Origin: Rostratula benghalensis
Taxonomy: Eukaryota; Chordata; Aves; Charadriiformes; Rostratulidae
Direction of reading: 5' to 3'
Length of the DNA stretch: 64,000 nucleotides
Assembly: GCA_013399305.1 (NCBI GenBank)
Contig: VXAI01000035.1
Location: 257,015-321,014, forward strand
Each line of letters starts with the position of its first letter. Positions within the stretch are counted from its first letter, which is position 1. Below the pieces are notes generated by a model that had not been told where the DNA came from, searched no databases, and was given only the letters and a program-made list of their open reading frames with translations. This document shows, in pieces, positions 1 through 64,000 of the stretch. The position numbers were made by a program, and so were the translations under genes.

Positions 1-2340
1 CTCTGTTCCCCTTGAAATCTTGATAAATAAGGAGCTACAGGATTAATTATGTGGGACATTAGTCACTCAATATGTCTCATTATTTTCTCAAAACTAGTCT
101 AAATGAGCACCCCAGAAGGGTCTTAGAGATCTACATTTGGAACTGACTCAATTGTGGTATCATAGGAGTCTGCTCTCAACCCCAGCTATTAGTTGCCTGG
201 TGCAGGTACCTGCACTAGGGACCTCATTGTGTTGTACGGTGTGAATACTCTTCATACAATTTCTTTACTGCTTCTCATCAGAAAAGATCCCCATACACCC
301 CGTCAGCTCCAGAAGAAGTAGTAGCAGAGCTGTGCTAAGCTGGAGAGCACACGAGTTGGTGTGCTTGAGACCCACATCCCACACCTCATCGGTGTCTCTG
401 CTGCCAGCCCTTGGTCACTCAAAGTTGTGGTAATGGCAGACAGAAGAGAAACTGGCTGAAGCTGGACCAATAGTTTTTAAAAAAGCAGTAACTAAAAATA
501 ATGAGCAACAAACCCTGAGAGAGGAGAACAATGGTCAGTTGCCCTGTAAGAACCCAGTGAGCACTTGAACAAAGAGGAGTTAATAAGTGTTACAGTCAGG
601 TTTTTTTTGGATAGGGTTCTTGCAGAATATGATTTCATAATCCGCTGTCTCTAGTGAACAACAAGACCTCTGTAAACACTCAATATTCAAATAGAAAATT
701 GTTTCTTGTAGGCTTCCATGGCACAAAATAAAAGCTCTGTAAATCTGGGCCTCCATATGTGGTTCTCAGCTGGTGTAAGTCCCTGAATGAATTACATGTG
801 AACAGAGAAATTAATGCTACACACATGGTGGCCAAACTTGAAAGCAAAAATTGCAACTGAGAATATACTGCAGCGGGTTGTGAAATATTTGAAGATAAAT
901 GGAAGCGCGAGTCCTTGTTGATATAATGCATCATTGATGCTTTTCAAGGCGTACACAGCTATCACAGCCGGATCGTACAGTACTGAGACCACGTTTGGGA
1001 GAGTGCGAGGACTCACTCTTTACAATCAAAGACTCAATTTAAGCAGAACGCAAGCTAAAAAGGCAAATGTGCAATATCGACCCTCTGGCGTAATTTTTGA
1101 ACAAAAGTTGGGTAAAATACTTCCCCCCTTTTAAAAATCTGGCAGCTTACCGTTGCGCTAAATGTATACCCTATCCAGGTTTTGAAGTGATTGTGCTCTA
1201 CCCGCTTTTGTTAATCAGTCAATGTTGATGATGAATTACCCAAGAGTTTTGATACTTTTGAAACAGTTGTGATCTTTTTCTTGTTGTTTTCTTCCCCCTC
1301 CTCCTCTCAGCAGAGGAGGAAGGAAGAATGTGCATGTTACAGTGAATTCTAAATGAGGGCTGTGCCTCCCCTGTTTGCAAAAAAGCCAAGCAAAGCAGTA
1401 AAAATAATAAATAAAACAAATGAAACCCTCTTTAATCCATTCATGAGCTCGAGTGTTTCAAGTAGGCCATAATATTAAGACAAAGAGTTCTGAAAGAGAT
1501 GGATCAGAGGAAAGGGCTATTGCTTAAACAATGCCAGCCTATTTAATTGAATTACGTATTTGCCAGTGCTGTATTTTCCCATGTCTGGGATTCTTACTGT
1601 TGATTCAAGACTTAAGGCCTAAAGAGAAAGGGCAAAAACTGCAGTGTATTTTGATCCCAAACAAGCTGTGTCCTTTGAAGCGCCAGCGCTTGGCGTTGGG
1701 AAGAATGCTGGAGCGCTTTGCCGCAACGGCGGGCACCAGCAAAAGAGGTAGTGAAAATATGTAACCCCCATGGATTCAACCTCGCCACAGCATAGCGAGG
1801 GAACTTGACTGAGCGTTTTTTAAACCTGATGTTATTTCTGTAACTGTTTACTTGTATTTATTGTAGGGACAACTAGGTCTGGGGTAGTGGACCAAGAACG
1901 GGGCCAGGAGCCAGGAACTCTCAACTCACTCTTTGAATTTATTTGGCAGATTTTTTAATATATAAAATCTATAGTTAATTCATAAGCAATGGCAAATGTT
2001 CATGGCCTTATAATCAAAATTTAAATTGTTTTCTGTGTTGATTTGTTGCATAAAATAAGCACTTGAGCTTCCCTTCCCTCAATGTATGTCTTATGCCTCA
2101 TGCTCAACAACAAGGCTGGAGGGAGCCACTGGGACTTGGACAACAGAACAGCAGCTCAGGCTAAAACAGCAGATAAGTAAAACCTGCAAGCTTTAATCTG
2201 GAGTAGCTGCTCTGTTTATATACAGAGAGCTTCCTGCTCTGGCATTCCTCGCTGTCCTATCTAACTCTGCCATATACATAGGAACAAATGGAAATTTGAC
2301 TGGTTTTCCTCTTGTGTAGCCATACCAGGTTTGTTTATAG
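1..2340. other. Intron-like non-coding sequence, no gene seen
   Basis: AT-rich sequence with no exon I can support. Open frames near 680-1134 on both strands are short, lack recognisable domains and have no convincing splice context. A small patch at 1677-1740 is rich in CpG (GCGC and GGCG motifs) inside otherwise AT-rich sequence, with no coding signal that I recognise. By position this is probably intron upstream of the FREM1-like exon at 8853. Confidence 0.5.
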
Positions 2341-2400
2341 GATGATGGTTGGGCTAGATGATCTTAGAGGTCCCTTCCAACCTAGACAATTCTATGATTT
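2341..2400 (+). mobile_element. CR1 LINE 3'-end fragment (short)
   Basis: The stretch has the diagnostic bird CR1 3' tail: a GGGCTAGATGATCTTAGAGG block, then TCCCTTCCAACCTAGACAAT, then TTCTATGATTT. Only about 60 bases are recognisable. CR1 copies are usually 5'-truncated because reverse transcription starts at the 3' end and stops early. The plus orientation is set by the tail order. No target-site duplication is visible. Confidence 0.85.
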
Positions 2401-3649
2401 TGAGGACAAGTGGTCCATGATTATGAAGAGTGTGGTCCATCCATTGTCCAACTCTGAGTCATCTTTGCCAAAACTTCAGGAGCAGGTTTCCACTGGCAGA
2501 GTGATGTTTGACCAATTTAACTGTGTCCAGATCCTCAACCACCTTTCATTCATGGCCAGTCTATATAGCCTAGGTACCTCCTTTTCCATTCCATTGTACT
2601 CCAAATTCTCATGAAATTCCTTTGGTTTTTGCGGGGGGTTTTTGGGATTTTTTTTTTTGTGTGTGTGTAGTCTGGAACAGCTCTTTCCCAATTAGTACAT
2701 GACTGACACAGATTAATGCCTGCTCCTGTTGGCACTGATGCCGATGCCCTAAGTTGAGTTGACTTTGGTGCTGTGAGATCACGCTCTCAACATCCTGAAT
2801 GCTGAGTGCAGATTCTGGCTATTTTAGACTAAGTTGCACTTTAGTCATGTTTGAAGGATCATGAAAACTGTGAGCAAGGGCAGCATGTTACTTGAAACAC
2901 ATCATACCTGAACTGGGCCAAATAAAGCACATTTTTATCTGCCAAAATTGCCAAGCAAAGGATGCAAAAGAAGCAGTATGTCTTGAGTCTTTTTTTTTTT
3001 TTAAAGATTTCATTTGAGGATTGGGTATTTTACTTGAAGAAGTGCCTTAATGAAATACAGGTTAACAGGTTCAACAGAGCAATCATTGGGAAAAAATCTG
3101 TACTTCATGTCCATGCAGGGGACTGACTATTTTACCAGATGGATATTAAAAATCTATGGTGCTTCAAAGCATTCTTCTCCCTGCTAACAAACAAAACCAT
3201 TTCTCTGCCACTCCTATCAACTTTTTCCAGTGAATTTTTCGGTCGCTACAAAAAGTGCCTTCATTTTGTCTGAAGTTCAAGGTGGGATGATATTTCTTTC
3301 AGCTGGCTCTAGCTCTCCAAAGCCTGCGTTGAGGCTTTCCCTCATGCTGAATAGGCAATTTTAGCAGCATTAATTGTAGGCAATTTTTTAAGAAGTACTA
3401 AAAGAGGTTCCATAAATAGGAGTGTTATGACCCAAGGAAACAACTTACCCAGGTGGAAGGGTCTGCCACTAAAGCATCTATCAACGCAGCTCTACAAAAC
3501 CTGTGCAGCAAAATTCTTCTGGAGTTTTAAGCTACCCATATACAGAGTGGTTTAATTTTGGAATTCCAGTTCCAAAGAGAGTGGGACCACACAAACCAGC
3601 TCATGGGGATGCTTTGGTCCATCTAAAAAGCCTGTGTGATCCTGTTAAC
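2401..3649. other. Intron-like sequence, nothing recognised
   Basis: Contains a (TG)-rich pyrimidine tract near 2630-2670 and a T run near 2988-3002. No open frame here resembles a known protein and no RNA gene is seen. Confidence 0.5.
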
Positions 3650-3800
3650 ACTGCACTACATTCTTTATTTGTCCTCCCAACAGTGTAGGAAGAGAAGCAC
3701 CATCACCTCCATTTACAGAGAACAAAGTGGGATGCAAAGGGGTTAAAGACTTGTACAAGCTGGCTCAGGGGTGGTACATTGAAATCAAAATTTGAAAGCA
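3650..3800 (+). repeat. Ancient MIR-like SINE relic
   Basis: The segment follows the order of the MIR core and 3' part: an octamer-like CCTCCATTTACAGAGAACAAAG block corresponds to the MIR 'CCCATTTTACAGATGAGGAAAC' region. It is followed by GGGGTTAAAGACTTGTACAAG (MIR: GAGGTTAAGTAACTTGCC) and then a GGCTCAGGGGTGGTACATTGAA block. Divergence is high, as expected for a family that was active before the split of mammals and birds. The call is by eye; boundaries are approximate. Confidence 0.6.
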
Positions 3801-5804
3801 CTGGGTTCATTGCTAGTTTATCCTTCTGCAATAGGGCAAATGGGTTGTGTGGAGACAGTGAAAATTTGGAGGAGTTCGTGTAAAGTCAGGCTGAAAATCT
3901 TTTGTCACTCTCTGGCTAACTGAATTCAAAGGCAAAAATGTTTCTGAGGAATCGAAAGATTTCATGTGCCATCTTGCCTAATTATTTGATGAAGCTTTTA
4001 GCTTAAATATCAATTCAAATAGCACCTGGAATTCTTTATTTTAAACACTTTTTAAAAAAATATTACTATTTCACTCACTACTTTTTCAGGTTTGAAGGGA
4101 TTTGTATTTATTTTGGTTGAAGCACTTTCATTTACGTTTTTTTTTCCCCCATTGTGCAGTTCATATGCACCTTAAACAGTTTCTGCTCAAGTCCGAGCTC
4201 TGTCTCTGATGTGTGCAAAGAGCGTGGCTGCTCTGAACCTGCCACATGTAAAAAGGATGAATATTAACTTTTGTTTTTTTCACAGTGACTCTTTAATTGA
4301 AAAGTTAAATATTTAATGAGCTATTTCTATCTAGAAGGGGAAATATCTTGCGGTTCCTTCCTAGGCCAAACTCATGCTGGAGTCTGGTAGGTGGTCAGTG
4401 GTGAGCTGGCAGCCATAAGATAACAGTAATTAGTGCTAACACAGCCTGAACCCAGGAGATCCTTGGGGGGTGCTGGTATGTACCCCCAGCTCAGCTCCCA
4501 GCCCTCAGTACCATACCTCCACCCCTCAACATATAGCCTGTGTCCAGTATTTCAACTGGAAAACATCTCTGGCTGTGGTTCTTTATACAACTTTCTACTC
4601 CATCAATGTATTTGGGTAAAATTTGGTTCTACTCACATAAAACCTCGTAATCAAAACAAATGGCATTTCTAATTGAGCAAGGCCCTCCCGGTAATGAAGG
4701 GCAGCAGCGCTGTGGAGATCACTGGTTCATGTTTCTCTCCCTTTTCAGGAGACTAAACTAATTTATTTATGAAATCAAAGCAACCCACCAGATTAGCCAT
4801 ATAACTAGCTAGCTGCGTTGTTTAGATTCACTTGTTTGCTATCTCATGACATCCAAGTGAACAAGCTATATGTCAATGAAAGCGTTGGCGCTCTATCGTA
4901 TATAATAGACTAGTTAGAAGTGAAAAAAAAAAAAAAAGATCCTGCAATGGGGCTACAAGCAGTAATTTTTTTTTAATTTTTTTTTTTTTTTTTTCCCAGT
5001 GAGCATATGCTGCGAGTGGGAAAGGATCGTATAACGTAAACGGAGGTTTCATTAGCGATGATATGTGGCAGTCCCCGGGTGAAGGAAGAGAAAGCAAGTC
5101 TGGGAGCACCTGTAGACTTCACAGGCTTGTAGCCATGCAAAAGAGACACGTGCAGGGACGTACTGGGGGCAATGATGGGATCTGCTCTTCCCTCTCAGCC
5201 TCCCCTTGGGCCCCCCTGTAAATGCATCTTTGCCAAGTTCAGGCAGTGTGGATGCAGAATGAGTCCTTTTCTGTGCATCTGGCCTCCAGAAACCAGTTTT
5301 TGCAAACAACAGGCAAGCACTCACTTCCACTGAAAGCTTTAATATTTCTATCAGAAAGGCAGAAGCTCTGCTGGGAAATATTTCTGGCCAAATGTCTCCC
5401 ATGTCTTATCATTCCAGTTTTAAAAGTTCTTGTTAAACTTTTCCAGAAATCTTAAGGATTGGCTTGGCCATGTTTTCCCTCCCCTGACTTTTTCCTTGTA
5501 GCAGGTAGGGGAAGATGCCCTGTGTGTTACAGGACTGACCACGCTGCATGCTGAAGACCTTGCTGTCCCCCGTGGGCGTGCTGAGCATCTCCATCATTAC
5601 TCTCCCACCGGCTCCTGGACTGATATTAAATGGCCTCTGTGGCAGAGATGGTGGTGGCATGAGCTGCTGAGCTCAGCAGTGCTTCATCAGGATTCACAGC
5701 TTTTTCCCCGGCTGAACTCAAGCAAAGCTCTGAGTAATGGCACTTTGGCTTTCCTCCGCTGCTTTTTATTGTTTAGCTGCTTTTCGCTGCATCAGGGCTC
5801 TGCG
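3801..5804. other. Intron-like sequence with A/T homopolymer tracts
   Basis: AT-rich sequence with an A run at about 4922-4937 and a T-rich tract at about 4967-4995. Open frames on either strand, up to 116 codons, have no family resemblance. No exon, RNA gene or mobile element was recognised. Confidence 0.5.
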
Positions 5805-6090
5805 GATGATAGACGGCGGCGCGGGAGGGGAAGGGGGGCTGGCCGGGGCGAGGGACCAGCCACCCGGTAAAGGAGGTTTGGGTTCTTGACAGCCCTGCTG
5901 GGCTCTGCACGGTGGGCTTTGGTCCCTGCCGAGGGGAGCTGGGAGGCAGGGCCGGGCGGCGGGATGCGCGGGATGCGGATGGCCTCTGCTGGGAGCCGCC
6001 GCTCACTGCAGCCGCCCGGGGCCGGCGGTGCCAAACCAGCCGGGATTTACCTCCAGGAGGGAGAGGTGAGGCCGGGTGCAGGGCTTTGCA
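5805..6090. promoter_or_regulatory. CpG island in intron
   Basis: About 285 bases are strikingly GC-rich and dense in unsuppressed CpG (many CGG/CGCG/CCGCCG words) while the flanks are CpG-poor. A short imperfect repeat (GGGATGCGCGGGATGCGGAT, about 5961-5980) lies within it. GT donors follow at 5864 (CCGGTAAAGG) and 6065 (GAGGTGAGGC). I see no TATA box in the classic position and no recognisable coding sequence. It could be an alternative promoter, an enhancer or an unmethylated island. A 203-codon minus-strand frame crosses it but looks like a by-product of base composition. Confidence 0.55.
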
Positions 6091-8852
6091 CTGTGGCTTG
6101 AACCTAAATCTCTGTGCAAAACCCTCCTTTGCTTTATTTCCATCCCTCACCTCCGCAGGAGCTGCTGGTCCACAGAGCCACAGGCTGTCACTTGCCCTCG
6201 CACCCTGGCCCGGCCAGAGGAAAGCAGGCAGCCACCCAAAGGCATCTGCCAGCACAACTGCCTGTAGCCTCTGCTGAGGAACCAGATGCAGCAGAGGAGG
6301 GGGAACGAAAAGGAGAAAAAAAATAGAAAAAGAAAAATAGAAAAAAAAAAATCTCTTCCACAGCTTGGCATCTGCGCAGCACACATGCCAAGCGGTGTGG
6401 GAGCAGGGGGGAGAGGAAGCAGCGGCAGGCTTGGGGGTTATTTGGCACCCCCACAGCCCACAAACCAGTTCGGGTTTGAGCTGAGAAACAAGCGACGTGC
6501 GCTAATGTAAAGTGTGTGTTTTTCTGAAATTTGAAAAGCCCGTGTGGAAATTGGTCAGGGAGGGAGGAGGGTGGAAGAACACAGAAAAACCCCAACAAAC
6601 CAAAACACACCAACCAGTCCATTCTGCAGGCTGAGTTCAGCAGAGTCTTAATCCTCCCTCATAAAGGAGGGGGCTTTTCTGCGTACAGGCTACGTGGGGT
6701 GCAGTTGTGAGGAGGAGCCCCCACCCCTTAACTATTTCTGGAGGTGCTGGAGGTGTCCAGGGACCAGCACCGACCGTCGGCTCGTCCAGCCAACAGCCCG
6801 CTCGGTTGTTTAATGTTTGAGCCTGTACAAGCTGCTCGAAGCAAGATATAAAGCAGGTGTTGGAAGCCTCTGGAAAGTTTGCTGTCAATTACTGTGATTT
6901 CCTCTTCCCAACAAAGACTTCAAAGCGGAATGGATCTTTCCAGTTATGTAAATGAACTTTTCCGTACTTATTTTGCAGCCCACCCCACCTTTCCCCCCCA
7001 AAAAATTGCCTGTGGGGACTGGTGTGTCTGTTAGGGACTGATCTAATTCCACGCATGTCAATGGGGTTGTGAAGGTATTCAGGCTGGTAGCGTCATGGGG
7101 CAGCTCCGAGTGTGGGTGTCCGAGGTTGTCACCCCAATGTGGGTGCAGGTGCTCCCAGGGGGAGTTGCAGAGCCTTTCTGCATCTCCTGTGCATGCTCTG
7201 CTCTCCAGTGGGCAGCAGAACTGGGGCAGGATGTGTTTTTTTCTATTTTGCAAAATCTTAATTGAATAGGAATTGTTTCCCTGCTACTGATTGGGAGAAA
7301 ACTTTCCCCGCACCCTCAAATTTGAGAGGCCATGAAGACTAATCCATCGCTCCTTCTTTCTGAGGAGGTTTATTCAGCTTCTAAACTGTGAGGAGCTAAA
7401 ACTCCTTTGCAGGCATGGCTGGATATGAATTTTTTTTTTCTCTTCACTGCAAAAGGCTGCGTGCCGGGGAACAGCAGTGCAATGGGTGAGACTGGGAGGA
7501 CTGGGCTTAGGCATCACTTTCAAACTGGTGGGTGGCTGGTGGCTTCAGTAGATGAAGATTCCAGCCACTGGCGATGTGCTTTAAGGGAGGGAAGTCTAAG
7601 GGAAACTATGGAACATGCTGCTTTTACACAGCATCTTAAAAATATTTGGAGAACAAGAAGGTGGTAGAGTTTTCATCATTAGTCTAATTATTTTCAGGAA
7701 TACTTTAATGCAGTCTTTGCAATTCAAAACCTATTCAGATATTCTTTTTTCCCCCTCACTGTGCATTCAAGTACCTAAAGTTTAGGACATTCTGGGTGCA
7801 TTTACCTTCATGTGCTTAAGCTGCTGACTGCCCCAGTGCCAGTTAATCCCTTTCCATGCACAGCTTGATCCTGTGTTTCCCCATTACCTTGCCCCCCAAT
7901 GGCTCGAAGAGCTGCGTATGGATAGGAAGCTACACCAGCTTTCCAGCAGCTTTGTTTCAAATCTTCCTGCGGTCACTGACTTTCTAGGTTACCTTTAAAT
8001 TTGGCTTGTGCCCCCTTGTGACTTTGTACTGCATCGAGGGCTTGGCAAGCCAGGGTGACACCAACCAAGTGTCAAGCACTTGGATGCCGTGGTGACAAGG
8101 GGCCATGGTTGTGCTGAGGGAGCATGAGGTTTAGGGAGAGCTCTAGCCCTGCAAAACAGACATGTTGAAGAGCACATCATGTATGAGTCTCTTTTAAGTG
8201 CCCCCAAAATTTACCAGAGAAATTGCCAGTATCTCGCTAGCAACCAAAGCCTCCTCCCATGGGGACTGCTCCAAAGCGTGCTGAGCTTGGCTCGCTCTCT
8301 GCTCCATCAGTTAGCCGAGAAATGACTTCCAGAGCCCCGCTGCGATGCTTCTGCTTTTGCATTTGCAGGAATCACAGCAAGAATAAAGGATCCACCGAGG
8401 GCTGCTAAACACAGACTTAACCCCTTGGGAGGAGTCCGATCTGCAGGTCACTGCAAGGTGGGGGAGCGCAGAAGAGAATTACTGAAGCCCTTCTTAGAAA
8501 AGCGTGGATGAGGGAGGGAGGAGCAGTGGGGGGACACTGTCAGAGGGGCAAGCACCCAGTTTGGGTGCTGGTTTTGACCTGTGATTTATGTGGCTTTTCA
8601 TGTGGCCTAGTCATGCAGGTCCTACTGCAGGACTGAGCACTGACATCACAGCAGAAACAAGGTTTCAGTGGAAGCAGGATGGGCTTTCTGGGACACCAAA
8701 TTGAAAGATCACGAGTGATACCTTAAATTCCAGGTAGTTGGGGTCAGTTGTTTTGGGGTTTGGGTTTTTTTTTTTCAAATAATGTGGTTGCTATGTTCTA
8801 TGTTTTTAGAGAATCTGGGGTTTTCATTTTGATTTCCCCCTCTTTCCTGTAG
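6091..8852 (+). other. Intron-like sequence before exon A
   Basis: Contains an A-rich purine tract at about 6305-6352 and T tracts near 7430 and 8766. No exon is recognised. The last 20 bases are a pyrimidine-rich tract ending in TGTAG at 8852, which is the splice acceptor for the next feature. Confidence 0.55.
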
Positions 8853-8997
8853 GACTGATGCTGTTGTACATGCATGATGACACAGAAAGCCTAGAGGATA
8901 GTTTTACCGTGCAGCTGACAGATGGCAAGCGCACAGTCCAAGGGACACTTTACATCTACATCATGCCAGTCAACGATGAAATCCCTCATCTTTCCAG
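8853..8997 (+). CDS. FREM1: FREM1-like exon A (end of a CSPG repeat); internal exon
   Basis: An internal exon of 145 bases that reads openly for 47 codons between a pyrimidine-rich acceptor (TCTTTCCTGTAG) and a donor (CCAG/GTTAGC). The peptide has the C-terminal signature of a CSPG/NG2 repeat of the FRAS1-FREM family: LLYMHDDTESLEDSF, then FTVQLTDG, then VNDEIPHLS. These match the family pattern L.Y.HD…DSF…L.DG…VNDE.P. The family proteins are secreted into the extracellular matrix and form the Fraser complex in the sublamina densa, joining epithelium to mesenchyme. The exon starts in phase 1 and ends in phase 2. FREM2 is less likely because it encodes most of its CSPG repeats in one very large first exon. 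FRAS1 remains possible. The symbol rests on memory of the family, not on a search. Confidence 0.78.
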
Positions 8998-11900
8998 GTT
9001 AGCTATCTAAGTGACATTCAGTGCATAAAGACTTACAAAGAAAAAAAAAAAAAAAAGAAATGGAGGCAACCCATCTCCACACCAGCACCTCCGAGCCCAC
9101 CCACAGTACAGAGAAGATCTTGGTTTCATTGCATGTGTTATCCCTGAAAGCTGGTTCGTAGCAAGGCTGTGCAAGCTGCTGCCTGGTGCAGGACCGTGAC
9201 AAACCACACAATACCATCCAGCAAAACCCATTCACGCAGAAATAGCTGGTTTATGGTCTCTGGGTGGAAGCTTGTTTGTACTTAAGTTAGTGGCAAAATG
9301 CTGGTTGTCTTCAATTAGGCCATAGTTCCTTTTTCAAACTCTACAACTCTCTACTGCTTCCTTTACTCCCTTCTGAATGTTTTCTCTATTCCCTTTAATC
9401 TATTTTTAACAGTGAATCTTGTTGGGAAGAACATGGTGTGGGGTTTTTTTAATATTTAAGGTCTAAAGCCAATTGAAGGCAGGAAGCTCATGTTCCTTTC
9501 AAGAGAGCCAAAGTGCCACCTCTGGGAATAAGGCTTCAAACAAAGAGATGGGAGCTACATGGAGAGTAATATTAATTAATTGTCTCTGTTCATGAGTGGT
9601 AAAGTCCTTCTGACGTCCTTTCACCATAAAATAATCTGTCATAAAGGTTTTGAATGGCATGGCAATTCTAAACCCTGTCATGAGCATGCAGGTATGAGGT
9701 TTTGTTTGTTGGTTTGAGGAACACAGGAAGAACCCTGGCCTGTTGGCATGTTGTGAGACTGGGATGTGGGAGATGTGGTTTCACTCACTTCCTGACTGTA
9801 ACACGTGTTTGCCGTAATTAGGGTTTCCCATTCTTAAGCATTCACAAGTTGAAACAAAAGAGAAAACCCTGTGGGCCTGCAGAATCCCTCCAGAAACGCC
9901 AGATCCAGTTTAAAAACAACAAAAAAATTAAAATATTGATTTTGCTTCTTGCCTTATGTAGACCTTTTAAAAGATCCCCGTGGGCCATAGGGGAAAAAAG
10001 AATCAGTAAGGCTAATACTTCAGTGCCCTCTCTGCCTGGTGATAGTAATGACATTTTCTTGACTCACAAAACTAGTTTGTAGAGCTAAAAATAATTTCTA
10101 TTCTCATCCCACGAGAATTTTTGGGACTTGAAAAATAAAACTTTTGTCTTTAAGAGAGAAGAAAATCAAACACGACCTTGTATCCAAGTCTGGCTTTTCC
10201 AATAGCAGGGTTTGAAAGCCCATTTTCAGGGATTTTCAGTTTTTCAGGGAGAAACCTGTTTGATCACAAAATAGCTGCTGTACTCTTGGTTACAAAGATA
10301 GATACAGGCTTTCTCTTTGAGGCATAAATCAATGTGCACATGAAATCCCATGTTCTCCTGCCTTGGTGTCTGGGGGCCCCTTTGCTGATGCTCTTTTTGC
10401 AGGGGAAAGCAGAAAAAACCAGCGTGGTTGCCCCTCTCTGGTGTGCAGCAGCAGCCCCTGGTGTGTGCAGGGGGGCATCAACGCTCGAAACAGCTTTGGC
10501 TCTGTTCCCAGAGTGTTATGTGTGTGTTTTGAAAAATTTCATAGTAGTAGTAAACAATGAGAAGTTATAAAATGGACACGTGTTCCTGCTTCCTACCAGT
10601 GTTTCCCTAGGAGCTGTTGGGTGCAGAGCCCTTTGCTCAGGGAGAATGCTGCCAACCTTCCCCTTCCCTCTCCAGCCAGGTCTTCTCCTTGCACATCTTG
10701 AGTCTCCTACCACGTCTTCTCCTTTACCTTGCTCTTCTCTGACCGTTCCCTTGGTCTGGTTTTCTTATTTTTCATGTCTTTCCTTACTGTCCTCTGTTTC
10801 TTGCAATTTCCCTCTCATTGCCTGCCTATAATTCCTGCTACTTCTGTTTTCATGCACGTGAAATGGCTTTGCTGGATCCATGTGTTCTCCTCTTCCTAGT
10901 GTGAGCAACCCCATGGAGACGCCCCATATTTAATCTTTTAATTTCCATATTATTTTCTAGTCCGTCGGAGGCGAGCTTCACATCTCAAACCTCGTTTATG
11001 CATTCACAGTCCATGGAGCAAATTGAGCCCTTTTTTAAGAGAAGGAAGCGTGCCAATATTACCATTCTTCATCAAGCCTTGGAGCTGGGCATGTGCTCTT
11101 CTTCTGCATAGAGCCATGAATCCAACTCATTGTTTTCAAACCCACGAAGATGAAGGACAATGTAAGAAAAAATATCCCCTGTGTGTACGTGGCAAAGCTT
11201 CCTGTCCCAGTCCTGCAGGAGCAGATTTGTTGAAATGTTTTTAAAAAATTCTATCTGCTCCACGCTAAGAGGAGCCTGTTCATGCTTAATAAATTGGAGA
11301 AATGGCTCAAAAATACCTCATCCATATGAAAGTGCGAGCCCTGAACCGCTGCCAAGAGAAGTGAGACCTGTGGTGTCATGCCGAGTAAGTGATGGTCACA
11401 TGAATTAGAAAAGCTTAGGTGCAGATCCCTCGCTACCACAGTTTTCCCCACAATGTGAAAATATAACAGGGAAAATACTAAGCAGCATTCAGGCTTTCCA
11501 GCCGGATCTGCCTCTTTTGGACACCACCATGGGCCACGTACCAAGTGGTGTAAGAGAGACCAAAATAACATCTTTAAACAATCTGAGCTCCCTCTTCCAC
11601 CACTTTGAAATTAGAAGTAGCTATTAAGGAGCTCAGGAGGAGCTGCTGCCCTTTGCCCTGTGCTGGGTACTCTACCAACACACACAGGTCATGCAGAAAA
11701 GCCTTTCTTGCAGCACACACATGTATTTTAATTATCCTTACTCAGATCGTTATCCTATTTTGCCCAGCCTTTCTCCTTAGTACAGCTGCTTTTCCAGCAC
11801 CAGCCTGGAGAAGTCCCTTGGTTTCCAGGCACTTCAGCTTCCATCCTGAGGAGCAAGAGTGATGTTGGAGGTGTAGGGACATAAATTCTGCAAGTTTGGA

Positions 11901-14455
11901 CAAGAGAGTGTGTGAAGTGAGAAACCTCTGGAGGCACACTGAGCTTGAGGAAGTCTGTCTCAAATAATTAATTCCCCTTGCTAAGTGGGAAGCGAATGTT
12001 CCTGGTTTGTTTTTTCACCAGTGTCTCCCTTCCTGGATTTTTTTTTTCTCCCCAGAAGTATGGATTTGGAAGCTGAAGCAGCTGAGAAAAGCTATTTCCA
12101 GTGCTGGGTCAGAAGCAGACACCAAGGATGCTCCAGGGGATGAGCTCAACCAAACTGTCCCCACATGGCCAGGTCTGCAGCTGAAGGTAGTGGTGGCTTC
12201 AGGGCTTTTATGTCTCACTTTTCCTAGGGATAAGTGAAATCCCCAGCCAGCTTCTGCAGCAGAAGACTTGTTCTGGAAATGGTTTAGTTCATAAATTTTA
12301 CTGGGTTGGTTGACAGAATAAGCAGCAAGACCAAACATTGGTTTTCATTTGAAACTTTCTCCCATGTTTAGCTGGCTCTGGTAGGTCATTTGGAGGATTT
12401 CTTTCTCAATTCCTCCTTGCCTCTGCTGCAGAGATGCCAATAGCCTCTGCCCCTGTCCCACCTGGAGCTACGACAACACATCAAGACTCACCACCAGGGC
12501 AAGCTAGAACCCATCCTCTGGCATCACCCTGCAGTATCCCAGCCCTGCCAGGGAATAAGTTGGAGGAAAAGCTTTGCCTCTTGAGCTCAGACCCTAGAAA
12601 CTATTTCTTGCCACACATCTCCCTCCACCATCCCTCTCCATAATGACACATTTTAGCTGACTTTTATATTGGTTCACTAAGCCACTGTGCTGTCTTCTTC
12701 CTTTTATAATTAAGCAACTTGAGAAATCCTTTGAGGTCAATAAATTCTGAGGAGGCTTACATAAAACAGAATGTAAAGTGGAGAGCCTTGTCATCAGAAG
12801 CCAGTAAAAGTCAGCCTCTTTGCACGACACCTCTGCAAATGGCATTATGTCATTGCCTAATATTAGTAAGAAACGGCAAGATTATGTTTTTTGTTCAGAG
12901 CTATAAAAAGTAATGAGTCTCACATAATCTACTGAAGGGAAAGGGGGTGGGGGGAGCACGAGAGAGGAGGAAGGTGACTCTAAAAGTGAACTTCCATTTT
13001 TTTTGGGCATCCTGAGTGCATTAGGAAATGTAGCTCGTAACACCCAAATAGACTTTAATGTGCCTTGTCCTATGGATTTAATTTATTTTGTTTTGCTTTC
13101 CTTGCCGGGAACACACACACACAAAACCTTTCAGGAGTCAAGTGGCCTTGTTTCGGTAAATACAACATAATGATCTGAAACTGGAAAATATTATGGGGTG
13201 GGTGAGGGTGGTGTTATTCATCCCTGGCCATGATACAGTACTGTGAGTGTCTCGGATGCTGCTGATCCCAGCTCGGCAAAGCCCAGGGTATTATTCTCAG
13301 CCTTCACAAACAAGGTGACATATTGCCGGCACTAAATATTTACTTTCTCACCGTAGGAATGTAAGTGCCCAACCGACTACATCTGTGGAGTCATTCAGTT
13401 GGGAAGAGGAAGGAAGCGGTCCTCTGAGGGAGCCTTTGTGCTACCGACCTGAATATGCAGGTTGTGTGGGAGTTAAATACGAGCTGTGAGGGCTGGGGAT
13501 GCAGCAGAACGCTTCCCCGCTGCAAGCCAAGGCCTTCCTGAGCAATAATCCCTAATAAGGACCGGGCTTTACACGGAGATCCAAGCCCTGCAGTCCATGC
13601 CTGGTTGGCTTTTCGTCCTGCCTGGTCCTAGTGAAGGTGGAAGCATGTGGAAACGGGGTGGGAAGAGACCCCTGTGGACTGTGCTCAGCAAATACCAGTA
13701 CGAAATTGTAGACTGGGGTGAGGGGTGTGTATGGGGGAATATTTTAGCAGCGATATTCTGCGACCAAAGGAGAGGAAGGCTTTTTTTTTCACACACCATA
13801 ACTGTTCACTAATGCATGCATGAACTAACTGTCCTTTCTGTCAACTGCCTTCATTAGTATTCTTTTTCTTTCTGTAGGGGAGTTAGATTGAAAGAGAGAT
13901 TATACCAAAAGTTGGCTGGCTATCAGTTGGTCCAATTTTATGTGTTTTAGAACGCGTGCTTTTTATAGGGGTAAAAATTGGTCCAGAGCCTCTGTGTAAG
14001 CAGCAGCTACTAGGGCTGGTGGCTGTTAGCTCTCTCTTTGGATCCCCAACTGATTCTCGTGTGCTGTGGGATACTCATCCCAAATACGTGCAAGTCCCTC
14101 AAACACCACCAAGCTTTTCTGGAGCTCATCAGTGGTGATGAGCAGAGAATAGTGCGAGCGCCATCAGTGACAGCTAGCATTGGGATTTGAAATGACCAAT
14201 ATTAATGCATGGAAGCACATATCCAAAAAGCCACCAGATATGGTGACAGCCCTAGAAGGTGCTTCAGCCCTGTGAGTGGCTCTGGGCTGGAAAAGATGCC
14301 ATTTTTAATGCACTAAGTGATGTCCTGCCCACTGCTGCTGCTCTGTGCTCTAGTGAGCCCAAGCTCCCGTTCTCCACAGGGTGTTGCAGTCCTACTCTCC
14401 TTCTGTATGTCTCAACTCATCCTTCTCCATGTATTTCCATATTTTATGGATGCAA
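8998..14455 (+). other. Intron-like sequence, no exon found
   Basis: No CSPG-like reading frame was found, although splice phases require at least one more exon between 8998 and 22098. Sequence includes an A run at 9042-9057, several purine-rich blocks and (AC)n at about 13111-13123. No RNA gene or mobile element was recognised. Confidence 0.45.
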
Positions 14456-14688
14456 GCTGGAACACAGGAGGTTCCGCTTAAATATGAGGAAAAACTTCTT
14501 CACAGTGAGGGTGAGGGAGCACTGGAAGGGGCTGCCCAGAGAGGTGGTGGAGTCTCCTTCTCTGGAGACATTCAAAACCCGTCTGGATGCGGTCCTGTGT
14601 GACCTGATCTAGGTGTTCCTGCTCTGGCAGGGGGATGGGACTGGATGAGCTTTCAAGGTCCCTTCCAATCCCTGAGAGTCTGTGATTT
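14456..14688 (+). mobile_element. CR1 LINE, 3'-UTR fragment
   Basis: The block opens with GCTGGAACACAGGAGGTTCC, continues through AAAAACTTCTTCACAGTGAG, CTGCCCAGAGAGGTGGTGGA and GAGTCTCCTTCTCTGGAGAC, and ends GGTCCCTTCCAATCCCTGAG plus TCTGTGATTT. This is the conserved end of ORF2 and 3' end of a bird CR1. It belongs to the same subfamily as the copy at 38320-38873, with which it is nearly collinear. It is 5'-truncated at about 230 bases. Confidence 0.92.
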
Positions 14689-14879
14689 CAAAGAGAACAC
14701 TACTGTTCTCTCACTTGCCTTCCTGACACCTTGTCATTTTCCTTACCCTTGGGATGGTTGGCAAATTAAAGCAGTCAGTAAAGGGCGACTTGTTTAGGGC
14801 AATCAAAGCTGCTTTTTCCCTTGTTTCTGTTTTGAAAGTTTACGGAAGAAGTGAAAATTTCTGCCTTTACCCAGAGTAG

Positions 14880-15375
14880 CGAGGTACGGGGCCACCGTAG
14901 CCGGCGCCTGTGGGACCGGCGCCTCTGATAATGTCAGTCAGGGCTGCCCACCCTCCAGAAATCCTGCGTGGGCCGTAGCATGAGTATGGTGCACGGCTTT
15001 ATAGCCCACGTGCCGCTGACCTGAGGCTTTCTGGAGCGAGCTGGTGCTGCGCAGTTGCTCCCCACATGTGCGGCAGGTTTGGCACATCTCTGAAGCCTTG
15101 GACCCTGCTCCTACGTGCCGCTCCCAACGCACCCGCCGCAGACAGCTGGGAAGCCCCCGCCAGCCAGATGGTCGAAAAGCTCCCTGCACCTGAATCCTTA
15201 AAAGCATTTGTTCTCAAAAAAAAAAAATAAAAAAAAAAAAATTGTTTGCTCTCCAAAAAGGGGTTCAGGCGAGGTGTTGGGCAGCCCTAGCTCGGTGCGG
15301 GGGGCTGGTGCGTGAAACCGCGCCGCGTCCCTTTGCCCGTCCGCTGCGAGCGTTGCCGTGTCACCTGGGGTGTGA
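14880..15375. other. CpG-rich patch in intron, split by an A-rich tract
   Basis: CpG density rises sharply across this stretch against an AT-rich background. At the left edge CCGGCGCCT is repeated with a 15-base period (14901-14909 and 14916-14924). An interrupted A tract lies at about 15217-15241, and the CpG-rich sequence resumes at 15270-15360 (for example GAAACCGCGCCGCGTCCC). No TATA box, exon or known motif was recognised. It could be a regulatory island. Confidence 0.4.
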
Positions 15376-17788
15376 AGCTGCTGCTTGTGGTGTCTAGACT
15401 TGTGATTACTGAAAATTAATTAAACCGAAGGAAATTAGGCTGGAAGGGGAGTAGGCTCCTGGGAGGGGAAAATGGAAGAGAAAATAGGATACTGGTGTTA
15501 ACCCTTTCCAGCTACTGAAAAAGGAAGGGTTCTTAAATGCTCTCGAGGCCACTTGAATTACACATAGGTAGTGAGGTGGTGTGATTTCAGGAGCTCTGCT
15601 CCTTCATGCTCAGACCCTGTTCGGGTGGTGCCCGTAGCCCAGGTGTGATGAGCACCTCAGAAACAGGCAGCCCGGTCTCCCTCTGCCTGTGGCTTTTCAA
15701 TAAGTCGCTTTATTGCTATCCTGGCCTGAAATAACTTGCAGATCAGCAGCAGGTTTGAAACGAGCCGCTCTGATTGTGGATGAGGTCAGGGGAACAGAGA
15801 TGTTTGGATGTAATCCAGTAATAAATCAGAGCTTTATGGGGACAGGACAGGAGGCTGGATGGGCGGCAGGAGGAGGTGGTTGCTGGTGGACTGGTCTCCT
15901 CTTGCTTTTGCATAGCCTCTTACCTGCTTTTCTGTGTCCTAAAGTCTCTCTTATATAGCTTTCCAGCATGGTATCTGAGTGCTTTGTGCCTTCCCCTTGG
16001 CGTACAGCCACCGTCTGGCTAGCGAGCAAGTACAAACTGTAACACCTGGGTGTCAGCTATGAACATTAGGGTGTGCTACAATGGACCCATCTGTAGTACT
16101 TGGCACATGCCGAAGATTTTTATATGTGGTTGGCTGAAAAGCAGGATCAGAGAGAGAGAGAGAGGAGGGAGAGCAGGGGAAGAGGGCTCCGCTGGGCACG
16201 CAGAGAACATCATTTTGGCAAAGGTGCCAGTAGGTTTCCATGGGCTTGTCTGCTTCTTCACTCAGCTCATGCATTCAATAAAAATATCCAGGTTGTTTCT
16301 AAGAAAAGCAGGAGTAGATTTCCCCAAAGAGCAAGCTGAGAAGCCTCATTCTTTGTCTCTGGAGAACAAATCTAATGTTATAACTAGATTTAATAAGAAT
16401 ACATTTAATAGTAATAGATATAATAAAACCCTGATTTAATAATAAGTAGTTTTATTGTTCTTCCACATGAACCAGGTCCTGTTTACTGACCCCCTGAGCA
16501 CCACAGGGTTTCTAGCTGGATTTGGAGTGGTGAGTGCTCTGGTTTTCAGGTTGTGGCAACTTCAACAGCGTTGTGTCCTGGTATAAATTTCAGTCGGGAG
16601 CATATGGACAAGGGCTGCCTTTGGTATTTCCACACCAGTATCTTGACCCCAAAGAGTCATGGCAGTTTCCAGTGTTACTCAATGGATGGAGAAAAACACA
16701 TCTCTATCTGAAAATGTCTATGTAGCCATGAGAAATCCCAGCAAAGGTAGGGAATGAGTTTACCGCAGTAAAAGGAGCCGTAGTTTATCGCATCAGGCTC
16801 ACCTAAGTGAAAATTGCAGTGCACTGAAAGGAGAGGAAACACTTTCTCCAACTCCCTTTATGTGGCACTGATGTGTTTTAAAATGCATGGGCAAAGTTTG
16901 TAGTTTATTTCCTCCAAAGGGGCCAAGTCCTCCTGGCATTCTTATAAACAAGCTCATTAGAATAAAATCCATTATGCGCATAACTAATGACACAAATTTA
17001 CAAATCTGTTGACAATTATGACCACATCCCTCATTGCATTTGCTTGTAGCTCGCTGGAGTGACCAGGCGAAGGAGTCCAATCCAGAAGTTTTACAGCTCA
17101 CGAGCTCCGGGTGCAGCCATGTGAGATTATTTCCCAACTGGATTACAAAGCTGTCATTAGGCAGGGCAAGGCGGGAGGACCAGGGCACGGGACCGTAAAC
17201 TGTCCTCGGGAGACCTGAAGTCATTCTGAAGGCAGGGCGAGATATTCCTGGCTGCAGAGACCATTATATTTTTTTATTTTTATTTATTTTTCTAGCTGGG
17301 AGGATGTGAAAACACATGCGCATGCACACAACGGAGGGCTGTTCCAAGTAGTGCCTGGCGTCCTCTGGAAATGAATAGAAATCAAATTGAGACGCTGGTG
17401 TCCTCCGAGTGTTAAATATTTCCAACTTCTTGCCAGGCGGGTGTAATTTATTGAATGTAGGTTTTGTGAAATAGTGCTCCTGTCAGGGGGAGATTGGCAC
17501 CAGAGAAATGAAGGCGGCTAATTCTCAGGGGGTCCTCCCTGGCAAAAACCCTCTATTGAGTCCTCATGCTACTTGTGCTCATAACTGCCGAAAAACCAGG
17601 AGTGCCATCTGCAAACTGTGATTCATAAACACTCTGTCAGTCTGCCATCTACCCTGACATCATAAAATAACAAGAAGCAGCATTGTAATAAAGAGAGGAG
17701 GTTTGCAGTCGACCAATTAAATGCATCTAATTTATTTCTGTTACAGCTGAGGCTTTATTTATTAGTAAACAGCTGCATTTGTTACACT
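15376..17788 (+). other. Intron-like sequence, nothing recognised
   Basis: A (GA)n tract is at about 16149-16164. The 16800-17760 part is AT-rich and full of TAAT-type words, so it could hold conserved non-coding elements, but that cannot be judged from one sequence. No coding exon is supported. Confidence 0.4.
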
Positions 17789-17789
17789 T

Positions 17790-18316
17790 CCCCCCCCCCC
17801 CTCCTTTTTTTTTTTTTTCCTCTTTACTAGGAGTGTGCCAACTGGCACTTTTGATAATCCATTAATCCTAAATAATCATCTGGGTACTTCATGGTTGGTA
17901 GGGGAAAAAAAAAAAAAAAAAAAAAAAAAGAAAAAAAAAGGTTATTAAAAGTTAAAACTTAACCTTGCAAGGAGGCTGGAGAGCGCTGCTTCTCCGCCCC
18001 AGGTCTGCCTGAGTTATGGTGAGTTTAAGTTTGCAGGCCAAGTCCTAAACTGAATTTACACCTGCGAGTAAGTGGTGTGGCAGCCAGCTGAAAGGGCTAT
18101 AAATCCCAGAGTAGGATCTGGCCCTGTGGATATCTTTTTTTTTTTTTTTTTTTTTTTAAGGACAGCCGGTTTGTGGTACAAGAGGAGCATTTTACATGTT
18201 TAGTTTACTTGCCTCCTCCTTTCTCAGCTCTAACTTGAATCTCAGCAAAGCTAAAAATCTGCTAATTGGTTGTCAAAGTCTAATTAGCTGATATTACCCA
18301 AAAAAAAAAAAAAAAA
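17790..18316. repeat. Cluster of long homopolymer tracts
   Basis: Within about 530 bases there are a C run (17790-17801) followed by a T run (17805-17818), an A run of 25 plus 9 (17905-17939), a T run of 23 (18135-18157) and an A run of 17 (18300-18316). The A tract and the T tract are in opposite senses and about 195 bases apart, so they could pair as an inverted repeat. None is attached to a recognisable retroposed body. Confidence 0.9.
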
Positions 18317-21300
18317 CCCACATGAAGATAAGTTTGCCTTTTATAATTGGAGCTGAACCCCCTCCTATTCCCCTCCCCTTGAACCCCCTGGTGTGTGTTA
18401 ATTGAGCTCCAGGACTTTTCAGTGTATTTTAATGCTCTATCCTTTTCAGTGCCCTGGAAAGCTTTGCAGTTAATGAGACAATAATATGTACAATCAAGTA
18501 AAAATGTACTGAAAAACTAGGCAAAGCCGTATGGAATAGGGATGGTGTGAAGGTGTGTGGATCTGTGGAGGGAGGCAGCAGTTCACCAGCCTCCCTAAAG
18601 CAGCATCATATGGTCAATAATGTCCCGTAATTTTTAATTTATCTTCCTGGGCATTTCCTTCCCTTTACAAGGGGAATGCTTTTTTGCTCAAGGATATATT
18701 TTACCAGTTAAGGGAAGAAGGTTTAACTCTGGGCAGTAGTCAAATGAACATGATGAGGATCCTCAAGAGGCCAAATTAGGTGGACCTAGGTCTCCACTAT
18801 ATTTTATTCTCTATGCATGTGTGTATACAGATAAAAACACAAAATCCCCCCTGTAGCCAGAAAACAAGCCCACCTTGAAGTCTATTTGGGCTCTCACACC
18901 TCCATCCTGTCTTCTTCCAACCCTCCCACAAGACCCCAGTACGTCCCAGTGGCGAGTGAAACACCATGGAGAACATCTGTCCTGCACTCCAAGCTGTACC
19001 TTGTTTCAGCAGCTCCATTTGAAAGCCTATCTCTTCTTATATATCAAAAAAACCCCCAACATTAAAAAGCAGTGAGCACAGGTGGGTGCTCTATATATGG
19101 GTGCTCTTTTTCAATATGTATAATAACATTGAATTTACTTACTCAGTCATGTTTTCCTCTTTCTCCTCCTCCCATCTTCCTCCTCCACACCTGCTTTCAA
19201 TCAGTCCCCTCTGCCCCGCCTGTCATCCTATCCTCTCTGCTGCCTTTACCACAAGCCCACTAATGTTATATTTCAAGTCAAACTTTCAAGCCCACGACAT
19301 TTAAGTGAGTGAATCCAGGAATCTGAGAGGCTTCGCCTGCCTCCCCAGGTGGGGAGCCGGCACAGCCCCGAGGAGCACGCGGGGGCTGCTGGCGACCGCT
19401 CGAGCTGCCGAGGTGCAGCCGGTCGCCGGGTTTCACCCATCCTAGCAGTTGGAGTCTGGTTTGTTGGGTTTTTTTTTTCCCTGTAAATCTGAAAAGCCTC
19501 TTGTTTTGTTTGTTGGTTGGGTTTGTGGTGGTTTTTTTTTTTTTTCTCCCTAGGATCTGAAAAAAAAAGAAAAGAAAAAGAACATATTAAGGCCAAATGT
19601 TGCTGCAAGATGAACAACTTCAGACGTACGTGTCGTCTTGTCATACGTCGCATACGCTTGGCGGTGCGTGCCCTGACCATGATGGGTATCAGGCTGAAAA
19701 AAAAAAAAAAGCAAATAAGAAAAGTAGTGAATCAGGCTACCCACAGAACCAGATGCGTATTTATTTATTCCTTTGATTACTGGTATTAACTTAGAGACTT
19801 TCTACCCAAGTTACTTTAAATTATACCTGCTTCCTGGTAACCAAACTGCACTGGTCAATGGCTGACATCCCAGTTCAGCAGTGTCCTCAGATCAGTGTGG
19901 CTTACCTATGGGCTTGAGGGCTTCAGCCTTGGGCTCATTATTAGGGATATAAGGACGCTGATTTTTCCCCCAGTGTTAAGCAATGGGAGCGAGTAACTGC
20001 TGCTCAAAGGAGGAGTCAGGAGGGTCTTCTCCATGTCAGGGGTTTTGGGGCAATTTCCCATCATTGTGTCTCTCTGGAGCAAAACAGATGGAGTTAGCAA
20101 AGGTCAGGCACTGATTCTTGAAAGTCTCTTGGTGTTTTTAAGTGGGGCCATCTCCTATTTACAGGTGTCATCAATGGGGTAACGCAGCACGGTGGCAGAC
20201 AGGAACAGAAAGCTTTTCTAAAAGCTGGTGACCACCACTGTCCCCTGCTGAGCATCTAAAAAATGTGAGTATCAAAAGACATCCACGCTGCTATGGGAAA
20301 CCTGGCCCTTTTTTCCACGTGGGCAAAAATGAAGTTGGGTTACCTGCACTTGCCTGTTTCACTATTGAATCCTTATTTCATTGTTTTTGTTTGGATTTCT
20401 TGTAAAGAAACTGAGTCAACATGAGCACTGCATCTACTAAATCAGCCTGGACTTGACTGTGGACTTGAGCAAAGTGTCCAGTAGGTTGATGTCCTGCATC
20501 CTTGGCTGCTTCTTACAGTGTTGACCCATCCTTTCCCATTCTAGGTCCTCTCTCCTTGGCGCTCTTCCTTGGATTACTTTTGGAAACAGTCTGAAAAGGA
20601 CTTCCTGGTCAGTGAGTTCTCACACAAATTTAGTCTCCTTCAAAGATGCAACCAAAAAAGTAAGAAGCACCCAATTTCTTCTCCAACACAGCACAAACAA
20701 TTGCCAAATCACGATACCAAGTGCTCCAAGACAGGTGAGTTCTGATAAGGTTTATTGCTTTGGGAAAGGGGCTAGTTATTTTCCGTTTTGATGAGTTTTC
20801 TGAAACACAACTGAAATTTTTGCCATGTGAAGGCAAACTAACTAATTCTATTTATATTGTGAATGACTACGATATCGTTAGACTCATTTCAGATAATAGT
20901 CACTGCTTGAATGCATCGAGTCTCATTCAGCTGTCATTTTCCATGCTAGCTGCAGTGGAGAAGTGGTGTTAAAAGAGTTAATACCAAAGGTGAACCGTCA
21001 AATGGGGTGGAAACCGTGGAAATTGGTGCAGATTTTGTTGTGGAAATAAATTTTTTAAACCCCCAAGCCCTGACGACCGCTATTCTCAGATGTTGCTGGC
21101 AGCCTCCTCCATTTAATAGGAACCTGTTGTTTCTGAAAGTCAGTTGGCAACATAATAAGGCAGCAAGAAACAGAAAAAAAGCTCCTGTGGAGTCCAAGCT
21201 AGAAATGCCACTATTGTATATTGTCATCAGCAGCTTGACTGACAGCAATGGAAGCTGATTGACGTTATTCTCTTGCTTTTCCAACATCCTCGGATAAAAA

Positions 21301-22098
21301 CTTGTCTCTGCTTCTGCCTTTGGCAGGTCAGCCGTTGTGCTGCCACACTGATTGAGGTAAGTCTTTAAAAACAAGGAGCATTATGAGAGAAAAGGGTGAA
21401 GTGGGTATGGCTGGGTGAATCATCGCCACTCCTCTGCTGAGAAGACCAGTTCTTCAGTTTTCCAGCAGCCTCAGTTTTTCTGGGGCTACTGCTTTGTGAT
21501 GTTAAAATTGCCCTGGCCCTTGGAACTCTTGATAAATAAATCTAATGGAGCCAGGACCTCTCTTGCTGAGGTTATAGCATCACTATCGGCTTAAAACACA
21601 GCATTTGCGCTTAATGCTTAGTTCATTAACGCATTCTGTCCATTGGCTCGTTTGGATCTATTAACATAATTCTTCTTTCTAAACAACTGGGTCGCTCGCT
21701 CTCCCCAGACAGAGAATCAAAGCTGGCTTCAATCTTTTGGACAAATCATACAGAGAGATAAATACAATTGCTCCTCTATAAATTAACCCGGGCTGAGGTT
21801 GGGTAAAAATGTTGGGATTCCATTTAGCATTGGCCTCGAAGTGAGACTCACCAACATATTAGAAAGCAAACAAGAAAGCTCTGCAGCTTTTTCTGTTGTA
21901 AATGTCCTGTCTGCCTCTAAAACCTAAAGCAAAAATATTCTCCCAAGCTATTTTGACAAAATTTGTCTCCTTCCCCTGAACTGAAGGGCTGACTTGTATC
22001 CTATTCTCTCCCTCTGGTCTGGGATGTAATAAGGAATATTCCCCTTTTTAATTTCTCTGCCGTCAGTTTCCCCCTTTCTACTCATTTCATTTTTTTAG
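18317..22098 (+). other. Intron-like sequence before exon B
   Basis: Includes pyrimidine-rich tracts, an A/T-bounded CpG cluster at 19624-19670 and no supported exon. It ends with the acceptor of exon B (CATTTTTTTAG). Confidence 0.45.
19533..19710. other. CpG-dense mini-cluster between T-run and A-runs
   Basis: A T run at 19533-19545 and A-rich sequence at 19560-19580 precede about 100 bases of mixed sequence, which is followed by a 14-base A run at 19697-19710. Inside, 19624-19670 packs eight CpGs into under 50 bases (ACGTACGTGTCG, CATACGTCGCATACG, GGCGGTGCGTG). Both strands read as short arginine-rich peptides because of these codons. It might be a small retroposed RNA copy with a poly(A) tail, but I do not recognise a parent RNA. 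Confidence 0.3.
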
Positions 22099-22364
22099 GT
22101 GACATTGTTCTACTCGCCAAACCTGTAACTTTAACAGAGGGTGACAGGGTGACCTTGACGACAGATGTTCCTGTGGCAACAGATGGCACTAGCAAACCCG
22201 AGAAGCTGCTGTACGCCTGTCTCCCTGCCACCTGTGCATGGTCAGATTGAGCACATCAATTATCCCGGCGTGCCCATTTCCAGTTACCGCCAGTTGGATG
22301 TGGTGGCCCAGAAGGTCTCCCACGTCCATGACAATAGCCATGGGGCCGGTAAGGAGTCACTCAG
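22099..22364 (+). pseudogene. FREM1: FREM1-like exon B (CSPG repeat) with a one-base frameshift
   Basis: An exon of 266 bases between acceptor TTTTTTTAG and donor CTCAG/GTGAGA. It encodes the first two-thirds of a CSPG repeat: a DIVLLAKPVTLTEGDRV start and VTLTTDV, then in a second frame VSLPPVHGQIE, YPGVPIS and QLDVVAQKV…VHD. The second frame is offset by one base, so reading breaks between 22214 and 22219 (TACGCCTGTCTCC has one base too many). If read unbroken, the upstream frame meets a stop about eight codons later. The exon starts in phase 1 and, using the 22365 donor, ends in phase 2; a second donor at 22349 (GCCG/GTAAGG) is possible. Everything else about the exon looks intact. It is either a degenerating copy or a single-base sequencing or assembly error. 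The pattern of DGT.KPE.LLY and YPGVPI is what I remember of FREM1. Confidence 0.72.
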
Positions 22365-24198
22365 GTGAGAGGACCTCCCCTTTGCACACCAACGTGCCCC
22401 AAACCCCTCAGATTTAAGCTTCTTTCTCCCTGTACCAGTTGGTGCAATATTTAAGGACCGATATGGTTGTGGGGAAGAGACTGCTGCAAACTGTAACTCG
22501 ATGTAATTTTATCATTATGGTGATTACATACTTTATTAACTGCAATAGTGAAGTTGTACGGCCAAAGGCAATAGGCTTCGCACAGGTTCAATATTGGGGC
22601 GTACCCAGGTAGGCCTTCATCATCAATTAGCAAATGAAATCAAATGATTTAGGGAAGTGTAAAGAGTTTACCACCTTTCTCAACGTTGCCAGTGGTGGAA
22701 GAGAAAGAGCAAAAATTCCCCATCTGCGGCTGTTGTTGCTTTCTGGGCAGTTTGTTCTCCTGAAGGGGAAAAAAAAAAATAATAATAATCGTAACATTGT
22801 CTGAAATGATCAGGAGAACTTAATCCAGATGGTGGTGTCATTTCTAAGAAAAAGCATATGTTGGCCATTATGATACTTAAATATAATGGTTTTACATTCC
22901 TCTAGTGGGCACAAAAGGCACACAACAGAGTTGGCGGGGTTTTTTAATCTTCTGAATGGTGGCAGTGGTGGTGGAGTGGTGGGAGATTTTATCTTCCAAA
23001 TGGTGCGTTTCCCAGAAGATACAGCAAATTCAATTGAGGAGAGCCTGCTGTAAAAGCCATGCTCCCGTGGAATGTAAAATTGTACCTTCCTCTAACCAGT
23101 AACACTGGAGAGGCTTAATTTACTGCCCCCTTCTGATTATCATCATTTTATATATATTCTTCCTGCTTTTTTTTCTTTTTTCTTTCCTTTTTTTTTTTTT
23201 GCTTTAACATGTTTTTCTTTCCGATTTGCTTTAAAAGTTATTTACGCTCCCTTTGCAGCAAAGTGGGCACTATAACTAATTTTATTCCTACCATGATTAA
23301 CTATGAATAATTTCCTAAGAAATGAGTCAAATTAACAAGGGGAAGAAGGAATCAATAAATCATGAAAGCAGCCTATTTCTAAGTGGGGTTAAAACCACCA
23401 TTAAATAAATCACGGGCTCTAAACGATGACCCGCTTGGATACGGAGGGGGGGTGGAGGGGTGGGAAATGTCCATTTAAATTGCAGCAAAAGGAAAAATTG
23501 TGGGGCAGCATCTGTGGCCCTCCCACACCGTGCAAGGAGGGGGGCACGGGAGAGGGAAAGGAGCTTCAGGGAAGGACCCTGGGACAAGGCAGAGAGGAGA
23601 GATATGGTTTCCCTGCCTTTGGTTGCTACAGTCCGGCTGCGGGGAGGCAGCCAAGCAGGGTTCAGAAAAGCTCTGGCTTTTGGACACAGAGGCATAAATG
23701 TTGTTTAATAGCACCTTCTGCATCCACCCCTGCTCTGCACGGGAGCTCAGGAATGCAGGGGCTGACCCAGCCTCGCTTGAAATACTTGAAATGTTTTCAC
23801 TCTGCTTTGATTTTCATTTTTTCGCGTTGGCTTTCATGGGGTCAGTCACAGTTTCAGCTACTTGGAGACAATTTCACAATCAGGCCCACCCTGCGTCTTA
23901 GCTGCTTTATGTTAGATCTTCTTAATCCTGCATTAAGGATCCCACTTTGCCTGATGGCATGCTGAGTGCAGTAATGTTACCTAGGGCTAGATTGTCATTT
24001 TTCTTGTTCATTGAGACTTTATAAATCTAAATTTTACACAAGGAATGCCATCACTTTTGCAGGAGAGTGGCTCATCCATCTTTATACCAGTATGTAAAGG
24101 CATCTTTAAACTGTGGAAAATTAGGCAGGCTTTCCTCCTCGAGTTTTCTATGGGAAATAAGGGGTCAAAATTCTTATTCCTTAGTTAAAAGAAAAATA
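22365..24198 (+). other. Intron-like sequence after exon B
   Basis: No exon continuing the CSPG repeat was found; the expected continuation would start with a …F.F…DG-type peptide after a phase 2 acceptor. Contains A-run and T-run tracts near 22769 and 23188-23201, and a G/C-rich purine block at 23440-23590 with no gene signal. Confidence 0.45.
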
Positions 24199-24213
24199 NN
24201 NNNNNNNNNNNNN
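24199..24213. other. Assembly gap of 15 Ns
   Basis: Fifteen unknown bases are followed immediately by a seven-base G run and GAGGAG. The gap lies in intron-like sequence and probably reflects a G-rich or homopolymer region that could not be read. Confidence 0.99.
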
Positions 24214-27200
24214 GGGGGGGAGGAGAAGCAATTCTGCTTCTAACCTCCCATTTGCAATTCTTTTTATGACCTTTTCTCCTCCCTGAACACATGTATGGAA
24301 TGGCACCAGCTCCCTGCTCGCTGTGAAGGGGTACCTATTACCTTGTGTTACGGGCCAAAGATTGTCAGCTGGTTTAAATCAGAGTATCTCCATTTGCTGA
24401 AATGATGCCGTAGCCATTTAAAGTGTGGGTCATAAAGTTAGTTCATAAAGTTGCTGAGAGGGTCCCTTGCCTAATGTACTTTGTGGTTGTGGGATCTCAT
24501 ATCTTTTTTTCATATCTTTTTTTTTTTTTTTTTTTCCTGTGGGACTGTGGGTATTTCATTGATTCAAGGTGACGTGGTATCTCAGGACACTTTTTTCCCC
24601 CCTCTCTTTTGCCCACCTGGCTGCTGCGGGCAGGATTTTGTGCAGGTCTTTTGGCAAAGCTATGCATGAGATCAGAGGGCCACAAGGCACAGCAGTCACT
24701 CCCTGCCCACAACACCGCTGGTTAGGGCAGGCACATCAGAGGTTCCTCCAAAAATGAACGTGACCCAGTGAAGCCTCGTGCTTTCATCCCTCTGAGCACT
24801 GAACCAGGGGAAGCACACGAGCATCTTCACCCTGGTGTCCTCGTCCTCTGTGGTGCCCTCAGCGGGTGAATCATGCTTATCTAGTGCTTCTGCACTGGTT
24901 TTTAATCTTGGTCTTGCTCTTTAATAATAAATGCTGCTGAACAGAGTAGTGCTTACGGAGCAACCAAGAATAAAGCCTGTTTTTTCCTAAGCTCTGTATA
25001 AACACAGCCGAATACGTGTCCCCAGGGCAAATGGACATGTGCAGGGAGGACTGGACCCATGCGTTGGCCACAAAGCTCCTCTCTGTTTCCTGCTGCTTGT
25101 GTGGGACAGAGAGACTGGGGACATGGAGGATGGGCATGGAGCAGAGGACAGCAGAGGGGCTGGCAGGGAGTCTGGAGGTCCAAGGAAGGGATTGCAAAGG
25201 GCAGAACTGGAGGGGATGGGCCAGTTACCCCTGCAGGGTGCCACCTCTGCCTCTCTCCTCTTCACATTTCGTTCCCAAAAAAGTATTTATGGACAGTTAT
25301 GGGACTGCCTAGCCCAAGAACATCAGTGACCAAATTGTCTCTGGGGAAACTGTAACCTTGGCCTCTCTCAGATATGAAGGAGGTGCCCACGAAAGGGAGA
25401 TGTAGGAGGAAGCTGAAGGAGAGGGCACGCACTGCTCCACATGGCTCCACCATGGGGATATAGAGTGGGTCCAGAATCTCTGTGGGGAAGGCCTGGGGTT
25501 CAGGGAGAAAGACTTGTCTTTCAGGCATGAAGGAGTTAAAAAACAGGAATTAAAAAAAAAAAAAATCCTTAAAAAAAAAACAACCCAACACACTCACTCA
25601 CACACACTCACACACTCTCACAAAACCCTGCACCCTAAATTAATTTCTGCTGGTAATCTATATCGGGTTAAATAACGCCTCATTATTCTGCAACACAGCT
25701 GAGGCTTCTCAAAATGTTTATCTTGTTTTGTAACTGGTACCTTCTGGCATATTCCAGTGCCAACTCTCCTAGCTCTTGCTATATTTCATTCTCACTATTT
25801 TTGGAATGGAGCTGCTGGTTCCAGGTGATTTAATAAATTGCTTTTTTTTGTGTTCCTTTTAACTTACCCATCTGCTCAACACATGCGTAACTTGCAATCT
25901 GTCGGCAGTTTGCAGAAAGACAAACTGTCAGAGCTGCATGCATTTGACAACTTTGTTCCCAATTAGATTAGTGGTAATTTTAACAGATTTCAGGGCAATC
26001 GAAAAAAGGGATGACATGTTATTAAAGCATCAATTTTGACAGACCCAAGCACATACAATTTCAGTGTAAATTATTTTAAATGCTTTAATTAAAGCTATGA
26101 AAGATTTACCCTTTTAAGCGGTAAGTGATTGCAAGACAAATATAAAGGGAAAGTGGATAACAGAGTTTCCTAAATGGTTTATGCTGCGCATGGCAGTCCA
26201 CAAGTCACCACCACCATAATCTATGACTGTAATGTTGGAGGCATAGTTAATTATTCATAGCCTCATCTCTGGAGCAGACATGATTAAGAACATGAGGAGC
26301 ATTCAGAGATCTAAGCAGTACCTATGAAAACCGGAGTTCAAGCCCCTCTTAGATCAGATGCTCTTAGGAAGGAGTTTAGAGGTATCTCACATGGAGGATG
26401 TTTTTATAAATACGCTTTTGTTTGGGGTTTTTTTTTTTTTCATTTTTGCTCCAGTTCTGTTTTGGTTCAGATAGCCAAAGCCCAGTGGTCAGGGTGATTG
26501 TAGATTTAGAGCAATTGGGAATTTTCTATACTTGAAGATGCTTTACAGGCTGTACAAGCCCTGTTAAAAGAAAAAAAAAAAAAAACCCACAACCAAAAAT
26601 CAACATTTATTATTTAAACACAATACAGCACTCTAAATTTGTCACTCCAGGAGCACTATGCCACATGTGTAGCCCATTTAACCATTTAAGTGATTTTGTG
26701 AATTATGGCCCCCTTCCAGCAACCTTGATTCAGGCAAGACTGACCTTGGCTTCATGGCAAGAAGGCTGGGCTGGGCCCCTCTCACCCAGCCCTTGGGTCC
26801 CAGCTGGAAGATCATCAGCCTCCCTGCAGTCACACCTTCATAGGCTCAAATGTTGGCCTGAATCAGAGCTGAAACCTTCCAGGAGGATCCCTCCAAGAGT
26901 TTTGTTTATTTTCTGTGTGGCTGGTTGTGCAGTGCAGGGCTGTCTCATTTTCAAATTGTGCAAAATGTGCATCTTGCTTTAGTGTATAAATTATTGGTCC
27001 CACAACCTGCACTGAAAGTTTATTTCCTTTTTAATTCAGGGACTGTAGGACTTCCTGATTCTATTTAGAGTAAAAAGTGACAAGCACACTGTTCCCACCC
27101 TTCCCTGTTTCTTGAAATCAAACTTGCATGCATCTGTTTGGGGTTTTTCTGGCTTCCTTTGGGGCTGGGTATGACTTGGTATGACTTTCTGAAAAGCTGA

Positions 27201-29599
27201 AAAGTTTTCCTTTGGAGTTTGCTGACCCAAAGCGGTTCAGTACCAAAACACAATGGAAGTGTGAGGAGCTGCTCCAGCGATTGCTGCAGGTAGGAAGTGC
27301 AGGAAGCTGCTCAGACCCTGTGGTCTCATGCCCTTTCCAGCTGTTTGACTCCTGGGAATATGCAGTGATTTGTAACTGGCACAACAAGTCCAGCAAATAA
27401 GAGGAAATCCTGATGGAAGTGTCCCACCACCTTTGGGAGAGTTTGCAATCTGCATGCACGTATTGCCAAGTCTGTTCTCTGCTCTGCAGGTCTGTGAACC
27501 AAACTTGAAAGGGTTTATGCAGTTGGGACAAAATCCTCTCAAATCCTTTCCTCTGGTGCTTAATTAAATCAACCTACTCAAATGTGCACCGGTTTAAGAT
27601 CCACCTTACTGCATCTCAGTTGACGAGCTCCAGCCTCTTGGGATGTCTGAGTTTGCCGTGAAAAATCACCTTCCTTCTTATAAAAAGCAAAGGAGACCAT
27701 GCATCAGAGATCAGAGAGTAACTACAAGATTCTCCTGGTCAGCTACCAAATGGACGATGTTAGAAGGCCAACAAGAGAACAGGGCCAACGTGATGGATGG
27801 ATAATGGGCAAGCAGAGAAGCATGGACAATGGGAGCAGATTATTTTAATGCTGATAATGCAAAATGTCTGCAGGGTGGAGCATGGCATAGGAACCCTGCT
27901 CAGAGGTTCTTCACCTGCACAGCCTCTCCAAAAACCTTTCGTACCTATTTTCTCCTCACCCTGTTATACCCAATTTTACGTGAAACAGACTGTTAGATAC
28001 TGCGGCCAATTTAATAGGATGAAGATACTCCACTGGCACAAAGGTGATGCTAGGAAAATTGGAAACTCTTATTTCATTGCTAGAGTCAATCATGGTTTTC
28101 TCGTCAAGAGGCCAAGAAAGGAGCCAGAAGGACCTGTAATGCAGAATTGAATGACAAGAATGTCATGTAAAGACTAAGCCTTAGAGGGAAGAAGGTCAGA
28201 GAGAGCAATCTCTTGAATCTTGTGGCCTTCTTCCCCATCAGCGCTTCACCTTCTGAACGAGCTCTAATCGTTTTGGTTCAAAACATGACACACTGGAGAT
28301 ACCAGAGAGCTCATCTTCATGACAGATCAGAGTGTGATAGAGGCACAAAAGGCTCAAGGTCTGAAAAATCTTCCAATTTTTAGTAAACTTATCTAAAGAC
28401 TGTGGGCCCATTAGAGTTCCTGAGATCAAATCACTGGTGAAGGTAGTCCCTGTAAACTAAGCAGAGATTGAAAATTGCTTATTTAATCAAGTCACATACA
28501 AAACCAAGCAAAAAACCCTGCTTGCATACATATTGAGCTTTGCTGCCTAATCTATTTTATAATGTTTTGCAATTAACAGGCCAATGTTCATCAGCTGATA
28601 AATAATTAACAGCTGTTGTTATTTCTAGGGCATGACGTAAAAGGCTTACACAGGACAAAATGTAGCTTGAGTTGTTTGCCAAAACTCTGACCAAACACAC
28701 ATTTATAGTGCACAAAACCAAATTTCTTTGAAAAATTGCACTTCATGGTATCTCTGAGGAGGTCCTCTTTACGAGTCTGCCAAATATATTCACCTGCTTT
28801 TTTCATCAGACAGGTATGGGAAATCTGAGATGAAGGCTTCTCTTTTTTACTGGCAATATAAAGAACACAAATAAAGAACTCAAGTGTAAACACAAATTTC
28901 ATTATGTTTCACCTATTGCTCTCTAGGATCTGACTTTACATACAGGATTGTCTGATCTTTGCTCAAAATGCTCAGATCTGGGAGGCAAGAAATCTCAATT
29001 TTGTGAGATGAGTGTTTCTAAACATAGTGGTCTAATCTGAAAAAAAAAAAAAAACCCACCTACAAATCAATTTGCAGTAAACTCTGGTTACAAACAGGAG
29101 ATGTAGGAAACAGGTGGTTTGGGAACAGCCTTTGAGTGCATCTTGCTGACTGTTTCATCACCTTGCAACTCTTTGATTTGCTTACTTGCATCCGTTTTCA
29201 GTGATGGGAGGGTCTGTGTGAGCCATGAATGACATCAAGAGGAATACCTGCAACTGAATTCATGCTGGAGGAAAGCCCAGTGGCTTCCTCTAGAGCTTTT
29301 TTCTGATTTATTTATTTTTATACGACACATTCATCAAGCAATTGCAAGCGCTCCTGGCTGAGAGAGGGGGATGACTCCTGTTTACAGTACACACAATCAT
29401 CTATGATTAAGCAAGTTCATACAATGCTCATGCAAAAGTTCTGCCTCCCACACAGACAAGCTTTACTCCTGTTGGAAAGACTTCTGCAGTGCTGGAGAAG
29501 TGTGTTTCTTGACCATCGTTCTTACCCAAAAATTTCCTACAGCTTTTCAGATGTCCTAACTTCAGGCCAAGGGGCATCAGAAAGAAAAGGGTCAAAAAT
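24214..29599 (+). other. Intron-like sequence, no gene seen
   Basis: AT-rich, with T runs near 24512-24537, an A tract near 25551-25580 followed by an imperfect (CACT/CACA) repeat at about 25588-25622, and an A run at 26571-26585. The block 25640-26300 is AT-rich and low in repeats and could be conserved non-coding sequence. Open frames up to 137 codons carry no recognisable domain. Confidence 0.45.
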
Positions 29600-29850
29600 T
29601 TGAACATGTCTCCAAATTAAAATTGTGAAGCCATTGTAGACAGTTGAGGAGAGATGTGATGTATTTGGGGCAGCGAGTATCACTGAAGAGGTTTTCTGTA
29701 ACATTTTGTACTATTTGGAATTTCCTAAGTGTTGCAGGCTCCATGCCCAGGTATATCGGATTGCTGTAATACAGCCAAGTGACCAAGGTGTGAAAAACTA
29801 AGGCCAGGTCAGTATCTGCCAGGATGGGATGCAGTCTCCCAGCCAACTGG
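29600..29850 (-). pseudogene. Old CR1/L2-type LINE ORF2 remnant (reverse-transcriptase C-terminal part)
   Basis: Read on the minus strand, about 80 codons are open and give the peptide signature of the far end of the reverse transcriptase domain in CR1/L2-clade LINEs: a TLVTWLYYSNPIYLG block (family: FVTSRLDYCNALYLG), then ATLRKFQIVQNV (family: LRKLQLVQNAA) and SLLNCLQWLHNFNL (family: PVLRQLHWLPV). The family pattern is from memory. The element is far older than the bird CR1 copies at 37-44 kb because no nucleotide-level CR1 match is visible. The open frame is probably chance survival, since no catalytic residues are included. Confidence 0.6.
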
Positions 29851-32800
29851 GGATGGTTGGAAGTGATAATTGCTACTATGAGAGAGCTGAATGTACTTGT
29901 GGATTCTTCTCCTATTTTTTTAAATTAGGAACTCAATCGTGAATGCATGCTTTAACCACAAGCTCTTCCAAATTCTCTCCTCTGCCTACTGACATCTCCT
30001 GTTTCACTTGGGTTCAACTTCACCTACCTGCTGTGTATCTCTCAGCTTATTTTGACTCAGCATTGAGATCTCATCCCGGTATTGGCATGATTGCACATGG
30101 TGAAAAATAGAGATGTTTGTTTTCTGTGCCTCGCCAGCACTGAGACCACTTGCCCTCAGCTGTATATAAATATTGAAAGAGCTGGAGATACGTCTTGGCT
30201 GATTTGATACTCCAGGGTAAAGATATAGGCTCAGGCTTTGCTCTGGGCTCATGTTGTCTCTTGCAGGTGAGATGGCAGTGCCCAGTGCACGTGGTGGTGT
30301 AAAAAATACAGAAAGAATGATGGAAGTATGAGAGTGGATCATCTTCCTATCCATTGATGGGAGGGGGCCTTGGTTTGGCGGCAGCGAGCTCTTTTCAGCT
30401 CTGGGTCTGGTGTGAGTCCAGTTTATGCTAAGGTCACATATCAGACATCAGAAGTTTATGGTGGACACTAGTTTACTGATCTATGTAGAAGGAACTTCCT
30501 TAGAGGTGCTTGTACTGTTGTCTGTTTCAAAGGAACAAAGAAGTACTCCTTTGCTGTATTATACTGGGACTGTTTGGTTCCAGAGCAGCACCAGTTCTTT
30601 GTGGCTCTTCCTCCCAAGCACAGGGCTAAAATCAGGATTGTTGGTGGCACCTGTTGACTGCTTGTCTCCTGGGGTGGTCACTGCAGTAATACGATCACAA
30701 CCTGTACTGCCAGTGGTTGGAGTGCCCTCAAAATCATCGGGAAGGCTGAATGTGCGGTCAAGAGCAGCTTAGACAGAAAAGTACCTGAGACCCTTAGCCA
30801 GGGGTTGGCCTGTGTAGGAGCACATAATCTGTATGGTTTTGCTTCTCATCTCCTTTCGGCAGCAATTTAGTTTTCATTCTTTCTCCCCCTTTATCTTTCA
30901 GATTTCCCTGAAGCCAGATTGTGCAACATCCTGCAAGAACAGAGCTCTGGCTGTTAGACAGGACAGATTTTAAAAACAGGGTAGCTCACTCTGCCCCAGT
31001 GGGATGTGTACCAGCCTGCTGGCAATGGGGGTCCCACCACTCTCCCCAAATGCTCATCAGCTTCCTGGAACATGTGCAAGCCCTCTGTCTCACCCACCAA
31101 AGGAAACCCTGTGCCTTTAAAAGCCCTCCCCACAGCGGGTGCACACTTTTCTGCTTATTCTGAACTGACAGGTTTAACATGTCGCCTGCCTGGTCACCGG
31201 AGAGAGGCACCTCTGGCAAAAGTTCAGAAGTCAGTGTTTTGGAAAGATTGGTTTGACCAGCTCTCAAGTGAGAGCAAATCCCCGACCAAAAGCAGTCAAA
31301 TCTTCAACGACATTTAACTGCTGTGGTGCTGTAGCTTGCTGACATCCTGTTAACCTGGAAAGGAGCGTTCTTCGTGTTTAAACCTTCAAGTTTTATTTAT
31401 TGTTTCTTTTCTGCTTTGTTGGCAGGGGCAACCTGGGGTGAATACAGGTTGTTTTGACTTAATTCTGATTAATAAATTAGCTTGCGTATGGTTCTGGCCC
31501 AAGACTATGGGGCAGACTAACAATTTTGGACGTCGTCTTTGTATCTGGACTTCTGTAATATATAACGTTGCAGTAAGGACATACATTCCTTTATTGCCTC
31601 TTCAGGGCTTGTTATTGAAGGGTGCTTAAGATTTACTGCATCCTGTTTTGTTAAATTGCCAGTTCACAGCCTTTTTCTCATCCTTTGGTGTTTACAGTGA
31701 AGGGTAACAATTTCTTTAAAACAACCAACCAAACAAAAAGGAGCATGCAAACAGTTAATAGTAAGTGGTGCCCAAGTTACATATTTCTTAAACTCGTGGC
31801 CTACTTTACTAATCAGTTGTCACAAGATGTCAGATGGGGACCCATCACTGAAGAATTGCAGAATGCAGCCAGTGAAGCAACTAATTAGTTGGACAGTGGC
31901 ATGGAGGTGTGTGTCCCCAAGGAGCTGAAATGATCAGAGCAGGTGAAGAAAGTTTGGACAGATCAGTATCTCCGTAGTATAAAACCCAACACTTGGCTGA
32001 ATCTCAGGGATGCCGAGGGTGAGGGCACCAACCAAGGGTCCTCCATCAGGGACTGTGCATGGCGAGGGACTGCGGTACCGCTGTTTCCAGACAGAAATGC
32101 GAGTCAGCTGAATGCTTGAAGGAACACGACCCGAGATGTGCAGGAATGAGAATAGTTGAGCAGTTTCTGGGTTTCATTTGGGAGACCTGTAGCTGGCTGG
32201 CTTATTCACTGGAGCCTTGTTACTCACTCCTGAAGCCTTTGCTCCCCATCCTCTGCAAGAGTTGGTGTGGCTTATTCACTGTAGGCACCAGACATGCCTA
32301 TAGTCACAGGTAGGTGATGGTCATTGGGCTGAGCAGAGCGGAGTGTCCATTGGCTCCTGCTACTGCTGGAGATAAAAGGCAGCAGTAAGAGACCCTCAGA
32401 CTTCTGGAACAAATGTAAGAGGCTCTGCTGAGAGCTAAAAGATGTTAAAAAAAAAAAAAAGTTAAAAGCTTCTCTAGGTGGCCTATATACTCCTTTAACA
32501 CAATTTAAGTTGTTTTGAGTCACTTTCTTCTCTTCCCTTCATCCCAGTCCTATACAGGTGCACCCCTGCTGTTCATGGAGTTTTGTCTCCCAATACAAAA
32601 TCCATAGGTGCAGCAGCAACACAAATCCTCTGCAAAAACTCTTCCTAAGGGAGAGCCCCACCACCCTGCAGGACCTGAGAGAGAGTCAGCCTGGAAAACC
32701 CTTCACATTGGCAAGTCACTCACTTTCACAGCTAAAGATGAGGATCTCATGTCTTTGGGTACGTGGAAGACTCCAAACCAGGTATTTGACTTGGTATCTT

Positions 32801-35800
32801 TAGTGCAATGAGTCCTCAGTAGGAAACCTTCTTCTCAATGCTTTGATTTTCAAAATGTTATTGCACACTGGAGGAGCAGTTGCACAAGATGATAAGAACT
32901 GTTGTATTAAGTATTAATACATAATATCAATCTGCATTGTTGTACAGATTAAGGATAGCTACGGCACAGGAATTATCAAGAGATGCATTTCCGGATCCAA
33001 AGGTCACTTTTGGAGCCTTGCTCTTGTACTTCCACCAAATGGGATGATTCAACCTTCACCCTGGATCAGCAGTTTCGGGACTGGCCCTACCGAGGAAGAG
33101 GATGCTGGCAGAGGACAGATGATGGTCCTCCTGGGACATGTGAGCAAGGCTGGCGGATGGACTTGGAGGACGCCTTGGCAGAAACACACTCAGCAAGCCC
33201 ACACAAATGCTGTCTGGAGGTGTAAAAGTAAAAGGACACCAGTTCTTTTCATCCTATTGAATTCAGGCAAGGTGCTTGCTCAAGGGACAGATTCTCAGTT
33301 CCAAAAAAGCTGCTTTGACCTTTGAGCTGCCAAATTCCTTCCCCCATTACCTCCCATCTTTCTTTCCAGTATAGCACAGCTACTCTGAGTCATTGTTTAT
33401 CTAATTTAATTAACATTTGCCAGTGCCTGCAACCTAAAACACTGTCTTAAAACATTTGCTTGAAAAGCCTCCTTGTCCCAGAGCTGTCATTTTTTAGCAT
33501 GATGGATAATGGATAGAAATAATTATCCTGAACAAGGTTAGACAGCTTAAATGATTTGAGTTTCAAGGAATTAGTAAGCTTAGCTAAATATCTTATTTTT
33601 CAAGACACATTAATAATAAAAACACAGCCATGACCATAATGGATTGTAAAAGCTGTATTCTGCTAAAACGTATGTGGGTCTCTTGCAGGTAGCTGTGTCT
33701 CCAACGCCTTCACCCAGGGAGTTTTAAGTCAGTGCAACATCTGATACATCATCAGTCCCTTTGAAAGGGCTTGAGGTAACTTTGAATCCCAGAGAAGATG
33801 TTTCCAGGGCTGTGAGTGCTGGTGTCCAGTTCATTTGGTTCAAGTGGGAGGGCAATGCATGCTCGGGTCCTCGGGAGGATCTGGGGTCTGGCACTGGAGC
33901 CGTGGCCCCTGTAACATCCCTGGAAAAGGCCAGAAGAAATCAGAAAGCAGAGACCTGGTGCAAACAAAGTGAACTACTTCAGGTTTACAAAGGTATAACA
34001 GAGGGCAGAATTGGGCTCACTGCCTCTGCATTATTTCCCCAGCCCATAATTTTGGGGAAAATAGAAACTTTGAATTAATCATTGACCTTTAGCTTTGAAG
34101 AAAAACAGAACTTTGGCATGAAGTTGCCAAAAAAAAAAAAAAAGTGAGAATAACAATTTATAATTGCTTGATTTCACTCCTAGGAACCCAGGTGCAGCCA
34201 GGCCTCTGAGGTGCTTTGCACTGCGCAGAAGCAAGCTCTCCTCCAGGGAGTCTCAATCCCAGGCAGACAAAGAAAACACGGAGGAAACCAGGCACCTGGC
34301 GGAGCAGTGCCAAGCCACATGCAATGGGACACAGGAGATGCCCCCTCCATGCCCTGCATGCTGCAATGTGACTCCTTTTAAATAGCAAACCTCCTCTGCC
34401 CAGCGAGATGTAGACACCTGGTGTTGTTCCCCTCGCTTTTTCCCATCAGATCCTGCTCTCCAGAGCTGCCCAGACATCCCACATGGACCTGTCCCCAGGA
34501 ACAGTCTGGAGAGGCTCCTGTAGTCTAAACTGTCAAAAGCATCAATATGATGGAAATTTCCACTTAGATTTTTTTTTTTTTTTTAATTCTTATTCACTCA
34601 GATTTATATTTAGGGGTCCTTTAGGTAAATTAAATAAAAACCCTCATCCCCAAAATGTCCCTTTTGACTTGCGAAAGCACATGAAAATTTTCTTTATTAT
34701 AAAGATGGGGAATTTGCAGACCCACTCAGTAAAACCCTGCAGTTTCAAGCTGACCCTCACTTTTTACATTTTTAAATTTGTTTTTTAAAGATCTCTGCAT
34801 CGGTGTAGAACGATTTAAAATTCCTCCGGCAAAGTGCAATTTTATTGCTCCAGAGCTAGCATAAAGCTGAATGGGTGGCTGTATTTCAAGCGAGGAGCTG
34901 TGGGAGAGTGCAGCTTCCAAATGGCAATAGAGCCCAGAAATTGAACTCTAGCCTTTCTATTCAGTGCTCTTTTTATTATTAAGTCACAGAATAAGTAAAA
35001 TGTTACGGGGACACTTTAAATCTACGCTTGTTTGCACAGCATCCAATGAATATGTGATGGGGAAAGAAAATGAAAAATGTGGGGATGCTGAAAATAAGCA
35101 AAAGATTGGATGTTGAAGAATCAAGTATGGTAAGTTATGGGATACAGCTAAAGCTGTAACTCTAACCTGGAATAGAGGAACATCACTTTGGTGCACTCTC
35201 ATGGTTGTGAGTTGTCTTTGGGGCAGGTGTCCTCTGCCTGGTGGATCAGAGGATGGGACATCTCCGTGGCATGGCAGGAGGCAGTGATGGCCAGAAGCTG
35301 CCTCAGCTGTAGAAAAAAAATGTTATTTTAATATCTGGAGATTCCTTTTGGGGTTTTTTTTTGTTTTGATTTTTTTTTTAGACTTGAAATAAAATGGTCC
35401 AGAACTGAATTAGACAAAACATTTTTATCATGCTCATGAAAATGCTGGCACAGGTGGCAAAGACAAGCACAAGTGTGGAGCCTTCATTCACTGCAGCATC
35501 AAGGCAGGATATGAAAGAGGTTTGAGTGGGGGATGCCTGCAGGCTGCCATTAGCAACTCTTAATGACATGAAGCCTAAATGTCTGGTGGAGGCATCTAAT
35601 TTAGACTAATGAGTCTTTGTTTTTGCGGGCCAAGAAGTTTCAGCTAGAGCTGGCTAAGGTTCACCTGCAGGACTACAGTTTAGTGCAGGTGGATTCTGAT
35701 TCTACAATGATTTTTTTCTGTTTCATTATGGCTTCTGGAGTCATCATTTTAAAAAGGCACACACTGAATACAGTTCAGAGAAAAGATCTATATGTCATTT

Positions 35801-37680
35801 GTCCCTGCATACGAGTTGGGCTGGGGGGGCAGAGGCTCTTCTCCAGGGGCATTCACGAGGCTGTAGATCTCTGGAGACCTCCCTCCTTGATGCTTCTCAT
35901 TACCAATGCCAATTATGGCCATAGAGAAACAAGAGGGCAGAAACACAACCATGCAGCTTCCATACCGGGATGAGATCTCATTGCTGTTCCTTCCAAGAGC
36001 CTCACCACCAGCATGTACTCACTGTTTCACACTAGGATCCAGCTTTGCTGAGTGCTATCTGGAGGGGGGTTAGCAACTCCTGCATGGAGAAATCAGGAAG
36101 AGGCAGTGTTTTTTCCAGGCAAGAATGATGGACAATCACGCCTTACATGGAGGCTGTAAATTTAAGCAGCAGCCTTCAGTTTTGAAGTCCTTAGTTGTGC
36201 TTTTATAACCTAGGATAGGAGACACAATGCAAATATTGCTCCTATTCTTATGTCCTTGAGCAGGGTGGAAGACAAACTTAATGGAAAAAATGGTTGTTTC
36301 CTGTGCTTTGAGCTGACTGGAGCCACAGACTGATTTCTGTTTCTCTCAGTGCCAAACCAGCTCCCTGGGACCACCACTGGCCCCAGTGCTCCAATACTCA
36401 CCTGACTCATGATTGTGCTTCTTGCAGTAGTGATTACACAGGTGGGAGGAGGTAAGAATCCCCACAGCAGACCTGTTGAGGAAGTGGAAAGGGCTGATCC
36501 TCCTGATGTAGTTTCTAGCCTAGTTTCACATGTTTTAAATGTGGTTTAGATTTCACAAATCCATCATAACGATTTTATGCCCTTCTTCCTTCCTGAGAAA
36601 ATAGAACCGATGTGGACACTAAGGATCTGCCACCTGTTTTCTGCACCATACATGAGGGGCAAGTGACCCATGAAGTCATTTCTAGTGTTGTTAATAACCA
36701 CATCTGGTGTTTTTTGTAGATCAGAGGTAGGTGGGTCAGGTGGAAGAGATCACCAACGCATGTGTTCATGAGACATGAGACAGTTCTGTGACAAAAAGAT
36801 CCCCCATGGGAACAGTTAGAGGAAGAGGGATTTGGGTGGGGCAGGAAACCTGCCAGATCCAGTGATGAAACTGGATCCAGTGATGAAAAACGACATTATT
36901 AAGGATGAAGTCTATGGTGTAAAGGTAAACGTGCCCATGCTGCTGCTTAGAAGGTAATACCAAAGGTCTTATCACTGTCAGTGGACTCTTGCTCCAGCTC
37001 TTGTGGCACCCAGGATCATTGCACCTCTGCAGTCAGGCAATGGCTGAAGAGGAGCAGCAATGAGAAAACCGTATCCATGGGATGAGGAGTGCAAGATGCA
37101 AGCCACCCATAGGCAGAGGTACTTATCCATAAACCTGCCCTGCAGAGCAAGAGGAAAGCCAGCTCTGCCCCTTTGCCAAAAACAGAAATCAAAGGAAAGG
37201 AAGCATAACACGAGATGGGTATCTGCTCCTTGGATTTTCCTTTCAGTAGCAAAGTTTGGTTTTTGATGCAAATTGTTTCTCATGCTTGTGGATGTGTAAT
37301 GTGAGGCAGAGCACTCATTATCGGGGAGCCACAACCAACAGATGAATAACATGGTTGGGTGTCAATGTTAGCCTTGGCCCTGTGTAACCATCATGTTGGT
37401 AACCTACTTTAATTGCTCATGGCAAAACCAGTGGGTTGGTTTTCCTTAGAAACTACTTTGTAATTACAGAGAGCGTCCAACAAAAGCAGTAGTAAACTAT
37501 AATTATGTAGTTACTGTTTTTTGCAGTTACTAGGTCATTCTTGGAGAGATATATATAATTAACATGTCGCTGCTGTGTGCTGGGTGGCTGGGAGAAACCA
37601 GGCTTTGGAGCATGAGGTAGCAGCAGTTTCTTACGTTGCTGGTGTTTAAGGAGGGGGAAGAGCCTCTGCTCATTCTTCTC
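29851..37680 (+). other. Intron-like sequence, nothing supported
   Basis: Contains an A run at about 32446-32460, an A run at 34129-34143, a T run at 34569-34584 and a duplicated 16-17-base unit around 36857-36888 (GATCCAGTGATGAAA repeated). No exon, RNA gene or recent mobile element was recognised. Confidence 0.45.
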
Positions 37681-37958
37681 AGGGAGGTTCAGATTAGGTA
37701 TCAGGAAGAATTACTTTACTGAGAGGGTGGTCAGGCACTGGAACGGCCTGCCCAGGGAGGTGGTGGAGTCACCATCCCTGGAGGTATTTAAGAAACGTGT
37801 AGACATTGCACTTCAGGGCATACTCTAGTGCCTGAGATTGTTGGGCTGGGTGGTATGTTTTGTGGAGGTGTTTTTTGGTGGCTTTTGTGTGTGTCTGTGT
37901 GTATATCGGTTGGACTTGGTGATCTCAAAGGTCCCTTCCAACCATGAAGAGTCTGTGA
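37681..37958 (+). mobile_element. CR1 LINE 3'-end fragment
   Basis: Starts AGGGAGGTTCAGATTAGG and runs through GGCACTGGAACGGCCTGCCC, GTGGAGTCACCATCCCTGGA and GTATTTAAGAAACGTGTAGA, then ends GATCTCAAAGGTCCCTTCCA plus an ACCATGAAGAGTCTGTGAA tail. The 3' part carries a low-complexity TGTG insertion. It is the same subfamily as the host element at 39249-42655, since both share the ACCATGAAGA tail. It is 5'-truncated. Confidence 0.92.
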
Positions 37959-38289
37959 AGCACCTTCCTTTTGGCCATGGTGCTTTGGCCAGTTCTTGAG
38001 ATGCCTCTGTCACCTCTTCCCATCTGATGGCATCTTTGCTTCGGCCTTGTGGCCAAAGTGCTTCTGGCTGTCCTGTGGGGATTTTAGCCAGACACCATGG
38101 CAGACGCTTCTCTTAACACATTAAGCAGCGTTGAGGAAGATGGGTATGAGCACAGGTATGGGTTTTTTAAGACTAAATGCAGAATGGAGGCAGTGGACCA
38201 CCTTTGCCCACGTGCTGACTCTTCTGCATCGTGCAGGACAAAAGGACAGGTCGGTTTGCGAGGCAGCAGCAGCACCGGCGATGAGAACT
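37959..38289. other. Short unique spacer between CR1 copies
   Basis: About 330 bases with no recognised gene, ending at the doubled GGTCAGTAGGT motif that abuts the next CR1. Confidence 0.5.
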
Positions 38290-38319
38290 GGTCAGTAGGT
38301 CAAGTAGTGGTCAGTAGGT
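38290..38319 (+). repeat. Doubled GGTCAGTAGGT unit at the CR1 5' junction
   Basis: GGTCAGTAGGT occurs at 38290-38300 and again at 38309-38319, a period of 19 bases. CR1 homology begins immediately after the second copy. It may be a local slip or repair product made when the element integrated. Confidence 0.75.
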
Positions 38320-38873
38320 TAAGAGACGTTCTTCTCCCCCTCTACTCTGCCCTGGTGAGACCCCATCTGGAATAGTGTGTCCGGTTCTGGGCCCCTCAGT
38401 TCCAGAAGGACAGTGAACTGCTTGAGAGAGTCCAGGCCAGAGCCACAAAGATGCTGAAGGGAGTGGAGCATCTCCCGTATGAGGAAAGGCTGAGGGAGCT
38501 GGGTCTCTTTAGCTTGGAGGAGACCGAGGGGTGACCTCATGAATGTTTATAAATATGTAAAGGGTGAGTGTCAGGAGGAAGGAGCCAGGCTCTTCTCAGT
38601 GACGGCCAATGACAGGACAAGGGGCAATGGGTACAAATTGGAACACAAGAGGTTCCACTGAAATAGGAGGAAAAACTTCTTCACGGTGAGGGTGATGGAG
38701 CACTGCAAGGGGCTGCCCAGAGAGGTGGTGGAGTCTCCTTCTCTGGAGACATTCAAACTTGCCTGGACGCGTTCCTGTGTGGCCTGATGTAGGTGTTCCT
38801 GCTCTGGCAGGGGGATTGGACTGGATGAGCTTTCGGGGTCCCTTCCAATCCCTGAGAGTCTGGGATTCTGTGA
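38320..38873 (+). mobile_element. CR1 LINE, 3' part of ORF2 and 3' UTR
   Basis: About 550 bases collinear with the CR1 3' end: CTCTGCCCTGGTGAGACCCC, GTGTCCGGTTCTGGGCCCCT, GGAGCATCTCCCGTATGAGG, GGTGAGTGTCAGGAGGAAGG, AAAACTTCTTCACGGTGAGG and a final GGGATTCTGTGA tail. It shares the last 230 bases with the copy at 14456-14688. It is 5'-truncated and carries no intact ORF. Its 3' tail abuts the GC-rich promoter-like island directly. Confidence 0.95.
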
Positions 38874-39092
38874 ACCCGGGTCGGGCCCCAGCGGGGGTGG
38901 AACGGCGCTGTACGCACAGCTCAGCCACCGCCCCCGCCCCTCACAGCCCCAACCGGAACCAGGAGGTCCGCGACAGCCAATCAGGCGCGGCGGGGGGGCG
39001 GGGCCAGGAGCCGCGCGGCTATTTAAAGGCGGTAAGAGCAGCGCCTCAGCTCTTCGGCGGCGGCGGCCTCTGCGGGGCGCGGCGTGGGACGG
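38874..39092 (+). promoter_or_regulatory. Compact CpG-island promoter with TATA-like box and short 5' exon
   Basis: Extremely GC- and CpG-rich. In the order of a vertebrate core promoter it has a CCAAT box (38977-38981, in AGCCAATCAGG), a GC box (GGGGGGCGGGGCC, about 38993-39005) and a TATA-like TATTTAAA (39020-39027) about 30 bases before a pyrimidine start CTCTTC at 39050. After the start come GGCGGCGGCGG and no ATG, then a strong splice donor GG/GTGAGT at 39092/39093. A first exon of about 43 bases that begins with a pyrimidine run and contains no start codon is the layout seen in ribosomal-protein and snoRNA-host genes. I infer promoter function; the gene it drives is unknown. Confidence 0.6.
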
Positions 39093-39248
39093 GTGAGTGC
39101 CAGGGGACGGAAACACCCGGGGTGGCCTCCGTTCGGTTTATCAGCAGCCGCTGATAAACAACAGAATGAAGCAGCCCAAAGTGACCTGATGCGGAGACGT
39201 GCTGGCGTCCGGGTGGCGGGTTGCCCTGAATGTCTGTGGCTCTTGCAG
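39093..39248 (+). other. Possible first intron of the promoter-linked transcript
   Basis: The 156 bases are bounded by donor GTGAGT (39093) and acceptor GGCTCTTGCAG (ending 39248). Inside is a perfect 9-bp hairpin TTTATCAGC-AGCC-GCTGATAAA (39137-39158), whose arms are inverted GATA-type sites (CTGATAA). CTGATG (39190) and CTGA (39230) resemble snoRNA C and D boxes only weakly and lack a terminal stem. Confidence 0.35.
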
Positions 39249-40432
39249 GAAGACAGGTTATACAGAGAGTAAGTTAGAAAGGCAAAAGCCCAGCTGGAAC
39301 TGAACCTGGCCATTAATATGAGGCACAACAAAAGTTTTTATAAATACGTCAACAAAAAGAGAAGGGAGAATATTAATCCCTTAATGGATGTGGGGGGGGG
39401 GGAACATTGCAACTATGGAAGAGGAGCAGGCTGAGATACTTAATGTCGCCTTTGCATCCATCTTCAAGATTAAGACCAGCTACCTCCAGGGTGTTCAGCC
39501 TCCTGAGCTGGAAGATCAGGGTGGAGAGCAGAACAACCCCCCTGTGTAATCCAGGAGGAAGTATTTAACGATCTGCTTCTGCACTTAGACCCACATAAGT
39601 CTGTGGGGCTGGATGGGATTCACCCAAGGGTACTTGGGGAACTGGCAGGAGAGCTCACCAAACCTCTCTCCATCATCTATCAACAATCTTGGTCAACAGG
39701 GAAGGTACCAAATGACTGTAGGTTGGCCAGTGTGGTGCCCATCTACAAGAAAGGCCAGAAGGAGGATCTGGATAACTACAGGCCCATCAGCCTGACCTCA
39801 GTACTAGGAAAGGTCATGGAGAGGGTCATCTTGAGTGAGCTCTCATGACAAGTGCAGAACAGCCAAGGGATCAGGGCCAGCCAGCATAGGCTCATGAAAG
39901 AGAGGTCCTGCTTGACCAACTTGATCTCTTTCTATGACCATGTGACCTGCCTTCTGGATCAGGGGAAGGCTGTGGATGTTGTCTACCTGGACTTTTGTAA
40001 GACCTTTGACGCTGTCGCCCATAGTGTTCTCCTGGGGAAGCTGGCAAATCATGGCATAGGCAAATGTACTCTGCACTGGGTAAAAAATCTGTCTGGATGG
40101 CAGTGCCCAGAGAGTTGTGATTAATGGGGTGAAATCCTGGTGGCCAGTCACCAGTGGTGTCCCTCAGGGCTCAGTTTTGGGGCCAGTAATGTTTAATATC
40201 TTTATTGATGATCTGGATGAGGGGATTGAGTGCACCCTCAGTAAGTTTGCAGATGACCCCAAGCTAGGTGGGAGTGTTGATCTGCTTGAGGATAGGAAGG
40301 CTCTACAGAGAGACCCAGACAGGTTGGATCAGTGGGCTAAGGCCAATGGATAAGGTTCCATAAGGCCAAATGCCAGGTCCTGCATTTCGGTCACAGCAAC
40401 CCCAGGCAATGGTACAGGCTCAGGGAAGAGTG
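39249..40432 (+). pseudogene. CR1 LINE ORF2, left half of an interrupted element (decayed reverse transcriptase)
   Basis: Plus-strand CR1 ORF2 broken into several frames. From about 39278 a [13 protein letters not shown] peptide starts the homology. An 82-codon frame (39603-39848) contains DGIHPRVLGELA, IYKKGQKEDLDNYRPISL and VLGKVMERVI, the finger region of the reverse transcriptase. Another frame holds [32 protein letters not shown] (first catalytic Asp) and the next [17 protein letters not shown] and FADDPKLGG (catalytic FADD). A stop follows ELS at about 39846 and the frame changes near 40117, so no active enzyme can be made. The element is 5'-truncated and its continuation lies at 41940. 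Confidence 0.93.
40424..40432 (+). repeat. Target-site duplication, left copy (GGAAGAGTG)
   Basis: GGAAGAGTG at the end of the interrupted host CR1 is repeated at 41931-41939, exactly flanking the minus-strand CR1. In the uninterrupted CR1 this sequence occurs once, as …GGGGAAGAGTGGCTGG…, so it was duplicated on insertion. Confidence 0.88.
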
Positions 40433-41930
40433 AATCATAGAATCATCTTGGCTGGAAGGGAACTCCAAATGTCATCTAGTCTGACCCCCCTGCAGTCAGC
40501 AGGGACACCCCCACTAGACCAGGCTGCCCAGGTCTTCATTGAGCCTCCTCTTAATAACTCCACTTGCTGCCACTTGCTCCCGTTGAACCTCATGTTGTTT
40601 ACTTGAGCCCACCTATCCAGCCTATCCAGGTCTCGGGATGACATCCCGTCCCTCAGGTGTATCAACAATACCACACAGCTTGGTGTCATCTGCTGACTTG
40701 CTGATGTTGCTCTCAATGCCTCTATCCATGTCATTAATAAAAATGTTAAACAGTACCGGTCCCAGCACGGACCCCTGAGGGACACCACTTGTCACTGCTC
40801 TCCATCTGGACTTAAAGAACCACCCTCTGGATGCAACCATCTAGTGAATTCCTTATCCACTGAACAGTCCATCCATCAAATCTGTATCTCTCCAATTTAG
40901 CAAGTGGGATGTCATGGGGAACTGTGTCAAAGGCCTTACAGAAGTCCAGATAGATCACATCCATAGATCATCTCCCATCTAGTGACATAGTCACTCCATC
41001 ATAGAAGGCCACCAGATTAGTCAGGCAGGACCTGCCCCTAGTAAAGCCATGTTGGCTGTCGTGAATCACCCCCCTGTCCTCTCTATGGCCAAGCATGACA
41101 TCCAGAAGGATCTGTTCCATGATCTTCCCAGGCACGGAGGTGAAGCTGACAGCTTGGTAGTTCCTGGGATCCTCCTTTCTCGGCTTTTTAAAAATGGGTA
41201 TGATGTTTCCTTTCTTCCAGTCTGCAGGGACTTCACCTGACTGCCGTGACTTTTCAAATGTCATGGAAAGTGGTTTTGCAACTTTGTCAGCCAGTTCTTT
41301 CAGGACTCTGGGATGTATTTCATCAGGTCCCATGGACTTGTATATCTTCAGATTCCCTAGATGATCACGTACCATGTCTTGGGTTATGGTGGGATGGAAT
41401 TTGTCACCCAAGTCCTCAACTTGTGGGCCATCAACATGAGAGCTAGGAGGAAAAGGGGTTGCTAGTGAAGATGGAGACGAAAAATTTGAGAACTTCTGCC
41501 TGCTCCTCACTTGTTGATACAAGTTCCCCACTGCTGCTCATGGGGGGGTACATTTTCTTTAACCTTCCTTTTCTGGTTAATGTACCTGTAGAAGCCCTTC
41601 TTGTTTTTCTGTAGGTCCCTTGCCAAGTTCAGTTCTAGCTGTGCCTTGGCCTTCCTGACCTCATTCTGGGCAACGTCACTATATTCTTCCCAGGATGCCA
41701 GTCCCTTCTTCCATTGCCTGTGTAAGTCCTTCTTGCCCTCAGTCTGACCAGCAGGTCCCAGCTCAACCATGGTGGTCTCTTGCCTTCCCTACCCAATTTC
41801 CTATATGTAGGGATTGAGATCTTTTGTGCTCTATGGAGAGCATCCCTAAAGATCTGCCAGCTTTGTTCTGCCCCCTTGTCCCTAAGGGCAGTCTCCCATG
41901 GGGTCCTATTTACTAACTCCCTGAAGAGCT
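40433..41930 (-). mobile_element. CR1 LINE inserted in reverse inside another CR1
   Basis: A 1498-base CR1 copy in minus orientation. Its 3' tail (GAATCATAGAATCATCTTGG on the plus strand) lies at 40433. Minus-strand fragments of ORF2 run up to about 41930: an RTPWETALRDKGAEQSWQ region near 41900, [17 protein letters not shown] (about 41680), [86 protein letters not shown] and SADDTKLCG. The FADD motif is changed to SADD and several frameshifts split the ORF, so it is dead. It is 5'-truncated and flanked by a 9-bp duplication. Confidence 0.94.
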
Positions 41931-41939
41931 GGAAGAGTG
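41931..41939 (+). repeat. Target-site duplication, right copy (GGAAGAGTG)
   Basis: The second copy of the 9-bp duplicated target. The host CR1 continues from it as GCTGGAGAGTTGCCCAGCAG. Confidence 0.88.
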
Positions 41940-42655
41940 GCTGGAGAGTTGCCCAGCAGAAAAGGACAGTTGGTGGACAGCCATAAGCCAGCAGAGTGCC
42001 CAGGTGGCCAAGAAGGCCAACAGCATCCTGGCTTGTATCAGGAATAGTGTGGCCAGCAGGAGTAGGGAAGTGATTGTGCCCCTGTACTCAGCACTGGTGA
42101 AGCCTCACCTTGAGTGCTGTGTCCACTTCTGGGCCCCTCACTACAAGAAGGTCTCCAAAGTGCTGGAGCATGTCCAGAAGAGAGCCACCAAGCTCTCCTG
42201 AGGTGAGGGGTCTAGAGAACAAGTCATATGAGGATAGGCTGAGGGAACGGGACGTGTTTAGTTTGGAGAAGAGGAGGCTGAGGGGAGACCCCATTGCACT
42301 CTACAACTACCTGAAAGGAGTTTGCAGAAAGGTGGGTGTTGGCCTCTTCTCCCAAGTGAATAATTGACAGGACCAGAGGAAATGGCCTGAAGCTGCAGCA
42401 GGGGAGGTTCAGATTAGATATCAGGAAGAATTACTTTACTGAGAGGGTGATCAGGCACTGGAACAGTCTGCTCAGGGAGGTTGTGGAGTCACCATGCCTG
42501 GAGATATTTAAGAAATGTGTAGATGTTGCACTTCAGGGCATGCTGCAAGGCCTCAGATTGTTGAGTGTGGTGGGTTTTGTGATGGTGGTTTTTTTTTTTC
42601 CTTATGGTTCGACTCGATCTCAAAGGTCCCTTCCAACCATGAAGATTTTGTGATT
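41940..42655 (+). mobile_element. CR1 LINE, right half of the interrupted element, with 3' UTR
   Basis: Resumes exactly where 40432 stops: the CR1 sequence …GAAGAGTG-GCTGGAGAGTTGCCC is restored across the insertion. It continues with GCCAAGAAGGCCAACAGCAT, CAGCACTGGTGAAGCCTCAC, CCACTTCTGGGCCCCTCACT and GAGAAGAGGAGGCTGAGGGG, then GGTTCAGATTAGATATCAGG and the tail CAAAGGTCCCTTCCAACCAT. With the left half the host element is about 1.9 kb. ORF2 remains are frameshifted. Confidence 0.95.
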
Positions 42656-43716
42656 GTTGGGGCTTGGTTTTCTTCTTTTATTGAAAGAAAAGGAAATCTT
42701 TGTGCAAACCTCAATTTTTCACACCAAAATCTCAGGTTTGCTATCAGAAAACTGGAGGAGGACAAGTAAAGCCCAGTGCTGTGTTCTGGGTTTGTTGGGG
42801 ATCACACCAATGTGCCAAAGTCCAGCAGCCTCAGCTGGTTGCCCTGACCTGAGAACATCACAGTGCCCTATTGTATGTCCCATCAAACAGAAAGTGTTGT
42901 GGTTTATTTTTTCTTCTTTAAAAAAAGGCAATATTTCAGTATTTGGCTGAAAACAAATACCAGTTCATGTTCTTTATGTCTATTAAATAGGAAATCAGTG
43001 AATAAGAATGAAAGAGTGAGACAGACTCTTTAATAATTTGGAATTTTGTTGATGATACCTGGATAGATCTTTGCCCCAAAATTTTAAATTCTAGCCAATT
43101 AGCCAAGTCATACAACATTTATAAAAAGTGTGATCTTCTGACTATTCCAGTAGGAGTTTGTAGAGTGGTCTCTGTGGTGGGCTTAGATCTCTGCTTGAGC
43201 ATCTGCTTAGGTCCCATTGATGCTGTAAGAATGAAATCCCATTCCTAAATAGCGGTGCTTTCCCAGGTAAGGATTCAAACTGGAGAAGTGCCTCCCTGTG
43301 GGGTGCATCCTGTACTGGGATGGCTGTCTAGGGGGTGGGAGTCCTTTTCCCAGGCTTCTCCTGTTCCCTACCGCTGGATCTAGTCATGGCTTTGAACTGG
43401 GCACAGCCCCAACTTCCCCCCCCACCTTCTGCTCAGTCCCTGGAAGGTGGGTTTGTGGCTGCCTGATGAAAGCTTTACTCCTTGGTCAAATCTGGAGTAT
43501 CGCTGAATCCTGCAGAACTGTGCCACCATTTGACCAGGACAAGTGGGGCAAGACACTTGCCACTGTCTCTCTGCTGTGCTTGCAGTGATTTTCAAAGGAC
43601 AGTAGACTTTTCCTAAATTTAAGATGTATTTCTATGGAAACTGTGAGGCTACAAGAATGATTTGAGAAAGATTAATATAATACCTAATGGCAACCAGGAT
43701 AATGGCAGCAGACAGA
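42656..43716. other. Spacer between CR1 copies, nothing recognised
   Basis: About 1 kb without a supported gene. Open frames up to 98 codons lack domains. Confidence 0.5.
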
Positions 43717-44455
43717 CATAGAATCATAGAACGGTTAGAGTTGGAAGGGACCTTAAAAGATCGTTGAGTTTCAATCCCCCTGCCACGAGCAGGGACACCT
43801 TCCACTAGGCCAAGTTGCTCAAAGCCCCATCCAGTATGGTCTTGAACACTTCAAGGGATAGGGTATCCAGAACTTTTCTGGGCAGCCTGTTCCAGCGTTT
43901 CACCACCCTCACAGGAAATAATATCTTCCTGATATCTAATCTAAATCTCCCCTCTTTCATTTCAAAACCATTACCCCTCATCCTATTGCTCCACTCCCTG
44001 ATAAAGAGTCCCCATGTTTCCTGTAGGTCCCCTTCAAGTATTGTAAGACTGCTATAAGGTCTTCCTGGATCCTTCTCTTCTGCAGGCTGAACAATCCCAA
44101 CTTTCTCAGCTTGTCTCCATAGGAGAGGTGCTCCAGTCTCTGATCATACTTGGACCCATTCCAACAGATCCGTGTCCTTTCCGTGCTGAGGACTCCAGAG
44201 CTGGACTCCAGGTAGGGTCTCACCAGAGTGGAGTAGAGGGGCAGAATCACCTCTCACAACCTGCTGGCCACACTTCTTTTGATGCAGCCCAGGATGGGAT
44301 TGGCTTTCTGGGCTACCAGTGCGCACTGCTGGCTCATGTCAACCTTCTCATCCACCAACACTCCCAAGTCCTTCTCCTCAGGGCTGCTCTCCAGCCATTC
44401 TCTGCCCAACCTGTATTTGTGCCTGGGATTGCCATGACCCAGGTGTGCAGAACCT
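43717..44455 (-). mobile_element. CR1 LINE, 3' part, minus orientation
   Basis: On the plus strand it begins with the reversed tail CATAGAATCATAGAACGG and AGTTGGAAGGGACCTT. It continues through AGCAGGGACACCTTCCACTA, GGGCAGCCTGTTCCAGCGTT, TCTTCCTGATATCTAATCTA and CTCCAGTCTCTGATCATACT to GGGATTGCCATGACCCAGGT. Both UTR and the end of ORF2 are present. Minus-strand frames of up to 123 codons remain but are broken. The tail motif (TTCTATGATTCTATG) differs from the TTCTGTGA type of the copies at 14.5 and 38.3 kb, so it is another subfamily. Confidence 0.95.
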
Positions 44456-47400
44456 TCCATACAACGGTGTGGGGGATATCTCCAGCATCCTAAGCAGTAG
44501 AGATGCAGGTGGGGTGGAGGATATTTCCAATATCCACTGCTCAGCCTGCATACCCCGTGCACCTCTTGCATGGTTCTTAGCAGCCTGTCATGCTCCTTGG
44601 GACCGTGGGCACCAGTCATGGCCACTGATGGGAATCAAGTTGGGCAAAGAAGGGCCCGGGAATGGTTTGTGATAAAAGCACAGGCAGAGGAGTGAAGCCT
44701 GTGCCACTTGCTTGGTGCAAGCTGCAGCGTGCCCTTGTCTGGGTGCGGAGGTCAGCGGTGGTGCAGCGCTTCCATGGCAGCACGGAGGCTATATCCAACT
44801 CCCATAAAAATCTTTATGTCTCTGTGATCAGGGCTCGCTGATGCAAATTTGCTGTGTCAAAGGAAGATGCTGCTGTAAGTGAATTAGTACAAGAAGAACT
44901 TCTTATTTAAGAAGTGCTGACTCCGCACTCTCCCCTATGCCCTCGCTTTTAAAATTGAAGCCTGGGTTTGCTGCTTGCTATGATCTATATTTAGACACTT
45001 GTAAATGAAGTTTTGCAGTCACATGGCTCCATTCTTGTACGCCTTCATGAGGCTGTTTTTTCACATTACGGAGATTTATACGTTTGCGTTTACATATTGC
45101 AGGTGTTTCCATAAAAGCTTGGGGATAGCCACGCTAAGGAGGATGGCCTGCAAGAAAAGCAAGAAGTGTTTAACATTATACTGAGCACACCTAAAAACAG
45201 TGTCCTGGGGCAAAAGAGCGAAGTTACGGCAGAAACAGGTAAGATTGATGGATGTAGGCTTTTTGGGAGCACCCTCTCCAAGCAGAGGGTCAAGTACTGC
45301 AAGGGGAACTGCATCCCTTTGGAGATATTTTGGGATATATCTTGTGCAAAGTGAGCTGCTGAGCCCCTAGCAGAATATTTCAAAATGTCAGAGTGTGCTG
45401 CAGTGCTGAGCTCATGCTATGTAAATGATAGCCTGATGAATTATGTGCTGTACACACTACACACAAATCCTGTCCCAACCAGCCCTGGAAGAGGAGATAG
45501 CATTCTTGACGGTGTGTCCTCTGCTCCAGGAACCTTGCCAGGAGGACACACCATAATTCATGTTCTGCTGATGCTTTATAAAAGTTGCAGCCTGTACCTT
45601 GGCTGCTGTGCTGCTGACCCCAGCATCCATGTCACCCACTGGCCTCTCCAAGCCTGGTGGCTGACCGGATCCCCCTGTGCCTATCCTGGAAGCCTAATGG
45701 GTCAGCCAGCCCTCTGGCCTGCACAGGCAGTGGCAGGCAGGCAGTCCTGCCTTACCTGGGCTCAGCACAGCATCAGACAAAATGTCAGGGCTCTCCCAGC
45801 TTTCAGGATATGCCCAGAGCCAGCTTGACCCCAGCTTTGCCCTCCTGACTGCAAAAGCCTCCAGGTTGACACAGAAAACAAGGTGGTAATTCATAGGGCT
45901 TCTCCTTAGCTGAAGAACCTCTCCAGTCTCCACCGTGTAACAGTGATGGAAAGCAAAGGGTGATTAGCACTTAAACTGGTTTAGGATTCACCATAAAGCT
46001 GTAATGCAGGACCTTCTATGGGGCAGCACCTTCCATGGGGCAGTGCCTGGCAAACAGGAGGTTTCCCCAGGGGGAAGCAGCAGGCTTACAGTATGGGATG
46101 ATAGGGAAATTTCACAGTAAAGTAAAATACTTCTGAAACATCAAGGTGGGGGCAGCAGAAGTTTGGGGCAGAATAGTGAGAAAGAGTATGGATGTAGGGA
46201 AAAGTGTTTTGTTTTTTTTTCCACAATGTGCTGTGAGCTTAGCTCAAGGACCCCTGTGCAAACCCTGCCCTCCAGATAGGGCAAGGCAAGGTGCAATGCA
46301 GGACGAGGAGGGTGGCCAAGCAAGGCAGGGAACAGCCAAAGGGGTGGGTGCCCAGGCCAGCACACCCGGAGGTGCCAGGCTGCCTGTTTTGGAGTCTTAT
46401 ATCTTTTTGGAGGCTTGTTGGGGCACTAAAATCTCAATTTTCCTGCTGCCACAGACAAGGCTGGGTTCTGGCCCAAATATGGGTCAAGAGTGACACCCTG
46501 TGGACAAGTTACTCTTTTCCATAACACTTCCAGGATTTCTCTCTTGCTGCTTTAGTTTTTGCCTCTGATTTTACAACCCACACACACATACACACTTTGC
46601 TTGCACAACCCTCCTCAAGCCCCCAGCTTGTGCAGGGGGTTGCCTTTCCCAACCCCATAAAAGTGAAGGGCTGAGGATAAGGCGGGAGGGAGAGGGGGCA
46701 GAGGGGGGTGTCCCCAAATACCTGTCCCCTTCCTTTTTTATTCTTTTCTCTTTTTTTTTCCCCCCACTTTTGCCCTTGGTTTCATCCACTCCCCATTGCG
46801 GCTCCCCCCTGGGCTCCAGCTCAGCAGCTGGAGCCGGCTGCGCTCCCGGGGCTCGTAAATCTACCGGCTGCTCACAAAATTTGGCAAGTATGAACCCAGG
46901 CCGTCTGTTAAAAGGGGAGAAAAACTGCGTGGGCTTCCCTGCAGCAGCTCTGCACCCCCTCAACCCCCCCAAGCCCATCCTATCCTCCACAGCTCCCTGA
47001 GCCACCCCTCAGGATGAGAATTCCTGCACAAACACAAAAACTCATCAAAAAAAAAAAAAAGTGTTATAAGAACTGCTTCCTTTCTGATCATTTGGATGTT
47101 CCCTTCCCAATCTCCGACCCATTGGGGTTGCACTGTCCCACCCAATGCTCTTTGGTGTTACCCCCAAGGAGCAAAATCTGGTGTCCCAGCACAGGCTGAT
47201 TGATACCAGCTGACGACCTGGAGAGGGTACAGCTCTATTTTAAGCAACAAATAATTCAGTTTTATATTGGTGAGAAATTCCTCATCACTCCTTTAATTAT
47301 GTGGGTCTAAAAGAAACCATAATGTTTTTGGCACACCCGAGTGCTGGGAGTGGGAAAGAAGGGGGTGTCAAAATCCTTCCAAGAGTTTATGTCCTTTCTT

Positions 47401-49309
47401 ACCCCCGGCAATTTAACCCTGCCAAGTCTGTGTAGACTGTGTGTGTGTATATATATATACACATACATATATCCAAAAGGAGAGACTGGATGAAAATTCC
47501 TTAATACCTGCAAAAAAAGCAAATATAAAGGCAGTATTTTTTTCCAATGACATTTATATGCCGCCATTAACTCTACTTTAGCTGGTATAGTTTAGGGCTT
47601 TCAGAAAACATAAATTCAGCTGCACCAACTACCATATGTTTTTGCTGAGGGGAGCTGCAGAGTTGGCCTTAACAGCTCACTTGGCTTCTCTGCCTTTTCA
47701 TTGTGTGCAAAAACTTGAAAAGGAAGAGGTATCTTAGGAAAAAAAGTAATTTTCTATGCTCTTATGCCATTTCTAGCAAACTTGGATTGAACATGTGTCC
47801 TTCTCAGATGAAAAAGAGATCAGGTCTCTTTGTCCAGTCTCTGGGACTCTGTATAACAAGACAAGGTGAGAAAAAAAAAATGGTAGGGGTGTGTAATTTT
47901 CCAACCATACTCATGACTTACTATGTGTTGTACTCTACCCCTTAAGGTTAGGAGGCTGCACCTGAGCAGGCATCAGAAGTTCTCAGATGGCACCAGGGGA
48001 AAAAAAGGTAGAGAAACTTAAAAACATCTGCATCGTCCTTGGAAGTTAGTGATGAGCAGCAGAAGTGGGAAGATCCACCAGGTAAGGAGTGTGGGGCAAG
48101 AAACTGTTGGTGGATGAAGGGTAGGTTGTTTGATTGGGTTAATTCTACCAAGCAAATAATGAAGGTTGTGGCAATGCTACTGGGCTGTGGAAAACAAGGT
48201 TAGGGACCCCAGCCTGAGCACATCCAAGACGTGGCAAAGCTGAAAAATTCCCTCTTTTAAAAGCCAAGGCCACGTCTTGCATGGAAATATTTCACCCCAG
48301 GCTTTCTCTGCCTACAGAAAGGTGCCCTTTGGGTGTCCCTTTTGATCTTATTGCACAGTGGGATGATACAGCTGTGTGCCCTGGGGCAGGAGATACAGTT
48401 CACCCCAAATCACAGGAAACTTATTGCTTGTACACTTCATCATTGTGTTGGATGGCCCTGCTAAAGCTGTATGGTCCCAAGTCAGCCCCACACCAAGGGC
48501 TCGGGGGGAGCATCCCTGCTTTCTGTGCAACATCTCAACTAAAATAACTATTGGCAGAGTTTGAAACAGGGCTAGGCCAGAACAGTCCATTTTGGAATTT
48601 AAATTTGGTCAATTTGAGGTAAATAAAATAACTGTGCTGCCTGGTTTTCAAAGGATCATTTACTTTTTGGGAAAGTAGAGTGTACTTTTGGAAAGTGCAC
48701 AGGCATCCTTCAGGATGAAGGGCTCTGTGTGCAACAATCAAGTTTTTACCTTTTAATTAACTAAGCTTTAAAAAGAATTTCAATTTGGAATTACTAAACA
48801 AAGAAACTATACAAGCCCCAGATGAGATCTAAACAGTTTCCAAGAGACATTAAGAAAAAGAGAAAAATACTGGGCCACATGTTTTTTCTTATGTCTCCTG
48901 AGTCCATTTATTCCAGACATCTGACATGCAATTCAAATTTCCAATAGTTTTAGGTAACCATGTCCAATTTAGAAACCGCAGCCTTTAGCTAAGGCTACCT
49001 ACCTCCCAAATCAGCCCGGAAAACCAGAGCACTTGCTGATACTCTGCATTTTCAGATTTGCAGAGCTTTGTTATGTGTGTGCCATATCTACTTGGGTTGA
49101 GTTTTCTGGCTCAGTCCAATCCATTTTGATATATTTCATAGACCTGTAGTCAGTGGTCGCAGTCAGATAAATTATAGTTCCTAATGGAAAGCCTGTTTGT
49201 GCTTTCAAAGAGTAAAACCGCTATAAAATTGATCTCTTTTGAGGTGCCTCTGACGGCGGCTGTCGTATGGCAGTTCGGATGAGACGGAAGGAAAGGGCTC
49301 CCTGTGGGT
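44456..49309. other. Intron-like sequence, no gene seen
   Basis: No exon or RNA gene recognised. Contains polypyrimidine blocks (46740-46770) and an alternating TG/TA tract at 47437-47474. Confidence 0.45.
47437..47474. repeat. Alternating purine-pyrimidine microsatellite (TG)n(TA)n(CA)n
   Basis: The tract contains the perfect 18-base palindrome GTGTATATATATATACAC (47445-47462). Such tracts can adopt Z-DNA or cruciform structure in supercoiled DNA, which is general knowledge and not shown here. Confidence 0.85.
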
Positions 49310-49400
49310 GGAGGACTAATGAGCTTTGAGACATGGGCTGATTTCTTAACCTTTCTGTGCCTGAGTGTATCTCAAAAGTGGAGATTAAACAGGGTCTTCA
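49310..49400 (-). repeat. Ancient MIR-like SINE relic
   Basis: The plus strand reads ATGGGCTGATTTCTTAACCT, TTCTGTGCCTGAGTGTATCT and AAAAGTGGAGATTAAACAGG, matching the reverse complement of the MIR core (GGGCAAGTTACTTAACCTCT-CTGTGCCTCAGTTTCCTCAT-CTGTAAAATGGGGATAATA). Divergence is high, so boundaries are approximate. Confidence 0.6.
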
Positions 49401-50685
49401 CGATGGGCAAAGGCAAACCGCAGTGGAAATCATACATTCAGATATGGGCCAATTATGGCAGGAGCCTCCCGCGTGAGGATTTCATGTCTAGGAGGAGGCA
49501 GGTAAGGCAAGGGATGCCTTAGGTGCTGGTTTCTACCCTGTCCTTCTCACCTGACTCCCTAAAACCTGGGTCATCCAACCCCACAGACACCAGTCAAGCT
49601 TGTACTCTGCCATTCCTGCAGATGTTGGCGTCAAACATTCTCTTCCAGGGCTCAAAGGAAATATTAAATGGTCAGGTGTTACTTCAAGACAGCTTGTCTT
49701 GGAGCAGATTCTCTGCTGCTAAACTCCAAAGTCAGCAGAGACTTTGTCAACCTTCAGCATCAAATCCTGTTCAGCTGGTAAGTGACCACCACTCTATCCT
49801 GTAATCTCTCACTTATCTCATCTTTTTTTTTTTTTTCCCAGTTTGCTTTCCAGTGGGAGCGCCCATACGCAGTCACAATCTCTGCTACTGGGGGGAAAAA
49901 GTCGGATTTTAATCAAATTTATTGCTGTTAATTTCTTTCAAATGAATCGTGAATCAGGGGGCAGCTAGTGGTGGTGAAATGTCTGCTCATCTGCAGCGTG
50001 AAAACAGCCTCTTACACCAGTGATCAGGGAAGAAGCCAAGCTGCTTGCTGGGTAGGGTTTAGGGACTGGGAACATGAGAGGGCAAGGGTGAGGAGAATTG
50101 GAAAAGTCCCCTGAACCACATTGCTATCCCTTATGATTTCCCTGAGCATCTCTTCCATTCTCCTTCACGCAGAGGTGACCTGAGCAGAATCACTCCCCTT
50201 CCTTAAAAATGGAGGAAAAAAAAAAAAAGAAAAAAAAAAAAAGAATGAAAGGGAGAATTGAGTGAATCACAATGTTCTCAGCTTCATGACTGGTTTGGGG
50301 TGATATTTAAGTCCTTCAGAACCAGTGGTGCCAATTGCCAGAGCCCCATTGCCTTGGGAGGCCTTGTGCTGATTTTAAGGACAGTAACTGCTCATTTTTG
50401 AGCAGAAAACAAGTGGCCAGATTATGGTCCCCCAGTGTGAACACAGCGACAGGCTTTCTTCAGCCTCTTTTTCTAGATATATGAGGCCTGAGAAGTGAAG
50501 AGGGAAACGCTGAGTCTGCTAAAAACTGTTCAGATTCTTGTGGGTGCTTTGGAGGAGCTGGAATACAATTATGAGGCCATTCTCTCTGCTGGCAAATTAA
50601 CAGCTTAGAAAAAATTATAATGTGGGGGGGGGGTGTGGGGAGAAGAAAAGAAAAAAGACATGGAAATTCTGTTAATGAAACAGAA
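49401..50685. other. Intron-like sequence, nothing supported
   Basis: A-rich tract at about 50214-50243 and a G run near 50624-50632. Open frames up to 93 codons have no domain signal. Confidence 0.45.
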
Positions 50686-50689
50686 CAAT

Positions 50690-50770
50690 GAAAATCAAAG
50701 CTAAAGATGGAAGGAACTGAGTGGGCCCCATCCAGTTCATTGCCTGCTAGGCTGGATTTCTGCCTATAGT
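50690..50770 (-). repeat. Old CR1/L3-type LINE 3'-end relic
   Basis: The plus strand has AAAGATGGAAGGAACTGAGT followed by GGGCCCCATCCAGTTCATTG. This resembles the reversed tail of ancient CR1-clade LINEs (…CTGGAAGGGACCT…CATCTAGTCCA…). Weak and by eye. Confidence 0.4.
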
Positions 50771-50859
50771 AATTTATGCCATAGCCTTGGAAGTGAAAAC
50801 AGATTTCATTTACTACTGAACAGTACTACTCTGTGTAGACAGAGTTCATGGCCTTGCAG

Positions 50860-50990
50860 CGATTCTGAGAAGGTATTGTGGGATTATTGCTCCCACTTTG
50901 CAGATGGGCACGGCAATGCTGCTTGAATTCTTAAATTTAAGCTCTGGTGACAGGGAATCCGAATGAAGACTCAGGTGTCTGAGGGCTGTC
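50860..50990 (+). repeat. Ancient MIR-like relic
   Basis: GGATTATTGCTCCCACTTTG followed by CAGATGGGCACGG corresponds to the MIR block TTATTATCCCCATTTTACAGATGAGGAAAC. The following GAATCCGAATGAAGACTCAG resembles the MIR 3' GGATTCGAACCCAGG region. Confidence 0.5.
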
Positions 50991-51689
50991 TCTTGTCTGC
51001 TGCTGTCACACTGTCTGACCACCGTAAGAAGTTGTCAAAACTGTAGGGGTCCCAGTGAAGACTGGTGCAAGGCTTTGTACAAAGATCAGTTGCTCCTGGG
51101 GTTTGTCCTTCAAGGGTTTGATGGTAGAGTTGGACATAAGGTGCTCCTCCAACAGGCAAAAATCAACTTTCAGCTTTAACTACACTTTAGAGGAGAAAAG
51201 TAATCTGAAAATTTTGGCTTGCTATTCTATTTCACTGATTTGGCTAGAACCAAGGAGAGTCCAAAGCCACAACCTGGCCCACCAACTAGCATAGAGATGG
51301 TGGGTCCCTTCTTGCTCACATCACCACCGCTGCCACAGGTGCTACCTTCCTCAGAGAGCTTCAGCTGTGATAAATGCACACATTTTGATGCAAAATAGCA
51401 GAAAGCAGGTAAAATCAGCATGTGGAGAAAAGTTCCTATGGAAAAAACCTGTATGTTCCCTGAGAGCCAAATGGGAAGGAAAAAAAAAAAAAAGGCAAAA
51501 GCAACCAGGCCTCAAACCCAAGCTTGCAAAGTCTGCTGTAATTTATGATATACCATATGAATCTAACTATAGAACTTCATTTAAAAATTTTATAAAGACT
51601 GTAAATCTGCAGTGAAAAGTTCTAGGGACAATCTGCTGGCAGAAGCCCACACTCTGCAGACTGACCTATGGGAGAACCAGTTTGTCAAG

Positions 51690-51795
51690 GGCTTGATCCG
51701 AAGCCCGCTGAAGACAATGGAAATACTCTCATTGACGTCAGTGGCCTTTAGATCAAAAAGCCCCCAAAGCCCAGCATGGAAAAACAAGTAGTAAG
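51690..51795. repeat. Ancient amniote CR1-type 3'-UTR relic
   Basis: GCCCGCTGAAGACAATGGAA and ATACTCTCATTGACGTCAGT then GGCCTTTAGATC follow the 'CACTGAAGTCAATGGGA…CTCCCATTGACTTCAGTGGG…TTTGGATCA' pattern that is widespread as an old LINE-derived repeat in reptile and bird genomes. The two TCAATG/CATTGA halves make an inverted repeat. Confidence 0.55.
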
Positions 51796-53929
51796 GAGAA
51801 GCAAACTGCTCTAATCAATAGATGCTGCTGTATGAAAGTCTTTAACAATAGCTTAATGGGCCATGATGAGCTGCTTTGGACACTTTTATTTTGTATTGTA
51901 TGTATCTTATAATCTTTCTCCTGAAACTTTTAATGGAATTTATCTCACTGGAGAATTCAGGAGAACATCTGCTGCAAATGATGGGTAAAGACATAAGCTG
52001 TTGTGGGTGGGGTGAGCCTCAGGAGGTTCACAGTTTGGGTTTGGCTTCTGCTTCAGATTCTTATCTGAACTATACAGATCTCCTGTGGCTGCAAAAATTG
52101 GACTGGAAATCACAAGAGTATGAGACTTCTTGTGAGATTTCCAGCACTTTTCTTATGGTTTTGACTGAACACCAGATGTGGAAAAAATATTGAACAAAAC
52201 TGGATGCAGTATTTTTCTTGTCTGGTTCTAAAAAGGGATGAAGGTTCAGGAATCTAATTTTATCCTTTCCAGTTTCACTCCTTGGTAAGATTCAGTTGTA
52301 GCTTAAAAAAAAAAAAAAGGCAATTTAAACCCAAAATGTAGCTATTGCAACCAGTCCCTGAAGAACCATTCAAGTAGATGAAACTCTAAACATTACATTG
52401 ACCATGAACAAAATTAAAACCTTATGCCTTTGGCAAGTGGAGTGCAAAGAACAAACAGGGTGAATGGTGACCATTAGGAAACATCCACTAATATTCTTTC
52501 CCTTCAAAGATTCTTTTTATTTGCTTTCCATGCAAGCATATTTGCATTTTTGACCCTTTCCTGTCTGCTTCCACCTGCTTCCACCAAATAACCAAGCTTT
52601 TAGGCTTTGCATGGTGCAGGTGCTTTTAACCATAGCAGAGAAATTGCTTTTAAACCGGTGGTCTTTCATCAGAAAGAGGGAAAAAAAAAAATGGTGTTAT
52701 CTGAAGCCAATAGTGAAGATGGGTCAGTGGAGCTTTATGACATTTGTAGGCAACATTAGGTGACAAAGTGGCCTGAAGTGAAGCCAATGACATATCTCCA
52801 AGGACTGGGATCACAAATGTTGGGAGGAAAGCTGACTAACAGAAAATCAAACAAATCACAATGGGAAAAAGAAATGTTTTAAAGTGGAGGGGCTGATGAT
52901 GACTTCACTTGAATATTTTATCAGTCATGATTGCCTCTGAAGTTTTTGGGTTCAGTTTGGGACAACAAATTTCTCCCTATGGGGTATGTAAAGGCCAGGC
53001 TGAATGGAGACTAAGCTGGCGTATCTTTTAAACTCCACATTTGGTGCATAGTCTCACGTATCATCGGTCATTTTTGATTTGTATCTCATCCAGAAGCTGT
53101 GGAGCAGTGAGCCATAGCTCCAGTGCCTGGAAAAACTCTCAAGAACTCACCATGTCTTGTCATTTTGCTGAATTTTTGGCAATATTGGCATGTTTTCTTC
53201 AGAGATCTAGACCCAAGTGCCCTGTCAACCTCCACTGTGGTTTAACAAATGAAAAAAACCCCAATTAATAATAGCAAGAAATGGCTCCAGAGTATGGACA
53301 CTGCTGCTGGAAAAGGACAGGGAAGAAAAATCCCAGGGGTTTGGTTTTAATCCTATTAATTTGGGAGGAAGGTGGGGCTCTGGTGAGCCTTGAAAGGTTT
53401 TATAGATGTCTCTTTGGGCCTGGGGAAGGAGTGGTTTGCTGAGCAAGATGTGCCAAGACCCTGTCAGTGCTTCTGCTCCCACCAGAGATGGGGCTCCTGG
53501 CCCTGGCGTAGAACAGGTTTTGTGCTTGGGGGAGGCAACTTCCTCAGGAGCTGGTTTCTGCCTGTGCACAGGGAGATGAAATTGTGCTGCTTCTTCCTAC
53601 AGGTCTAGGAAATGTCCACCGGCATGGACCCTCCAAGAAACATATTGGTTTTTGAAAATGCAACTTGGGAGAGCACTAAAGAAGGCTGCAAAAAAAAAAC
53701 AGGGGAAGGAGAGGAGGGAAGAGCCCTCCCACTGCTCTCCCCATGATCTGCTCACAGAGCCCTACCTCCAGCCCATGTGGAAATAGTTACCTCCAAATAA
53801 CACATCCTGCGGGACTATTTCTACTCATTTCACAGAAGCCTTATTAAAAAATGGAGACTTTATTAACCTGAGATTCAGGGACTTGAATTCATGATAGAGG
53901 CTGTAAACTCTCAGCCTATGGTTCGGTTT
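51796..53929. other. Intron-like sequence, nothing supported
   Basis: A runs near 52305-52318 and 52681-52691. No exon, RNA gene or recent mobile element recognised. Confidence 0.45.
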
Positions 53930-54385
53930 TACAAGGATGATTGGAGGGTTGGAAAAGGAAATCTTGTGGAGAGAGGCTTAAGGAGCTCAATTTGGTGAAC
54001 TTAGCAAAAAAGCAGATCACACAGCGACCTGACTCTGTGCAGTAAATGCCTTTGGAGGAAAAAATACCACATACAAAAAAGGCTTTATAGTCTAATGGAG
54101 GAAAACGTAACGAGATGCAGTGGCTGGAAATTTAAGGCAGCCAAAATAGAGAGATTGGGAAGGGAGAGGGGGCTGACTGCTGGGACAGGCTGTTGAAGGG
54201 GGCAGGGGATTTGTCATCCTTTTGCATCTTGAAATCAGAACTGGAGGCCAGCCCAGATGACTTTGGTGAAACGTATAGTAGTAGGCTCAATTAGCGAGTG
54301 AATGTGTGAAATTATTTTCTTGGGGATTTATATTGAGCGTTAAACTAGATGATCTGAATTGTCCCTTTCAGCCTTAAAAAAAGGA
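53930..54385 (+). mobile_element. Old diverged CR1-type LINE fragment (3' part)
   Basis: Scattered CR1 words occur in the right order. TTACAAGGATGATTGGAGGG and TTGGAAAAGGAAATCTTGTG correspond to the family GGATGATGAGGGGGCTGGAAC region, followed by GGAGAGAGGCTTAAGGAGCTC. AACGTAACGAGATGCAGTGGC and TGGAAATTTAAGGCAGCC match the AACGAGGAGTAATGG…GCAGTGG region. TTAAACTAGATGATCTGAAT and TGTCCCTTTCAGCCTTA match the tail. It is much older than the copies at 37-44 kb. Confidence 0.7.
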
Positions 54386-57300
54386 GGAAAGATGCCAGAA
54401 AAGGAGCGAGATACCCAAATTCTACCAAATTGCAATTGCTGGGGCCTCTGGGCCCCTTTGGAAATGCTGTAAGTGAAAGGAGAAGTGCTCTATTCTGGGC
54501 TTATGGAGGGACAGACAGAATGATGCATGCCATCACATGCTGCTAGCACAAGCCCATTTGGTTTTCCTTCTTGGTCCCCCCAAGCATGCTTTTCTTTTTT
54601 ATATTTATTTTTTTGAAGCTAAAAATATATCCTCAGAGGCATTAGTCACTCTGCCCACATATTAATAAATTGCATAATGATGCCACCAAGCATCCAAAAA
54701 CCTTTCAAACTGTTATATATTATTTCTTTCAATAATATTCTAAAAGGCCAGTGAGGCTTAATGGAGCCACATGGTATTGTATTTAATCCAGAAATCTGGA
54801 ACTGTCTAAAATCTCATATATAAATTAAGATAATATACAATATGTTTTTTTCATTTAATTTGGTTTCCCCCCATCCCCCCCATTTGGGTAGGCTATAACT
54901 CCATAGGACTGTGTCTTTTGCAAGATATTTTTGTCTACTGAATCTTAGATTTGTAACGTTGCTCTCGCTTCTAATTGCTCGGGGCTGTTCTCTGTAATAA
55001 CTCAGCCACTCCTTTGCCAGCCAGAGGAAAGTTTAATGGAACCCCAGTTTAACTGGGCAAAGTTTTGAAATTATGCAAGTTACAAGAGGTTTTCTGGGAC
55101 TTTTCCTTACAGCCTCTCCCACACGGCTCCTTTTGCATTGCTGCAGAGAATCCCCCTGCCATGCAATGGAGATGGTGAGCTCTGCAGAGCATCTAACACT
55201 GGTTTGCAGGTGTCTCCTTCTGGACTCTCTGTGGACTCAGTTGGGTATCTGGCACTTATGCACTGGAATTTTTAGGAGATCAGGAGCTATTGAGTGAAGA
55301 AACCCAAATCCAAATATTTCCCAGGCTGGGAAAACAAGAGGGCTTTAGATCTGAGGTTTGGGCATGAGGCTTGTTTTCATAAGTTTCACCTCTGGACAGG
55401 TCCACCTCTGCTTTACAGCATCTGCAGAAGGTTTTCACATAGCGTGGCATGTCATGGCAGATGTCAAAGGCTATGAGATACCAAGGGGTCAGTAAATGCT
55501 ACATCTTACTCCTCCTTCCTCTTCCTCCCGAGTTCACTTCATGCTTTCAGAAGTTCTGGCTATCACTGTGCCAGGGTGGAAAGTGGCTGTGGAACAGGAA
55601 CTGTGTAGGTCAGGACTGCAATTCATGTGCCGCCTTTTTCTACTTTTAAAATTTGTAAACCCAGTGGCCCCAAAAATGCACAACCGTTTGCTGGATTGAA
55701 GTTAAAGTGCCTTGAAAGATGGAGGGAGAAAAGTATATGTTCTTGGGTATATTATGCTCTGCAGTTTGACATTCTGCAGGAGAAGAAATCCAGGTGTGGA
55801 AACAAAATGAGCGAGATGATTTCTTGTTGGGGGTCAGCGGAGCAGACACAACGGAGGTGCTGAAATCTGGGGCATACCTTTCATTTGAGAGAATGTGTGG
55901 GAGAATTAAACACGTTGTGGAAGGTAAGAGGCCTGTGCATTATGAGAGAACAGCCTTGAATCATACGAGCCCTGGTTTTGGTTGATCATGTGAGTAAAAC
56001 CTCTTTCAGGCTTGAATGCTACTATTGGTCATTTCTGTTGGTTTTTGGTTGGTTTTTTTTTTCAGTTGACTTTGAATTTTCCTTGGCTTTGTCAGGACTG
56101 GGTCTGGCCTTGGACAGAAATACTCTCAGAGCTATAATCTGGTTTTGACAAACTTTGGCTACAAGCAGGGTGTATGGAGGCCCCTTACTCTTCCCACATC
56201 CACAGAACTGATCTGGTATGGGAAAGCTGGGTGAGAAATGCATGTTACATTTACAACTCTCTTTATTTTCTTGCATTCCCTTCCCAGTGCCTCGCTCACC
56301 AGAGATGCAATCTACAGCTTTTTCACCCCTCGATGGAGTATGAGCATCGATGGAGTATTGTCTTGTGCATCCTAATGCCCCTGCAAACTGGGCTCTGCAT
56401 CGCTACTGCTGCGGCACAGGTACCAAGCGACAATAGTCATAAGCATCTCCAGGTGCTTTATTTCATACCAGATTTTTTTAGACTGAGACTTTTCCCCCTA
56501 GAAATACCTGGGTGATATAAGCAGACCTGCGTTGGTCTCCTTACAAACTCCAGCATGGAGGGCAGCTTGGTTTAGAGAAGGATGCATTGCATGGGAAGAT
56601 TATCCATGACACCATGAAACTTCATAGCAGCCATGAAGAGAAAAACAAGTGCAAGAATGGGCCCTTGAGGCCCTCACAGCCCCATAGCCTCGTCTCAGGA
56701 GACACCAAGCTGCATTACACACCTTCACCACCTTTGTCCACTCCTGGGTCCTTCAGGACCTGCATGGAAAGCCCAAGTTTTCTCTTGGGGCACTCATAAA
56801 ATGTTAATGTAGGGGGCAAGTGAGAATTTATTAATTTTTGAGGAGGAGGGCAAGGTAATTTTCTTGCAGCCCAGTAATTCTCCCTTTTTTTTTTATTGGT
56901 GGTGTTATAGACCAGCTTCTCCAAGGTGTTGGGACTTTGCCTATATTGCATCCTTCTTCCCATCCGGTTCCAACAATAAAACCCTCGTGTTTTTTTGATC
57001 TCTGCCTTTCATGCTTGCTGACACACTCGGGGAAAATTTAAGAAGGGTGCAAGGAATGGGTTAGTCACACTTGTTAATATTTATCCCATTGCAGAAGGAG
57101 AGGGGCTGACCTCAGAGCTCAGGCTTTGGAGAACAGTTATGAGAATGATTCCACCCAGCTGAAACGAAATCTGCATGCAAAGCTCGTTTGGTGTCTGGAA
57201 AGAGCTAGAAGGAAATAAAGGTCTTAAATGATATATTTCCGCAGTTAACGTTTTGTCCTGTTTACAGAATCTCAACAGAATACTGGAGGTTTTGTTTTGT

Positions 57301-59122
57301 TCATATGTTTTTCATAAGGATAAAATATCCATGCAGTTTAAACATTTTCGTTAGATTCAGACAAGAAGAGGGTGTAGGGCTATTTTTTTTTTAATTGTTG
57401 AGCTCTCTCTTTTTTTTTAAATGGTTATTTCTTAAAACACTCATTAAAAATAAAAACCCAGGTAAATCAAAGAGGCAGAGAAAGTGATTCTCTTCAATTA
57501 TTCTTAAGAGCAATTTTGAGTAATGTAGGCTAAATTAAAAAAATATACAAGCAAGATATTTTGGCTGGGAAGTATGTGTAATGTATGAACAGCAGGAAAA
57601 AAAAAAAGCCTTCCTTTCTAAATAGAAAATCTTTGAAAGTAACAGGGGGAAACTGATGGGAAGGGCTGAAGTCCATATATTCCCACCTCCTCCGCCTTGT
57701 GCTCTCTTAAAGGTGAGCTGCAAAATGCAAAAGAGAAATGTGTTAAATTCAGATGACTCGCTCGGGTGTCAGGAAGTGGCTCGAACAACCACACGAAGTT
57801 AACTAACACATTTCCAGGTTTTTTTTGTTCATCCCCCTCCCCTCCCTTCTCCTGTTCTTCCCGTGAAATCTGGTTTTTGTGCTGCTGTGGTTTCTGCCTC
57901 CGGGCGGGAGCGCAGCCACTTGTCCACCCGAGCAGCACCCCAAGACCACCCCCCCTCCCGAGGGGCTTTCAGGGAGCCAAGACTTTCTGGAAGGATTTTC
58001 CAGAAAGTAAGAAAGGAGAATTATAGAAAATGTATTCCTGGTCTAAACTCCCTGTCTGCAGGAAAAAATGAGACAAGCTGTGAGGAATTGCGTGGTGAGC
58101 TTGTGTTGCTTTGCCGTTCTTCTTTTGTCTGGTCAATCCATCTCGTTCTCATTCACCTGCTCTGCTCTAGGTCTTCTCCAACAGTGTGGTTACTGGCATC
58201 TACAGTGTTGAGTGCCATGGCCACAGTAACCTACAATGAGCATAACACTGTGTTTGCCAACGACTGCTTTCAGTTGTGGGCACGGAGAGAAGCAGTCGGA
58301 TGGGAGGAAATGCTTTTTGAGCTGCGAGTGGCAGAATTTGGTTTGCAATTGGGCGTGTGACATGAGAATAGGTCTCATTTAAAACACTTGGCGAGTGGAA
58401 TAGGTCACTAAAAGGCGGTCTGAAAGGCAAGACACCCTGATCCATCAAAAATGGTGCCCCTGCCCATTGCAATGTGTCCGATCCCATGGACAGTGTGTGA
58501 GGCAGACACCTCAGTGGCCAGGCTGGGAGAAAGGTACAGGTAATGCTGCTTTCTCTCATTAGCTTCTACTTTTCCCTCTGGAAATGCTCCCCGTGCCTTT
58601 CTCCCCCTGCTTGGGGGAGGTGTGCTCCGGAGAAGGTTTAAATCTAAATGGAATGGAGTTACTGATTTACAGGAAGGAGGTTTTTCATTCGAAATGGCAA
58701 CACTCAGAGTCCTGTGCATTACCTTGCATCAGCGTAAAATACACACGCACACATGCATTTATGCCTAGGATATAAAAGTACTGTAATATTGCAAGGCTGT
58801 GTATGTGTCTGCATAGAGCTAATTCATGTGCTACAGCACGCTATCAAAGGACACTTCTTAAGTGCATGCTAGTATTTTTTTAATTACTGATGAAGTTGTA
58901 AGATTCTTACAAGTCTCTTTGCTGGTTTGTGTTCTTAGCTACAGCGTGAGTGACTCCTGCAGCAATTCCTGGTTTTAGTGTTCTGCCCCTTAATAATACA
59001 CAGGACCTCCATATTTTGGGGTGTTTTTTTTAAAGAATAAATCCAGGTACACATCTGAGACTCATTAACAGAGGAAAGCTAAAATGATATATGACAACAA
59101 TGGCTGCTTTCTCTCCTTTTAG
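54386..59122. other. Intron-like sequence, no gene seen
   Basis: 54590-54860 is very AT-rich and low in repeats, so it is a candidate conserved non-coding element that needs comparison. Other parts contain T runs and C runs. No exon recognised. Confidence 0.4.
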
Positions 59123-59244
59123 GGCCATTTTGGCACTGGTTTCCACTCTAACAAATTTATCAGACTGTTCATTCTCTATTATGGCCAGAGAAATAAATTG
59201 TGGATTTGGAAATATCTCTGTAGCTTTAGTCTCTGGAAGAGAAA
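59123..59244 (+). other. Exon-like segment with strong splice signals, not recognised
   Basis: A long pyrimidine tract ending CTTTTAG (59122) precedes 122 bases that are open in two plus-strand frames and end at AGAGAAA/GTAAGT (59245). Frame 1 begins AILALVSTLTNLSDC and contains REINCGFGNISVALVSG; frame 2 begins GHFGTGFHSNKF. Neither resembles a CSPG repeat or another family I know. It could be an exon of a non-coding transcript, a cryptic exon or chance. Confidence 0.25.
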
Positions 59245-62180
59245 GTAAGTAAATTGAAATAAAAGAGGAAGTGAATATTAATTAATGTTTTTCCTTTGGG
59301 AGAGAGATTTAATGAATTTAAGAAGGAGGTTCTGCTCCTACTTAGTGTTGGATTTGATGAAGCTGCTCAGTGGAGGAGGCGCAACATTTGATAAAACCAT
59401 AACAAGAGAAATTCAGGAAGCAATGCCTTTGCGAGGAGGAGGGTTATTTGTTCAGACAATCACTACTCCTTACCTTCTTTAGCTCTAAATTTTTTTTTGC
59501 TTTCTGGCGCAAGCAGTTGTCAGTGATGGAGGAGGAGAGAAGTTAATACAGAAATGTGGGGACTTTGGGCCAAATGTGTGATATATTTTGGTCTTGGGAG
59601 ATTTCAGAGGAGGTGTTTAGGATGCCAGCCTCCTGTCTCTGTATCCTCTTCCAGCAGGAACTGCAGTGGAACTCCAGGGCTGTCCAGTGGCTGCTCCCAG
59701 ATTCACTCTCAGAGACACCAGTTGGTGACAACAAAACACCCCAGACACAGGACATGGTGACAGCACAGCTGACTCCAGGTAGTTTTGGCAAAGCAGAGCC
59801 AGGAGCCACGGCGAGTCTATACATGGGGATGTTCAAGGTACCTTCAGCATCCTAAATCTGCTACCCTGCATCCCCTGGTTCATAAAGTCAGAAAAAACCC
59901 AATAACCTGATTTATTATTTTTTTTACTGTGTTCCTTTCTTTTTCATAGTGTAGTAACAATTTTGCCCTCACACCCTGCTCTGGCAGCCCAGTGGAAAGG
60001 CTATGATCTTGTAGTGCATTATCTTACCAGAACTTGTTAGGTGATAACTGGACACTGCAGGAGATAAGGATGGGATCCAATTTAGCTGAGGGAGAAGGAG
60101 TTTTATAGTGAAATGTAGATGCCAAACTGTATTCCTGCACACAGCAGAGCTGATGCAAGGAAGGGTCAAAGCAGCTGAGATATGGCATTGTCCTGCATCC
60201 CTCCCAAAAACCTGCCTCCCTATGAAACTTGTTATCATCTAACATGGCCACACTGATGACAAGATGTTATGGCCACGACTGCTGCAAGTAGCCTTATTTC
60301 CCATCACCACTTACCTTTTCTGCTCTGCCCACCTTGCCTGTGGGTGGTGCAGGGCTGGTTTCTCTGTTTTTATTTATTCCTCTACTGATGCAGCACAGTG
60401 GTGCTCATGGTCTCCATTTGCAGGAGGCACTGCATGGCATGGCTCATGTTTACAACACATCGGGGTGCAACAACCACCTCCAGAATTTCCATTCCAGTTA
60501 GACCCAGTCGCCTTCTCTTTGCAGCTTTCCCATCCTGTCACGCTTAACCCCCCAACACCGCCAGTTATTGGAAGTTTGAAAACTTTGTAAGGTGCAGTGG
60601 CTTCATTTCGGCAGCAAAGCTGTGTATTGAAATATGAATTAGTAGCGTGTGTATCAGCAGGATAGACCATCTGCTGCGCTCAGCACCCGGCTTTGAAGCT
60701 GGTTGGCTGGCAGGACAGCATGTGTTTACAGAAAACCCTAACAGTTGTAAAGGAGCCATTTAGGTTTATCGTGTCAATTCCTGTACAACTCCACGAGGAG
60801 AGATTCCTTTCACAAACTCACATAAAAAAGACAGATAGACTAGTTTTGACCTCTCTCAAAACATTTGACGGTTGAGCTTGTTGCAATGATAAAATATCTA
60901 GAACCGGGGGGGGGGGGGGAAATCTTGTCATTTCCTCTTCTTAAGCATTAGACTCCTTGAATGCAGCATCCATTCATCACTTAGTTCTTGCATTATAATT
61001 TAACTGCCTTTTATTTTCCTTCTGAGATACAAATGCAGGAGCTGTACATGATTTTCATACCACATTATGCGAGCCATTGTGAAAAAGCTGTCCGGAGAAA
61101 TGGTGCCATTTCAACATGATGCATATGCCAAGGTATAGAGATCCTTTATTTTCCTTAAAAATGAAATGAAGGTGAGGTTAAAAATGTTATGTTCTGCCTA
61201 TATGAGCAATATTCCTCTAATCAACCGTTCCAAATATATTACCTCCTTGTAGCTTCTGTATAATACGAATTGTCCAAGGGAAGGCATCCGGTAGCGCCCC
61301 GAAGGGGGTTTATGCTGTCTCATAACCACCCCTCTAACCAGGGCTATCACTTTCAAAGCACCAATATATCAAGGAGAGGGCAGAATAAAACCAAATTTGC
61401 CCTGGGGATAACTCTAGGCTGAGCACTCAGTTCCTTTCCTGTGTGTGGAGGAATTTATTAATAAACAACCTATTTAATGAATGTGCTGAATCCCTTACTA
61501 GTGTTCAACAGGCATCTGTGTTGTACATATAATTCATGTGTGTGTGGACACAGAGTGGAAAGGGACCGCTCTTCTACGTAAAGCTGAGGCTGGGAGCAAG
61601 CCCTCTGGTCATGGTGGTCCATGCATGATTCCAACAGGCTGTTGGGCTGAGAAGATAAATTAAGAAACAGCCAGCTTTGACGCATCTCTGAGACAACTCT
61701 AATGTGCAAAAGAAAAAAAAAAAAGTATCTTAATATACGGGTCTTTAGACTTCAATCATTTTTTAACAACAAAAATAAAAAACTCTGCTTGTTACTTTTG
61801 ATGGAAAAACCCATGAAGCAAAATGAAAGCTGGCAAGATGGCAAGCTCAGGGAGAAAGCCTGCTCTTGCAAACACAGCCTGGGCAGCCAGATGTGTTATT
61901 AAGGCCCCATGTATGTGTGCTGGTAGAACACAAGGGATCATAAGCTACATAAAAAGTATAATTGATATCCCAACATACTATGTTCATATTTAGGATATAC
62001 AAAAAAAAAAAAAGCCTTATGGCTTATATGAGGTAGTCAAGCTTGGGTAAGGGCAGGAGACTAGTGGGATGAAGAGAAAATTACCTTTATTGTAGCCCTG
62101 GTGTTGTGCTCACTATAATCCTCTGTACGTCATGACTTCTTTTTAGTATCATAGAGGTTTAGTTAACAATCTTATGTATC

Positions 62181-62236
62181 TATATGTATGTGTGTGTCTG
62201 TATACACATATGCATGCATATATATATATATATATA
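62181..62236. repeat. Alternating (TG)/(TA) microsatellite
   Basis: About 55 bases of nearly continuous purine-pyrimidine alternation: TATGTATGTGTGTGT, TGTATACACATATGCATGCA and (TA)n. A perfect palindrome TATGCATGCATA is at 62210-62221. Confidence 0.85.
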
Positions 62237-62993
62237 AGAAAATAAAAGTTCAAATTTCCTTTAAGCTGGCCATGCTGGTGAGATGCAGGGATATGGTGCT
62301 GAATAGTGGGGGAGCAGAACAGGGTGATCCGAGACTGTCAGACTCCATCTCCAGGAAGGCAGATACAAAACCATGAGCAGTGTCTCTCTCTTGGGGATTG
62401 CATTTCATATTTAGGGTGTCTCCAACTCTTGCAGAGGAGTTAGGTGCCCAAGACCCAATTCTGGGGAGCACTGCATCACCTGCCACACCCCTCGGTGCCC
62501 TTAGGATGCTGTGAGCACTCCTGGCCCCCTCATAAAAGCATCTTCTTAATGCAGCTCGGAGAGAAGTGCTCTAGAAAGTCATCTGGAAGACAGGTTGGTT
62601 ACCCGGACCCTTTGGGTGCCCACCTTGAATGTTTGCATTAAGACATTTTCAGGGTAGATCACAGCAACCTTGTTTCAGAAGAAATGGCCTGGCCATGGAG
62701 ATCTGCTAGAAAAGAGCCATTCTGGGGAGGTAAGTAACTGCTTGAGTTGGCACAAGATGCCATGGACACATCATCTGTAACTGAGTCTAAGGCTGAACAT
62801 CTTATTCTATGTTTGCAAATGTCACAACCTGAAATTTCATCTTCTTGTTTAATGCATGTGCCTCCAATTTCTTGTTCTAATTTTGTTCCTGATTCGGTGC
62901 GTAATCCGAGGTAACACATGGACTGCATGGACTAGAAGCAGAATGACTTTTGTGTTGCATTTTTATGCACCATTTTCTTTTTATTATAATTAT

Positions 62994-63016
62994 TAGCATT
63001 ATCATCATCATCATCC
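62994..63016. repeat. Short (ATC)n tract
   Basis: ATTATCATCATCATCATCCC: five ATC units with one-base variation. Confidence 0.8.
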
Positions 63017-63444
63017 CTTTTGAGGGGTGTTCTTCTAATCTACTGATTTCTGTGAGTGAAATATGGTTGAAAGAAAAGCATGACAGCAGCCTTTTTCAGA
63101 CTTGTTTGGAGCATCCCTCATCAACGCCCGCGGATGGGGTGGGTGCCCTCCCCTGCAGCCACGCCACGTCAGCTCGCTGCCTGTTTTCAGGCTCCGTGCC
63201 GTGCCCTCCTGGGTCACAGCGAAAACAGGAGAGGATCTCAAGCCAAAGCTTGTGGAAGATGAGTCACCAGATTATTTTCTACATTTCAAATATAGCCGAC
63301 ATATCGATACAGTCAGGCTCTCCCTCCTGCAGCGAGCCTCATGTATTTGTATTTATATTTGTATGCCTCAGTCAATACATTTACCCTTTTTTTAATATTT
63401 TGTTTATATTGATTTTTTCACTTTTTTTTTTTTCTCCCAAACAG

Positions 63445-63527
63445 GCACTGAAAGACCAAAACTGCAACCCACCCAACGCAATTCCTGTAAACACAATCTA
63501 CCAAGGGTTTGACTGGCAACATCTTTG
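63445..63527 (+). other. Exon-like segment, not recognised
   Basis: A T/C tract of about 30 bases ending CCCAAACAG (63444) is followed by 83 bases open in one frame (ALKDQNCNPPNAIPVNTIYQ, then GFDWQHL) up to TTTG/GTAACC (63528). No known family recognised. The donor is weaker than at 59245. Confidence 0.2.
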
Positions 63528-64000
63528 GTAACCCTGATCCTTCCCATGTCAGGACTTGCTGAAACTGGTCAAAATGGCTCTGGATTACTGGGCAGCCCAT
63601 GGCCTGTCTGACTGTGAGGAAGGAAAAAGCAGCTCAGCTGAGGTATGTTCTTGCACTGAGAGAGGAAAAATGGGTGACCAAAGCAATGAGCTGGTTAGGA
63701 AGGTGTCTTTGCTCCTCTTCCCTGTGATGCCCTGGAAAACCCAGCCCAGCTCCAAACTTTGTGTTCCGCTGTCTCTTCTGGGAGGGGAAAAAAGGAACAG
63801 GCTCAGGTCTGGGAGGGCTGAGTTGAGGCCATTGTTACTGGGGAAAATGCAAACACAGAGCTGACAGTAAGGAAATGGGGAATTGCTCCCCTAACAGAAA
63901 ACTTCACCATTGAATCACCTTGTGTCAGGGATCGCTTTATTCTGAGAAAGTGGGACATAAATAAATATAGAGTTAATTGTGACCAGAACCCATAGCAATA
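63528..64000. other. Intron-like sequence at window end
   Basis: Nothing recognised. Confidence 0.5.

What the first reader, a model, noticed from the sequence alone, without database searches (positions are those of the whole stretch)
38874..39092. A complete-looking promoter trapped between two CR1 elements
In about 200 bases there are a CCAAT box, GC box, TATA-like box about 30 bases before a CTCTTC start, a GC-rich 43-base exon without ATG, and a strong donor. CpG density is far above the background. It lies in intron-like sequence, on the same strand as the FREM1-like gene, and directly abuts CR1 tails on the left and a CR1 body on the right. The layout resembles a ribosomal-protein or snoRNA-host gene 5' end, and no such gene is otherwise visible here. 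It could be an alternative promoter, an orphan piece of a duplicated gene or a previously undescribed transcript.
Basis: partly seen in the sequence, partly recalled or inferred. Interest (0 to 1): 0.9.

Follow-up and report, generated by a model that had tools for sequence, protein, structure and literature searches.

The report
CR1 transposon's own CpG-preserved promoter unit
The promoter-like stretch is the 5' end of the jumping gene (a CR1-type LINE) that follows it; it holds one full copy of a promoter block that two relatives carry twice in a row, and its CG letters have survived while those in the rest of the same element have decayed, so it is likely unmethylated in the germ line and would still be able to start transcripts.

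Summary
The motifs are real and correctly placed, but they are not a gene fragment between two CR1s: they are the 5'UTR of the CR1 on the right. 38874-39256 (5'UTR plus ORF1 start) is joined directly to that element's ORF2 by an internal deletion (about 1.9 kb against copy L009), and the acceptor-like CTCTTGCAG is ORF1 sequence. An ~88-bp core (CCGGAA, CCAAT, GC box, TTTAAA) was found in 32 of 43 sequences examined. Two copies carry it twice in tandem. In the window copy the core keeps 10 of 11 CpGs, while the same element's ORF2 keeps 1 of 17. Copies with a kept core also keep more CpGs next door. This suggests protection from germline methylation. Tandem promoter units are known in mouse L1 and CR1 5'UTR promoters in chicken; nine searches of an open-access library showed no report of such units in CR1. 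Transcription, methylation and host use are untested.

The parts
38307..38873 (+). 3' part of an older CR1 copy, ending ...ATTCTGTGA (3' end recalled as typical of CR1)
   Evidence: 38307-38741 matches a copy in L021 at 88.9%; sequence
38874..39256 (+). 5' end of the CR1 under study: 5'UTR and start of ORF1
   Evidence: relatives in own genome; CpG o/e 0.87
38874..38952 (+). likely remnant of the spacer of an upstream promoter unit
   Evidence: profile match to the spacer part of the unit; boundary by eye
38953..39042 (+). promoter core: CCGGAA, CCAAT 38977-38984, GC box 38996-39005, TATA-like 39020-39028
   Evidence: core in 32 of 43 sequences
39046..39056 (+). predicted transcription start, 24-34 bases after the first T of TTTAAA (39022)
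   Evidence: inferred from 5' ends of other copies
39092..39099 (+). 5' splice-site-like GGTGAGTG, also present in some other copies
   Evidence: GGTGAGT or GGTAAGT within 260 bases after the core in 8 of 28 rows, the window included
39240..39248 (+). CTCTTGCAG, which looks like a splice acceptor but lies in the ORF1 start shared by relatives
39253..39257 (+). junction of the internal deletion: ORF1 start joined to ORF2 (about 2 shared bases, AG)
39255..40429 (+). ORF2 part with reverse-transcriptase frames, broken by a stop at 39846-39848
   Evidence: RVT_1 below Pfam's cut-off; 40 scored matches out of 6058 candidates
40430..41860 (-). CR1 in the opposite orientation that interrupts the element (ends approximate)
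   Evidence: minus-strand reverse-transcriptase-like frames
41905..42655 (+). 3' part of the element
   Evidence: matches the 3' part of several other copies

Best explanation
The stretch 38874-39092 is the 5'UTR of the internally deleted CR1 LINE that follows it, and holds one complete promoter unit that would direct RNA polymerase II to start near 39050 and that has likely stayed unmethylated in the germ line since insertion. Shown: the same core heads many dispersed CR1 copies; two carry two cores in tandem; in about a third of the copies tested a start box lies upstream of the core without its TATA; core CpGs survive where CpGs of the same element's body decayed. Inferred: RNA started by an upstream unit carries the next unit's promoter into the new copy, as in mouse L1, whereas RNA from the last unit gives a promoterless copy; factors bound at the CCAAT, GC and TATA boxes keep methylation away. 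In this copy one unit survives and would fire along the plus strand; the donor-like site could let such a transcript splice onward. Whether the host uses it is unknown.
For: Relatives of the stretch are followed by ORF1, endonuclease and RT frames. Core in 32 of 43 sequences; of 28 rows with a near-complete core, CCAAT is kept in 27, TTTAA in 25, the GC box in 25 (one row, L066, is a duplicate). Tandem cores 224 and 253 bases apart in L016 and L022. Start box upstream of the core in 10 of 29 copies against 1 of 24 flank controls, with only 9-13 of 26 matches to the TATA-to-start segment before it (random flank: mean 10.4, 95th percentile 13; real cores 15-25) (p 0.0075). CpGs of the window copy: core 10 kept, 1 lost; 39093-39254 4 kept, 1 lost; ORF2 1 kept, 15 lost, 1 other; p 7e-6 for 14/2 against 1/15. 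In the ORF1 start, copies with a kept core keep 40% of CpGs (n 14) and the others 7% (n 19) at similar non-CpG divergence, p 0.0009.
Against: 19 of 29 copies lack a detectable start box, the window copy included, and the single control hit is the window's own flank. In L016 and L022 the second core is damaged. Three promoterless copies (L055, L059, L061) begin 6-12 bases into the TATA profile, before the start box, which is not explained. The splice-donor-like site is absent from most copies by the strict pattern used. CpG contrast could come from GC-biased gene conversion. At a looser rule (one other copy with CG) 39093-39254 stands at 5 kept and 5 lost. Pfam hits for endonuclease and RT are below the curated cut-offs. 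No expression or methylation data.
Confidence: 0.7

Rival explanations
1. An inert fossil: the CR1 5'UTR has a promoter's look but is silent, and its CpGs survive through GC-biased gene conversion, local sequence context or luck.
For: Two thirds of the copies show no start box; the element is internally deleted and interrupted, and 4 AT-to-GC type changes in its core fit conversion as well (alignment).
Against: Core CpGs kept while the body of the same copy lost 15 of 17; neighbouring CpGs follow the state of the core across copies, at similar non-CpG divergence.
Confidence: 0.2
2. The host has taken this copy over as an alternative promoter of the surrounding gene, which is why its CpGs are kept.
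Against: Core CpGs are also kept in most other copies with a near-complete core (19 of 28 rows keep at least 8 of 10), so nothing marks this locus out; the host gene was not verified.
Confidence: 0.08
3. The 5' end of a ribosomal-protein or snoRNA-host gene, or a fragment of a duplicated gene.
For: CCAAT, GC box, TATA-like box, GC-rich leader and donor-like site.
Against: The same core recurs at dispersed sites followed by CR1 ORF1 and ORF2. No Rfam match at gathering score anywhere in the window.
Confidence: 0.02

Closest known systems
Chicken CR1-B and CR1-F 5'UTR promoters (PMC2734521, passages seen; Haas et al. 2001 seen only as a reference there)
   Same: CR1 5'UTR acting, or proposed to act, as an internal promoter; subfamilies have unrelated 5'UTRs.
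   Different: CR1-B is described there with E boxes, C/EBP, USF and Sp1 sites and about 240 bp, CR1-F with Oct-1/AP-1 sites; CCAAT plus GC box plus TTTAAA in tandem units is not mentioned in the passages seen. I could not compare the sequences themselves.
Mouse L1 tandem promoter monomers (PMC6454616 and PMC9022269, passages seen)
   Same: About 200-bp promoter units in tandem; 5' ends of copies fall at a preferred place in the unit that agrees with CAGE starts.
   Different: Different LINE clade and unrelated sequence; here a TATA-like box lies before the start; at most two cores per copy seen, against several in mouse.
Persaeus, a short internally deleted CR1 derivative in Lepidoptera (PMC6740152, passages seen)
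   Same: CR1 derivative that keeps 5' and 3' parts with the middle missing, with microhomology at the break.
   Different: Persaeus is an amplified family; here the junctions seen differ from copy to copy, so a mobile family is not shown.

Membership tests
CR1 LINE | ORF2 with endonuclease and reverse transcriptase | tested here: inconclusive
   Sub-threshold Pfam hits: Exo_endo_phos_2 21.1 bits against 27.4 in L009, RVT_1 24.8 against 29.6 in the window; frames read as CR1 from recalled sequence features. The endonuclease part is deleted in the window copy.
CR1 LINE | ORF1 upstream of ORF2 | tested here: met
   Shared frame after the 5'UTR in many copies; in the window only its start. Its function (zinc-finger-like, per PMC4316615 passages) was not tested.
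CR1 LINE | 3' end of the ATTCTRTGA type | tested here: inconclusive
   The 3' part reads ...CCAACCATGAAGATTTTGTGATTG, read as CR1 from memory.
CR1 LINE | dispersed, mostly 5'-truncated copies | tested here: met
   6058 first-look candidates for the ORF2 part against 53 for a 5'UTR query; counts are lower bounds.
L1-type promoter monomers (as a way of working, not as membership) | tandem copies of the promoter unit | tested here: met
   Two cores in tandem in L016 and L022; only 2 of 32 core-bearing sequences show a second core.
L1-type promoter monomers (as a way of working, not as membership) | 5' ends of copies cluster at the start site within the unit | tested here: inconclusive
   10 of 29 against 1 of 24 controls; more by eye, but most copies do not pass.
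L1-type promoter monomers (as a way of working, not as membership) | promoter activity of a unit | not testable with these tools
   needs CAGE or a reporter assay
CpG island unmethylated in the germ line | CpGs kept against local decay | tested here: met
   14 kept and 2 lost in the 5'UTR, 1 kept and 15 lost in ORF2 of the same copy.
CpG island unmethylated in the germ line | measured absence of methylation | not testable with these tools
   needs a sperm or testis methylome

The most novel reading that the evidence does not exclude
Bird CR1 LINEs evolved, independently of mammalian L1, a TATA-driven 5'UTR of tandem promoter units whose core is a self-sufficient CpG island: wherever a copy lands, the core stays unmethylated in the germ line for tens of millions of years while the rest of the LINE decays, seeding the genome with orphan CpG-island promoters such as this one.
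Probability: 0.4. Interest if true: 0.7.

Novelty: new variant of a known kind. Interest (0 to 1): 0.5.

Why it matters
[quoted passage not shown] A TATA-based unit whose start can be read from genomic 5' ends would explain how a promoter lying upstream of its own start is handed on, a solution known from mouse L1. If the core also protects itself from germline methylation, these few dozen copies are ready-made alternative promoters and a natural experiment on what makes a CpG island, testable with bird sperm methylomes and CAGE.

Tried and rejected
Ribosomal-protein or snoRNA-host 5' end: rejected on CR1 context and no Rfam match. LTR of a retrovirus: not favoured because ORF1, endonuclease and RT frames follow in LINE order; not tested separately. 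Splicing as cause of the ORF1-ORF2 junction: the junction letters do not fit GT...AG; rejected for this copy. Purifying selection as the reason for the core's likeness: not supported, since its non-CpG divergence (1.5-19%) is like that of the ORF1 start (3-20%). An all-pairs comparison (core 0.763, ORF1 start 0.717 mean identity, core higher in 173 of 276 pairs) includes copies with cut cores and is not used. Anchored extension for 5' ends stopped early in the variable spacer and the script failed at saving; only the two unit lengths are used from it. A loose regex of boxes in order found nothing on either strand, not even this site, so it was badly made and is not used. CpG tallies came out empty through a letter-case slip, mended. 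The ruler by mistake held all of L009 downstream of the core; the chains are still readable. Pfam found nothing for a candidate exon of the host gene. Rows dropped: L066 (taken as a duplicate of L025, both on C2), but not; L028 (masked); L027 and L028 in the profile.

Full report
Observation. The densest CpG window of the 64 kb is here (26 CpG per 200 bp); CpG o/e is 0.87 for 38874-39256 and 0.25 for the window. Weaker CpG-rich spots lie at about 5.7-6.1 kb and 14.8-15.5 kb.

Identity. Searching the window's own 1.09-Gb assembly with 38874-39248 gave 27 matches including itself; a query from another copy gave 52 matches, 40 of 53 candidates scored. In L009 and L026 the matching stretch is followed by an ORF1 frame, endonuclease frames and reverse-transcriptase frames. 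The endonuclease hit and the RT hits in the window stay below Pfam's curated cut-offs; the name CR1 rests on recalled features of these frames and of the 3' end. The two sides of window position 39254/39255 lie about 1.94 kb apart in L009 and 1.55 kb apart in L026. So the window holds one CR1 whose ORF1 start is joined to ORF2 by a deletion; the sides share about two bases (AG) and do not fit a GT...AG intron. I saw the same junction in no other fetched copy. The acceptor-like CTCTTGCAG is ORF1 sequence that relatives share. A CR1 in the other orientation interrupts the element from about 40430, and its 3' part follows at about 41905-42655.

The core and the unit. The core was found in 32 of 43 sequences (42 loci plus the window) and the ORF1 start in 36 of 43. 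Of 28 rows with a near-complete core (one, L066, taken as a duplicate of L025), CCAAT is kept in 27, TTTAA in 25 and the GC box in 25. L016 and L022 have two cores in tandem, 224 and 253 bases apart, the second damaged in each. In L048 the sequence after the start resembles the sequence in front of the core, as tandem units would give.

Start mapping. If RNA starts about 30 bases after TTTAAA of an upstream unit, new copies should begin there, without that TATA. In 10 of 29 core-bearing copies the start box (at least 14 of 18) lies within 200 bp upstream of the core, against 1 of 24 flank controls (p 0.0075); the one control hit is the window's own flank. In these 10 the 26 bases before the box match the TATA-to-start segment at 9-13 of 26, no better than random flank (mean 10.4, 95th percentile 13), while real cores match at 15-25. 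By eye further copies begin there, but 19 of 29 do not pass, the window's included: it begins farther down the spacer. Profile hits upstream of the core are individually weak (E 0.15 to 4.3) but start mostly at model positions 22-32 (L026 at 12). Copies without a full core also exist: L054 begins at about the box by eye, while L055, L059 and L061 begin at profile positions 6-12, which is not explained. For mouse L1 the same reasoning is published and agrees with CAGE (PMC6454616, passages).

CpG clock. In the window copy, at sites where at least 3 other copies have CG, the core keeps 10 and lost 1 and 39093-39254 keeps 4 and lost 1; at the loosest rule, one other copy, the figures are 10/3 and 5/5. 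The ORF2 part, judged against 28 other sequences, keeps 1 and lost 15, with 1 other; at 2 copies it keeps 2 and lost 30, with 1 other. Pooled, 14/2 against 1/15 gives p 7e-6. By another rule (at least 20% of other copies CG) the 5'UTR stands at 19/4 and the body at 1/25. Other copies behave alike there: L012 body 1/18, core 8/0; L009 body 0/15, core 9/0. Of the 28 rows 19 keep at least 8 of 10 core CpGs, 4 keep 6 or 7, and 5 keep at most 4. In the ORF1 start 14 copies with a kept core keep on average 40% of CpGs and 19 others 7%, at non-CpG divergence 9.8% and 8.2% (p 0.0009). Protection from germline methylation is the simplest cause; GC-biased gene conversion is not excluded. The ORF2 part differs from the majority of the others at 81 of 1122 positions, 7.2%; at recalled bird mutation rates that would mean tens of millions of years, which was not tested.

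Known and new. Chicken CR1 5'UTRs are known promoters that differ between subfamilies (PMC2734521, passages). Tandem promoter monomers are known in L1 of mouse and some other mammals (PMC9022269, passages). Nine paper searches were answered; those that joined CR1 with tandem, monomer, TATA, promoter or CpG-island terms listed no paper that I could see to report such units in CR1. I saw listings and passages only, the library is open-access, and Haas et al. 2001 was not read, so this is weak evidence of absence.

Verdict. It is a CR1 promoter unit, likely protected in the germ line and able to start transcripts, with host use unproven.

Noticed in passing
L009, L010, L011, L012, L014, L017, L019, L020, L021, L024, L026, L028, L043, L044, L047 and window 39254: In 15 of 23 core-bearing loci with longer flanks a later part of CR1 follows after a missing stretch, at differing junctions, 9 of them with a gap of at most 2 bases or an overlap; in the other 8 no 3' part was chained. 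Copies that reach the 5' end may do so by template jumping over the interior, or have been deleted later.
   Followed up: partly
window 38873/38874; L061 around 323; L054 around 424: The window copy and L061 start directly behind the 3' end of an older CR1, and L054 directly behind inner CR1 sequence (CR1 reading recalled), which would fit insertion at the CR1 3' repeat.
   Followed up: no
window about 5660-6140 and 14780-15500: Two further CpG-rich spots (up to 17 and 14 CpG per 200 bp), not examined.
   Followed up: no
   Followed up: partly
L055, L059, L061: CR1 copies without a core that begin 6-12 bases into the TATA-to-start profile, before the start box.
   Followed up: no
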